This document shows positions 1 through 39,370 of a stretch of 39,370 bases of DNA, piece after piece. Source of the stretch: a virus. Numbering within the stretch: the stretch's first letter is position 1; each line of letters opens with the position of its first letter. The stretch lies in IMG/VR virus record IMGVR_UViG_3300011445_000013, positions 1 to 39,370 of that record. One strand, 5' to 3'. The translations under genes and the position numbers were made by a program. The notes under the pieces are model-generated. The model was not told the DNA's origin. It saw nothing but the letters and a program-made list of their open reading frames with translations, and made no database searches.

Positions 1-123
1 CAAGGTTTTCGCACTGAATCCAGTCGCTTCACTGCATTCCGCGAGGGTTAATCGCGTCCCGTTATACTCAATAACCACAATGTGGGTTTTCGTCCGCCGT
101 CGAACGGTCTTAACTGTGAGCGC
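1..123. repeat. Terminal direct repeat (left copy), circular join
   Basis: These 123 bases are identical to 39248-39370. A gene reads unbroken across the join when the copies are merged, so the repeat marks a circular assembly (or circularly permuted DNA) and not a biological terminal repeat. The unique genome length is 39,247 bp. Confidence 0.95.
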
Positions 124-549
124 AGATTCTATTGGCCAGCCACTCTTAAGCCTGACGAGAAGCCCGGCTAGCGTGATGCCAACCCGCCTCGCCCAATCGC
201 TGATGGTTAAAGTCTCGCCGTTGAAGGTGATTTTGCGATTCCTTCGAGTGTTATTCGCCTGCTCTTTCCGGCTCGCCCATTTGACGTTTCCTGGCTGGTA
301 TCCCAGGCTATTGTCGATTCGTTCAAGGGTGTCGCTTGCGTTCGGTCGCGGGCCAACTGCCATGAAAAACGCTTCAAAGGATTCCGCCCAATCGCTGTGA
401 ACGGTTATCCCGCGATCGCCGTAAGCGGCGAAGGCGTGATTGTTTGCGTTAAAGCAGCGAGCCTTCATGCCCTCCCATGCTCTGTACTCTGGCCAGTGCG
501 AAACCCGGCCAAGCCTAGGTGGGTGTGCGTTGATCTGCAAAGGTTGCAT
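1..549 (-). CDS. HNH-like homing-type endonuclease/DNA-binding protein (5' part, 183 codons; continues at 39247)
   Basis: Read across the circular join this gene is 206 codons: ATG at 549, 183 codons to base 1, then 23 more plus TGA ending at 39176. The protein has the conserved string of a common phage HNH-type family: WEGMKARC, then AYGDRGI, then a W, then ERIDNSLGYQPGNVKWAS and KEQANNTR, followed by a small helical DNA-binding module (SDWARRVGIT). Such free-standing proteins usually nick or cut phage DNA and spread as homing genes. It sits exactly between the 352-aa recombination-associated gene (its TAA directly abuts the ATG) and the SbcC-like ATPase (10-bp overlap), so it is neatly fitted into the operon. 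The usual HNH histidines are not all obvious, so it might only bind DNA. Confidence 0.75.
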   Translation of the reverse strand, partial: MQPLQINAHPPRLGRVSHWPEYRAWEGMKARCFNANNHAFAAYGDRGITVHSDWAESFEAFFMAVGPRPNASDTLERIDNSLGYQPGNVKWASRKEQANNTRRNRKITFNGETLTISDWARRVGITLAGLLVRLKSGWPIESALTVKTVRRRTKTHIVVIEYNGTRLTLAECSEATGFSAKTL

Positions 550-1608
550 TTAGACGAACCCTCTCCGTTTCCCCGCTGCCGGCGGTTTGGCATATCCGCT
601 CGGCTCCTGATCGGGCGTCAATTCGACAGTGGTGCCAGAATCCTCCGGCTCGGTCACCGCCACCGGCTTCTTTTTCGCTTCCGCCTCGGCAACCAGCCTG
701 GATTTAACCTCCTCCTGCAGCTCGGGTTCGGGCGTCGTATTCTTCGCCAGCATGACTTCCTCCCAGCTCGCCTCGCCGTTTTTCAGCGACGAATACACCC
801 CGCGCAGCTCCTTGATCTCGGCCGGCGACATGCGGTCGGCGGTGTGCCCGAGATAAGCGGCGATATCGGAGGGCGCGCAGCCCAGCGGCGCGAAAGCGTC
901 GAGCAGTTGCCGCTTGGCCGCGTCCGGGTCCTTGGCATCGGCCTTGCCCTGCGTCTCCTCGATATGGGCGCGCGCCTCGTCCATGATGTCCCGCGGCAGG
1001 AGGTGTTCGGTCAGTGTCCGCTCCGCCTTGGCGATTTGTGCGCGCTGCTTCACCAGCAGTTCGTCCTCGGTGGCCCGCACGATGTAGACCTTGTCGCCGC
1101 CCGAATTCTCGCGCTCGCCGAGGATCTCCCGGTTATCGGCGTAGCGCCGCTCGACCGTCTTTTCGACGACGATTTCGGTGCTCTCCGTACAGCAGGCTTC
1201 GGCGTCCAGCACCTGCACCCGGATCTTGCGGTACATGCTGTTTTCGAAGGTGACCGAGTTGTCGACGTGGATATTGCGATAGAGCGCCTTGGCCGTCCGG
1301 ATGAAGTGCACGCTCAACCCTTCGGCGTACTGCATCTTGCCTTCTTTTTTCCCCACCGGCTTGCGGTAGATCGCCACCGCGGCCAGCGTCGGACGGCTCG
1401 CCTCCTTCAGCAGTTGCGTGCGGAAATCCTCCTTGTCGCGCGGCCGGCGCAGCGCCATGACGAACCGGGCCTCAATGATCGCCCGCGCCTCGGCCGCCGC
1501 CGACTCCACCGCCGAATCGTCGCGTACGGCGATCGACGCCGAAGAATATCCCTGCGTCACGGTCTGCTGAATTTCGCCGGATTGCCGGCGGGCTAACTGA
1601 GCGTCCAT
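550..1608 (-). CDS. Conserved phage protein, probable recombination role (352 aa)
   Basis: A 352-aa soluble protein with a good ribosome site (AAGGAAAG) before its ATG. I recognise it as a widespread phage family: an AEARAIIEARFVMALRRPR segment (about residues 39-57), a KTVERR segment (about 150), YIVRATEDELLVKQ (about 173-186) and a C-terminal helical part containing YLGHTADRMSPAEIKELRGVY (about 260-280). That C-terminal pattern also occurs in phage proteins encoded beside recombination genes. Here the downstream genes are an SbcC-like ATPase and a DEDDh exonuclease, so a role in single-strand annealing or end processing is plausible. No RecT, Erf or Rad52 motif is directly visible and the function is inferred from context. 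Confidence 0.75.
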   Translation of the reverse strand: MDAQLARRQSGEIQQTVTQGYSSASIAVRDDSAVESAAAEARAIIEARFVMALRRPRDKEDFRTQLLKEASRPTLAAVAIYRKPVGKKEGKMQYAEGLSVHFIRTAKALYRNIHVDNSVTFENSMYRKIRVQVLDAEACCTESTEIVVEKTVERRYADNREILGERENSGGDKVYIVRATEDELLVKQRAQIAKAERTLTEHLLPRDIMDEARAHIEETQGKADAKDPDAAKRQLLDAFAPLGCAPSDIAAYLGHTADRMSPAEIKELRGVYSSLKNGEASWEEVMLAKNTTPEPELQEEVKSRLVAEAEAKKKPVAVTEPEDSGTTVELTPDQEPSGYAKPPAAGKRRGFV

Positions 1609-1633
1609 TTACTTTCCTTCTTTCATTGGTGCG

Positions 1634-1795
1634 TTATTGGCGGGCCGCCTGTTCGCCGGCCAGAGCCCGCTCGGCGCGGTTGATCGCCGCGATGTAATCG
1701 GGATGCCGCTGGGAGAGATCCTGCGCGGCGGCGAGCAGTTCGGCGAGCGCGGCGAGCGTCTCGGGGGCGGTGGTTTCCGGCAGGCGATCGTTCAT
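1634..1795 (-). CDS. Small hypothetical protein (53 aa)
   Basis: The chosen ATG at 1795 overlaps the TGA of the upstream gene as ATGA, a translational-coupling arrangement used throughout this operon; longer readings only add a low-complexity shadow of that gene. The product is a short Ala/Leu-rich helical protein (MNDRLPETTAPETLAALAEL, then HPDYIAAINRAERAL) without membrane segment or metal motif. It lies 25 bp before the 352-aa gene. I do not recognise the family. Confidence 0.6.
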   Translation of the reverse strand: MNDRLPETTAPETLAALAELLAAAQDLSQRHPDYIAAINRAERALAGEQAARQ

Positions 1796-2100
1796 CCGAA
1801 TAACCTCTCGAACTCTTCCCGCGACAGTTGTTTCACCGGCTCCCGATTCGTCCGCTCGACGGGCCGGGCCGCTATCCGGGCGAGGGCCGCGGTCTTCGCT
1901 TCCCCGGCCTCCCGCACGATCTTTTTGAGCTGCGGAATATCGGCGTAGAACAGTGTCCTTGCGGCCGTCCTCGACGGCCTCCACCGGCGTTTGCGCGGCC
2001 ACACGTCGATCACGCCATTGATGCGGAGATGCGAGCCGCCATTGAACTCCTGAACCGTCCAGCTTTTCTCCGCCATGATCTGGTCATAGTTGTCTGGCAT
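1792..2100 (-). CDS. Hypothetical protein (102 aa)
   Basis: A basic 102-aa protein: N-terminal MPDNYDQIMAEKSWTVQEFN, a central Arg-rich stretch (WPRKRRWRPSR), and a C-terminal helix ending REPVKQLSREEFERLFG. The charge pattern is compatible with nucleic-acid or protein binding, but no known domain is visible. The start at 2100 overlaps the upstream gene by 17 bp and the stop overlaps the downstream ATG, so it belongs to the leftward operon. Confidence 0.6.
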   Translation of the reverse strand: MPDNYDQIMAEKSWTVQEFNGGSHLRINGVIDVWPRKRRWRPSRTAARTLFYADIPQLKKIVREAGEAKTAALARIAARPVERTNREPVKQLSREEFERLFG

Positions 2101-2542
2101 CGAATCCCTCCGCCAACTTCATGACCCATGCCTCGGCGTGCCCCGTCCATACCCGACATCCGGTGTCCTCCGCGATACCGTTGGCCACCAGAAATGCCGT
2201 CATCGGCTCGTTCTCAGTCCACGTTTTGACAAGAATTTCCCCTTCGCTTAGTTCGGCCTCGGGGAGATTCACGGTGATCTTTGCCACCGGCCCCGCCAGG
2301 CGGTCGTCGATCAACTCCAGGGCGAGCCGGCCGCCGGCATAGAATCCCTGTCGGATGTGGACGATGTATGTCTTGCCGAAGCAGGTGTACTTGTAGGTCT
2401 TGCGTGGTGACTCTACAGGTTCAAAATCGTCTTCGCGTTCGGGCTCACACGCGTGAATGCAGTCGTCGGCGTTCGAATCGAGCCATACATCCTCACCATC
2501 GCAGTAACACGCCTGTTCACAATTCGGGCACGAATGCGCCAT
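2084..2542 (-). CDS. Hypothetical protein with N-terminal Cys cluster (152 aa)
   Basis: A 152-aa acidic protein. The N terminus MAHSCPNCEQACYC carries CxxC plus further Cys residues (C5, C8, C12, C14, with C28 and C32 nearby), suggesting one small zinc site. A beta-rich body follows (KYTCFGKTYIVHIRQGFYAG). The ATG at 2542 has a strong ribosome site (GGGGAG, 7 nt spacing). It lies 11 bp after the Acb2-like gene. The family is not recognised. Confidence 0.7.
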   Translation of the reverse strand: MAHSCPNCEQACYCDGEDVWLDSNADDCIHACEPEREDDFEPVESPRKTYKYTCFGKTYIVHIRQGFYAGGRLALELIDDRLAGPVAKITVNLPEAELSEGEILVKTWTENEPMTAFLVANGIAEDTGCRVWTGHAEAWVMKLAEGFDARQL

Positions 2543-2553
2543 AGAAAACTCCC

Positions 2554-2787
2554 CTACCGCTTAAATTTGACTTCCTCGCCCTCTTCGGCGACCAGCCCCA
2601 GATAGGCCCAGATCCGCGACTCCTCCAGCTTGGTGAAGGCGTGACTCAACTCCCGGCTGGGCGGGCAAGCCTTCCTTAACACCGACTCCAATCGCAGGTA
2701 CGCCTCATCAATCGGTTCCCGCTGCGCCGGGGTAACCGCCTCCGTGCCGGGGATAACCCGCTCAAACCGCGCCGGTTTACTGGACAT
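2554..2787 (-). CDS. Acb2/Tad1-like cyclic-nucleotide sponge (anti-CBASS/anti-Thoeris candidate, 77 aa)
   Basis: A 77-aa helical protein. From memory of the family, Acb2/Tad1 (DUF7681-type) proteins are short helical hairpins whose second helix carries a pattern like R-E-x-S-x-A-x-T-K-L-E-E-x-x-x-W-A; residues 44-61 here read SRELSHAFTKLEESRIWA, a close fit. Those proteins assemble into hexamers that trap CBASS cyclic oligonucleotides or Thoeris signals and so blunt host abortive defence. The start at 2787 was preferred because GAGG lies a few bases upstream; an upstream reading (to 2835) would add 16 Arg/Pro-rich residues. Being first in the leftward operon would give early expression, as an anti-defence protein needs. 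Identification rests on pattern recognition only. Confidence 0.6.
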   Translation of the reverse strand: MSSKPARFERVIPGTEAVTPAQREPIDEAYLRLESVLRKACPPSRELSHAFTKLEESRIWAYLGLVAEEGEEVKFKR

Positions 2788-3180
2788 GAAACCTCGCTTC
2801 CCCGGCTCCATTGCGGCGCCAGGCCTTCGATGCAACGTCGGTCATACCCCGCGCGAAAAAACGAGCCCCTTCGTTCGCGGGTTACTTATGCCTGGTAATG
2901 TGTTGGGGTTTGCGCCCGTAATTGGTGCCGGCCGGTGTGCAACGTCGCTGCGAGCGCACCGGACTAAACGCCTCTTACTGGGATTGCCGCACAAGATTCG
3001 CGGCTGGGAAGGGGGAATTACAGGGGTAACTCTCGAACGCGGGATCGGGGAAGCGGTGTTTCATGGATTCTCTGCCCATCGGCCTACCTCGTCTGCCTGT
3101 AACCGGTCCCATCCTGGAACCGGCAAAAAAAACGGAAGGCCGAGCCCTCCGCCGCCGCCTCGGTGGTTCCGGGCGGCGCT
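2788..3180. other. Gene-free stretch, probable early leftward promoter/leader region
   Basis: No convincing gene is seen in these 393 bases. They lie upstream of the first gene of the leftward operon and downstream of the leftward ribbon-helix-helix gene, so the early promoter should be here or be shared with that gene. An imperfect hairpin (CCGGTCCC with GGAACCGG, about 3101-3124) is followed on the + strand by eight A residues and so does not make a normal terminator in either direction. No clear -35/-10 pair stands out. Confidence 0.35.
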
Positions 3181-3381
3181 CTACGTACTGCGTTGTTTAC
3201 TTTTGTTTGAACCGGCCGCCTGGGCGTCAACCCAGTTTTGAATCGACTCGATCAAGGCGGCTTTCGCTGTCGTCCCTCTGCCCACGGCTTTGGATCGAAA
3301 CTCAAGCCAAAGTGCGGTAGGCACATCAATGGTCGTGACGGTAATTGGGCGCGACTCTACCTGTGCTACTGTTCCATTCAT
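3181..3381 (-). CDS. Ribbon-helix-helix-like regulator (66 aa)
   Basis: A 66-aa protein with the size and pattern of an Arc/CopG ribbon-helix-helix protein: a strand (about residues 12-18, ITVTTIDVP), helix (TALWLEFRSKAV), turn (GRGTT) and helix (AKAALIESIQNWV). Such proteins dimerise and bind short palindromic operators, often their own. The gene is divergent from the rightward 162-aa gene with 28 bp between the start codons; that gap holds an inverted repeat (GGAG, 7-nt loop, CTCC). With no CI/Cro-type gene recognised, this is a leading candidate for the phage regulator. The assignment is from pattern only. Confidence 0.55.
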   Translation of the reverse strand: MNGTVAQVESRPITVTTIDVPTALWLEFRSKAVGRGTTAKAALIESIQNWVDAQAAGSNKSKQRST

Positions 3382-3409
3382 AGGAGGTAGTTTCTCCGGT
3401 ACTCAGTTT

Positions 3410-3898
3410 ATGCGGAAAGTAGAAAAATCACAAGTAGAAAAATCACCGCAGGACGAAAATTCTTTGGAAAGTATCGATTCAGCCACAAACAAATTGCCCA
3501 CTGTCAAGGTCTCCTGGAACGCAAAAATGGTGCTTGATGGAATTCAGAATGAAGCGTCTCGGGCACGAAAGCCGAAGCCTAATCAATGGGAGGTTATAGA
3601 CAGTTGGCTTGCTGCCTATGAGTCGATGCTCGTCGGCAACTTTCCAAAGACCGTCAGCATGAATTACGATGCCTTGCTGGCCAAAGCTGTCGAAGCCCGA
3701 AACCGCGCCGCGCATTCCGGGGTGGCTCCGGACCTCGTCGCTCTCTACCGCAGCGTTGAGCTAATGCTGTTGGCGTTAAACAAGTTCTTCGAACCCGCCA
3801 ATCCTCCCGGCGATCCAGCCCCAATCCCAATTCCAATGCGATCACAGAGCCCTGAAAAAGTGAAGCCACCTCCGGCAAAACGCAGCCAGTCTGGATAG
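3410..3898 (+). CDS. Hypothetical protein (162 aa), divergent from the RHH gene
   Basis: A soluble 162-aa protein. The ATG at 3410 was chosen because upstream in-frame codons run antisense into the ribbon-helix-helix gene. The N terminus is charged (MRKVEKSQVEKSPQDEN), the centre helical (residues about 25-125, including WEVIDSWLAAYESML and a conserved-looking EARNRAAHSG segment), and the C terminus Pro/Lys-rich and probably disordered. GGAGG at 3383-3387 is too far away to be its ribosome site. It appears slightly less GC-rich than the structural genes, compatible with an accessory gene. No family recognised; a lysogeny-linked role is only suggested by position. Confidence 0.5.
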   Translation: MRKVEKSQVEKSPQDENSLESIDSATNKLPTVKVSWNAKMVLDGIQNEASRARKPKPNQWEVIDSWLAAYESMLVGNFPKTVSMNYDALLAKAVEARNRAAHSGVAPDLVALYRSVELMLLALNKFFEPANPPGDPAPIPIPMRSQSPEKVKPPPAKRSQSG

Positions 3899-3972
3899 TC
3901 CGCAGCCGGGGCAGTGTGAAACTCTATCACCTTCACAACAACCAATTAAAGAATGGTTTATAACACTACGTG

Positions 3973-3989
3973 TACAATCAATATAGCCA
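3973..3989 (+). promoter_or_regulatory. Leaderless-type promoter: -10-like box before the 90-aa gene
   Basis: TACAAT at 3973-3978 lies 11 nt before the ATG at 3990, with GCCAATG spanning the start and no Shine-Dalgarno sequence. The same combination (A/T hexamer, then GCCAATG) precedes the large terminase and portal genes. No good -35 is visible. Confidence 0.4.
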
Positions 3990-4262
3990 ATGACCAACGA
4001 GGATAAGCAGTGGATAGCCGCACAGTTCCAGGCAACCAACGAACGCATCGACTCCGCCAAAGCCACCCTGCGCCAGGAATTCCGCGAAGACCTGGAAGCG
4101 ATGGAGACTAAACTCCTCACCGAACTGCAACTTTGGGCCGAACCGCAAGCGGCCCGCCTGCACTCGTTTCGCGATGAACTGTACGCGCAGGGCCGGGAAC
4201 TCGCCACGCTCAAAGAGCGCCTCGACCGCCTGGAAGGCCGCCGCGGACCTAAAGGCAGCTAA
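3990..4262 (+). CDS. Coiled-coil hypothetical protein (90 aa)
   Basis: A 90-aa, highly charged, almost wholly helical protein (MTNEDKQWIAAQFQATNERI, ending LKERLDRLEGRRGPKGS) with heptad spacing typical of a coiled coil over residues about 10-82. It has no membrane segment. It opens a short rightward group with two further helical proteins and a tiny membrane protein, an arrangement seen in phage lysis or accessory cassettes. The GCTAATCTGCC string at its stop recurs at the stop of the next gene (4539-4549), suggesting duplication of intergenic sequence. Function unknown. Confidence 0.6.
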   Translation: MTNEDKQWIAAQFQATNERIDSAKATLRQEFREDLEAMETKLLTELQLWAEPQAARLHSFRDELYAQGRELATLKERLDRLEGRRGPKGS

Positions 4263-4342
4263 TCTGCCACGGAGCCCGGCTCGCTGAAGCGAAGGCGCCG
4301 GAGTAGCCGGCCGGCCAGCCACCTGTTGTAGTATTGCAGTAG

Positions 4343-4543
4343 ATGCATATCCCGGTTGAACTACTCCCGGTACTTCAGATCACCCTGCCCCTGGTGGCGG
4401 CCATTCTCGGCGCCAGTTGGCTTCAAAATAAACGCCTCGATGATATTATTCGCCGCCTGGAAACGATCGAACAAGTCCTCCGCGACCAATCCCAACGCAT
4501 CACCCGCCTCGAAGAACGCACCCCTCCCCTCCTCCATCGCTAA
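4343..4543 (+). CDS. Small membrane protein with coiled-coil tail (66 aa), holin/spanin candidate
   Basis: A 66-aa protein with one N-terminal membrane helix (about residues 6-25, LLPVLQITLPLVAAILGASW) followed by a charged heptad region (about 28-60). This layout occurs in small phage holins, inner-membrane spanins and accessory membrane proteins. TAGTAT at 4329-4334 sits 8 nt before the ATG with no ribosome site, the same leaderless pattern seen at other transcription-unit starts. No endolysin gene is beside it, so a lysis role is only a possibility. Confidence 0.6.
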   Translation: MHIPVELLPVLQITLPLVAAILGASWLQNKRLDDIIRRLETIEQVLRDQSQRITRLEERTPPLLHR

Positions 4544-4561
4544 TCTGCCGGGGGAACCGCC

Positions 4562-4951
4562 ATGCCCAAGAAACGCTCCATCCTCACACCCTACCGCCTT
4601 AGCCGCAAGGAAATACAAGAGATTAGAGAGAAGGCTCGCCAAGCCAAAGAGGAAGGCAGCCAACTCCAACAAGAACTCCAACGCGCCGCCGCAGAAGCCG
4701 CCGCCAGTCAAGCCACTCAAGCCGCTGCCCGTGAACAACTCATCGCTACCGCCAAGGCCAATGCCATCGCCGAAGCTAAGTCCGTCCGCCGCCGTGAACG
4801 AATAGAAGAAAGCTCCTTCCGCCGCGCCGCTATCATGGCTGATTGGGCCAAACGAAAAAAAGAGATCGACCCTTCCCCCTCCACCGACCTAGAACTCGGC
4901 TCCCCCAGCGGTATCGCTAAACCCCTCGCCGCTATCCTCCGTAGCCGGTAA
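4562..4951 (+). CDS. Helical, Ala/Lys-rich hypothetical protein (129 aa)
   Basis: A 129-aa basic protein, long-helical and probably coiled coil from about residue 14 to 100 (KEIQEIREKARQAKEEGSQL, then QQELQRAAAEAAASQATQAA). No membrane segment, metal site or catalytic motif is seen. It lies 18 bp after the small membrane protein and looks co-transcribed with it. The low-complexity composition means homology searches could mislead; reading-frame integrity and operon position are the main support. Confidence 0.55.
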   Translation: MPKKRSILTPYRLSRKEIQEIREKARQAKEEGSQLQQELQRAAAEAAASQATQAAAREQLIATAKANAIAEAKSVRRRERIEESSFRRAAIMADWAKRKKEIDPSPSTDLELGSPSGIAKPLAAILRSR

Positions 4952-4990
4952 CCCGGGAAATACGAAGCTCGTCAACCGCCCGCATACGCT

Positions 4991-5005
4991 AGCTAACCGT
5001 TAGCT
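4991..5005. promoter_or_regulatory. Palindrome AGCTAACCGTTAGCT, operator-like site
   Basis: Perfect 7-bp arms (AGCTAAC/GTTAGCT) around one base, in the spacer before the 53-aa membrane gene. It is a one-base-shorter relative of the CTAACCGNTTAG sites at 6867, 7373, 7573, 9064 and 9106. Confidence 0.5.
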
Positions 5006-5074
5006 CTCTTTTGCAGGACAGAGTCGCACTGCCAAACTGGTAAAGTCCTCCCCCGAAGGAGAAGGACTGCAAAC

Positions 5075-5236
5075 ATGTACGACTCCCACGACGTCTTCGA
5101 CGCGCTGTTCCCGATTGTTCTGGGCGTGATCAAAGTCATCGCCGTGATCGCCATGGGCGCGCTGGGACTCTTTATCAGCGGCTGCCTCCTGATCACGGCT
5201 CTCCTGTTGGCCCTCAACGCCCTCGGCGTCCAGTAA
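5075..5236 (+). CDS. Very hydrophobic small membrane protein (53 aa), holin candidate
   Basis: An ATG at 5075 opens a 53-codon frame ending TAA at 5236, too short for many gene finders. The protein starts MYDSHDVFDALFP and is then almost wholly hydrophobic (IVLGVIKVIAVIAMG, then LFISGCLLITALLLALNALG), consistent with two closely spaced membrane helices. A GGAG sequence lies upstream, a few bases further than ideal. Size and topology resemble small class II holins; there is no adjacent endolysin to confirm this. It is the last gene of the rightward group before a T-rich spacer. Confidence 0.55.
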   Translation: MYDSHDVFDALFPIVLGVIKVIAVIAMGALGLFISGCLLITALLLALNALGVQ

Positions 5237-5778
5237 TAACTAAAGCAGGCGGCCAGGCCCCAATCGATTCCGGCGCGTTTCACTCTCCCGCGTCCGCACC
5301 TTCTCGGAAACCACCGACCTCCCCCAGCCGTTCTCTTTGCCGTTTTTTTACGCCCATTTTTTTTGGAAACCGCGGCGGGCCTTTTTTTTCAGCCGCAAGC
5401 CTTTCCAAGCCCACGCTCCCTACCAGCCCTGAGAAACTGTGGCTTCCATCCACGGGAAGTACCACAACTATCTCGCCCCCGTCTCCGCGCGAAGGGGGGG
5501 GGTAATCGGGCGGCCCTGCCAGGCGCCGCGGCCTCGGCAGCCCTAAGTCCAGATACAGGCTAGCTACAGGCGACCTACGCCCCCACCTATTGATAGGATG
5601 GAGTAGCGGTTGCACCACCGAACTTAGAGGCTCGCGCACCCCATAAAGCCTCTGTTCCTGCTCTCTCTCTATACCCTCTGATTTAGCCACTTCCGCAACG
5701 TGTACTTAGTTTGCCGTTTCTGTGCTTTTGCAAGTAGCTGATAACGCGGTAGTTACTAACAGGTTCCGATAACCTGTA
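5237..5778. other. Gene-free spacer with homopolymer runs between convergent units
   Basis: No credible gene is seen in 542 bases. It contains T runs at 5343-5349 (7), 5357-5364 (8) and 5382-5389 (8) and a G run at 5494-5502 (9), plus short hairpins. Rightward transcripts from 3990-5236 meet leftward transcripts from the terminase small subunit here, so the + strand T tracts may end rightward transcription. A leftward 136-codon frame across it would translate the homopolymers and is not believed. Confidence 0.5.
5759..5777. terminator. Inverted repeat ACAGGTT-5-AACCTGT at the 3' end of terS
   Basis: Seven-base perfect arms with a 5-nt loop (CCGAT) start immediately beyond the stop codon of the leftward small terminase gene. 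There is no clear U tract on the leftward side (TAGTAA follows), so it may be a weak terminator, an mRNA-stabilising stem or a protein site. Confidence 0.35.
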
Positions 5779-6243
5779 TTATGCCAACTCGCTTTGTTTT
5801 GTTGGAGTTGCGTTAATTTCGACGGTATTTATATCGCTCTCGGCGACCCGTCGAAGCGCGTCCAGATGCAGCGTCCCGATGTTGATCTGTACGCCATGTT
5901 TCTGCTGCTGAGCGAACTGCTCACGGTCGTAGACACCGGCGAGCCACTGCCGTGTCTCTACTTGCAGCCGCGCTTTTGACGTCCCTGTTTCGCTCGTTTT
6001 ATCGGCGATTTCCAGGGCTCTTTCCGCGTGCGCGGCCGCGCTTGCCGCACGCGCGGAGTAGTAGAGCGCCTTGCGCTCCGTGTCGTAATTAAGCCAATCG
6101 GCCAAAACGTTGCGGGTGCAGCCCAAGTCTTCGGCAATGCTCCACATGGTATCGCCGTTAGCGACTCTACCGAGGACCCAATCGAGGCCGCCGCGGTCTT
6201 GGAGAGCGGCGAGCATGGCGCGTTTGATGGGATGGCCTGCCAT
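5779..6243 (-). CDS. terS: Terminase small subunit-like protein (154 aa)
   Basis: A 154-aa protein with a phage small-terminase-type fold: an N-terminal helix-turn-helix (about residues 5-45: IKRAMLAALQ, then NGDTMWSIAEDLGCTRNVLADWL), a helical oligomerisation region (ALYYSARAASAAAHAERALE) and the family's RLQVETRQWLAGVYDREQF segment (about 92-112). These subunits recognise the packaging site and regulate the large terminase. MAGHPIK (ATG at 6243) is preferred over a reading extended 48 codons. Oddly, the gene is read leftward, away from terL 1.4 kb to the right, so the two are not co-transcribed. The packaging site may lie in or next to this gene. Confidence 0.7.
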   Translation of the reverse strand: MAGHPIKRAMLAALQDRGGLDWVLGRVANGDTMWSIAEDLGCTRNVLADWLNYDTERKALYYSARAASAAAHAERALEIADKTSETGTSKARLQVETRQWLAGVYDREQFAQQQKHGVQINIGTLHLDALRRVAESDINTVEINATPTKQSELA

Positions 6244-6866
6244 GTCAACGGGATAGCACAGGTAGTGGGAACTATACAAGCGGAGGAGTTGGATTGGCAG
6301 CCTCCCCTCCCCAGAGTGCTGTTGACGAATCAGCCTGAGCGCGGACGCACCTCCGGTAATGGGGAGTGTGAAACCGGGTCGAATCAATCCACGCTATTCG
6401 CCAGCGGTCCCGATCCTATCGCCTGGTGCCAGGTGCGAGGTGGACTTGTTGCCTTTGGATGTAATCGACTGCAACCGGATTGCTAGGCGTTCGGCTTTGT
6501 TGCTGCCCTACTGGCCGGGGTTGGGATCGCCACCCTTTTCGCTTGCCGGTCCCGTGGAAGCCGCCGGAGCAAGTTGGCTGAAGTCCGTCTTCAGGTCCGC
6601 TCCCTCTTTCTCTCGCGATGTTAGCGCTCCACGACGGTTTGATCCGCGCCAGATTGCACAGAAAGCTCGTCCTGTTCAGCGGGACGAAACCGTGGAGTCC
6701 TGCCTGGGAAGGCGTACAACGGAGATCCACGGGACAAGCGGGCCGGGTACCACTGAGGCGCGGTGTGCCGGGCTGCTGGTGCGTTCTGTGCCTCTGAAAC
6801 GTCACGCAGTATTTTTACCATGGTTGGCGGTGGATGGGAAGAGGGAAAAGCAGAAAAGTAAGAATG
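6244..6866. other. Gene-free region, possible pac/cos site
   Basis: Over 600 bases without a believable gene: frames on both strands give low-complexity, Arg/Pro/Ser-rich translations with no ribosome sites. A small palindrome (CCTGGTGCCAGG, 6422-6433) and a CGTCC/GGACG stem near 6669-6687 are visible. Packaging recognition sites usually lie in or beside terS, so this is the best place for one. Confidence 0.4.
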
Positions 6867-6878
6867 ATAAGCGGTTAG
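6867..6878 (-). promoter_or_regulatory. Operator-like site CTAACCGCTTAT (leftward reading)
   Basis: Matches CTAACCGNTTAG at all but the last base, and overlaps the stop codon of the leftward 102-aa gene. Confidence 0.4.
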
Positions 6879-7183
6879 GTGGTGTATTGCTTTAGCGCGT
6901 CCAAGTGATGGCGTTTCATATCTTCCATCATTTCAGGCGGATACGAATCCGCATTGATGATGTAGTCGGGGTCGTGTCTGTCTTCGTAGGTGCGGAGTTT
7001 GTCGGATACGTCCACCATAGACTCCGGAACGATGATAGTGAAATCGGTGGCGCCGGTGGCGATATGGATTTCTGTGCAAACCCCAAAAACGTCGTCCTCG
7101 ACGTAGACCAGGTGGGAGACGAAGCGCGGATTGATAGCGTGGCAGGTGCTATTGCGGTCTATGAAGTCGATGAAGATGGCCAT
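6875..7183 (-). CDS. Hypothetical acidic protein (102 aa)
   Basis: A 102-aa acidic protein (MAIFIDFIDRNSTCHAINPR; centre VYVEDDVFGVCTEIHIATGA; C terminus PPEMMEDMKRHHLDALKQYT) with a mixed beta then alpha pattern and no membrane segment. There is no Shine-Dalgarno; TTAAAA lies about 7 nt before the ATG, again a leaderless-type start. It stands alone, read leftward, inside the control region between the two terminase genes, and a leftward terminator lies 295 bp upstream. This isolation suggests a regulator or lysogeny-expressed gene, but no DNA-binding motif is evident. Confidence 0.6.
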   Translation of the reverse strand: MAIFIDFIDRNSTCHAINPRFVSHLVYVEDDVFGVCTEIHIATGATDFTIIVPESMVDVSDKLRTYEDRHDPDYIINADSYPPEMMEDMKRHHLDALKQYTT

Positions 7184-7372
7184 GTGGCAGTTTTAAGCCA
7201 GACGGCGGCGGGCGTCAAGCGGGGAAGGCAGGTATAGGTAGGAGGCCGGCAGAACGCTGCACAGGGAAGGGCAGGCAGATTTGTGACAATCAGAGGCAGC
7301 CGGCCTCCTGAATGGGAGTATGGCTGGTTTTTGATGGAGCCGTCAAGGGAGATATTGGGAAATGGGCCACTG

Positions 7373-7384
7373 CTAACCGCTTAG
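7373..7384. promoter_or_regulatory. Operator-like palindrome CTAACCGCTTAG
   Basis: Exact match to the repeated palindrome, 200 bp from the next copy at 7573 and upstream of terL. Confidence 0.5.
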
Positions 7385-7477
7385 AAATGCTGGAGATGGG
7401 GCGGGGTGGCGGGCGATGATGGGAGGGATGGCCTTGTATATTGCTTTAATTTTGTTGGCGATTGTGGCGATCGGGGT

Positions 7478-7512
7478 AAAAAATGGCCCCGGACCGAGAT
7501 GAACCGGGGCCG
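7478..7512 (-). terminator. Rho-independent terminator, leftward
   Basis: Read leftward: an 8-bp stem CCGGGGCC/GGCCCCGG (7504-7511 with 7485-7492), 11-nt loop, then A and six U residues (7483-7478). It would stop leftward transcripts starting near the terL start before they reach the 102-aa gene. Confidence 0.75.
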
Positions 7513-7572
7513 CTAGGAGTGTAATGCAATCCACAAAGGTTAGCCCTCCGATCGTAGCAGCAAGGGGAGCGT

Positions 7573-7584
7573 CTAACCGTTTAG
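7573..7584. promoter_or_regulatory. Operator-like palindrome CTAACCGTTTAG at the terL promoter
   Basis: Exact match to the repeated palindrome, ending 4 bp before the TACAAT box of terL. A protein bound here would touch the promoter spacer and so could repress or activate late transcription. Confidence 0.55.
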
Positions 7585-7588
7585 CTGG

Positions 7589-7602
7589 TACAATTTGGGC
7601 CA
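7589..7602 (+). promoter_or_regulatory. Leaderless-type promoter of terL
   Basis: TACAAT (7589-7594) lies 8 nt before the ATG; GGCCAATG spans the start. There is no ribosome site and no consensus -35, so transcription probably begins at or next to the A of ATG and may need an activator. Confidence 0.45.
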
Positions 7603-9015
7603 ATGAGCGTTGCCGACGAACCCGCCCTGGTCGTTTTTTTGCGGCTCTACCGGCGCGATCCGTGCCTGTTCGTGCAGGAAGTGCTGGGCGCCATACCGGA
7701 TCCGGCGCAGGCCGATGTATTGAATGCGGTGGCTTCGGGGGAGAGAAGGATTTCGGTAAGAAGCGGCCATGGGGTGGGGAAGAGCACGGTGGCGAGCTGG
7801 CTGATGATCTGGTTTCTGATCACGAAGTTTCCCTCGAAGACCGTAGTCACCGCGCCGACGACGGCGCAGTTGTTCGATGCCTTGTTCGCCGAGTTGAAGC
7901 GTTGGCTGGGGAAGTTGCCGCTGCCGTTGCAGGAGCTGCTGGAGGTGAAGGCGGAAAGGATTGAGTTGAAAGCGGCGCCCGCGGAGGGGTTTATCACGGC
8001 CCGGACGAGCCGGGCCGAGCAACCGGAGGCGTTGCAGGGCGTACATAGCGAGCATGTGCTGCTGATCGCCGACGAGGCCTCGGGGGTGCCCGAGAGCGTG
8101 TTCGAAGCGGCGAGCGGGAGTATGAGCGGGCATCACGCGGTGACGCTGTTGCTGGGCAATCCGGTCCGGTCGAGCGGTTTTTTTTATGACACGCACAACA
8201 AGTTGAGCCCGCATTGGAAGACGTTCGTGGTGCCCTGCCATGCTTCGCCGCGGGTGAGCAAAGAGTATATCGAGGAGATGGCGACCCGCTATGGGGTGGA
8301 TTCCAATGCCTACCGGATCCGGGTGCTGGGGGAGTTTCCGCGGGCCGATGACGATACGTTGATCCCAATGGAGTTAATTGAACTGGCGACGACCCGTGAC
8401 GTGTTGCCGGTAGCGGGGGCGCCGCTGGTCTGGGGGTTGGATATCGCGCGGTACGGGCCCGATAGTACAGTGCTGCTGCAAAGAAGGGGGAATGCGGTGA
8501 CGTCCATTACCAGGTGGAGCCGGACGGACACGATGGAGACGGTGGGGCGGGTGAAGCTGGCCTGGGACACGTTGTTGCCGGGGGAGCGGCCGGAAGAGAT
8601 ACTGGCCGATGTGATCGGGATCGGGGCCGGGGTGGTGGACCGGCTGCGGGAGTTGCGGTTGCCGGTGAGGGGGGTGAATGTAGGGGAAGCGCCGAGTATT
8701 AAGGGCGGGCATCACAATTTGCGGGCCGAGCTGTGGACGGAGATGAAGGCCTGGTTTGAAAGAAGGGATTGCCGGATCCCGGCGAACGATTATTTGATCA
8801 GCGAACTGGCGGCCTGCAAATTTCATATCACCAGTTGCGGGAAAATTCAGATCGAATCGAAGGACGATGCGCGGCGCCGGGGACTCCCCTCGCCGGACAC
8901 CGCCGATGCGCTGATGCTGACGTTCGCGGCCACGGCGGCGACGGCCATTCACGGGTGGTCGCATACCTCCCCGTGGGCCAAGCCGTTGAAGCGGAATCAG
9001 TTAGGGATTGTCTAG
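7603..9015 (+). CDS. terL: Terminase large subunit (470 aa)
   Basis: The DNA-packaging motor: an ATPase that pumps DNA through the portal and a nuclease that cuts it. The N-terminal ATPase has Walker A SGHGVGKST (residues 54-62), Walker B VLLIADE (152-158) and a coupling motif TLLLGNP (181-187). The C-terminal RNase H-like nuclease has acidic sites at D280 (GLDIARYG), D336 (ADVIGIG) and D432/D435 (SPDTADAL). Length and motif order are those of a full-length large terminase. The ATG at 7603 starts directly after the promoter-like box, without a ribosome site. It opens the rightward late operon; the small subunit lies apart on the other strand. Confidence 0.95.
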   Translation: MSVADEPALVVFLRLYRRDPCLFVQEVLGAIPDPAQADVLNAVASGERRISVRSGHGVGKSTVASWLMIWFLITKFPSKTVVTAPTTAQLFDALFAELKRWLGKLPLPLQELLEVKAERIELKAAPAEGFITARTSRAEQPEALQGVHSEHVLLIADEASGVPESVFEAASGSMSGHHAVTLLLGNPVRSSGFFYDTHNKLSPHWKTFVVPCHASPRVSKEYIEEMATRYGVDSNAYRIRVLGEFPRADDDTLIPMELIELATTRDVLPVAGAPLVWGLDIARYGPDSTVLLQRRGNAVTSITRWSRTDTMETVGRVKLAWDTLLPGERPEEILADVIGIGAGVVDRLRELRLPVRGVNVGEAPSIKGGHHNLRAELWTEMKAWFERRDCRIPANDYLISELAACKFHITSCGKIQIESKDDARRRGLPSPDTADALMLTFAATAATAIHGWSHTSPWAKPLKRNQLGIV

Positions 9016-9031
9016 CGCGTGGCGCGTGTGG

Positions 9032-9044
9032 TATACAAGCGCCA
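9032..9044 (+). promoter_or_regulatory. Leaderless-type start element of the portal gene
   Basis: TATACA (9032-9037) is 7 nt before the ATG at 9045, with CGCCAATG at the start and no ribosome site. It parallels the terL and 90-aa gene starts and suggests a second late promoter just after terL. Confidence 0.35.
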
Positions 9045-11384
9045 ATGGCCGAATATCCGAATGCTAACCGGTTAGGGCTGGAGATTCCTCCCGGATTCTC
9101 CTATCCTAACCGCTTTGGCGAAGGGCCGGCGGCCGGGGATGCGATGGATTCGACGGCAGCGAACGGTATGTCGGAAGACGACCTGGAAGCCTGGATCCGC
9201 GGGGAGATCGACGAAGCCGAGCAGGTGGTGGGAGCCATCCAGGACGATCGGATAAAAGCGGGCCGCTACTACGACGGCGAGAAATTCGGGAATGAAGAAG
9301 CCGGTCGCAGCCAGGTCATATCACGCGACGTCCACGACACCGTGCATGCGCTACTGCCGAGCCTGATTCGCATATTTTTCGGGGCCGAGCATGTGGCCGA
9401 ATTCGTCCCACGCGGGCCGGAGGACGTGCCGGTCGCCGAGCAGATGACCGACTACGTGGATTACGTTTTCAAGAACGACAATCCCGGTTTTCTGATCCTG
9501 CATTCGGTCTTCAAAGACGCGCTGATTAAGGCCCAGGGCGTGGCGCAGTGGCGCTGGGACGATTCCTCGGAGACATTCGAGGACCGCTATACGGGCCTGG
9601 ACATGGAAGCGGCCATGCTGGTGGTCGAGGACGCGAAACAAATCGGGGCGAAGGTCACCCTAGGGGACTCCGACGCCTTCGACCCCGCCACCGGCAAGGC
9701 CCTGATCGATATGACGGTGAAGCGGGAGCGCCACCGGGCGCAGATCCGCGTCGAGGCCGTGCCGCCCGAGGAGTTTCTCATCAACCAGACGGCGCGGGAT
9801 ATTGACAGCGCGCGATTAGTGGCCCGGCGCTGGTACAAGACGGTCAGCGACCTGGTGGGTATGGGTTATGACCGGGAAGAGATGGAGGATGAGGCCGGCG
9901 CCGACTGGTTCTCCACTACGAGCCAGGAAGCCCAGGAGCGGTTTCCCAACACCAGCCCGTTTCCCGACGATCCGAGCGATAAGGCGAACCGCCCGGTGCT
10001 GTATGTGGAGGCCTTTGCGACGGTCGATTTCGATGGCGACGGGATCGCCGAGCTACGGCAGATCTGCTGTGTGGGGAAGGGTTACAAGGTGGTGCGGAAC
10101 GAGCCGGTCGATGAGCGGCCCTTCGCGTTGTTCTGCCCTGATCCGGTGCCCCATACGATCTTTGGGAATTCCACCGCCGACCAGACGATGGACATCCAGC
10201 TCGTGAAGAGCTCGATCCTGCGGAAGATGCTCGATTCCCTCGCCCAGTCGATCACGCCGCGGACGGGCGTGGTCGAGGGCCAGGTCAACATCGAGGACGT
10301 GCTCAATAACGAGAACGGCGCCATTATCCGCATGCGCGCGCCGGGGATGGTGCAGCCGTTCAATCTGCCCTATGTCGGCGCCGAAGCCCATCCGATGTTG
10401 GATTACTGGGACCGGGTGAAGGAGTCGCGGACGGGAATCTCTAAGGCCTCGGCCGGATTGGATGCCGATGCGCTGCAGAGTACGACCCGGGCGGCGGTGG
10501 CGGCGACGGTAAATGCGGCGCACCAGCACATCGAAATGATCGCCCGCATCTTCGCCGAGACCGGCATGAAGCGCATGATGCAGGGGATTTTGAAGCTGGC
10601 CTGCCGGCATCAGGATAAAGCGCGGGTGATCCGCCTCCGCGGCAAGTGGGTGCAAGTCTCGCCGGCCTCCTGGAACGCCGACGCCGACGTGACGGTGAAT
10701 GTGGCGGTCGGGAGCGCGACCGAGGAGGAGCGGCAGAAGGCGCTGCAGCAGATCGCCATGCGGCAGGAGCAGGTCCTGCAGCAATACGGGCCGCAAAATC
10801 CGCTGGTGACGGTGGCGCAGTACCGGCACACGCTGAGCAAAATTATCGAGGGCGCCGGTTTCCGGGATCCGGCCCAGTTCCTGCAGGAGGTGCCGCCTAA
10901 TTGGCAGCCGCCGCCGCCCCAGCAGAAGGAGACGCCCGAGCAGATCACCGCCAAGATGCTGGCCGAAGTCCAGGTGCAGCAGATCCGCGCCGACATCGAG
11001 ATGAAAGCGGCCGAGTTGCAGTTGAAGCGCGAGGAGATGCTGCTCGAAAACGACCGGGAGCGGGACAAGAACGAAGCCGACATCCTCCTTCGTACCCGCG
11101 AACTCGAACTCAAGTATCAAGCCGAAGTGGACGTGGCGGCGATCAAGGCCATGCTCGAGCGGGAGCGGATGGCTCTTCCGCCGCAGCCCCCGGCACCGGT
11201 AGCAGGAGAGACACTGCCGCCCGCGCCGCCTCCGGCACCGGAGCCGCCATCTCCTCCATCTGGACCGGCTCCGGCGCCTGACGGGGGAATAGCGCCGCCC
11301 ATAGAAGCGCCCGCGGAACCACCTGCTGGCGCGCTTGCCGCCATGGACCAACCGCTGCCGCCCGAGGAGGATAGGAATGCCTAA
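9045..11384 (+). CDS. Portal protein, P22-type (779 aa)
   Basis: Dodecameric ring at the capsid vertex through which DNA is packaged and ejected. The long length and the conserved core (DGDGIAELRQICCVGKGY; FALFCPDPVPHTIFGNSTAD; DIQLVKSSILRKMLDSLAQS; YWDRVKESRTGISKASAGLD) are those of P22-like podovirus portals. The C-terminal third is a long charged coiled coil (about residues 630-720) followed by a Pro/Ala-rich tail. ATG 9045 is taken as the start because of the promoter-like box before it; a later ATG at 9144 is possible, because residues 1-33 contain two copies of the CTAACCG palindrome and may be regulatory DNA. The next gene overlaps its stop by 8 bp. Confidence 0.9.
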   Translation: MAEYPNANRLGLEIPPGFSYPNRFGEGPAAGDAMDSTAANGMSEDDLEAWIRGEIDEAEQVVGAIQDDRIKAGRYYDGEKFGNEEAGRSQVISRDVHDTVHALLPSLIRIFFGAEHVAEFVPRGPEDVPVAEQMTDYVDYVFKNDNPGFLILHSVFKDALIKAQGVAQWRWDDSSETFEDRYTGLDMEAAMLVVEDAKQIGAKVTLGDSDAFDPATGKALIDMTVKRERHRAQIRVEAVPPEEFLINQTARDIDSARLVARRWYKTVSDLVGMGYDREEMEDEAGADWFSTTSQEAQERFPNTSPFPDDPSDKANRPVLYVEAFATVDFDGDGIAELRQICCVGKGYKVVRNEPVDERPFALFCPDPVPHTIFGNSTADQTMDIQLVKSSILRKMLDSLAQSITPRTGVVEGQVNIEDVLNNENGAIIRMRAPGMVQPFNLPYVGAEAHPMLDYWDRVKESRTGISKASAGLDADALQSTTRAAVAATVNAAHQHIEMIARIFAETGMKRMMQGILKLACRHQDKARVIRLRGKWVQVSPASWNADADVTVNVAVGSATEEERQKALQQIAMRQEQVLQQYGPQNPLVTVAQYRHTLSKIIEGAGFRDPAQFLQEVPPNWQPPPPQQKETPEQITAKMLAEVQVQQIRADIEMKAAELQLKREEMLLENDRERDKNEADILLRTRELELKYQAEVDVAAIKAMLERERMALPPQPPAPVAGETLPPAPPPAPEPPSPPSGPAPAPDGGIAPPIEAPAEPPAGALAAMDQPLPPEEDRNA
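9064..9075. promoter_or_regulatory. Operator-like palindrome CTAACCGGTTAG
   Basis: A perfect 12-bp palindrome just inside the portal reading frame, the most symmetrical copy of the repeated site. Confidence 0.5.
9106..9117. promoter_or_regulatory. Operator-like site CTAACCGCTTTG
   Basis: An 11-of-12 match, 42 bp (about four helical turns) after the 9064 copy. Both copies fall in the same reading frame and encode NRLG/NRFG, so a protein-level repeat is an alternative explanation. Confidence 0.4.
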
Positions 11385-11682
11385 AGACATCGAGCATGTA
11401 ATCGCCGACGGCAAAAATGCCGCGCGGCTCCTGGAAGACGAAGTGTTTAAGGCCGCCTGCAAAGCGGCCCAGCAGACGGCGATCGAGGAGTGGAAGCGGA
11501 CCCACAGCGGGGAAGTGGCGCTGCGCGAAGCCGCCTATTTCACCGTCATGGCCCTCGACCGGATTGAGCGCGAGCTGCTCACCATCAAATACGACGGCAC
11601 CCAGGCGCAGGCCGGCCTGGAGAAGTTGAAACAGCAGGAAATCGCCCGCCGGCCCGTGGGGCGCGCGACGAGGAATAACTAG
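11377..11682 (+). CDS. Hypothetical structural-operon protein (101 aa)
   Basis: A 101-aa helical protein (MPKDIEHVIADGKNAARLLE, then REAAYFTVMALDRIERELL). The ATG at 11377 overlaps the portal stop by 8 bp, so translation is coupled. Small helical proteins between portal and scaffold are common in podoviruses of this type, but I cannot name the family. Possible roles are head assembly or portal-associated adaptor. It is followed after 8 bp by the scaffold gene. Confidence 0.65.
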   Translation: MPKDIEHVIADGKNAARLLEDEVFKAACKAAQQTAIEEWKRTHSGEVALREAAYFTVMALDRIERELLTIKYDGTQAQAGLEKLKQQEIARRPVGRATRNN

Positions 11683-11690
11683 GAGATTTT

Positions 11691-12632
11691 ATGGGAGACA
11701 CCCAGCAAGGACCTCTCGATATTGACCAGGCCGCGGCGGCTTTTGGCGCCCTCGCCGATGAGGACAACGAGGAGCGCGAAGAAGACGAAGCGGCCGATGC
11801 CGAAGACGACGGCAGTGAAGACACTGGCGACGACGGCGAACCGGAATCTGACGACGAACCCGACGAGCAGGAAATTGACGAGGAGGCCGCGGATAAATCC
11901 TATGCCGTGAAAATTGACGGTAAGGAAGTCCGCGTTTCCGAAAAAGAACTGCTGGCCGGGTATAGCCGCCAGGCCGATTACACCCGCAAGGCGATGGCTC
12001 TGGCCGAGGATCGCAAGGCGAACGAAGCGGAATTGCAGGCGGTACGGGGCGAGCGGCAGCAGTTGGCCCAGTGGGCGCAGCAGATGCTCATCAAGCTCCA
12101 GCGGGAAGCCCCCGTGGAGCCCAATTGGGATGAGCTGCGCCAGACGGATCCGATCGGATTCGCCACGGCCTGGGCCGAGCACCAGCGCTACCGGGAGCAC
12201 CAAGGGCGCATCGCCGCGCAGTACGAGCAGGTGATGGCCAAGAACCGGGACGACGAAGCGAAGGCTTTATCCCGGACCCTGGCCACCGAGGCCGAGCGGT
12301 TGACTACGGTGCTGCCGGACTGGAAGGACGAAGCCAAAGCCTCCAAAGAGAAGGCGGCGCTGCTCTCCTACGGCAAGAAGATGGGCTTTTCCGACGAGGA
12401 ACTGAACGCGGTTTATGACCACCGGACGGTTCTTGTGTTGCGCAAAGCCATGCTCTACGACCGCATTGCCGCGAAACGTCCGGAAGTAAATGCCTCCCGG
12501 CAGATGCCCCGCGTCTCGCCGCCCGCCGGCAACGCCCCCCGCCGCACTACCGCCCACGCCAAAGCCGCCCAACGCCTTGCGAAAACCGGCTCCATCAAGG
12601 ATGCCGCCGCCGCGTTCGAGAGATTCCTGTAG
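11691..12632 (+). CDS. Scaffolding protein (313 aa)
   Basis: An internal assembly protein that guides capsid formation and is removed before packaging. It lies directly upstream of the major capsid gene. It has a very acidic, disordered N terminus (residues about 20-70, runs of D and E), a long charged helical centre (about 90-240) and a basic helix-rich C terminus (KAAQRLAKTGSIKDAAAAFE) typical of the capsid-binding end of scaffolds. A good ribosome site (AGGAG) precedes the ATG. Sequence identity among scaffolds is low, so the call rests on composition and position. Confidence 0.8.
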   Translation: MGDTQQGPLDIDQAAAAFGALADEDNEEREEDEAADAEDDGSEDTGDDGEPESDDEPDEQEIDEEAADKSYAVKIDGKEVRVSEKELLAGYSRQADYTRKAMALAEDRKANEAELQAVRGERQQLAQWAQQMLIKLQREAPVEPNWDELRQTDPIGFATAWAEHQRYREHQGRIAAQYEQVMAKNRDDEAKALSRTLATEAERLTTVLPDWKDEAKASKEKAALLSYGKKMGFSDEELNAVYDHRTVLVLRKAMLYDRIAAKRPEVNASRQMPRVSPPAGNAPRRTTAHAKAAQRLAKTGSIKDAAAAFERFL

Positions 12633-12646
12633 AGGAGGTAGCCCGA

Positions 12647-13615
12647 ATGGCTATCAAGACCAACACCTATTTGCAGTACGACGTCAAAGGCACTCGCGAA
12701 GAGCTGAGTGACTTAATCAGCAACATCAGCCCCACCGACACGCCGTTCATGACCTCGGCCGGCAAGGGCGACAAAGTGGACAATACCTTTTTCGAGTGGC
12801 AGACCGATGCGCTCGCCACTCCGGACCTGACCAACGCCAAGCTCGAAGGCGAGGACTACGATTCGGTGGGGCTGCAGCAGTCGACGCCGACGGTGCGGCT
12901 GGGCAACTACGTCCAGATCAGCTCCAAGAGCGCCATCGTTTCCGGCACCAACGACGCGACCAAGAAAGCCGGCCGCTCGAAAGAGATGCCCTACCAGATG
13001 GCCAAGCGCGCGGCCGAACTGAAGCGCGACCAGGAGTCAATCCTGTTGAACAACCAGGCGGCGGTGGCGGGGAGCTCGACGGTGGCCCGGACCACGGCGG
13101 CGCTGCTGGCGTTCCTGAAGACGAACGTGAGCTTTGGCGCCGCGCCCGGCGCCAATCCGGTATATACCACCGTGCCTACCGCCGTGCGGGTGGATGGCGT
13201 CCAGCGGGCGTTCACCGAAACGCTGCTTAAAACGGTGGTGCAGATGTGCTACACCGCCGGCGGCAACCCCGACACGATCATGCTGGGGCCGGCGCAGAAG
13301 CAGGTCTTCAGCACCTTCGCCGGCATCGCCGCGCAGCGCTTTAACGCCGAGGGCGCCAAGGCTTCGACGGTGATCGGCGCGGCCGATATCTACGTCAGCG
13401 ATTTCGGCAACCTGGCGGCGGTCCCCAACCGCTTCCAGCGGAACCGGGATGCGTTCCTGCTGGACGACGAGTTCTACGAACTGCGGTATCTGCGCGACTA
13501 CCGGACCTCGGACCTGGCCAAAACCGGCGACGCGGACAAGAAGTTGCTGCTGGCCGAGTATGGCCTGTGCGTCAAAAACGAAGCCGCCCTGGGCCTGGTC
13601 GCCGACTTGACCTGA
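12647..13615 (+). CDS. Major capsid protein, SU10/DUF5309 family (322 aa)
   Basis: The main HK97-fold shell subunit. The N-terminal pattern (REELSDLISNISPTDTPFMT, then FEWQTDAL, GNYVQISSKSAIVSGT) and the C-terminal pattern (IYVSDFGNLAAVPNRFQRNR, LLDDEFYELRYLRDY, KKLLLAEYGLCVKNEAALG) are those of the SU10-type capsid family. Strong ribosome site (GAGGAGG) and an intrinsic terminator 14 bp after the stop fit high expression. Length is normal for a family without large insertions. Confidence 0.92.
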   Translation: MAIKTNTYLQYDVKGTREELSDLISNISPTDTPFMTSAGKGDKVDNTFFEWQTDALATPDLTNAKLEGEDYDSVGLQQSTPTVRLGNYVQISSKSAIVSGTNDATKKAGRSKEMPYQMAKRAAELKRDQESILLNNQAAVAGSSTVARTTAALLAFLKTNVSFGAAPGANPVYTTVPTAVRVDGVQRAFTETLLKTVVQMCYTAGGNPDTIMLGPAQKQVFSTFAGIAAQRFNAEGAKASTVIGAADIYVSDFGNLAAVPNRFQRNRDAFLLDDEFYELRYLRDYRTSDLAKTGDADKKLLLAEYGLCVKNEAALGLVADLT

Positions 13616-13628
13616 TCCCTCCATCTAA

Positions 13629-13658
13629 CGGGGGCCTCCAACACGGCCCCCGCCCTTT
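13629..13658 (+). terminator. Rho-independent terminator after the capsid gene
   Basis: Stem CGGGGGCC/GGCCCCCG (8 bp, 13629-13636 with 13645-13652), 8-nt loop, then CCCTTTTC. It probably reduces read-through so that capsid is made in excess of the tail proteins. Confidence 0.8.
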
Positions 13659-13676
13659 TCCCCACTTAGAGGCTGT

Positions 13677-13988
13677 ATGGATACGCACCTTATAAACGAA
13701 AATCTCGAGGCGGGCAAGGCCGAGTTGCATCACTACGATGAAGCCGCCGGCCTTGCCTATATCGAACAGGTGCAGGATTGCACCGAAATCGTGGAGGCCA
13801 ACCGGGAGCTCTATAACCTGTCCGACGGCATCCCGCGGTTTGGCGACGGCAAGCGGGTGGCCTCGATTCCGATGGTGATCTACATGGAGCTGGTGCGGCA
13901 GGGAATCACCAAGGACCAGAAGAAGTTTAGACAGTGGCTTAACGATCCCGATAACCGCGCTTTTCGAACTTTGCCGGGGGTCCTCTAA
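13677..13988 (+). CDS. Conserved podovirus hypothetical protein (103 aa)
   Basis: A 103-aa protein with a recognisable pattern of genes found between capsid and adaptor genes in similar phages: a central GDGKRVASIPMVIYMELVRQ segment, then KKFRQWLNDPDNRAFRTLPG at the C terminus. It is soluble, mixed alpha/beta and slightly acidic. It lies 2 bp before the adaptor gene. A head-completion or connector role is inferred from position only. Confidence 0.7.
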   Translation: MDTHLINENLEAGKAELHHYDEAAGLAYIEQVQDCTEIVEANRELYNLSDGIPRFGDGKRVASIPMVIYMELVRQGITKDQKKFRQWLNDPDNRAFRTLPGVL

Positions 13989-13990
13989 CC

Positions 13991-14605
13991 ATGGCGATCG
14001 GGACCTACAGCGAGTTGCAGGCGGCCGTGGCCGGTTGGCTCAACCGGACGGATCTCACGGCCCGCATTCCGGAGTTTATTGCCGTCGGCGAGGCTAAGAT
14101 CAACCGCAAGTTGCGGACGATCGAGCAATACACGGCGGCCGATGTCACCGTCAACGACGAGTACCTGGACGTGCCGGCCGATTGGGCGCAGACGGCCAAC
14201 ATCGCGCACGATTCCGACGAGGGCGGCGAGATTGAGTACGTGACGCCGCAGCAGTTCGTGGAAAAGCGCCGCTGCCACCCGCCCGCCGGGAGGCCCAGAT
14301 ATTACACGCTGGAAGGCCGCCGGATGCGCTTTGTGCCCGTGCCCGATTCCCCGCACCCGGCGATCCTGTCCTACTACAAGCGGGTGCCGGCGCTGAGCGG
14401 CGCCGCGCCGGCGAACTGGCTTTTGGCGAGCCATCCCGATGCTTATTTATCGGCGGCCCTGCTGGCGGCGAATACCTACTTGCGGGACATCGAGGGAGTG
14501 ACTTTGGCGACCGCCGAACTGGCCGACATCATTGCGTCGATGCAACTGGCCGATGCCATCGACAAGACCTCAACCACGCCCATCGTGCGGGCGCAACCGA
14601 TTTAA
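13991..14605 (+). CDS. Head-tail adaptor protein, P22 gp4-like (204 aa)
   Basis: A 204-aa helical protein matching the phage adaptor family: GTYSELQAAVAGWLNRTDLT and FIAVGEAKINRKLR near the N terminus, a beta-containing middle (YYTLEGRRMRFVPVP), then helices with NWLLASHPDAYLSAALLAAN. Such adaptors dock under the portal and connect the tail. The gene follows the capsid region as expected for P22-like podoviruses. Function is inferred from the family pattern and gene order. Confidence 0.75.
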   Translation: MAIGTYSELQAAVAGWLNRTDLTARIPEFIAVGEAKINRKLRTIEQYTAADVTVNDEYLDVPADWAQTANIAHDSDEGGEIEYVTPQQFVEKRRCHPPAGRPRYYTLEGRRMRFVPVPDSPHPAILSYYKRVPALSGAAPANWLLASHPDAYLSAALLAANTYLRDIEGVTLATAELADIIASMQLADAIDKTSTTPIVRAQPI

Positions 14606-14615
14606 GGAGTACCCA

Positions 14616-14966
14616 ATGGAACCTGATGAGATATGGCGCGACTTCAACCCCGACACCGAGCGGGTCTATAGTAAGCCCGGTGGGCCGCTGACCCGGATCA
14701 CGGTGCCAGAGCGCGTGATTGCGCTGCGGTCCATCGAACCAACGGACGAGGAGATGGCGGCGGGCGACACCTTCGGGAGCCGCAACCGGCTGGCCGCGCA
14801 GTACGCCGGCGAAGGCGACATCATCGACACCCAGATCGATGTCTGGGGCTGGGGTGCCGCCAACACCTACGAGTCCCGTCGTGGCTATGGCTACGAGACG
14901 GTGCCTGACTGCCTGGGCCGGTGCCAGATACACACCATGCCGGCGGAGGTTCCGACAACCGTATGA
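14616..14966 (+). CDS. Hypothetical protein (116 aa)
   Basis: A 116-aa protein (MEPDEIWRDFNPDTERVYSK; later DVWGWGAANTYESRRGYGYE). The ATG at 14616 is preceded by a good ribosome site (AAGGAG). It looks soluble and aromatic-rich near the C terminus. It ends in an ATGA overlap with the next membrane gene. No family recognised; position suggests a tail or virion accessory role. Confidence 0.6.
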   Translation: MEPDEIWRDFNPDTERVYSKPGGPLTRITVPERVIALRSIEPTDEEMAAGDTFGSRNRLAAQYAGEGDIIDTQIDVWGWGAANTYESRRGYGYETVPDCLGRCQIHTMPAEVPTTV

Positions 14967-15103
14967 GTACCCTGCACTTCATCCTCATTCTGCTGGCCCT
15001 GGTGAGCTTCCTGGTCGCCGCCGCCAGCACGCCCACAGGCCGGTTGAACTGTACGGCCCTGGGCCTCGCCCTCTGGGTAAGTACGCTACTCATTCCGAGG
15101 TAA
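14963..15103 (+). CDS. Small membrane protein (46 aa)
   Basis: A 46-aa protein starting by ATGA overlap with the previous gene. It has two hydrophobic segments (about residues 3-21, TLHFILILLALVSFLVAAA, and 30-44, CTALGLALWVSTLLI) separated by a short polar TPTGRLN turn, so a two-helix hairpin is likely. This type is frequent in phages and may be a holin or virion-associated membrane peptide. It lies just before the tail fibre gene. Confidence 0.65.
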   Translation: MSTLHFILILLALVSFLVAAASTPTGRLNCTALGLALWVSTLLIPR

Positions 15104-15110
15104 CTACGTC

Positions 15111-16535
15111 ATGCCCAATACACCTAACTTCGCCTGGAACCAGCCGACTATTGGCGCGGATCTGGATGTGTGGGGCGACGAGTTGAATGCCCAGTCGAAT
15201 GCCATCGACGCGGAGATGTTTCTCAAGGCGAACAAGGCCAATCCGGTATTCACCGGGGCGATAACCGCCCCGGCTTTCATCGGCAACCCGAACGCGGTCC
15301 TGCGGCCCACGGTAGATGGGGTCAACGCGATTCAATTCCAGAATCAATCCGGAGGGGTCTTTGCCTGGATGGATACCGTGGCGCAGAAGCTGCGCGTGCC
15401 GATTATCGTGGGTGGTCCGAGCGTGCAGTTGCGCCCGGAAACGGACGGCACCGCCGCTATTCTGTTCCAGAATGCCGCCGGGACGGTTGCCGCCGCTGTC
15501 GATACGGTCAACAACCGGCTTATTGCCGGGACGGGCGGGGTCCGTTCGCCTATATTCAGCGGGGATCCTGTCATCCTGCAACCAGTTACGGACTCTTCCG
15601 CCTCAATCCAGTTTCGGAATTCCGCCGGGACGATACTCGCTACTGTTGACACTATCATCAACACGTTCAGTATCAGCGCCATAGTCTGTCCTTTGCTCCT
15701 GGGCAATCCCAATATGATCTTCCGCCCCACCGGCGGCGGCACCACGTTCCAGTTCCAGAACGCGGCAGCGGCGGTTATAGCCAGCATCGACACTAGCGTC
15801 CAGGCCATGTCCATCCCGGCCATGATCTGCCCGTTGTATACCGGGGCGAGCGTTGCTATTCGGGCGACTACCGATGCCGCCGCCGCCATTCAGTTCCAGA
15901 ACGCGGCGGGAACTTCCATCGTAGGCATTGACACCCACATTGCGAAAGTTAATATATCCGGCGCTGCGCAGGTATCCGCCGATCTGACTCGCCAGTTGCT
16001 TCTGACCAGCTTGAGCGATCCGACCGGCAAGCAGATGCGCCTAGGTTATGACCTGTCTAACAACACGGCAGTGGTGGAAGGTCTTTTAGGCGGGTCCGGC
16101 GTCTTTCTACTCTTGAATCCTACCGGCGGGAATGTGGGAGTGGGGCTTAATTCTCCGGCAATGCACCTTCATATCTCCGGGGCCGGGGCGGTTGAGATTG
16201 GCGCGTTTACTCCATCGGTTAATCTGCACAATTCCGTCCTGATCACTGACGCCGCTGGCGCGGGGTATACCGGGGGAGCGTTGGTCCTAGGCTCGGGGGT
16301 GAGTAACTTCGCCGCCATTCGAGCTAGCTTCCGCGACGGAACGGGGAATGGCGCGGGGACGCTGGTGTTTTACGTTCGCACAAGCACCGCATCCCTTGCT
16401 TTGGCCGAAGTGATGGAGCTGACCAATACCGGGACGGTTCGCCTGAATACACTCCCGTCCTCCAGCCCCGGCGCGGGTTCCAGGGCGCTCTGGTATGACC
16501 CCGCTGATGGCAACCGGATTAAGTTCGCAGCATAG
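15111..16535 (+). CDS. Tail fibre/spike protein with internal repeats (474 aa)
   Basis: A receptor-binding-type protein. The N terminus NTPNFAWNQPTIGADLDVWG is typical of the virion-attachment part of phage fibres. Residues about 45-290 contain five repeats of roughly 50 residues, each with a proline-rich turn, a line like LRPTxDxxAxIQFQN, A-G-T and an xVDT segment, which should form a trimeric beta-helical shaft. A glycine-rich region follows (about 320-440). The C terminus has LPSSSPGAGSRALWYDPADG, found in many fibre ends. No reverse transcriptase or template repeat accompanies it, so no diversity-generating system is seen. It would determine host range. Confidence 0.8.
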   Translation: MPNTPNFAWNQPTIGADLDVWGDELNAQSNAIDAEMFLKANKANPVFTGAITAPAFIGNPNAVLRPTVDGVNAIQFQNQSGGVFAWMDTVAQKLRVPIIVGGPSVQLRPETDGTAAILFQNAAGTVAAAVDTVNNRLIAGTGGVRSPIFSGDPVILQPVTDSSASIQFRNSAGTILATVDTIINTFSISAIVCPLLLGNPNMIFRPTGGGTTFQFQNAAAAVIASIDTSVQAMSIPAMICPLYTGASVAIRATTDAAAAIQFQNAAGTSIVGIDTHIAKVNISGAAQVSADLTRQLLLTSLSDPTGKQMRLGYDLSNNTAVVEGLLGGSGVFLLLNPTGGNVGVGLNSPAMHLHISGAGAVEIGAFTPSVNLHNSVLITDAAGAGYTGGALVLGSGVSNFAAIRASFRDGTGNGAGTLVFYVRTSTASLALAEVMELTNTGTVRLNTLPSSSPGAGSRALWYDPADGNRIKFAA

Positions 16536-16547
16536 AAACGAGGAATT

Positions 16548-16835
16548 ATGACTTACGAAGAATCAGCGGCCCTGATGCAGGACATCGTCTTCCGGGGGCG
16601 CGTCAAGGTGGCCGTCCTGAAGTATGCCGATTCGATCATGATCGAAGCCGCCAGCGTGCCGGGGCATACATCCCGGCTGCGTTGGGCGCAATCAGCGTTC
16701 CAAGCACCGGACCAAGTGGCCGGTCAGACGCAGCCGCCCGTGATCATGGACCCCGCCGTGCAAACCGCAGGCGCGGCCATCACCGATCTTGCCCTTCAGG
16801 GGGCCGTGGAAGGGGTCATAAACAAGACCGTATGA
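16548..16835 (+). CDS. Conserved hypothetical protein (95 aa)
   Basis: A 95-aa protein beginning MTYEESAALMQDIVFRGRVK. The DIVFRGRVKVAVLKYADSIM pattern is one I have seen in virion-region genes of other phages, but no function is established. The gene follows the tail fibre with a GAGGA ribosome site and overlaps the next gene by ATGA. It is probably soluble and helical. A virion or assembly role is inferred from context. Confidence 0.6.
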   Translation: MTYEESAALMQDIVFRGRVKVAVLKYADSIMIEAASVPGHTSRLRWAQSAFQAPDQVAGQTQPPVIMDPAVQTAGAAITDLALQGAVEGVINKTV

Positions 16836-17047
16836 ACGAGCAAGAGCAGGAACAAGACATACAAGCCGCCGCTGAAACGTATCCGCTCGACGACGCGGCC
16901 ATCGAGATTATCGCCGAATTGAACCAGCAGGCGGCGGCGTCAAACGCCGCGCTGCAAGGCGTCCTGTCGTTATTCGCCCGTCAACAGAAGCTCCAAGGTA
17001 AATGGCAACTCGCGCCCAACGGGAGGGAATTAGTCAAAGCGCCATGA
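16832..17047 (+). CDS. Small helical hypothetical protein (71 aa)
   Basis: A 71-aa acidic, Gln/Ala-rich helical protein (MNEQEQEQDIQAAAETYPLD, later LFARQQKLQGKWQLAPNGRE) coupled to both neighbours by ATGA overlaps (16832 and 17044). It resembles short connector or chaperone-like phage proteins in size only. No domain recognised. The coupling to the gp10-like tail gene suggests a related structural role. Confidence 0.6.
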   Translation: MNEQEQEQDIQAAAETYPLDDAAIEIIAELNQQAAASNAALQGVLSLFARQQKLQGKWQLAPNGRELVKAP

Positions 17048-18549
17048 AGCTATTCGAGGTCGGCATTCCACCGGGCATTCTACGGCTTGGCACCGAGTTG
17101 CAATCGGCCAACCGCTGGTGGGACTGTAACCTCGTCCGGTGGAATGAGGGCGTCCTACAGCCCTTGGGCGGCTGGATTGGATTGTACTCCAATGTCACCG
17201 GCCTGCAAATGGCGGTTACCGGCAAGGCCCGTGGGGCGCACGCCTGGAGGGATAACTCCAACACCCCGTTCCTGGCCATCGGGACGCACACCGGCCTCTT
17301 CCTTTGCACGGGCGTCGAGCTATTCGACATCACGCCCGTGGGCCTGACTCCAGGCCGCGACGACACCCGCGCCTTTTCGGGCTACGGCGTGGGTATCTAC
17401 GGGCGCGGCCTTTATGGCACGCCCCGGCAAACGGCCGGCGCGACGGCGCTGGCCACCACCTGGAGCATGGATAACTTCGGGCAGACGCTGCTGGCTGTCC
17501 ATTCCGACGACGGGCGGCTGATGCAGTGGACCGGCGACCCCAATATCAAGGCCCTGCCGGTCGTCGCCACCACCGGCACCGTGCCGACCGGCAACCGGCT
17601 GGTGCTGGTGACTGAAGAACGGTTCTGCATGTTGATGGGAGCGCGTTCCGACCCCCGCCGACTGGAGTGGTCATCGGCGGAGGACTTTACAGCCTGGGCC
17701 ATATCGGCCACTACCTCCGCCGGATTCCTGACCCTGCAAACTCCCGGCGTCATTCGCACGGCCTGCAAGGTGCGGAAACAAAATCTGATCCTGACTAACG
17801 TCGATGCTCATGTCGCCAACTATGTCGGATACCCCGCCTTCTATGGTCTGGAACGGGTGGCGACGGGGTGTGGCGCGATCAGCGCCAACTGCCTGGAGTC
17901 CTTTGACGACACCGCATATTGGATGGGGCATGGGTCATTCCACAAATACGATGGGACAGTTACTCATGTGTTGTGCGCCGTCAATGATTATGTCTTCAAA
18001 GACCTGAACACCGCGCAGCAAGAGAAGGTCTATGCCGTCAAGATTCCAGGGCTGGACGAGATCATCTGGTTCTATCCGAGCGCCTCCTCTACCGAATGCG
18101 ACCGTTACGTTCTCTATAACCACATTGCCGACACCTGGGCCATTGGCTCCATGGCGAGGACTTGCGGGGAGCCGAAAGGCGCGTTCCCCTACCCGATTTA
18201 CGTCAGTCCAGATGGCAAGTTATGGGCGCACGAGACAGGCCGCGACTATGGCGGCGATGTCCCCTTCATCGAATCGGGGCCGGTGGAGATGGGCGACGGC
18301 TCCAGGGTTTACGACCTGCTGGGCATCATCCCCGACGAGAAGACGGCGGGACAGGTCCAGGTGCGATTCCGGTCCCGGTATTGGCCGACCGGCCCAGAGA
18401 CGCACCACGGGCCGTTTCTACTCAGCCAACCAACATCGGTGCGGCTATCGGGCCGGGAGATTTCCATCCGCGCCGAGAGTACGACTCCGAATGCCGATTG
18501 GCGCGTGGGCCGCTTCCGCTTCGACCACGTATTGAGGGGGGCCCGATGA
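17044..18549 (+). CDS. Tail accessory/stabilisation protein, P22 gp10-like (501 aa)
   Basis: A 501-aa beta-rich protein with regularly spaced aromatic and glycine motifs suggesting a propeller: ANRWWDCNLVRWNEGVLQPL near the N terminus, FLAIGTHTGLFLC (about 82-94), WTGDPNIKALP, YWMGHGSFHKYDGTV (about 300). P22 gp10 and its relatives plug the portal channel and join the tail needle or spikes. The ATG at 17044 forms ATGA with the previous stop; an upstream reading to 17002 runs inside the previous gene. The assignment comes from gene order and sequence style, and is not proven. Confidence 0.6.
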   Translation: MKLFEVGIPPGILRLGTELQSANRWWDCNLVRWNEGVLQPLGGWIGLYSNVTGLQMAVTGKARGAHAWRDNSNTPFLAIGTHTGLFLCTGVELFDITPVGLTPGRDDTRAFSGYGVGIYGRGLYGTPRQTAGATALATTWSMDNFGQTLLAVHSDDGRLMQWTGDPNIKALPVVATTGTVPTGNRLVLVTEERFCMLMGARSDPRRLEWSSAEDFTAWAISATTSAGFLTLQTPGVIRTACKVRKQNLILTNVDAHVANYVGYPAFYGLERVATGCGAISANCLESFDDTAYWMGHGSFHKYDGTVTHVLCAVNDYVFKDLNTAQQEKVYAVKIPGLDEIIWFYPSASSTECDRYVLYNHIADTWAIGSMARTCGEPKGAFPYPIYVSPDGKLWAHETGRDYGGDVPFIESGPVEMGDGSRVYDLLGIIPDEKTAGQVQVRFRSRYWPTGPETHHGPFLLSQPTSVRLSGREISIRAESTTPNADWRVGRFRFDHVLRGAR

Positions 18550-18755
18550 AACTCGCCGAACCTCCCGCCAGGTACGACCGCGCCTTCCAGCGGCGAATCC
18601 ACCATGAGTTGGAGTTGGCCGACGCCGACAATCGCAAACGGCTCCAGGATGTCGAGGTCCACCCGGCCCGGCTCATTCTGCGAAGCCCTAACGGTACGCG
18701 CTACTCCGTCACTGTGTCCAATGCCGGCGCCCTCGCCGCCGTGGTGATCCCATGA
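18546..18755 (+). CDS. Small hypothetical virion-region protein (69 aa)
   Basis: A 69-aa protein joined by ATGA overlaps to both neighbours. The N-terminal half is helical and charged (YDRAFQRRIHHELELADADN), the C-terminal half is a small beta hairpin (LILRSPNGTRYSVTVSNAGA). This pattern is common in phages next to tail genes. Function unknown. Confidence 0.65.
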   Translation: MKLAEPPARYDRAFQRRIHHELELADADNRKRLQDVEVHPARLILRSPNGTRYSVTVSNAGALAAVVIP

Positions 18756-19159
18756 ATATAAACAACCCCTACCGGGTCGATGCTCACCGGGAACGGATAG
18801 AGTCAGCCCTGGCCTATTCCGGCGGCACGCATAGCTATGACGATATCGTCGCCGGGATCCAGGATAAACGCTATCAGCTCTGGCCGGGGATCAAGGCTAC
18901 GGTCCTCACCGAGATCATCCAATACCCGCGGAAACGGGTGATTCACTGCTTCCTGGCCGCCGGCGACCTGGCCGAGATTCATGCCATCCGCACCTGGGCC
19001 GAGGAGTGGGCGCGGCGCGAAGGCTGCGACAGCGTGACCATCAGCGGACGCCCCGGGTGGGAGCGGATGTTGCTGCGCGATAAGTACATCAAGCGCAGCG
19101 TGACCCTGGAGAAGGATCTGAAGGAGGTGTCCGATGGGAGCCAGCAAGTCAACGACTAA
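18752..19159 (+). CDS. GNAT-like internal virion protein (135 aa)
   Basis: A 135-aa protein with the order of elements of a reduced GNAT acetyltransferase fold: ATVLTEIIQYPRKRVIHCFL strands, an AEIHAIRTWAEEWARREGCD helix and a VTISGRPGWERML strand-turn. Similar proteins occur in podoviruses just before the internal virion proteins, in the place of T7 gp13. The acetyl-CoA loop (Q/R-x-x-G-x-G/A) is absent, so catalysis is doubtful and a structural role is more likely. It overlaps the next gene by 26 bp. Confidence 0.6.
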   Translation: MNINNPYRVDAHRERIESALAYSGGTHSYDDIVAGIQDKRYQLWPGIKATVLTEIIQYPRKRVIHCFLAAGDLAEIHAIRTWAEEWARREGCDSVTISGRPGWERMLLRDKYIKRSVTLEKDLKEVSDGSQQVND

Positions 19160-20810
19160 CGAGCAGCAGACTTCCGCGATTGACCCGCAACTGAAGGAAA
19201 TGTACCTCCAGAACTACAGGGACGCGCAACAGGTGGGCCAGGGGGTGACCGACTTCGGGCCGTACCAGGGGCCGCGGGTAGCCGGTCCCACCGATGCCTT
19301 CGCCAGCGCCGCCGGGACCGTGGGCGGGATATCGGGCGCCCTGAACCGGGACGTGCCGTCCTGGGCGGCGGGCAACACGCTGAACCGCGCCGAGGGCTGG
19401 CTGAACGATGCGGCCAATTACCGCCCGTCGCAGGTTGGTTCTTACGGGTACGATCCTTCGCAGTTCTACATGGATCCAGCCAGCACGCAGGCCGCGCAGC
19501 AGGACATCTACGCGATGGACCGCGCCGGGATCAGGGACCAGACCAATGCCGCCGTACCGCGCAGCAACATCCGCGACGTCAACTTCCAGCAGTTCCCCCG
19601 CGAACTGGTGCGCGATGTCAACGGCGCCAGCGTGCCGCGGGAACTGGTGCGGGATCAGGTCTACAACGGCGTCAATCGCGGGACTGTTCGCGATATCAAT
19701 GCCGACCAAATACTCCCCGGCATAAAGCAGTATGAGAGCGCCTATACCGATGCCGTGGTGGACCAGGGGACCAAGGATCTCGACCGGGCGCGGCAGATCG
19801 CCACGATGCAGGCCGGCTCCGATGCGGTGCGCACCGGCTCTTTCGGCGGCGGCCGGCATGGGGTGGTGGAGGGGGAAACCAACCGCGGCTTCGCCGATGC
19901 CACCGCCCGGCTGGCGGCCGAAGAGCGGGCCAAGGCGTTTAATGTCGCGGCGGGGTTGAGCGGCCAGGACGTGGGCAACAAGCTGGCCGCCGCCCAAGCC
20001 AATCAGGGGCAGGATGCGCGGTTCGCCGACTTCGCCCATCAAGGCGGGATGGCCGCGGCCGCAGGCAATCAGCAGGCCGATATGGCCATGGCGCAGTTGC
20101 GCCAGCAGGCGGGACTCACTGCCGGTCAATCCAACCAGGCGGCGGACCAGGCGATGGCGCAGTTGCGGCAGCAGGGACTCCTCACCGCCGGGGGCGCCAA
20201 TCAGGCCGCCGATATCGCCGCCGCAGGACAGTACCTCCAAGGCGGGCAGGCCGCGCAGGCCGGGAACCAGGCGATGGACTGGCAGGCCGCGCAGGCCCGC
20301 CAGCAGGCTCTGAATCAAGGGGCGTCGAGCAACACCGACCGCATGATGCAGGCCCTGATGGCGAACGCCGGTTACGGCCAGCAGGCGGGACTCGCCAATC
20401 AGCAAGCCGCCATGCAGGGTTCGCAGTTCAACGCCGGCCAAAGGACGCAGGCCGATGTCGCGAATCAGCAGGCGGGATTCCAGAACATATCCCAACTGTT
20501 GCAGGCCATCCAGCAGGGGCAGGGGCTGGCGCAGCAACAGTACCAGATGCCGATGGACGCGGCATCGAAAATGTTCCAGCTCGACCAGTACAGCCGCGGC
20601 CTGACCAACGAACAGATCCAGGCGCAGATGCAGGCCTGGGACGATGCGCGATACGCGGGCCTGCCGGGGCTGCAACTGCAAGGGGGCGCCCTTGGAATGC
20701 AGTTGCCCAACTTGGGGATGTCCTCGACGGGAAGCGCCACCACCAAGCAGACCCAATCGCCGATGCAGAACCTTGGGCAACTGGCCGGTCTGGCCGGAAT
20801 GTTCATGTGA
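19134..20810 (+). CDS. Internal virion/ejection protein, Gln/Ala-rich (558 aa)
   Basis: A 558-aa protein dominated by Gln and Ala. Residues about 290-450 carry degenerate repeats of the type AGLTAGQSNQAADQAMAQLR, and the region 135-195 repeats an R-D-V/I-N pattern (IRDVNFQQ, VRDVNGAS, VRDQVYNG, VRDINADQ). No membrane helix is obvious. Long helical, compositionally biased proteins in this position are usually packaged inside the head and ejected to form the DNA channel through the envelope. The C terminus is polar and ends just before the next ribosome site. Confidence 0.65.
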   Translation: MGASKSTTNEQQTSAIDPQLKEMYLQNYRDAQQVGQGVTDFGPYQGPRVAGPTDAFASAAGTVGGISGALNRDVPSWAAGNTLNRAEGWLNDAANYRPSQVGSYGYDPSQFYMDPASTQAAQQDIYAMDRAGIRDQTNAAVPRSNIRDVNFQQFPRELVRDVNGASVPRELVRDQVYNGVNRGTVRDINADQILPGIKQYESAYTDAVVDQGTKDLDRARQIATMQAGSDAVRTGSFGGGRHGVVEGETNRGFADATARLAAEERAKAFNVAAGLSGQDVGNKLAAAQANQGQDARFADFAHQGGMAAAAGNQQADMAMAQLRQQAGLTAGQSNQAADQAMAQLRQQGLLTAGGANQAADIAAAGQYLQGGQAAQAGNQAMDWQAAQARQQALNQGASSNTDRMMQALMANAGYGQQAGLANQQAAMQGSQFNAGQRTQADVANQQAGFQNISQLLQAIQQGQGLAQQQYQMPMDAASKMFQLDQYSRGLTNEQIQAQMQAWDDARYAGLPGLQLQGGALGMQLPNLGMSSTGSATTKQTQSPMQNLGQLAGLAGMFM

Positions 20811-20822
20811 TGAGGAGTTCCC

Positions 20823-21803
20823 ATGCCTGACTTCCGCAAAGCCATCGAAGACGCCAAATTCAAACCGGACATGGAGACGATCTCCACCACGGGACCGAAC
20901 GCCACCGGGGAGGAGCAAACCTGGGTCAATCCGCGCCAGCAACTGTCCCAATCGTCCGCCGCCGAACTGGCGGAATTGATGGGGGCGACACAGAGCCAAG
21001 TACGCTACGACGCCGGTCCCTTCACCCAGAATAAGCCCCAATGGCAGATCGACTTTTCCCCGGACAAGGGGGACGAGTTCGATGCCGCGATGGTCTATGA
21101 GAACTATCAGAAGCGGCCCGATTCCTTCAACGCGCAGATGGCCGATGAGCTGAAGATCGCCCGCGGCCCCCTGCCGCCGGGAGTGGAACGGGCAGGCAAC
21201 GAGGAGACGTGGCAGGGTCCGCCGATCAATCCGCTGGCCAGCGATGCGTACCGGCATGGCGGCGGGGGCTTCGATAAGCCAGTCACCGGCGGGTCGGACC
21301 CCGGTCCCGACAAACCCGTGGTAGATCTGAAACCCGGTCCCAAGTGGCCCGATCCGCCGCCATCGGTCATCCCCGGTCCCAAGTGGCCCGATCCGCCGCC
21401 CCCACTTAAGGAGGGTCCGGGCTGGGACGACGATCTACTCAAAGTGCCGGGGCCAACGGGCGTCGATCCCGTCCCGCTATTTCCAGGAACGGGCGTCAAG
21501 GATCCGGGCGGCTTTAAGCCCGGAGGGATCCCCGATCTCCCCGGCGGCTTCCCGCGGCCCATCGATCTGGCCGGTAACGCCGGGGGCGAACTGCCGCAAT
21601 CGGTGACCCCGAGAGCCTACACTCCCCGTCCCGGCGGCGGACCCGGATCGCTTCTGGGGATGCCGCAGCAAGCGATGGGGGATCTCCCCTCCGCGGTCAT
21701 GCAGGCAAGCGGACCCGGAGGTCTGCTGACCATTGACGAGTTGAAGAAACGGGCTGGCGGGTATCTGCCTGCGAAGTACCAGAGAGGATTGTTATCGGTA
21801 TGA
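20823..21803 (+). CDS. Pro/Gly-rich hypothetical virion protein (326 aa)
   Basis: A 326-aa protein: a soluble N-terminal part (residues about 1-115) followed by an extended Pro/Gly-rich region with tandem copies of PGPKWPDPPP (about 172-197) and related G-P-D repeats to about 250, and a short ordered C terminus (LLTIDELKKRAGGYLPAKYQ). Such regions are flexible linkers. It lies among the ejection protein genes and has an AGGAG ribosome site. No family recognised. Confidence 0.6.
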   Translation: MPDFRKAIEDAKFKPDMETISTTGPNATGEEQTWVNPRQQLSQSSAAELAELMGATQSQVRYDAGPFTQNKPQWQIDFSPDKGDEFDAAMVYENYQKRPDSFNAQMADELKIARGPLPPGVERAGNEETWQGPPINPLASDAYRHGGGGFDKPVTGGSDPGPDKPVVDLKPGPKWPDPPPSVIPGPKWPDPPPPLKEGPGWDDDLLKVPGPTGVDPVPLFPGTGVKDPGGFKPGGIPDLPGGFPRPIDLAGNAGGELPQSVTPRAYTPRPGGGPGSLLGMPQQAMGDLPSAVMQASGPGGLLTIDELKKRAGGYLPAKYQRGLLSV

Positions 21804-22159
21804 ACAATCTAGGGTTCACTGGATCTTACGATCCGCGGAAGATCTTCGACCCCTCCCAGATGGCGCCGGTAGGCGGGGGCGGCGGCACTATGGGCTTCGA
21901 TCCTGCCGGTGTCTATGGGGATCCTGGCGCGGCTGCGCCCTATGCCAGCGGCTACGCTACCTATGGCGGCGGCGAGGACCCGATGGCGATCATGCCCGAA
22001 CCGGGGAGAGGGCCGCAGTTCGCCAAGGCGCCGAAGAAGAAGTCCAAGCTACGGGGCAAAGCCAAGGCGGGACTGGAGGGGTTCGCCGCCGCCACCGCAG
22101 CGCCGGAACCCATTCAACACCACCGCTTCGGCAACATGAGCGGACTGCTAGGAGGGTAA
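21800..22159 (+). CDS. Gly-rich hypothetical protein (119 aa)
   Basis: A 119-aa protein, Gly/Pro/Ala-rich in its first half (GFTGSYDPRKIFDPSQMAPV) and basic near residues 75-95 (KAPKKKSKLRGKAKAGLEGF), ending HHRFGNMSGLLGG. It starts by ATGA overlap with the previous gene and stops 1 bp before the next ATG. The disordered, basic character suggests a virion or DNA-associated linker protein. Not recognised. Confidence 0.55.
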   Translation: MNNLGFTGSYDPRKIFDPSQMAPVGGGGGTMGFDPAGVYGDPGAAAPYASGYATYGGGEDPMAIMPEPGRGPQFAKAPKKKSKLRGKAKAGLEGFAAATAAPEPIQHHRFGNMSGLLGG

Positions 22160-22160
22160 T

Positions 22161-23621
22161 ATGCCAATGCCACCATATGTCGATCCCGCGCTCCCCGATC
22201 CCCGCAAGCGCACCGGCCTGCTGGGAGGACTGCAATCCTTCGGGGGCCTGCTGGGCCGGGGACTGAAAGGCGCCGGTCACAACTTCGACCGCAACGCCAT
22301 CGGCGGTATCGACGCCGCGCTGGGCGAGGAATTCACTCCTGATATGAGGCGCAACCTGCGCGGCAACGCCATCATGGCGTTAGGCCAGATGTTGGCGACG
22401 CAGGGCAAGACGCCGATCCAGGAAGGGCTCCAGCGGGGACAGCAGGGGATCTACGGCGCCTGGCAGGCCGGCCAGAAACGGAAGGAGGATGAGGAAGCCA
22501 AACGGTTGATGTCGTCTCTCTTCGCTGGAGGCGCCCAGGTATCGCCGCAAACGACTCCTTCCCCGGTGCCGGCTGGCGCGCAGATGATGGTCGGCAACAC
22601 CCCGATGAATATCCCACAGCCGACGCCCGCCAAGCCGCCGGATCCGGCGCTGACTTTCCTTTCCAAGGCCGAGGAGGCGCGGCGCATTGGGAACGGGCTA
22701 ATTCAGTTGAAACGGGATGCCGCCGCCAGACCCTATTTCGACATGGCGAAGGAGTACGAGAAACGGGCCGCTGAACTGAATGAACCGATGGGCGCCCCAT
22801 TTCCTGCCGTGGTGAACGGGCAGCGGGTGCTGATGGTGCAGACCCGGAGCGGGCCCCGGCAGGTCGAAGGCGCCGAACCCGATGATGAGCTGGTGCCGGT
22901 CAACCTCGGCAACCGGATCGTATTCCGGCCCAAACACGGTAAGACCGCCGAGAGTTTGCAGATTGAGCAGTCCCCGGATAGCGCGGCTTCCGTTGGCCAG
23001 CAACAGAAGGAATTGAAAGAGAAGGTCCGGCAGTTTGATATCTCCGACCCGCGGGACCAGCAACGGGCCGATGCCGCCATGATGGGGGCGAGGGCATCTC
23101 TGATGGGCGCCGGCGCCGCCCAGACCAATGCCGCCACCAACCGGCAGCGGCTGAGCATCGACCGGTCCAACCAGGGCCAGTTGGGCGAAGCGGCCAAGGT
23201 CACCGTCGCCGAGACGGAGAATGGCGTCCAGTTGCTCGACCGGCTGGAAAAAGCCATGGCCGACAGTCCTGTCAAACCGGGAACCATGGCGGGGCTGGTC
23301 ACCCTGCCGGTGGTAGGCCAGATCATGGGCGAGTTGGGCATTAACGAGCCTGCCGTGTTGAAGGGGAAGATGGCTCTGGGCAAGCAGATTCTGGCCAAAG
23401 CCATGGAGGGCGGCGTCCTGCGAAAAGAGGACGAATCCAAGTACGACGCCATGCTCCCCAATATCTTCGACAACCCCACCCGAGCGGCGGCGAAACTCGC
23501 CCAGTTCCGCGAGGAACTGCGTTACAAGCTGGAAGTATTCAAAGCCACCCAGAAGCAGTACGGCAAGGGCGGCGGTAACATCGGCGGCATGGACGGACTG
23601 TCCAGCTTCCGGCTGGAGTAG
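22161..23621 (+). CDS. Internal virion protein (486 aa)
   Basis: A 486-aa protein with a Gly-rich N terminus (LLGGLQSFGGLLGRGLKGAG), a helical segment (about 85-120), a Pro-rich linker (about 130-170) and a long helical C-terminal half (KEYEKRAAELNE; LKEKVRQFDISDPRDQQRAD; ENGVQLLDRLEKAMADSPVK). Order and composition fit a podovirus ejection protein, although no enzymatic domain (for example lytic transglycosylase) is seen. It has a GGAGG ribosome site and is followed after 3 bp by the 682-aa gene. Confidence 0.6.
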   Translation: MPMPPYVDPALPDPRKRTGLLGGLQSFGGLLGRGLKGAGHNFDRNAIGGIDAALGEEFTPDMRRNLRGNAIMALGQMLATQGKTPIQEGLQRGQQGIYGAWQAGQKRKEDEEAKRLMSSLFAGGAQVSPQTTPSPVPAGAQMMVGNTPMNIPQPTPAKPPDPALTFLSKAEEARRIGNGLIQLKRDAAARPYFDMAKEYEKRAAELNEPMGAPFPAVVNGQRVLMVQTRSGPRQVEGAEPDDELVPVNLGNRIVFRPKHGKTAESLQIEQSPDSAASVGQQQKELKEKVRQFDISDPRDQQRADAAMMGARASLMGAGAAQTNAATNRQRLSIDRSNQGQLGEAAKVTVAETENGVQLLDRLEKAMADSPVKPGTMAGLVTLPVVGQIMGELGINEPAVLKGKMALGKQILAKAMEGGVLRKEDESKYDAMLPNIFDNPTRAAAKLAQFREELRYKLEVFKATQKQYGKGGGNIGGMDGLSSFRLE

Positions 23622-23624
23622 ACC

Positions 23625-25673
23625 ATGGCGGAACCCCGGATTCGTATTATCAACAAGGACAGCGTGGTAGGGTCCATCACCTCCTCCGAATGGCTGAAAG
23701 CCAAGGAGAAAGGTTGGCAGCTAGCCCCGCCGAATATCGCCGAGATGAGCAAGGACTCCAAATACAAGGGAGAGCCGCCAGCGGAAAAGCCGCCGGTCGA
23801 TGCGCTGGAGGCCTACGCCGGCCACGGCCTGCAGGGCATGACCTTCGGCTTCGGCGACGAGCTTGTGTCCGGCCTGGGCGCGGCCCTTACCCGAACCGGC
23901 GGAGACACCTTCGGCGACCGCTACCGCAAGTGGCAGCAGGTCCAGAAGGACTCGCTGGAGCAATCCGCGAAAGAGAGGCCGGCCGGCACCACCGCCGCCA
24001 ACATTACCGGGGCCGTCTCCACGGCCCTGGTCCCGGGCCCCGCGATACTCCGGGGCGCTCAGGCGGCGGCGAAGGTTCCCGGCTACGCAGGCCGGATCTG
24101 GAACGCCGCCAAGGCCGGTGGCGCGGCCGGTGGCGCGGCTGGTGCGGGTGCCGCCCCCGAGGGCCAGCGAACCGCCGGGGCCTTCAAGGGCATGTTGACC
24201 GGCGCGGGACTGGGCGGGACCGTCACCGCCGCCGCTCCCGCAGTGACCGCTCCGGTGAAGGCCGTGGGCCAGAAGATCCTGGACGCGCTGCCCGCGGGAA
24301 CCGCCCAGAACCTCATGGGACGGCTTCCCGGCCTTATCACGCCAAGCGCCAGGGCCGAGGAGAAGGTATTGGAGTCGATAGGCAACGACATGTTAGGCGA
24401 CACCCTCCCGCAAGCCCTGGACCGGCTCCACGGGCGCGTCTCCCGGGCGAATCAATTGGGCAAGACCGACTACACCCTGGCCGATGCCGGGGGCAACGCC
24501 ATGCTCCGCCGCGCCGACACCGCCATGCTCCGTCCCGGCAAGGCCCAGTCCCAGGCCGACAAGGCCCTGTGGAACCGGCAGGCTGGTTCCGGCGACCGTG
24601 TCGTCGCCGACCTGGAGTACGCCAGTGGCGCAAGCGGCGATGCGGCGACCGTGTCCAAGGCCCTGAAAGCGAACCGGCGCACCGGGGCCAACAAGGCCTA
24701 TGACGCCGCCTATGGTCACCCCCGGAACCAGTCCATTGACGACCCGCTCATCAACGAGTACCTGGAGCTTCCCCAGTTTAAGGAGGCCTGGAAGAGCTTG
24801 CGGGAACTGGAGTCCTACAGCCCCGGCGGGGCCTTGCCGGAAGAGATACCCGGGCGCCCGAGCCTGAAGCTGTTGGACGGGCTGAAGCAGCGCATGGGCA
24901 ATGTCGTAAACCACATGAAGAGGGAGACGGACTCGCAGAAGGTGGGCAAGCTGGAGCATGAGCTTGGCGTGTTCACCAAACGGCTGGAGGAGATTGCTCC
25001 CGGCTACAGCGAAGCCCTGCAAGCCTACAAGGGGCCAAGCCGCATGGACGAGGCCCTGACCGAGGGCCAGAAGTTCCTGCAGCCCAAGTCCACCGTCAGC
25101 AAGATTACCGAGGACTTGAGCGGGAAGTTCAATACCATCCCGGAGAAGGAACACTACCTCCTGGGCGTGGTGGACGCCGTGCGCGAAAAGATCAATGGCC
25201 GCCGCCCCGGAGACGACACCTTCGACGTCATCATGGGCAACAAAAACAAACGGATGGCCCTCCAGCGGTTGTTTGAAAGCGTGTACCCCGCCCATGGCCG
25301 GAAGGCTTTCCTGGACTTCGCCAACCGCATGCACCTGGAAGAGCGAATGAACAAAACTCGAGGCTTTATCAAGGGCAATTCCCGCACGCCGGAACGGCTG
25401 GCCGGGATGGCCGACGAGGGCTTTGACGCGGCCAACGCGGCCCTCCAGGTAGGCCAAGGCAATGTCGCCGCCCCCGCCCTGAACTGGCTAACGAGCCGGG
25501 GCAAGGAGCACCCCAACGCCCTGGCCGAAGAGATCACGCCGCTCTTACTGGGCAATCCCTTTGAGGCCATCGAGCGATTGCGACGGGCGCATCAAGCCGC
25601 CGCTGCCAAGGGCCAATCCTCCACGGGCGCGGAAACCATCGGAACAGTGACAGGACTATTGACGGGCCGGTAG
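23625..25673 (+). CDS. Large internal virion/ejection protein (682 aa)
   Basis: The last large late protein. After an N-terminal soluble part it has GLQGMTFGFGDELVSGLGAA (about 67-86), an amphipathic signature common in prophage ejection-type proteins, then Ala/Gly-rich, weakly hydrophobic stretches (about 125-230) that could insert in a membrane, and a long helical C-terminal region (about 240-680). No lysozyme or transglycosylase motif is evident. It is likely packaged in the head and injected with the DNA, equivalent in place to the largest T7/P22 internal protein. Confidence 0.65.
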   Translation: MAEPRIRIINKDSVVGSITSSEWLKAKEKGWQLAPPNIAEMSKDSKYKGEPPAEKPPVDALEAYAGHGLQGMTFGFGDELVSGLGAALTRTGGDTFGDRYRKWQQVQKDSLEQSAKERPAGTTAANITGAVSTALVPGPAILRGAQAAAKVPGYAGRIWNAAKAGGAAGGAAGAGAAPEGQRTAGAFKGMLTGAGLGGTVTAAAPAVTAPVKAVGQKILDALPAGTAQNLMGRLPGLITPSARAEEKVLESIGNDMLGDTLPQALDRLHGRVSRANQLGKTDYTLADAGGNAMLRRADTAMLRPGKAQSQADKALWNRQAGSGDRVVADLEYASGASGDAATVSKALKANRRTGANKAYDAAYGHPRNQSIDDPLINEYLELPQFKEAWKSLRELESYSPGGALPEEIPGRPSLKLLDGLKQRMGNVVNHMKRETDSQKVGKLEHELGVFTKRLEEIAPGYSEALQAYKGPSRMDEALTEGQKFLQPKSTVSKITEDLSGKFNTIPEKEHYLLGVVDAVREKINGRRPGDDTFDVIMGNKNKRMALQRLFESVYPAHGRKAFLDFANRMHLEERMNKTRGFIKGNSRTPERLAGMADEGFDAANAALQVGQGNVAAPALNWLTSRGKEHPNALAEEITPLLLGNPFEAIERLRRAHQAAAAKGQSSTGAETIGTVTGLLTGR

Positions 25674-25694
25674 CACCGGCAGAAAGAGACACCA

Positions 25695-26081
25695 ATGAAA
25701 CACCCCCATCCCCATCCGGATCCGGAACCCGTGGATCCCAAAGAACTGCGCCGACAGTATGTGGCCCGCTTCGGATCGCTCACACTGCCCGAAGCGCGAG
25801 GCGCATCCCCGGACGAGTTGGCGCTGGCACTGGCGGCGTGCGCGTCCGCCGGACTGCCGGAACCGATCATCACCGTGGAGGACGTGGTGCCGCCGCCGCC
25901 GGAACTTCCGCGCACGGTGGAGGTGTACACCTTCGCCCACTTCCGCTACCCGCAGGTGCAGATCCGCGCCACGCTGGATGAGGTTGCCGCCTACCCGGAA
26001 CGGATCATCCAGTTGGCGAAGAACGCCGGCATCCGCGCCGATTCCCTCCCCCTCACCGACGATCCGCCGATCGCCGCCTGA
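25695..26081 (+). CDS. Hypothetical late protein (128 aa)
   Basis: A 128-aa acidic protein with a His/Pro N terminus (MKHPHPHPDPEPVDPKELRR), a central helix (SPDELALALAACASAGLPEP), a short Pro run and a C-terminal alpha/beta part (YPQVQIRATLDEVAAYPERI). It is the penultimate late gene. The His-Pro start may bind metal, but this is speculative. No family recognised. Confidence 0.6.
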   Translation: MKHPHPHPDPEPVDPKELRRQYVARFGSLTLPEARGASPDELALALAACASAGLPEPIITVEDVVPPPPELPRTVEVYTFAHFRYPQVQIRATLDEVAAYPERIIQLAKNAGIRADSLPLTDDPPIAA

Positions 26082-26129
26082 GCCGGGAACTGTTCGAAAT
26101 TCTTTGACGGTTGGGGTTCAGGTTTAACC

Positions 26130-26375
26130 ATGACGCCGGCCTGGGTTCACCTCATCGATGTCTCCCTGGCCGTGACGATCGCGGCCGCGGCGGGGTACGC
26201 GATGTTTCGCCTGTTCGCTTCCACCGAAGTGGCCAGGCGGGCCCAGATGACCGAGCTGGTGCGCATGCTCTTCGATCAGGTAGGGAAGCGGCAGGAGGAC
26301 CAGACGGCCGAGCTCAGGGAATTGCGGGAAGCGGTGCTGGCGCTACGCGATGAAGTTCGTCATGGACGCCGGTAG
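26130..26375 (+). CDS. Membrane protein with coiled-coil tail (81 aa), holin or i-spanin candidate
   Basis: An 81-aa protein with one N-terminal membrane helix (about residues 8-28, LIDVSLAVTIAAAAGYAMFRL) followed by a charged heptad region (about 38-78, DQVGKRQEDQTAELRELREA). This topology fits inner-membrane spanins (Rz type) or single-pass holins, and the position at the very end of the late operon suits lysis. No outer-membrane spanin lipobox partner or endolysin was found nearby. Confidence 0.6.
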   Translation: MTPAWVHLIDVSLAVTIAAAAGYAMFRLFASTEVARRAQMTELVRMLFDQVGKRQEDQTAELRELREAVLALRDEVRHGRR

Positions 26376-26402
26376 GTTTGCACCTGCGTCCGCCTATGTT
26401 TT
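26364..26402 (+). terminator. Possible terminator between convergent late and excisionase genes
   Basis: GGACGC (26364-26369) pairs with GCGTCC (26386-26391), with an inner AGGT/ACCT stem and a 4-nt bulge, followed by TATGTTTT. It would end the late transcript at the excisionase stop. The bulge makes it weaker than a classical terminator. Confidence 0.4.
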
Positions 26403-26633
26403 AGCGGCTTCGATAAACTTCTCCAGGTCCCGGCGGCGAAACCGTGGGCGGCTGTCGATCTTTACTGTCGGCAGTCGATTGGTGTTCATAAAGCGGCGCA
26501 TCTGTTCCACGCTGCACGCCAGGAACGTCGCGGCCTCTTCCAGCGTGTAGAGGTCCTTGGCCGGGATGCCCTTCTTAATTTCGTCGATGATGATCTGGGC
26601 GATCTCCCTGCCGAATGCTTCTGCTCCGCTCAT
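26394..26633 (-). CDS. xis: Excisionase-family DNA-binding protein (79 aa)
   Basis: A 79-aa protein with the winged helix-turn-helix of the excisionase/MerR-like family: LYTLEEAATFLACSVEQMRR (about residues 28-47), a wing NRLPTVKIDSRPRFRRRDLE (about 52-71) and a final helix KFIEAA. Such proteins bend DNA at attP and turn integrase towards excision, or act as small regulators. It has a GGGAG ribosome site and its start lies 22 bp from the first integrase arm-type repeat. Read leftward after int and attP, it would be the last gene of the long leftward operon. The excision role is inferred from position. Confidence 0.75.
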   Translation of the reverse strand: MSGAEAFGREIAQIIIDEIKKGIPAKDLYTLEEAATFLACSVEQMRRFMNTNRLPTVKIDSRPRFRRRDLEKFIEAAKT

Positions 26634-26654
26634 CCGTTACTCCCTCTGTTTACT

Positions 26655-26686
26655 TTCCGCAGTTCTTCCGCAGTTATTCCGCAATT
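26655..26686. repeat. Integrase arm-type sites, three 11-bp tandem repeats
   Basis: TTCCGCAGTT at 26655-26664 and 26666-26675 and TTCCGCAATT at 26677-26686 repeat every 11 bp, one helical turn. The same word recurs on the other side of the attP core. This is the usual layout of arm sites bound by the N-terminal domain of tyrosine integrases. Confidence 0.7.
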
Positions 26687-26690
26687 AAGG

Positions 26691-26719
26691 GAGCAATCGC
26701 CCTGTAGAGGCGATTGCTC
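26691..26719. other. 11-bp perfect hairpin in the attP region
   Basis: GAGCAATCGCC/GGCGATTGCTC with a 7-nt loop, between the arm sites and the core. It has no strong U tract on either side. It may be a weak terminator between int and xis or a site for a bending protein. Confidence 0.5.
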
Positions 26720-26726
26720 GTACTAT

Positions 26727-26736
26727 TCTTGCGGAA
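26727..26736 (-). repeat. Inverted arm-type site TTCCGCAAGA
   Basis: Read leftward this matches the arm-type word at eight of ten positions, in the opposite orientation to the other copies, between the hairpin and the core. Confidence 0.35.
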
Positions 26737-26776
26737 GAGGGGTTGTGATATAACCCCAATAGAATCAACGTTTTTG

Positions 26777-26824
26777 TGGTGCGCCCGACAAGATTCGAAC
26801 TTGTGACCTCTGGCTTCGGAGGCC
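26777..26824 (-). other. attP: attP core: 3' half of tRNA-Arg(CCG)
   Basis: Read leftward it gives anticodon loop CTCCGAA (anticodon CCG), the 3' anticodon strand GCCAG, variable loop AGGTC, a perfect T arm (ACAAG/CTTGT around TTCGAAT), acceptor strand CGGGCGC, discriminator A and CCA. The 5' anticodon strand fits for only three bases (GGC), so homology to the host gene must end there. Integration would rebuild the host tRNA, and the crossover should lie in or near the anticodon loop, as for other tRNA-using tyrosine integrases. Confidence 0.85.
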
Positions 26825-26874
26825 TCAGTTCTTTGTCTTTAACTGATTGATTATAAAGGTGTATAGTTTTTCAC

Positions 26875-26895
26875 TTCCGCAGTTATTCCGCAGTT
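26875..26895. repeat. Integrase arm-type sites on the int side
   Basis: TTCCGCAGTT at 26875-26884 and again at 26886-26895, with 11-bp periodicity; the second overlaps the integrase stop codon. They mirror the three copies at 26655-26686 across the core. Confidence 0.7.
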
Positions 26896-28102
26896 ATGAG
26901 ACCATCATCTTCTGCGCGCGTTCCAAAGCCTCCCGCTGGCTTTCCATGTCGGCATGGGTATACCGCATGGTTGTCGTCTGATCGGCGTGGCCCAGCATCT
27001 TCACCCGCTGCCCCATCGGCGCTCCGGCCGCATCAAGCCAGGTCGCCATCGTATGGCGCAGGGTGTGGATGTTCAGCCACGGCATCGCCAGTTTTTTTCC
27101 GAGCGGTTTCAGGATCCGGTTGAGCGCGTTGTGCATGTCCATCGGCACCGGCTTCTTCTTTCCGCGCACGGCGGTGAAGACGATATCCGAGTCCGGGTTG
27201 CGGCGCTCATAGAGCGTTTGGAGCTCCACCCAAAGCTGGGTAGTCATCGGCACATCACGGCGGCTCATATCCGATTTCAGTTCGCTGTACTCGCGGGAGA
27301 TCCAGGCGTAGCGGAAGTGAACCGTGTAAGGCAGCCGGATCTCTCCGCCGGCGATCAGAGGGGTGTCGCTCAGGTTGAGGTCAGACCATCGCAACCCAGC
27401 GGCCTCTGACGATCGGGCGCCAGTTGAGAGGAAGAACTGGAACACTGGGCGGTACTTCGGCGCGATCATCTCCAGGAGCATCGTTGCCTGGAGGACAGTG
27501 AGCGCCTGCCGCTTCACTGGCTTGGGAGCCGAGTTCGGGATTCGCACCACTTCCGTTGCCAGCATCCCCGTAATGAACCCAAGGTCACGGGCATAGCGGA
27601 GGATGGCCGAAAGAGCGTTCTTGATGTGACGAATGCTCTGGGAGGACAGCCCGCTCCCGGCCTTCGCCGTAATCAACTGCTGCACCAGAATCGGCGATAT
27701 ATCGGTGAGGCGGATTCCCCCAAGGGTGGGCAGAATATGGAGCAGCTGATACTTGTAGTGAGCCTGGCCGCTTTTCTTCAGGGATTCGATGTGATCCGGC
27801 CGGAACCGGGCATCGATAAATTGCTCCAGTGTCGCGGCACCCTCCGGCACGGCGGACTGCGCGTTGGCTTTCGAAACGTACTTGTCTCTAAGTTCTGCTT
27901 TCGCTCCTCGTTTGGTCGTCGCCTCCAGCGTGACTTCTTTCCGCTTGTACTCAACGTCGCCGTTCAGACCGCTGACATAGCGAAAATAGCTCCCATACCA
28001 CTTCCCGTCTTTTTGACGGACGGACCCATCTTGGGTTCCTCGTTTACGCACTTCTGTCTCTCCAACACTCAGTAGAGCGTTGGTTATATTGTAACCATTC
28101 AT
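26894..28102 (-). CDS. int: Tyrosine recombinase, phage integrase (402 aa)
   Basis: Catalyses site-specific recombination between attP and a host tRNA-Arg gene. The N-terminal domain (about residues 20-75) should bind the arm repeats; a core-binding SAM-like domain (about 90-180) has NALSAILRYARDLGFITG; the catalytic domain carries R230 (TGARSSEAAGLRW), a probable K276, H346xxR349 (HTLRH), G371-H372 (MLGH) and nucleophile Y381 (MRYTH). Full length for the family. A GTG at about codon 18 with a GGAG site is an alternative start. An inverted repeat GGTTA-TATTG-TAACC (28082-28096) covers codons 3-7 and may be a control site. Confidence 0.95.
   Translation of the reverse strand: MNGYNITNALLSVGETEVRKRGTQDGSVRQKDGKWYGSYFRYVSGLNGDVEYKRKEVTLEATTKRGAKAELRDKYVSKANAQSAVPEGAATLEQFIDARFRPDHIESLKKSGQAHYKYQLLHILPTLGGIRLTDISPILVQQLITAKAGSGLSSQSIRHIKNALSAILRYARDLGFITGMLATEVVRIPNSAPKPVKRQALTVLQATMLLEMIAPKYRPVFQFFLSTGARSSEAAGLRWSDLNLSDTPLIAGGEIRLPYTVHFRYAWISREYSELKSDMSRRDVPMTTQLWVELQTLYERRNPDSDIVFTAVRGKKKPVPMDMHNALNRILKPLGKKLAMPWLNIHTLRHTMATWLDAAGAPMGQRVKMLGHADQTTTMRYTHADMESQREALERAQKMMVS
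28082..28096. promoter_or_regulatory. Inverted repeat at the int start (GGTTA-5-TAACC)
   Basis: Five-base arms around TATTG overlap the first codons of int. It shares the TAACC half with the CTAACCG palindromes but not the spacing. A possible operator limiting integrase expression. Confidence 0.3.
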
Positions 28103-28172
28103 ACCATTACCCCCATTTCAACCAGTGCAATCAACCTTTTGCGTCTGAATTCTTAAAGCTGGACTTCTCCTG

Positions 28173-28553
28173 TCATCGTTCGGCATCGGAAGTCTCGCTG
28201 TACCCCTTCACAAACGCGTCGAGCTCCCGCCGCAGCGACATGGTGTTGAAGATCATCTTCATGACCTGCTCCTGGCTCGGCGGCGGGTCACCCGGCCGGC
28301 CGCGCATGGTCAGCATGTGGAACACCAGGTCGGCGCCCAAGAAAAAGACCATCCGCAGTTCCTCCCGGAAGTCCGCCGAGGCGCCGTTGGCCAGGTACTC
28401 TTTTTCCAGCTCCTTCCAGCCGGCCTCTACGATCCCCTCTTGGCCGCCCAGGGCCTCCGACCAAAGCAGGTCTGTGGGTTTGATCGGGAAGACCAACGCC
28501 GGCGGCGTCGCGCGCTCCGCGGCCGCTTCCCGGGGCCTGTGCTTCTGATTCAT
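28173..28553 (-). CDS. Hypothetical protein (126 aa)
   Basis: A 126-aa protein: basic N terminus (MNQKHRPREAAAERATPPAL), then a helical body with LEKEYLANGASADFREELRM and VFFLGADLVFHMLTMRGRPG (about residues 70-90) and a C-terminal helix. Small proteins with the pattern FxxGAxxxF are common in phage early regions, but no function is known to me. It starts by ATGA overlap with its upstream neighbour and is the last gene before int. Confidence 0.65.
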   Translation of the reverse strand: MNQKHRPREAAAERATPPALVFPIKPTDLLWSEALGGQEGIVEAGWKELEKEYLANGASADFREELRMVFFLGADLVFHMLTMRGRPGDPPPSQEQVMKMIFNTMSLRRELDAFVKGYSETSDAER

Positions 28554-28831
28554 GACGCGGCCACCTGCATCTCGGCGAGCTTGCTCTCGGCTTCGTCGAG
28601 CCGGTCGAGCGCTTCGTCGCGTTCGCGCCTGGCGGCGGCGAGCTCGAGCTCGATCTCCCGCAGGCGAGCGGAGGCCAGTATGGCCGCGGCCGACTGTCGC
28701 ATTTCGATGACGTCGTGGGCATCCATATCGGAAATCTTGTGCAGGGCGGCGGCCAGGCGCGCGGCGAGGTTTTTATAGCCATACTTCTCCGCTTCGATCT
28801 GCCGCATCCGGTCGTTCGGGTTCACTCGCAT
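28550..28831 (-). CDS. Coiled-coil hypothetical protein (93 aa)
   Basis: A 93-aa charged helical protein: MRVNPNDRMRQIEAEKYGYK then a coiled coil from about residue 45 (EIELELAAARRERDEALDRL, DEAESKLAEMQ). The ATG at 28831 has a GGAG site; the longer upstream reading lies antisense-like inside the previous gene. It is coupled to the 126-aa gene by ATGA. Function unknown. Confidence 0.65.
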   Translation of the reverse strand: MRVNPNDRMRQIEAEKYGYKNLAARLAAALHKISDMDAHDVIEMRQSAAAILASARLREIELELAAARRERDEALDRLDEAESKLAEMQVAAS

Positions 28832-28841
28832 GGGGTTCTCC

Positions 28842-29279
28842 TTACTCGTCGACGTCACCCGGCAATTCGCCGAGATCGGTCGGCGCCACCCCGAACATGG
28901 ATATGCAATTCCTGGCGATGTTGGCGGCAATCTGTGCGTTCTGCCGTTCCCGCCGCTTGTAACTGGTGTAGTTATAGTCGTAGTCCGCTTTCGACCAGAA
29001 CACCAATTGCCGCCAGACCGGTTGACCAGGCTGATCTTCCTTCCGTAAGGCGGTGGGTCCAGCCCACGGCAAGCCATCCGGGGTAAGGTCGCCTAGAACA
29101 TCGCGGACCTCCCGGCGATGTTCACGAAACAGCGTGAGGTTGTCCTCGCTTTCTGTCCAGACTCCATCATCCATAGCCTTCCGCGTGGTTTCGTCGACAG
29201 TTTGCCCTGACTTGAATAACTTGCGGATTTTCTCCGCCCTGGATGCGGGACTTGAGGTGTCACCGAATTCGAGTTTCAT
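28842..29279 (-). CDS. Hypothetical protein (145 aa)
   Basis: A 145-aa acidic protein (MKLEFGDTSSPASRAEKIRK; middle RQLVFWSKADYDYNYTSYKR; C terminus CISMFGVAPTDLGELPGDVD). Its ATG overlaps the ParB-like stop (ATGA), so the two are translated together. No domain is recognised; a partner role with the ParB-like protein is only suggested by coupling. Confidence 0.6.
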   Translation of the reverse strand: MKLEFGDTSSPASRAEKIRKLFKSGQTVDETTRKAMDDGVWTESEDNLTLFREHRREVRDVLGDLTPDGLPWAGPTALRKEDQPGQPVWRQLVFWSKADYDYNYTSYKRRERQNAQIAANIARNCISMFGVAPTDLGELPGDVDE

Positions 29280-30250
29280 TGCACTGTTACTCCTCTCTCG
29301 CGCCGCACGTCATAGGACACGAGTTTGACTTCCGCCTTCACCGCCAACAGGTCTTTCCGGATCTGTCCCAGTTTTGGCGTGAGCGGGTCTTTGGGGAACG
29401 GCTTGATGGCCGCACTCAGAGCCCGCAAAACATTCTCCAGAATGCCGATCCGCGGGTCCGGCAGCGGCGGATTCTTCGCGGAACGGGAGAGGGCCAGTGA
29501 TATTTCCCGCGGATCATCGCTCTGGCTCAGTTTGTAAATCTCATCCCTTTCCGCGACTGGCATGGCGCGGAGGTTATCGAGCAATGTCACCGCAAGTTCC
29601 GGGTCCATCAGTTTCGCGCATCCCAGCACACCGACGACCATGTCCCGTTGGTCTTCCGGGAATTCCTCCAGCCGTTCGCCGGCCCGTAACACATCCGATT
29701 GCCGCCACAGCGGCCCTTGCAGCCACGGCCAACGCTCCGCCAGGCTGACGTGCTGCTGGGCGCGTTCAACGGTGCGCCTATCCGTACCGAGTGCTTCCGC
29801 AACGGCGCGAGTAGATGCCGGGTCCTTTGGCTGCCCGCCTTTCGTACCCTTGCGATTAGGTTCTGGCGCACTCTGCGCCAAAACCTCCTTGGCCTTCTCC
29901 GCCGCTTCCACCAATCGTTTGCTCGCCCCGAATGTCTTCGTCCGCTCCTGCTCGCTAAAGCCTTTGCGGTTCTCGTTCTCTTCCAGTTCGATGTCCCTCA
30001 ATGCGGCGTCGCTCAAGTGCTCCCGCTCAATGGCCGGAATGGTTTTCCACTGTAGCATCCGTGCGGCTTGTAAGCGGCGCCCGCCGCTCACCAGGCGGAA
30101 CCGGTCCCTTTCTCCGTTACGGTCAACGACGATCGGCAAAATGAGCCCCACCCGCCGCATTCCCTTGGCGAGACCCATAATGTCGCCATAGTCCTGCCGC
30201 CGACGTTCGCCGACGTCAATATGTTCAATCGGTATTTCGAGTACTTGCAT
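29276..30250 (-). CDS. ParB/Spo0J-like protein (324 aa)
   Basis: A ParB N-terminal-domain protein: MQVLEIPIEHIDVGERRRQD, then GLILPIVVD, the G-rich box LVSGGRRLQAARML (about residues 55-68; the place of GERRxxAA), and ENENRKGFSEQE. A helix-turn-helix follows (TRAVAEALGTDRRTVERAQQ, about 150-170) and a helical C-terminal half. Members bind DNA palindromes, may hydrolyse CTP, or act as nucleases or transcription regulators in phages. No ParA partner is present, so plasmid-like partition is not indicated. The ATG at 30250 gives the usual family start; it overlaps the preceding gene by 26 bp. Confidence 0.8.
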   Translation of the reverse strand: MQVLEIPIEHIDVGERRRQDYGDIMGLAKGMRRVGLILPIVVDRNGERDRFRLVSGGRRLQAARMLQWKTIPAIEREHLSDAALRDIELEENENRKGFSEQERTKTFGASKRLVEAAEKAKEVLAQSAPEPNRKGTKGGQPKDPASTRAVAEALGTDRRTVERAQQHVSLAERWPWLQGPLWRQSDVLRAGERLEEFPEDQRDMVVGVLGCAKLMDPELAVTLLDNLRAMPVAERDEIYKLSQSDDPREISLALSRSAKNPPLPDPRIGILENVLRALSAAIKPFPKDPLTPKLGQIRKDLLAVKAEVKLVSYDVRRERGVTVQ

Positions 30251-30428
30251 TGCAGGCCTCCAATCTCTTGACCATGTTCTCGGCGCGTCGCCACTCCACT
30301 TGGGCCGCCCGAACAATCTTCGCGTCAGGGTGGTTTTCGATCACGATTTCCAAGTGGTTTTGCAGATAGCCCAGCAGCTTGACGATCTGCGCCAGGTCCC
30401 GCTTCGTGAATGCGGTTAAGTTACCCAC
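30225..30428 (-). CDS. Small hypothetical protein (67 aa)
   Basis: A 67-aa basic helical protein (MGNLTAFTKRDLAQIVKLLG, then RAAQVEWRRAENMVKRLEAC). It overlaps both neighbours (8 bp upstream, 26 bp into the ParB-like gene), the usual packing of this operon. No family recognised. Confidence 0.6.
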   Translation of the reverse strand: MGNLTAFTKRDLAQIVKLLGYLQNHLEIVIENHPDAKIVRAAQVEWRRAENMVKRLEACNASTRNTD

Positions 30429-30636
30429 GGCTCACCGCCTTCTGTTTCCGGAAGTCCTCGGCCTTTTCGCATGTGATGAAGTGATTCACCCCGTCGATCG
30501 TGTACGGCGCCAGCCTTCCGTTGTGGTGCCGGACGAAGGCCAGTTGCACGCCGCAGGCCTTGCACGGCCGGACCTCCTCGGCGATGAGCATTAACAGCGT
30601 CGCCATGCGTTTCTCGATGGGAGGAAGATCAGCCAT
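30421..30636 (-). CDS. Zinc-binding small protein (71 aa)
   Basis: A 71-aa protein with a clear small metal-binding core: CKACGVQLAFVRHHNGRLAP (from about residue 25) and then HFITC, giving CxxC, HH and a final H/C. This pattern (CxxC, a basic loop and P-Y-T-I-D-G) recurs in phage and actinobacterial short zinc proteins. The ATG at 30636 was chosen since it overlaps the preceding stop by 8 bp. Role unknown; DNA or RNA contact is plausible. Confidence 0.7.
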   Translation of the reverse strand: MADLPPIEKRMATLLMLIAEEVRPCKACGVQLAFVRHHNGRLAPYTIDGVNHFITCEKAEDFRKQKAVSRG

Positions 30637-31075
30637 TGGGCACGCCGCCTTTCGCCAGCGCTTCCACAGCCCGCTCCGTCTTCTCGCGCAATGACACCTT
30701 CGGGCCTCGCTTTCTGGCGTCTTCGATGTTTTCAAATAGCCGCTCCAGTTCCACTGGATGCAAGTTGGCGAAGCGTGCGCCGAGCGGTTCATCGCGGCTT
30801 GGAAAACGGAAATAGAAATACCGGAACGTCGGATCGAACTCGTCATCCTCATCCCCTGCATAGAGCGGGTGCGTCCGGATCTTCTCGAAGAGTTCCTGAT
30901 ACTCGCCGCCCCAGTTGCCGGTGCCTACCCGCGCCAGGACGTACATTCTTCCGTTATCGAAGCCCGCGTCCCGGAACCGTCCGAACTCTTCCGTCGGCAC
31001 TCCCAGCAGGCAGAGCACGAAGGGGGCGAACGGGTCGTAGCCGTGGATTAAATTGTAGAGGCTCATTTGTCCCAT
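30629..31075 (-). CDS. Conserved hypothetical phage protein (148 aa)
   Basis: A 148-aa protein with a pattern I recognise as widespread among phages and mobile elements: YNLIHGYDPFAPFVLCLLGV (residues about 6-25), FGRFRDAGF, RVGTGNWGGEYQELFEKIRT, then HPLYAGDEDDEFDPTFRYFY. No activity is established for the family. It overlaps both neighbours (13 and 8 bp). Confidence 0.75.
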   Translation of the reverse strand: MGQMSLYNLIHGYDPFAPFVLCLLGVPTEEFGRFRDAGFDNGRMYVLARVGTGNWGGEYQELFEKIRTHPLYAGDEDDEFDPTFRYFYFRFPSRDEPLGARFANLHPVELERLFENIEDARKRGPKVSLREKTERAVEALAKGGVPNG

Positions 31076-31284
31076 CCGATGAGCTTGGAGATTTGCGACG
31101 TCATGCCGCCCAGCGATTCAAACCGCTGGCGGAAGTAGGGGTAATTCCGCGACTTGAAAAAGGGGTCGGTGACCTGCCCGAAGCGCCAGGCCCGCGCCAG
31201 GCCCACCTGATCCAACTCGTCGATCCGTTGCTTCACTTCCGGGTCCACCGATTCCGGCGTGTAGTCTGTATGTGTGTCAGGCAT
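31063..31284 (-). CDS. Hypothetical protein (73 aa)
   Basis: A 73-aa soluble protein (MPDTHTDYTPESVDPEVKQR; later FFKSRNYPYFRQRFESLGGM). The ATG at 31284 overlaps the stop of a tiny membrane protein gene (ATGCCTGA). An upstream reading would lie over that membrane gene. No family recognised. Confidence 0.6.
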   Translation of the reverse strand: MPDTHTDYTPESVDPEVKQRIDELDQVGLARAWRFGQVTDPFFKSRNYPYFRQRFESLGGMTSQISKLIGWDK

Positions 31285-31375
31285 AAAAGAATACGCTCCA
31301 CACGATGTAGGCCACATAGGCAGCCAGGCCAATCATCGCGCCGCAAATGGCGATTTCCGCGTACCGGGGTCTCAT
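31277..31375 (-). CDS. Tiny single-pass membrane protein (32 aa)
   Basis: A 32-codon frame (ATG 31375, TGA at 31277) encodes MRPRYAEIAI then a hydrophobic run CGAMIGLAAYVAYIVWSVFF. Its start and stop both overlap neighbouring frames by 4-8 bp, the arrangement of real genes here. Positive N terminus and one membrane helix of about 20 residues. Tiny early membrane peptides of phages often modulate host membrane proteins or superinfection; no specific role is supported. Confidence 0.6.
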   Translation of the reverse strand: MRPRYAEIAICGAMIGLAAYVAYIVWSVFFYA

Positions 31376-31437
31376 CGCGGCCGCCCTCCGGTCTGGGGCA
31401 ACTCCGCGGCGGCGAGGGCTTGCGGGTCGGGGGTCAT
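31372..31437 (-). CDS. Possible 21-aa peptide linking two coupled genes
   Basis: A 21-codon frame (MTPDPQALAAAELPQTGGRP) overlaps ATGA-fashion with the stop of the 115-aa gene and with the start of the tiny membrane gene. The product may have no function and only carry ribosomes from one gene to the next. Confidence 0.35.
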   Translation of the reverse strand: MTPDPQALAAAELPQTGGRPR

Positions 31438-31781
31438 TGCGCCCACGGCTCACCGTCAGATTTCTTCGGGACTCTGGATAGGTCCATTTTTGCTTTCAAT
31501 CTGGCCTCTTTCTGCTCATCATCGTGCTTTCTCTGCCGCTCAAGGTCGAGTTGACGGCGACGCTTTACCGTCTCGAAATACTCAGGGTCTTCGATCAGCG
31601 CAAGGGCTTGGTCGATTCCGTTCCCGGCTGCTGTTTTGTAAGCCCATGCCGTTGCCTGTAAGAGATGTTTTCCGAACTTGGCCAACAGATCTTTTAACGG
31701 CATCTTTCCCTCATATCTGGCGTAGTCCTCGGCCATCTGCTCGATTGACGGGAAGTGGTTTCGCTTGGATACGAGTTTCAC
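31434..31781 (-). CDS. Hypothetical charged protein (115 aa)
   Basis: A 115-aa protein: helix-turn-helix-like N-terminal half (PSIEQMAEDYARYEGKMPLK, LLAKFGKHLLQATAWAYKTA) and a strongly charged helical C-terminal tail (RRRQLDLERQRKHDDEQKEA). A DNA-binding role is possible but not shown by a recognisable motif. It lies 43 bp after its upstream neighbour. Confidence 0.6.
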   Translation of the reverse strand: MKLVSKRNHFPSIEQMAEDYARYEGKMPLKDLLAKFGKHLLQATAWAYKTAAGNGIDQALALIEDPEYFETVKRRRQLDLERQRKHDDEQKEARLKAKMDLSRVPKKSDGEPWAQ

Positions 31782-31824
31782 GAATCCCCCTCCTGAATCG
31801 CGCCAACGGCGAGGTCAGCTTTAC

Positions 31825-32190
31825 TCAGCATTGGGTGTCCTTCATGGCGGCGTCGATAGCCTGCCTAACCGTAATCCTCGTATCAGGATCGGCATAGGTA
31901 TTCGCGCATTCCGTCTCGGAGGCCGCATCCCACACGTCATCTGACAGCCAGCCGTTGCCCTTATTGGACTCCTCAATCATGTAATCCAACCGCGCCGAGT
32001 CCCGTTGCGCCACCAGCAGTTCGGCGCGGGTGCGGGCCATCTCTGTGCTTGCCGCTATCAGTTGCGTAGTGGCTTCACGCAGTTGGGTTGTTATTTCCAC
32101 CAGCTTCCCCCGCTCCCCGGCCAACTGGATCTCCAGATTCTCGATGTCATTCATCAGGTCTTGGATCTGAGCGACGTGACTACCGTCCAT
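31825..32190 (-). CDS. Coiled-coil hypothetical protein (121 aa)
   Basis: A 121-aa protein with a coiled coil over residues about 5-75 (HVAQIQDLMNDIENLEIQLA, TTQLREATTQLIAASTEMAR), then a short ordered tail (NGWLSDDVWDAASETECANT). The ATG at 32190 overlaps the preceding gene by 11 bp. It is one of three consecutive coiled-coil genes, which may have arisen by duplication or interact. Confidence 0.65.
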   Translation of the reverse strand: MDGSHVAQIQDLMNDIENLEIQLAGERGKLVEITTQLREATTQLIAASTEMARTRAELLVAQRDSARLDYMIEESNKGNGWLSDDVWDAASETECANTYADPDTRITVRQAIDAAMKDTQC

Positions 32191-32773
32191 TTTCTTTCCC
32201 CTCCCCTGCGCCGGCCAGGCGGTCGGCAAGTTGACGTAACTCGGCAGCCATCGCCATGCATACGTTTGCCCCGTGCCGCTTTAGGGTTGTCCCAGGCTCC
32301 GGGCATGGCATGAGCAATTCGGTTTCCTCGCAGTGTTCCGCCGCTTCTCGTAGCGCCTCAACCTTCGCCGCCCTTTTCACGGCCTCCAGCGCGGCTGAGG
32401 TGGTTTGGGCTTCAAATAGTACGGCGTCCGCTATGTAGACCGGGCAATCCCAGTTATGCACCCCGTTGCCGGTAAAGCAGACCGTGCATTCCGTGGCTGG
32501 GTCGCCGTCGTCGTTCTCTCCGGTTTTGATCCGGTTGGTCCTGATCTCCTCCAGCGCCACCCGCCGCAATTCCGCCAAGGCTTCCGCGTCAACAAGCTCA
32601 CTTTCGAGCCGCGTGCATTCCGCCACTAACTCTTCGGCGCGGGTTTCAAGGGCGGCGATCTGCTCTTGATCGGCCAGTGCCTTGGCGTCAATGTCCGCTA
32701 GTTTAGACTTCGGCACAATCACCGCTTGTCCAATGGCCAGCATCTCTCGATATTGAACGTCTAAATTACCCAT
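32180..32773 (-). CDS. Coiled-coil protein with Cys/His site (197 aa)
   Basis: A 197-aa protein: coiled coil over about residues 25-80 (DQEQIAALETRAEELVAECT), a compact metal-like motif CTVCFTGNGVHNWDCP (about 96-111; C, C, H, C ligands) and a helical C-terminal third. The motif CxxC-x7-H-x3-C looks like a zinc site. It overlaps both neighbours. Function unknown; combination of coiled coil and zinc site is common in phage accessory proteins. Confidence 0.65.
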   Translation of the reverse strand: MGNLDVQYREMLAIGQAVIVPKSKLADIDAKALADQEQIAALETRAEELVAECTRLESELVDAEALAELRRVALEEIRTNRIKTGENDDGDPATECTVCFTGNGVHNWDCPVYIADAVLFEAQTTSAALEAVKRAAKVEALREAAEHCEETELLMPCPEPGTTLKRHGANVCMAMAAELRQLADRLAGAGEGKENGR

Positions 32774-33293
32774 TGCTCTCCCCTTTCAGCCGAGCCGCTT
32801 CTTCGCGGAGATCCTTGGCTCGGCTCGCGCATATCCGGCGAATCTCATCCCGCGCACCATCAGGCCCGATGTACTCCTGGATGTGATCGTGCAGGCGCTC
32901 CAACTCGACCGCAGCCCCTTCGCGCTTCATGCGGGCGTCACGGGCGGGCATCTCGGCTTCGAGTTCGGTAATCCTTCGGTCTGCACCTGCCAGATACTCA
33001 CCTGCTGCCTCCAACTCCGCAATCCGCTCCCGTGCCGCGGCCAGTTCGGCGGCGACTTGCGGCCAGGAATTATGCGACTTGATCGCCCACTGTTTATTGG
33101 CCTCCTGCTGTTCCGCCGTTATTTCATTGCCCATGGTTGCCGATAGAATCTGGCTCTGGCAGGATCCATTGGTGTATTCGAGAAACGGCCCACCAATCAC
33201 AACGCCCGGCATGTGTGGACGTTCGCCCCACACCCCCTGCGTGCTGGCCGCGTGCAGGGCGTTCAGGTGTGGGAGGTCTACGGGGTCAGACAT
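32766..33293 (-). CDS. Coiled-coil hypothetical protein (175 aa)
   Basis: A 175-aa protein starting MSDPVDLPHLNALHAASTQG, with an N-terminal beta part (GVVIGGPFLEYTN, about 32-44), and a coiled coil from about residue 78 to 130 (AAELAAARERIAELEAAGEY). The ATG at 33293 overlaps the previous stop by 8 bp; a longer reading to 33410 lies over the zinc-ribbon gene and is rejected. Unknown function. Confidence 0.65.
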   Translation of the reverse strand: MSDPVDLPHLNALHAASTQGVWGERPHMPGVVIGGPFLEYTNGSCQSQILSATMGNEITAEQQEANKQWAIKSHNSWPQVAAELAAARERIAELEAAGEYLAGADRRITELEAEMPARDARMKREGAAVELERLHDHIQEYIGPDGARDEIRRICASRAKDLREEAARLKGESNG

Positions 33294-33480
33294 CCTTGGA
33301 CTCCGTAACCTCATCGGCGCTGTACTGAGCGTCGAGCAAATCTTGCACCGTGGCGTCCACCATGGGCCCATCGCACTCCTCGCAGGATGTATTGCGGCCA
33401 CAATCGCCACATATAAAGCCGCAGTCCTCGCAGATTGATTGCGCCATCCCGTTCCATGCGCCTCGTTTTGCTTTATCCAC
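33286..33480 (-). CDS. Zinc-ribbon-like small protein (64 aa)
   Basis: A 64-aa protein with CEDCGFICGDCGRNTSCEEC (from about residue 17): four CxxC-type pairs, enough for two zinc sites in about 20 residues. The C-terminal part is acidic. The start at 33480 overlaps the upstream stop by 8 bp; MAQSICEDCG at 33447 is an alternative start. Likely a small DNA, RNA or protein-binding module. Confidence 0.65.
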   Translation of the reverse strand: MDKAKRGAWNGMAQSICEDCGFICGDCGRNTSCEECDGPMVDATVQDLLDAQYSADEVTESKDV

Positions 33481-33943
33481 GTCCAGCCTCCTTCCGTGCC
33501 TTGTCGATGAGGGCCATCAACCGCGTCTCTAAATCGTGAATGCCGTTGTACAACTTGGCGTCGTTGCCGTATTTAGTAAATGCGTATGCGGATAGTTCGC
33601 GATCGCTAGCATCCACAAACTCCGGGTCTTTCAGCACATCCGGGTCAGGCGCGAGTGCCAGGTAGCCCATCCTCAGCGGGATTCTCCCGCCGCAAGGCTG
33701 ATCCTTACCCGCGCTCTCAGTCATGCCGCACACGCGGCAGACCTTATACGGTGCTTGGAATGCTGGCGTCCAGTCGTGCTGTGGTTGGGCGGCGCGGAGT
33801 TGGGCGCGGTAGGATTCAAGCGGATCGCTTATGTGAACCGAGTTGATGACCACCCGGTCTCCATCCATATCGAGATCCTGCTCGTCTATTACCTTCTCCA
33901 GCGCCGCAATCGCGCCCCGCAGATATTCAGGTGTTTCCGGCAC
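33473..33943 (-). CDS. Hypothetical protein (156 aa, GTG start)
   Basis: A 156-aa acidic protein (PETPEYLRGAIAALEKVIDE; CRVCGMTESAGKDQPC centre; DRELSAYAFTKYGNDAKLYN). CxxC at about residue 89 and a further Cys at about 102 could form part of a metal site. The start is GTG and the preceding short frame overlaps it. No family recognised. Confidence 0.6.
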   Translation of the reverse strand: MPETPEYLRGAIAALEKVIDEQDLDMDGDRVVINSVHISDPLESYRAQLRAAQPQHDWTPAFQAPYKVCRVCGMTESAGKDQPCGGRIPLRMGYLALAPDPDVLKDPEFVDASDRELSAYAFTKYGNDAKLYNGIHDLETRLMALIDKARKEAGRG

Positions 33944-34054
33944 TGGCTTTCCTCAGTTCCTCCCGTGATTCGATTTGTGCCTGAATGTTTTTCCTACACT
34001 CAGCCTTATAGTTGCGCTCCAAAGTGAACACGGGGCTATCGCCAACTCACTCAT
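33927..34054 (-). pseudogene. Short frameshifted or tiny gene between the 80-aa and 156-aa genes
   Basis: An ATG at 34054 with a strong ribosome site (GGAGG) and ATGA coupling opens a 33-codon frame of unnatural composition ending at 33953. In another frame a GTG at 34031 gives a natural-looking charged helix (FTLERNYKAECRKNIQAQIE, then SREELRKASAGNT) ending at 33927 over the next start codon. A one-base shift would join MSELA to that helix, so either an indel, a programmed shift or two tiny genes is possible. Confidence 0.35.
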
Positions 34055-34293
34055 CGCGCCTCCTCCTTCGCCCGTCTCTCCCGCTCCTGCCGGCCGGCCT
34101 CCTCGAGCACGTCGATCGCATACGCCATCACCGTTTCCGGATAGGCGCTCTTCGGGCTGCGCGGCAAAGGGAGCACCGGCATGAGCCGCAGAAACCGCAA
34201 CGCGCCCTTCACCCGACGGTCGAACAGCATCTCGTGTTTACGCACTGTCGCGGCCTCCAGCTTGCCTTGTAAATCGCCGAATCTGAGTTTCAT
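34051..34293 (-). CDS. Small basic protein (80 aa)
   Basis: An 80-aa basic helical protein (MKLRFGDLQGKLEAATVRKH; LRFLRLMPVLPLPRSPKSAY; C-terminal RQERERRAKEEAR). The start MKLRFGD resembles the MKLEFGD start of the 145-aa protein at 29279, although the rest differs. It lies 18 bp after the clamp-motif zinc protein. Unknown function. Confidence 0.55.
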   Translation of the reverse strand: MKLRFGDLQGKLEAATVRKHEMLFDRRVKGALRFLRLMPVLPLPRSPKSAYPETVMAYAIDVLEEAGRQERERRAKEEAR

Positions 34294-34311
34294 CTCCCTA
34301 CCCTCTATTCG

Positions 34312-34503
34312 CTAAAACAAGCTGATTTGCTCCCCATCGATGTCGCCGGGCGGCGCCTCATCGGTAAACGGTTTCACCCGGCAGCACGCCGGGCAGCAGA
34401 CCGCGCAGTAAAACTTTCCGCCGGCTTCGTGGGCTTTGGCGTAGCGGCCGCATTCGGAACAACGGGCGCCGAACTCGAAACTGCTGAACTGGAAACACTG
34501 CAT
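34312..34503 (-). CDS. Zinc-ribbon protein with C-terminal clamp-binding-like motif (63 aa)
   Basis: A 63-aa protein: MQCFQFSSFEFGARCSECGR, then FYCAVCCPACCRV, giving two CxxC pairs plus extra Cys for one or two zinc sites, and a flexible tail ending in EQISLF at the very C terminus. QISLF matches the beta sliding-clamp-binding consensus (QLxLF type), which is usually exposed at a terminus. A phage protein with such a tail could tether to or inhibit the host clamp. It overlaps the 3' end of the 238-aa frame by 130 bp in another phase. Confidence 0.6.
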   Translation of the reverse strand: MQCFQFSSFEFGARCSECGRYAKAHEAGGKFYCAVCCPACCRVKPFTDEAPPGDIDGEQISLF

Positions 34504-35090
34504 GGAACCCGCTCCTCGATCGCCATCACCCGATTTCTGTTTCTCAGCGCCTCGCCCTTTTCGCAGCCGCAATACTCGGCCCGGCCGGAAACGACCGATA
34601 TCCCGTCGCTGCAGCACTCCCGGGCGACCGGCATGGGCACCGCCGCCGGTTCGACGTCGGGCTCCCACTCGATCGCGTCCTGGCAGTCCGGGCAGGGAAC
34701 TTTCGCGGCTTCGCAGGCGGCATCAATCTGCTCGGCCGTCATCGACCAGTCCGGCTTCCAGCCAGGCTGGCCAACCTTCCCGGTCCCGCTGCAACGGAAG
34801 CAGTGCCCCAGCGGCGGCGGCGACTTCCACACGTTTCGCTCGGCGTCAATCACGGCGCTAACCCAGGCCCGGAGTTCGCCCGGCGACGGCACGCGGTTGG
34901 TCTCCGGCGAGGAGGCCCGCGCCAGGTCCGCGAGTAGATTGCCGACCGCGGCCCGCGCCAGGTCCTCGGTTTCCGCCGCCGCCTGCAAAGCGTCGACGAG
35001 TTCCTGAAACCCGTTCGCCCCGATAGAGGCGTAATACGGCAGCCCTTCCATCCGTTCGAGCTGCGCCTTGCAAAACTTCTTACTCAGCAT
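34374..35090 (-). CDS. Cys-rich DnaJ-zinc-like protein (238 aa)
   Basis: A 238-aa protein: an N-terminal helical part (KAQLERMEGLPYYASIGANG), then CFRCSGTGKVGQ and CPDCQDAIEW and later CC, CGCEKGEALR, a set of CxxC-type knuckles like DnaJ zinc domains (about residues 97-180). The last roughly 44 residues, Ser/Ala/Pro-rich, coincide with the out-of-phase zinc-ribbon gene and are probably just its shadow. It overlaps the replication gene by 11 bp, so it may assist replication initiation. Confidence 0.6.
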   Translation of the reverse strand: MLSKKFCKAQLERMEGLPYYASIGANGFQELVDALQAAAETEDLARAAVGNLLADLARASSPETNRVPSPGELRAWVSAVIDAERNVWKSPPPLGHCFRCSGTGKVGQPGWKPDWSMTAEQIDAACEAAKVPCPDCQDAIEWEPDVEPAAVPMPVARECCSDGISVVSGRAEYCGCEKGEALRNRNRVMAIEERVPCSVSSSAVSSSAPVVPNAAATPKPTKPAESFTARSAARRAAG

Positions 35091-35937
35091 CTTCGTCGTC
35101 CCTCAGTAACTCGTATCGGCCGGTTGGCGCGGCTCTGTGGCTGGCGGTTTCCGCCGGGAGTTCGTCCAGCCAGCGCTTGCCGTGGAGCCAGGTCGCCGGA
35201 AGCGGCTGATACTGGCTTGCCCTTTGCCGGTAAATGGGAGTTTGCAGGCGCGTGGCTGCCATGATCGCCTGGAACGTCTCCGGATCCTGCACCTTCGATT
35301 TCCATTCGAGTTCGGCATGGCCGCGGTCTTTTTTCGCCCAGACTTCCTCCCACCAGGCGTTGAACCACCACTGCTGGTCCCGGCTGAGTTCGCTCCGGCG
35401 GCCGTTCTTGCGAGCCGGTTTGGCCTCTGACACACCAGCCGCGAAAGCGGCGTTGTCGCAAGTGTTCGTAAGAACACAGGAATCAGGAATCAGGAATCCG
35501 GAATCAGGAATCAGCCGGGCTTGTACGGTGCTTATCTGGTTCTTGTCTGGTGCTTTTTCGGTTGTTGCCGCCAAAATATCTAGTGCCTGCACCGGGTTTG
35601 CACCGGGTTTATCCGGTAAAACGCTATTTTTTTCGCGCAAGTGGGGATTCTGGTGTTTGGCGAATGCAGGGATGAAAATCAGTTTTTGGCGACCGACCTG
35701 GTACCGCTCGATGAGGCTTTCCCGGTCCAGGAAGGCGAGCCATTCCATCACATCCTCGACCGCCGTGGAGTCGTAGGGGAAGGCGTAGGAGCGGAACTTC
35801 ATCGGCCGCTCTTCGAGCTTTCCTTCCCGGTCGGCCAGTGTCCAGAGGGCGGCGAAAAGCAGGCGCGCGCCAAACGGGCAGCGCCCTAACTGTTCGGACT
35901 CAAAGAAACCCGGTTTGATATTACGGGAGCGGGCCAT
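35080..35937 (-). CDS. Replisome organiser/replication initiator-like protein (285 aa)
   Basis: The N terminus (MARSRNIKPGFFESEQLGRC, RLLFAALWTLADREGKLEER, FIPAFAKHQNPH; residues about 1-120) is the winged-helix pattern of phage replication initiators that open the origin and recruit host DnaB or DnaC. The middle (about 130-160) is a variable linker containing LIPDSGFLIPDS, encoded by tandem CAGGAAT repeats. The C-terminal part (about 180-285) holds QQWWFNAWWEEVWAKKDRGH and PLPATWLHGKRWLDE, typical of DnaD/primosome-like ends. No other replication enzyme is encoded, so the host machinery must be recruited. Confidence 0.75.
   Translation of the reverse strand: MARSRNIKPGFFESEQLGRCPFGARLLFAALWTLADREGKLEERPMKFRSYAFPYDSTAVEDVMEWLAFLDRESLIERYQVGRQKLIFIPAFAKHQNPHLREKNSVLPDKPGANPVQALDILAATTEKAPDKNQISTVQARLIPDSGFLIPDSCVLTNTCDNAAFAAGVSEAKPARKNGRRSELSRDQQWWFNAWWEEVWAKKDRGHAELEWKSKVQDPETFQAIMAATRLQTPIYRQRASQYQPLPATWLHGKRWLDELPAETASHRAAPTGRYELLRDDEDAE
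35477..35514. repeat. Tandem 7-bp repeats in the replication gene, candidate origin iterons
   Basis: Four exact CAGGAAT units and one CCGGAAT unit follow head to tail, ending CAG. They lie in the linker-coding part of the initiator-like gene. An AT-rich stretch (about 35560-35635, including ATTTTTTT) lies beside them. This mirrors lambda O, where origin iterons sit inside the initiator gene. Confidence 0.45.
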
Positions 35938-35983
35938 CAGTTACCTCCTTCCCGGCTATCTCCAAAAAACCGGAATACGTTCG

Positions 35984-36376
35984 TCACCGGGCCCCGATTT
36001 CCGCCCGGTACCAGGCCATGAAATTCTCAATGGAATCAGACACCAGGCACAGCGCCCCGCGCGAGCGTTCCATCGCCATCCAAGTGACTTGCGACTTACG
36101 CAATTTGCCGCCGGAATCGCCTTTCGACTTAGGCCGCTTAAACTCCATCCAGATCAGTTCGCAGCGCGGGCTGGATCCGTATCTGACGGCCAACCGGTCT
36201 GGCATTCCTTCCTCACCAACCGTTGCCACCACGCGGTCATCGCGGACTAACTCACCGTACCCGGTGGCGAAGATTCGCCAGCCGTGGTGGTGTAGGAAGT
36301 CCTCGACCTGGCGCACCACATCGCGCTCGCTGAGCTTCAGCTTGCCGGCTTTGTCGAGTTGGAGCCCCTGCGCCAT
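35984..36376 (-). CDS. VRR-NUC domain nuclease (130 aa)
   Basis: A PD-(D/E)xK-type nuclease of the VRR-NUC family: helix LSERDVVRQVEDFLHHHGWR (about 15-34), GMPDRLAVR with D60, ELIWMEFKRP with E78 and K80, and LRKSQVTWM with Q96, the family's catalytic set. Length is that of stand-alone phage copies. Such enzymes cut branched DNA and may resolve recombination or replication intermediates. It lies between the AT-hook protein (3-bp gap) and the replication initiator. Confidence 0.85.
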   Translation of the reverse strand: MAQGLQLDKAGKLKLSERDVVRQVEDFLHHHGWRIFATGYGELVRDDRVVATVGEEGMPDRLAVRYGSSPRCELIWMEFKRPKSKGDSGGKLRKSQVTWMAMERSRGALCLVSDSIENFMAWYRAEIGAR

Positions 36377-36379
36377 CGC

Positions 36380-36997
36380 TTATTGCACTGCCTCCGTGGT
36401 GATTGTCGATGGGTGCGCCTTCCGCGGACGGCCCCGCTTTTTGGGTGGCGGTGCGGCCGGGGCTGGCTCTCGCGGCGGGTCAAGATCCTCCGGATCCTCG
36501 CCCCCATCGGTGTCCTCCGGATCGTCCCGATCCTGCTCCTCGAGCGTCGGCTGCAGCTTGCCTTGCTCGGGCAGCCGGTGGAGGTGCATCTGGCCGTCGG
36601 CCTGCCCCATAAGGCCAAAGAACTCCGTGATGTCCGACCAGGCGGTGGAGAGCAGCCGGAACCGGAGCTGCGTCTGGATCGAGCCGTCGGTGTCGCCTTT
36701 CGACCGGGACAGTTCGAAGGCATCGGCGGTGGTGGCCGGGCACTCCAGCCCCTCGGCTCCCGATCCGTTCAGCCGGAGCGCTACTCGCTCGAGATACAAA
36801 TCCCCGGTCAGTTTCGTCGTCCCCTCCAGGCCGGAGATCAAATGGCCGCCGGAGTAGATTTCCCAGCCCATCTCCCGCGCCAGTTCGCTGGTGATATCGC
36901 AGGCGACATGCGCGCGGACGATACAGTTTCCTTCGCTTACCCGCAGGTCCACATGCCGGATCTGGGCGCCTCGCAGGATCAGTCTTCGACTAGGCAA
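36380..36997 (-). CDS. AT-hook-containing hypothetical protein (205 aa)
   Basis: A 205-aa protein: a beta-rich N-terminal domain (RLILRGAQIRHVDLRVSEGN; AREMGWEIYSGGHLISGLEG), then a helical part, an acidic linker (DRDDPEDTDGGEDPEDLDPP) and PPPKKRGRPRKAH near the C terminus, an AT-hook (core RGRPRK) that inserts in AT-rich minor grooves. It is placed with exonuclease, nuclease and replication genes, so a DNA-metabolism role is likely. It overlaps the exonuclease gene by 8 bp. Confidence 0.65.
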   Translation of the reverse strand: MPSRRLILRGAQIRHVDLRVSEGNCIVRAHVACDITSELAREMGWEIYSGGHLISGLEGTTKLTGDLYLERVALRLNGSGAEGLECPATTADAFELSRSKGDTDGSIQTQLRFRLLSTAWSDITEFFGLMGQADGQMHLHRLPEQGKLQPTLEEQDRDDPEDTDGGEDPEDLDPPREPAPAAPPPKKRGRPRKAHPSTITTEAVQ

Positions 36998-37580
36998 CCA
37001 GGGCCTCCTTTCCCTTGGCGATGATAGCCGCGTGGATCGCCGCCGTCATCCGGCAGTCGGCGAGCGCGTCGTGGGCGCCGCTGGTGTCGATGCCAAAGTG
37101 GGCGGAGACGGTGGAGAGCTTGAAATTGGCGAGCCGCAAACGGTGATTGTCGGCGTGCTCGAGTACGAGTTGCAGCACGTCGAGCGTCGGCCGGCGGAAG
37201 GGCGGGAAGATGCCCCAGCGGTCGAACATGGCCGTGGCCCGCGGCCCGTCGAAGGAGGCGCTGTTGTAGCCGGCCAGGCGCGCCACTTTATAGGGCATGC
37301 CCGTCTTCGCCGAAGTCAGCGAAAGGCACTTATGGCGGTGCAGGAACGAGGCGAAATTGGCGGTGGCCTGGTCCTCGGAGATCGCTTCCTTGTCCCACAC
37401 CGCCGGGTCGTAGCGGTTGATCCGGAGCGCCTCCGGATCGGCCGTCCCCGGGTCGAAGCGGATCCGGTAATACATGCTGTTGAGCTCGCGGCCCTTCTCG
37501 ACGGCAATGGCGGCGAGCGAAATGTTGGGGTGGCGCATCTCCACGCCCCCGGTTTCAAAGTCAAAGTAGACGGTGGTCAA
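36990..37580 (-). CDS. DEDDh 3'-5' exonuclease (DnaQ-like, 196 aa)
   Basis: A DnaQ-superfamily exonuclease with all catalytic residues visible: Exo I YFDFETGG (D7, E9), Exo II GYNSASFD (D111), Exo III HDALADCR (H170, D175). It removes nucleotides from 3' ends, for proofreading or recombination. Similar to exonuclease I-type enzymes in GYNSxxFD and LLKLxxL-like spacing. Placed with the SbcC-like ATPase, it may act in DNA end processing. Confidence 0.9.
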   Translation of the reverse strand: MTTVYFDFETGGVEMRHPNISLAAIAVEKGRELNSMYYRIRFDPGTADPEALRINRYDPAVWDKEAISEDQATANFASFLHRHKCLSLTSAKTGMPYKVARLAGYNSASFDGPRATAMFDRWGIFPPFRRPTLDVLQLVLEHADNHRLRLANFKLSTVSAHFGIDTSGAHDALADCRMTAAIHAAIIAKGKEALVA

Positions 37581-37596
37581 TGGGTGTTCCTTTCAC

Positions 37597-37791
37597 TTAC
37601 TTCCGGATTTGTTTCGAGGCTTCAGTGGCCTCTCGGGCGGCTAACCGTTCCATGAATTGGACCAGCGCTTTCTGTACATGCGGGTCCAGATAGACAGTGT
37701 TGGTAGTGGCGATCCCGTCCTCTGTGGTTAGAACGATGTGGTAGCCGTCGAAATCCACATACACGCCGTCGCCGAGATAGGTCTTCTCCAT
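37597..37791 (-). CDS. Small conserved phage protein (64 aa)
   Basis: A 64-aa protein (MEKTYLGDGVYVDFDGYHIV, LTTEDGI, NTVYLDPHVQKALVQFMERL). This pattern, with YLGDGVYV at the start and YLDPHV-A-L at the end, is widespread in phages without known function. The ATG at 37791 lies 2 bp after the ATPase stop; a longer reading up to 37908 is inside the ATPase gene. Confidence 0.8.
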   Translation of the reverse strand: MEKTYLGDGVYVDFDGYHIVLTTEDGIATTNTVYLDPHVQKALVQFMERLAAREATEASKQIRK

Positions 37792-37793
37792 GG

Positions 37794-39185
37794 TTATTCC
37801 CCTCCGGCGGCGGCGTTCGGATCGATGTCCAGTTGCGGCGCATCGTCGACACGCGCCGCGATGATCTGAAACCCGCTGGCCGCGCAGGCCGCTTTGAAGT
37901 CCGCCCAATGCGCGCTATCGAGCGCCTCGGTATTATCGAGCACCATAAGACCCAGCTCGCCGGCGCCCTGGGCGGCGATCCGCAGGGCCAGCTCGTACTG
38001 CCGCTGCGTGTTGACCGCGTCGAACGGGATCGGCGCTTCGAAGCCTTCGGGCTGGTACATCACCTCGCCGTCCTGAGTGGAGAGCCCCGGGATCGGCAGC
38101 GACCGCAGGGCCTTCTCTTTCGCCGCGTCGATTGCCTCGATCGCCGCCGAATAGACATCCGCCTCGGCCTGGGCGGATTTCAGATCCTGCTGATACTGCT
38201 TGATGGTCGCGGCGCTTTGGGCTTGCTGGGCAAAGTGGCGGGCCTTCTCCCGGGCCACGGAAACCTGCGCGGATGCGCCGGAGACCGCCTCCCGGGCCGA
38301 CTCTATCTCGGCGTCCAGAGAATGGTAGAGCGTGTGGCGCGCGGCCTTGCCCTGGTCGTGCACCACCGTTCGGCGTTTGGCGGCCTCGACGCGGATCTTG
38401 TCAATCTCGACTGCCTCCCAGCGGGATACCTCGGCCACGTCGGCGGCCAGAGCTTTATCAAAGTCGGCCACGGCCGTGTCGCGGTTCTGCTCGATCTCCT
38501 TGAGCGCCGCCGTCTGCTCTTCCAACCCGTCGAGGGCCTCCCGCACCACCGCGTCGGCGTCTCCCTCCGGCTTCCAGTCCCCGGGAAGCGTTTTCCGCAG
38601 CGCGTCGATACCGCCCTCCTGGATCTTGATCGACTTATTGACCGCGGCGCGGTCGTCGTAGAGGCGCTTGCGCAGGCCGTTCAAGGCGGCGATATCGAAC
38701 TGACTACCGCTGATCAGCCGCGCCACCTGTGGAGCCAGGCGCTTCTGATCGCACGCCGCGACAATCTGCTCGCGCGTTACCGCCACCGGCATGACTTTCG
38801 ATAGGTAGTCGGCCCGCTCTTTATGCGAGGCGGCGACGAACGCCAGCGGATCGAAGGCGAAGCCCTTGGCCAGGGTGGCGATGAAAGTGGCCGGAGCGGG
38901 GATAACCTCGCCGGCCGCATTCTTCACCACCGTCGTCGCGCTCTTCGGCGTGATGGTCTTCTCGATCGTGGTGCCATCGTCGAGCGTCAAGAGGACTACG
39001 CCCTTCTTGGCGCCCTGGCGGATCATGGAGGCGTCATGCCCGCCCTCGAAAGGCTCCCTGACAGCGTCCAGTAAGGAAGTCTTGCCGCTACCATTGGGGC
39101 CACGCGCGACGGTCAAAGCGCCGGCGCGAAACTGCGCATGCTCGATGCCGCGAATATTTTCGATAGATACTGATTTCAACTGCAT
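37794..39185 (-). CDS. SbcC/RecF-type ATPase (463 aa)
   Basis: An SMC-like ATPase: IENIRGIEHAQFRAGALTVA, Walker A GPNGSGKTS (29-37), a long coiled coil (about 170-350), then NTQRQYELALRIAAQGAGEL and Walker B LGLMVLDNTE (411-420). It is a short, phage-type relative of SbcC/Rad50/RecF proteins. It may pair with the nearby exonuclease or 352-aa protein in recombination. It starts at ATG 39185, overlapping the HNH-like stop by 10 bp. Confidence 0.88.
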   Translation of the reverse strand: MQLKSVSIENIRGIEHAQFRAGALTVARGPNGSGKTSLLDAVREPFEGGHDASMIRQGAKKGVVLLTLDDGTTIEKTITPKSATTVVKNAAGEVIPAPATFIATLAKGFAFDPLAFVAASHKERADYLSKVMPVAVTREQIVAACDQKRLAPQVARLISGSQFDIAALNGLRKRLYDDRAAVNKSIKIQEGGIDALRKTLPGDWKPEGDADAVVREALDGLEEQTAALKEIEQNRDTAVADFDKALAADVAEVSRWEAVEIDKIRVEAAKRRTVVHDQGKAARHTLYHSLDAEIESAREAVSGASAQVSVAREKARHFAQQAQSAATIKQYQQDLKSAQAEADVYSAAIEAIDAAKEKALRSLPIPGLSTQDGEVMYQPEGFEAPIPFDAVNTQRQYELALRIAAQGAGELGLMVLDNTEALDSAHWADFKAACAASGFQIIAARVDDAPQLDIDPNAAAGGE

Positions 39186-39370
39186 CTAAGACTCCTCTTT
39201 CGCGTCATTATTTCGGTCGCGGTCCACCCACGAGATAGCCTTGCGTGCAAGGTTTTCGCACTGAATCCAGTCGCTTCACTGCATTCCGCGAGGGTTAATC
39301 GCGTCCCGTTATACTCAATAACCACAATGTGGGTTTTCGTCCGCCGTCGAACGGTCTTAACTGTGAGCGC
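39176..39370 (-). CDS. HNH-like protein, 3' part (repeats the left-end gene)
   Basis: Codons for the C-terminal 64 residues of the HNH-like gene; the first 41 lie in the repeated 123 bases. The unique last 23 residues read HARLSRGWTATEIMTRKRSL and RCS. The TGA at 39176 overlaps the ATPase start. Together with 1-549 the gene is 206 codons. Confidence 0.75.
   Translation of the reverse strand, partial: ALTVKTVRRRTKTHIVVIEYNGTRLTLAECSEATGFSAKTLHARLSRGWTATEIMTRKRSLRCS
39248..39370. repeat. Terminal direct repeat (right copy)
   Basis: Identical to 1-123; marks the circular join. Confidence 0.95.

Follow-up and report, generated by a model that had tools for sequence, protein, structure and literature searches.

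The 77-residue protein encoded at positions 2554–2787 of an uncultured phage genome belongs, judged by its sequence, to the Acb2/Tad1 hairpin superfamily as a remote but true member, homologous to phage Acb2. The family is already known, its phage relatives are widespread and the family assignment by itself is ordinary; the protein is a divergent newcomer in it. On the reading that we favour, and hold to be fairly probable, it is a divergent hairpin member that would form a hexameric nucleotide sponge, no longer has the dinucleotide pocket and may prefer cyclic trinucleotides.

The window (the whole stretch of DNA analysed, 39,370 bases) is a virus record with a 123-base direct terminal repeat (positions 1–123 and 39248–39370), which suggests a complete, circular genome of ~39.2 kb (about 39,247 bases). 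It encodes an SU10-type portal, an integrase, a ParB-domain protein and a replication initiator, and its large terminase (7603–9015, plus strand) has relatives in uncultured spring phages and in Sinorhizobium phage phiM5. The source is an uncultured temperate phage. An HNH endonuclease gene is interrupted by the left end of the record and resumes at the right end. A small terminase-like gene (5779–6387, minus strand; Sf6 type, PF20901, E = 9.7e-13) is encoded on the strand opposite to that of the large terminase and points away from it. The record also carries a gene for a 463-residue SbcC-like/OLD-like ATPase (37794–39185, minus strand; phrog_1499, E = 2e-51), the N terminus of which weakly matches the GajA, PtuA and LmuB ATPases in PADLOC.

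The gene is an ATG-started reading frame on the minus strand, with the ATG at 2787 and the stop codon ending at 2554; its translation is MSSKPARFERVIPGTEAVTPAQREPIDEAYLRLESVLRKACPPSRELSHAFTKLEESRIWAYLGLVAEEGEEVKFKR. A Shine–Dalgarno-like GCGAGG stands immediately upstream of the ATG, and the GC content by codon position (0.62/0.46/0.78) resembles that of the neighbouring genes. The gene, the segments of its product and its surroundings are as follows.

550–1608, minus strand: 352-residue gene, phrog_3657 match (unknown function)
1792–2100, minus strand: 102-residue gene, overlapping the 152-residue gene by 17 bases; no family match
2084–2542, minus strand: next leftward gene, 152 residues; weak DUF4313 match by Pfam profile (E = 1.7e-4, below the Pfam cut-off)
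2554–2787, stop codon included, minus strand: 77-residue Acb2/Tad1-hairpin protein (PF24729, phrog_1454, family profile)
2584–2655, minus strand: helix 2 with its N-cap motif, residues 45–68 (R45-E46-L-S-H-A50-F-T52-K-L-E-E-S57-R-I-W60-A61); AlphaFold2, family-conserved columns
2668–2730, minus strand: helix 1, residues 20–40; AlphaFold2, block pLDDT 94–97
2731–2787, minus strand: N-terminal segment, residues 1–19, with RF kept and the family Y-H-x-P replaced by R-V-I-P (column comparison)
3131–3153, minus strand: terminator-like stem and T-run between the ribbon-helix-helix gene and the 77-residue gene; sites of this type are no commoner than in shuffles
3181–3381, minus strand: Arc-like ribbon-helix-helix gene (phrog_6506, E = 0.0039)

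The 152-residue gene begins 11 bases beyond the stop of the 77-residue gene, and the N terminus of its product is cysteine-rich (CPNCEQACYC). Used as queries, the 352-residue and 102-residue neighbours retrieved no related viral loci. Leftward genes continue through both record ends, so that the 77-residue gene heads a long leftward run. The earlier note had placed it first in an early leftward operon, which is reasonable but not proven: the ribbon-helix-helix gene stands 393 bp upstream on this strand, the terminator-like stem separating the two.

Two independent profile libraries place the protein in the hairpin family. PF24729 (the Acb2/Tad1 hairpin) matches it with E = 3.1e-5 and 24.5 bits, 2.5 below the curated Pfam cut-off of 27 bits, and its nearest relatives exceed that cut-off; phrog_1454, which also matches six other hairpin-family proteins, does so with E = 6.9e-8. 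The lack of any profile match, named earlier as grounds for giving up the family call, is thus not what was found. Searches with the single sequence returned no IMG/VR relative and no meaningful match in the PDB, PADLOC gave no match for the protein, and the best phage tblastn match had E = 0.01. The tblastn-found phage relatives that were checked (Coog gp45, Barebow gp4 and Heath HEATH_54) all score above the PF24729 cut-off and match phrog_1454.

Scans from a four-sequence alignment gathered relatives at 79 viral and 21 genome loci. A family profile of 92 relatives, from which the protein itself was left out, scored it at 51.8 bits, as against 17.2 bits for the best of 20,000 shuffles, and detected only this frame among the open reading frames of the window. 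The conservation of S-R-E-x-S-x-A-x-T among the collected relatives is partly built in, because that pattern had been used to find them; for this reason, residues 44–53 were masked, and the protein still scored 11.2 bits, compared with 8.0 bits for the best of 20,000 shuffles. When the protein was included in the profile, PDB entry 9ptq ('Acb2 homolog 43', six chains) was matched with E = 4.6e-10 and Tad1 with E = 6e-4. The profile scores and the masked test together indicate that the homology is real, with its weight in helix 2. A chance resemblance, in which this is an unrelated short helical protein, could draw on the Pfam match below the cut-off and on the weak structure matches described below; however, none of the 20,000 shuffles comes near, the two libraries agree and the motif-masked score still exceeds every shuffle, and we regard this explanation as strongly disfavoured and exceedingly improbable.

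The AlphaFold2 model (60 sequences; mean pLDDT 88.6) is a two-helix hairpin with the two long antiparallel helices of the superfamily layout (residues 20–40 and 45–68), confirming the earlier description of a helical 77-residue frame carrying the motif SRELSHAFTKLEESRIWA. In a Foldseek comparison of the monomer with viral models, the top named matches were mostly 'Acb2/Tad1 hairpin domain-containing protein', with weak E-values (best 0.11). Among solved structures, the cGAMP complex of T4 Vs.4 (Z 4.8, rmsd 3.0, 60 residues, 22% identity) and the cA3 complex of CbTad1 (Z 4.3) did not rank above unrelated hairpins, and fold comparison by itself does not separate the protein from such hairpins. 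Profile, relatives and predicted fold together bear out the family call.

Both T4 Vs.4 (PDB 7uq2) and PaP2 gp26 have the PF24729 hairpin, as does the 77-residue protein, with the assembly positions mostly kept. T4 Acb2 and the 77-residue protein have in common an A-x-T-K-L-x-E core and a W-A pair at the same place, whereas T4 and PaP2 Acb2 (88–93 aa) carry a long inter-helix insert that is missing here. The T4 Vs.4 hexamer requires L29, A66, A73 and A77, with a contribution from F33 (PMC10097602). In the order L29, F33, A66, A73 and A77, these align to L33, L37, A50, S57 and A61, with three identities, one F-to-L and one A-to-S change, and T4 T68 aligns to T52. Because these positions are kept or only mildly changed, we infer that the protein would form a hexamer.

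The ligand pocket tells a different story. In T4 Acb2, cGAMP contacts Y8, H11, K23, R79 and F82, and the Y8A and F82A substitutions lower cGAMP binding more than 5-fold and more than 25-fold, respectively (PMC10097602). These five contacts align to R10, P13, D27, L63 and V66, all five of them changed, in an alignment that is uncertain in its gapped N-terminal part. Y11 and K26 of PaP2 Acb2 (gp26), which we take to be dinucleotide-site residues, align to the same R10 and D27. By contrast, PaP2 R67, presumably the trinucleotide-site arginine, aligns to R45 in an SRE motif that Tad1 has at the same place. Position 10 is tyrosine in 62 of the 92 relatives and position 27 arginine in 80 of them; ten (including L047, a fragment) likewise have neither the aromatic nor the basic residue, six of these ten being near-identical Benedictvirus proteins. 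As far as the alignments reach, the 77-residue protein is without the residues known to grip cyclic dinucleotides, and because they are absent its ligand, if any, is probably a different one.

An ordinary Acb2, that is, a broad cyclic-dinucleotide (and trinucleotide) sponge in which different residues make the same pocket, would share the superfamily and the hairpin seen here; the signals bound by sponge proteins are diverse (PMC12043709), and the necessary charge could come from R10, R58 or the basic residues of the C-terminal tail (K74, K76 and R77). However, the replacement of T4 Y8/K23 and PaP2 Y11/K26 by R10/D27 removes an aromatic residue and a positive charge and adds a negative one, and R79 and F82 have become L63 and V66. 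We therefore consider this explanation improbable.

Comparison with the wider family sharpens the picture of what is kept and what is lost. The canonical pattern of phrog_1454 and the 92 relatives is Y-H-x-P ... I-R ... S-R-E-K-S-L-A-x-T-K-L-E-E-A-x-M-W-A-N-A-x-I-A-R-N. The 77-residue protein resembles these proteins in length, hairpin layout and S-R-E-x-S-x-A-x-T-K-L-E-E-x(3)-W-A, and differs from them in lacking Y-H-x-P, the arginine at position 27, N62 and the C-terminal I-A-R-N; its best identity with any of the 92 is 44% over 64 columns. The absence of Y-H-x-P, of R27 and of the C-terminal N-A-x-I-A-R counts against our preferred reading. PDB 9ptq (76 aa, six chains) is like it in length and in its G-R-E-K-S and T-K-L-E-E core, and also deviates from the canonical N- and C-terminal motifs, but retains a lysine at the site of D27. 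Mycobacterium phage Coog gp45, Curtobacterium phage Barebow gp4 and the Bifidobacterium MAG locus L100, all from actinobacterial phages or prophages, likewise have no aromatic residue at position 10 and no basic one at position 27. A tree groups the 77-residue protein with Coog and L100, a placement that its long branches make unsafe. Barebow gp4 (L002, 2483–2752), annotated as a 'cyclic nucleotide sequestering protein', is an Acb2-hairpin gene whose position between portal and capsid genes, in an 18-kb phage, is odd for an early counter-defence gene. Paenibacillus phage Heath HEATH_54 (L004, 1456–1671) is annotated as a 'putative phosphomannomutase', yet is a clear PF24729 hairpin (86 bits), so that the public annotation is probably wrong.

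That related pocket-poor proteins occur in odd places, such as Barebow gp4, would suit a hairpin member that has been repurposed (for example, as an adaptor or regulator that acts as an oligomer) or a sponge in decay that binds no nucleotide. This reading would also fit the observation that the helix-2 core is the only well-kept part of the protein and the reports that phage T2 has a mutation probably disrupting the Acb2 dinucleotide site and PaMx41 a premature stop (PMC12657218). The intact frame, coding-like composition and ribosome site argue against it, as does the full retention of the S-R-E-x-S-x-A-x-T core, which a decaying gene need not show. We judge such a fate unlikely, though a more serious contender than the broad sponge.

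Tad1 (CbTad1, PDB 7uav/8kbf) resembles the 77-residue protein in its helix-2 motif, SRE...EEA.MW. Tad1 proteins, ~125 aa long, have an N-terminal antiparallel β-sheet domain (PMC12043709), whereas the AlphaFold2 model here contains no strands. Since the β-sheet domain is absent, gcADPR binding in the manner of Tad1 finds no support. The title 'anti-CBASS/anti-Thoeris sponge' given in the earlier note thus stands as to family and outruns the evidence as to function, with the T4 dinucleotide contacts substituted and the Tad1 domain missing: the protein is not a Tad1, nor is an anti-CBASS role proven for it. The further suggestion of the earlier note, that the host lineage faces cyclic-nucleotide immune systems, likewise finds no support.

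On our preferred reading, a divergent sponge without the dinucleotide pocket, the hairpins would assemble into a hexamer like those of T4 and Pseudomonas Acb2. Early in infection, the hexamer would capture a nucleotide alarm signal and thereby keep the suicide effectors of the host off. The likeliest ligand class would be cyclic trinucleotides, bound at the three-fold axis, rather than cGAMP-type dinucleotides or gcADPR, because the protein has lost the dinucleotide-pocket residues but retains the SRE arginine that it has in common with PaP2 Acb2 (R67) and Tad1.

Phages with a sponge that binds cyclic dinucleotides are penalized by the Panoptes system (PMC12657218), and this cost is one reason why a phage might lose that pocket. 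We tentatively raise the possibility, which we would not call probable, of a recurrent lineage of Acb2-fold sponges (the 77-residue protein and those of Benedictvirus phages, Barebow and a Bifidobacterium prophage) that has dispensed with the dinucleotide pocket while retaining the hexamer and the trinucleotide arginine; such proteins might block trinucleotide CBASS without tripping guards that use decoy dinucleotides, such as Panoptes, or might bind an undescribed signal. Sponges determine whether a phage overcomes nucleotide-based immunity, and a natural member with its dinucleotide contacts replaced and its oligomer core kept lends itself to testing whether Acb2 is tuned by phages to avoid decoy dinucleotides.

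Follow-up and report, generated by a model that had tools for sequence, protein, structure and literature searches.

The window analyzed here, i.e., the whole 39,370-base stretch of DNA (61.5% G+C overall), is a complete, non-integrated phage genome with a 123-bp direct terminal repeat at both ends and an SU10-type portal gene (8769-11384). Between its genes for a tyrosine integrase (int) and a small, excisionase-like (xis-like) HTH_17 protein, a non-coding stretch contains the 3' part of a tRNA-Arg(CCG) gene and five copies of one short word. These features, with the terminal repeats, are as follows.

1..123, + strand: direct terminal repeat, copy 1
26394..26633, - strand: xis-like small HTH_17 protein, 79 aa (ORF; Pfam HTH_17, E 9.4e-10)
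26655..26664, + strand: arm word 1, xis side, exact TTCCGCAGTT
26666..26675, + strand: arm word 2, xis side, one 11-bp step along, exact TTCCGCAGTT
26677..26686, + strand: arm word 3, xis side, after a further 11 bp, TTCCGCAATT, one mismatch
26691..26719, - strand: hairpin separating the core from the far arms, with a perfect 11-bp stem (12 bp as RNA)
26730..26738, - strand: partial inverted arm-like 9-mer, weak, a 9-nt match to TCTTCCGCA
26739..26757, - strand: second small hairpin, GGGGTT/AACCCC, from RNA folding
26777..26823, - strand: putative attP core, tRNA-Arg(CCG) from G30 in the anticodon stem to CCA, 47/47 with L002:4620-4666
26815..26821, - strand: anticodon loop CTCCGAA, presumed 7-bp overlap for strand exchange
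26824..26874, no strand: int-side spacer, A+T-rich (29% G+C)
26875..26884, + strand: arm word 4, int side, exact TTCCGCAGTT
26886..26895, + strand: arm word 5, int side, exact TTCCGCAGTT, sharing two bases with the int stop codon
26894..28102, - strand: tyrosine integrase, 402 aa (PF00589, E 7.1e-21; phrog_1, 1.6e-61)
39248..39370, + strand: direct terminal repeat, copy 2

As in lambda/L5-type systems, an integrase gene, here with a PF00589 match above the cut-off, lies beside the site. Tyrosine integrases have the catalytic motif R...HxxR...H...Y, which we take to be represented by R230, H346, R349, H372 and Y381. The single-sequence structure model of the protein was poor (pLDDT 37.6), with three strands and one helix at residues 27-81, and no arm-domain Pfam match was obtained; a model of this quality suggests, at most, an N-terminal arm-binding domain. 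No close relatives of the integrase were found in IMG/VR, and all 1,229 integrase-relative records from annotated phages showed less than 60% identity (approximately 25-28% among the matches listed); none of the relatives found had a near-identical N-terminus. The HTH_17 protein matched a PHROG excisionase/regulator family (6.8e-07), its excisionase-family matches being weak. Its start codon lies 21 bp from the nearest word of the far arm group, and it may act as the directionality factor.

The five words all have the same orientation, follow an 11-bp repeat unit, TTCCGCAGTTM, and keep the 11-bp phase both on the xis side (three words) and on the int side (two). This is the arrangement given in a preliminary description of the site, except that the third xis-side word, taken there for an exact copy, has one mismatch; the inverted copy also reported there amounts to a 9-nt match (TCTTCCGCA versus 26730-26738), with 3 of 10 positions differing from the arm word. 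Exact TTCCGCAGTT occurs four times in the 39,370-base window, always at this site, compared to approximately 0.08 occurrences expected for both strands together. Among 1,957 stretches of 241 bp sampled along the window (step 20, unaligned to the site), none contained a 10-mer four times and 12, some of which may overlap the site, contained one three times. Four copies of a 10-mer arose in 1 of 2,000 Markov sequences built from the region. Measured from the center of the anticodon loop, the word centers lie at 61.5 and 72.5 bp on the int side and at 136.5 to 158.5 bp on the xis side. Repeated arm-type sites are therefore present on either side of the core, as in lambda/L5-type attachment sites, and the phased words are probably held by the N-terminal domain of the integrase.

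The tRNA sequence on the - strand runs from the anticodon region to CCA, as the preliminary description had proposed. ARAGORN found no complete tRNA anywhere in the window, which is what one expects of an attP. The exact 41-bp core was found at one place in 84,980 species genomes, a Candidatus Sulfopaludibacter MAG (Acidobacteriota, Bryobacterales), and ARAGORN called a complete tRNA-Arg(CCG) gene at that locus. Phage and MAG tRNA are identical at all 47 bp, and the match breaks off sharply at the anticodon stem on one side and at CCA on the other; the identity thus runs from the anticodon loop and stem to the tRNA 3' end, as in an anticodon-loop (A) site. The shared 3' end had been put at 48 bp, which the host gene corrects to 47 bp (26777-26823). 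Similarly, three bases of the 5' anticodon strand had been assigned to the fit; G30 and C31 belong to the shared 47 bp, whereas G29 pairs only with C41 of the phage. The 41-bp stretch was present within 3 mismatches in 16 of 257 Bryobacterales genomes, in a search that left two anticodon-stem bases free, and within 2 mismatches in 2 of the 396 genomes of an even phylum sample. The exact attB, known once and in a MAG, points to a host in the Bryobacterales (Acidobacteriota), Sulfopaludibacter-like by this sequence match. The host range could therefore be predicted as claimed, down to the order, through one exact attB in 84,980 genomes. Further tRNA-Arg(CCG) fragments lacking the 5' part were seen at L127 (G152:C37:13338), L128 (G183:C73:28216) and L129 (G233:C481:1569), those of G152 and G233 adjoining integrases. 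The tRNA-Arg(CCG) gene is thus targeted repeatedly in the Bryobacterales.

The 11-bp hairpin noted earlier in the xis-side spacer (40% G+C versus 61.5% for the whole window) was confirmed as a perfect inverted repeat (26691-26701/26709-26719) that folds as a 12-bp RNA hairpin. Its stability corresponded to a z of about -5 (90/91-nt segment), and none of 200 and none of 300 shuffled sequences was as stable. A T run is missing from this hairpin, and a consensus scan called no terminator in it; it likely acts behind the rebuilt tRNA as a terminator or insulator. Both hairpins would probably stop or insulate transcription of that tRNA, because the host's own downstream sequence would now lie ~39 kb away. 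Hairpins behind the tRNA in relatives gave z values of -3.9 (L008, strong), -2.4 (G099, modest) and 0.22 (L015, not significant).

The nearest relative of the integrase (37% identity, E 6e-64) is encoded in a Bryobacterales genome, G099 (locus L006). The two integrases are sisters in the tree (95/66), and together with that of a further locus, L008, they form a group with support of 100/98. The G099 locus contains the following features.

374700-374745: 5'-less (displaced) tRNA-Arg(TCT) fragment
374853-376031: int
411975-412051: intact tRNA-Arg(TCT)

The intact tRNA and the displaced fragment have 45 bp in common, which begin with C32, the base that opens the anticodon loop. Pairs of TGCCAGC in 11-bp phase occur at 374816/374827 and 411886/411897, one pair per end, and no other such pair was found in positions 368000-446356 of the contig (~78 kb). 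This ~37-kb prophage has the geometry predicted for integration: at one end stand the intact tRNA and an arm pair, with two hairpins between them, as in the window, and at the other end follow int, the second arm pair and the displaced fragment of the tRNA. Hence, the integrated form, with an intact tRNA and a displaced 3' fragment, is seen in the sister. Sister integrase, gene order, phased arms at each end and hairpins from tRNA to arms are common to both, whereas the G099 prophage differs in its target, tRNA-Arg(TCT), in its arm word, GCTGGCA, in its structural genes, which are unmatched in the window, and in its first ORF beyond the arms, which encodes a CxxC-rich protein and not an HTH_17 protein. 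In addition to the integrase, three early-region ORFs of the window have counterparts in G099 (30421-30861, 52%; 36380-36997, 48%; 37794-39185, 26%). The ORF at 37794-39185 (- strand) has an SMC/RecF-like ATPase N-terminus, with weak Pfam matches below the cut-off; the 26% identity is that of its counterpart in the G099 prophage. An integrated relative at a different site, which had been named in advance as evidence against the proposal, does exist here in the literal sense, but the proposal is not refuted, because the G099 integrase is just 37% identical and has its own matching core. The L008 locus is an uncut attP like that of the window, with CGCTTGCA pairs in 11-bp phase flanking a tRNA fragment and a hairpin between the core and the far arms; we read this fragment as Thr, from its TGT anticodon.

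The site is thus very probably (roughly 0.93) a lambda/L5-type attP, still intact, of a temperate phage in its free form. What the sequence shows is the identity of the core, the repeats, the order of the genes, the hairpins and the sister in its integrated form, while the roles of the integrase in arm binding and catalysis, of the HTH protein and of the hairpins are proposed. A complete attP with a tRNA core and arms on both sides, as first described, remains the best reading, since the host tRNA exists and the sister shows the integrated form. The arm words and the core would together form the substrate of a bivalent integrase, with the N-terminal domain on the arms and the core-binding and catalytic domains acting at the tRNA core. 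Because the left edge of the core lies at the anticodon stem, strand exchange is placed inside the anticodon loop CTCCGAA, where the host 5' part would be joined to the 47-bp 3' part of the phage, so that the tRNA-Arg(CCG) gene would stay whole. Along the tRNA strand, a lysogen should then read tRNA 5' part, phage core, hairpins, arms 3-1 and xis, and at the other end int, arms 5-4 and the displaced host 3' fragment. Since int and the tRNA are on one strand, the rebuilt tRNA would stand at the end with xis, and int would adjoin the displaced fragment at a distance of 39 kb, an order also seen in G099. In the genomes and contigs searched, this phage did not turn up in integrated form. Neither its core nor its arm pair was found in any other viral contig of IMG/VR, and a search for DNA similarity gave none.

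At E<=1e-30, relatives of the integrase were present in 11 of 257 Bryobacterales genomes (counted from the table) and in 2 of ~294 others (Fisher p 0.005). The latter are the rest of a 297-genome phylum sample, from which G001 and G192, themselves Bryobacterales, were removed and in which G190 was allowed for because it belongs to the 396-genome phylum sample. At the default cut-off, 255 of the 257 genomes had integrase matches, which is uninformative because tyrosine recombinases are everywhere. Among 30 relatives fetched from the order, 25 had a tRNA, or the 3' fragment of one, close to the end of int, and two of these, L015 and L021, likewise target tRNA-Arg(CCG). The core lay on the int strand in 11 of these 25 and on the opposite strand in 14 (counted from the tables), a split by which a single core orientation across the integrase clade was rejected. 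Orientation is clustered and yet of several origins, because the integrase tree (L006-L035) needs five changes. Of the 30 relatives, 20 had phased 7-mers (10-12 bp) inside the 510 bp that surround the int stop; control stretches had them in 37 of 214 and 70 of 357 cases. The arm words vary from one relative to the next, and those of mycobacteriophages have likewise been published as differing between elements.

These data bear on an unlikely alternative, in which the attP is genuine but the host lies outside the Bryobacterales and the single exact match is coincidental. Conserved tRNA 3' ends, the single matching genome and one further genome with two mismatches from the even phylum sample would allow for it. 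However, 84,980 species yielded just one exact match, the integrase relatives are enriched in the Bryobacterales, and three early-region ORFs of the window recur in the sister prophage, which lies in a Bryobacterales genome.

There is a slim chance that the repeats are operator or iteron-like sites of the xis-like HTH protein and that the core alone is the attachment site, as the far words lie in the xis leader, the nearest 21 bp before its start codon. Published layouts name such repeats arm-type sites (PMC3706429, PMC3203893). Moreover, the one word occurs on both sides of the core, and G099, with no HTH protein beyond its arms, again has phased words on both sides. Although phages do carry tRNA genes and pseudogenes, we give almost no credence to the tRNA piece being a captured, decaying phage tRNA gene and no attachment core, given that its identity to the host gene stops sharply at the anticodon stem and CCA, that it lies between int and xis within phased repeats, and that the sister's integrated form has the equivalent piece as a junction.

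Relatives by structural genes were also considered. A portal search gave 35 loci, and 16 of these portal-relative records were searched with the integrase, of which 4 matched, weakly. The closest phage by structural genes was G258 (portal, 75%). G258 corresponds to IMGVR_UViG_3300020020_000093 (L106-L108), and it has DNA stretches 68-79% identical to the window, mostly in structural genes. Its tyrosine integrase (L106:15313-16854) is unrelated to that of the window, and it has its own phased word, GCACACCA, with six copies in 11-12-bp phase in ~250 bp beyond int. The integration module has thus been exchanged. That structural-gene relatives share the same att site was ruled out, G258 carrying another integrase; since this integrase is unrelated, structural kinship is no test of the attachment site.

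The host gene itself has an unusual feature. In the Sulfopaludibacter MAG, the anticodon stem of tRNA-Arg(CCG) (L002:4620-4696 / L113:12620-12696) is CTTGC/GCCAG, with T29 and C41 unpaired. C41 was found only in the MAG among the 16 near-match genomes, and the phage has C41 too; the phage flank carries G29, which makes the phage core symmetric (GGC CTCCGAA GCC). The first 30 tRNA bases of G138 or G139 followed by the phage core gave the MAG tRNA letter for letter, and the same splice with the 5' part of G041 or G051 was one base off. In its letters, such a splice is what a lysogen junction would read. A prophage now at the Sulfopaludibacter site was ruled out, since the downstream side is chromosomal. 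This side matches a related genome, G088, from 15 bp beyond the tRNA, and the matching sequence in G088, with the neighboring gene, lies 6.5 kb from the tRNA. The synteny breakpoint (L131:7693-14264 in G088 versus L113:12605-12620) involves 6.5 kb that are present in G088 and absent in G001. Because no displaced tRNA fragment was found in the 6.5-kb stretch of G088, the difference between the two genomes may equally stem from insertion in G088 or from deletion in the MAG. Tentatively, and at somewhat less than even odds, the MAG tRNA may be a recombination scar, its 3' part left by a prophage of this phage or a close relative that was lost by some route besides faithful excision. Both C41 and the empty site would be explained if a former lysogen had shed its prophage through homologous exchange inside the core. 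A host mutation to C41 that the phage copied later explains these observations less well, and C41 may also be an error in the MAG. If the scar is true, lysogeny rewrote a core host gene, leaving a weakened anticodon stem.

The layout of the window's site is already known from mycobacteriophages, and the mechanism is a familiar one. As in the Cluster J phages Omega and BAKA (tRNA-Leu), the attP lies 3' of int and its left edge is in the anticodon loop. These phages have a 44-bp common core ~100 bp beyond int, flanked on either side by paired direct arm-type repeats of 10 bp; they differ from the window in the phylum of the host, the tRNA and the arm word, and, unlike in the window, arm-like inverted sites also occur at the int start (PMC3706429). 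As described in PMC3203893, Pixie (K3) resembles the window in its 47-bp core at tRNA-Lys and its direct arm sites, two and three, but has a sixth, inverted arm site, while CrimD (K1) resembles it in a stem-loop terminator between the core and the far arm sites but has its core in tmRNA and its two arm pairs mutually inverted. Islander lists 2083 islands with anticodon-centered (A) sites, about half of its set, in which, as here, a tRNA 3' part restores the gene and crossover falls in the anticodon loop (PMC4383910); those are islands, whereas the window is the free, uncut phage form. The symmetry by which an anticodon stem-loop matches a core site has been reviewed (PMC8371274). Proviruses of Acidobacteriota, including Bryobacteraceae ones (PMC11924767), and prophages of this phylum (PMC5900883) have been reported; in the passages of these two papers considered here, we saw no att sites worked out.

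The integration system is thus a textbook one, and the host assignment is useful, not surprising. Through it, an uncultured phage gains a testable host together with an exact attB, and may supply a tool for integration, in an order of soil Acidobacteriota for which few temperate phages are known. As the Bryobacterales integrases combine varied arm words and tRNA targets with one architecture, they may allow the rules of arm-word recognition to be learned.
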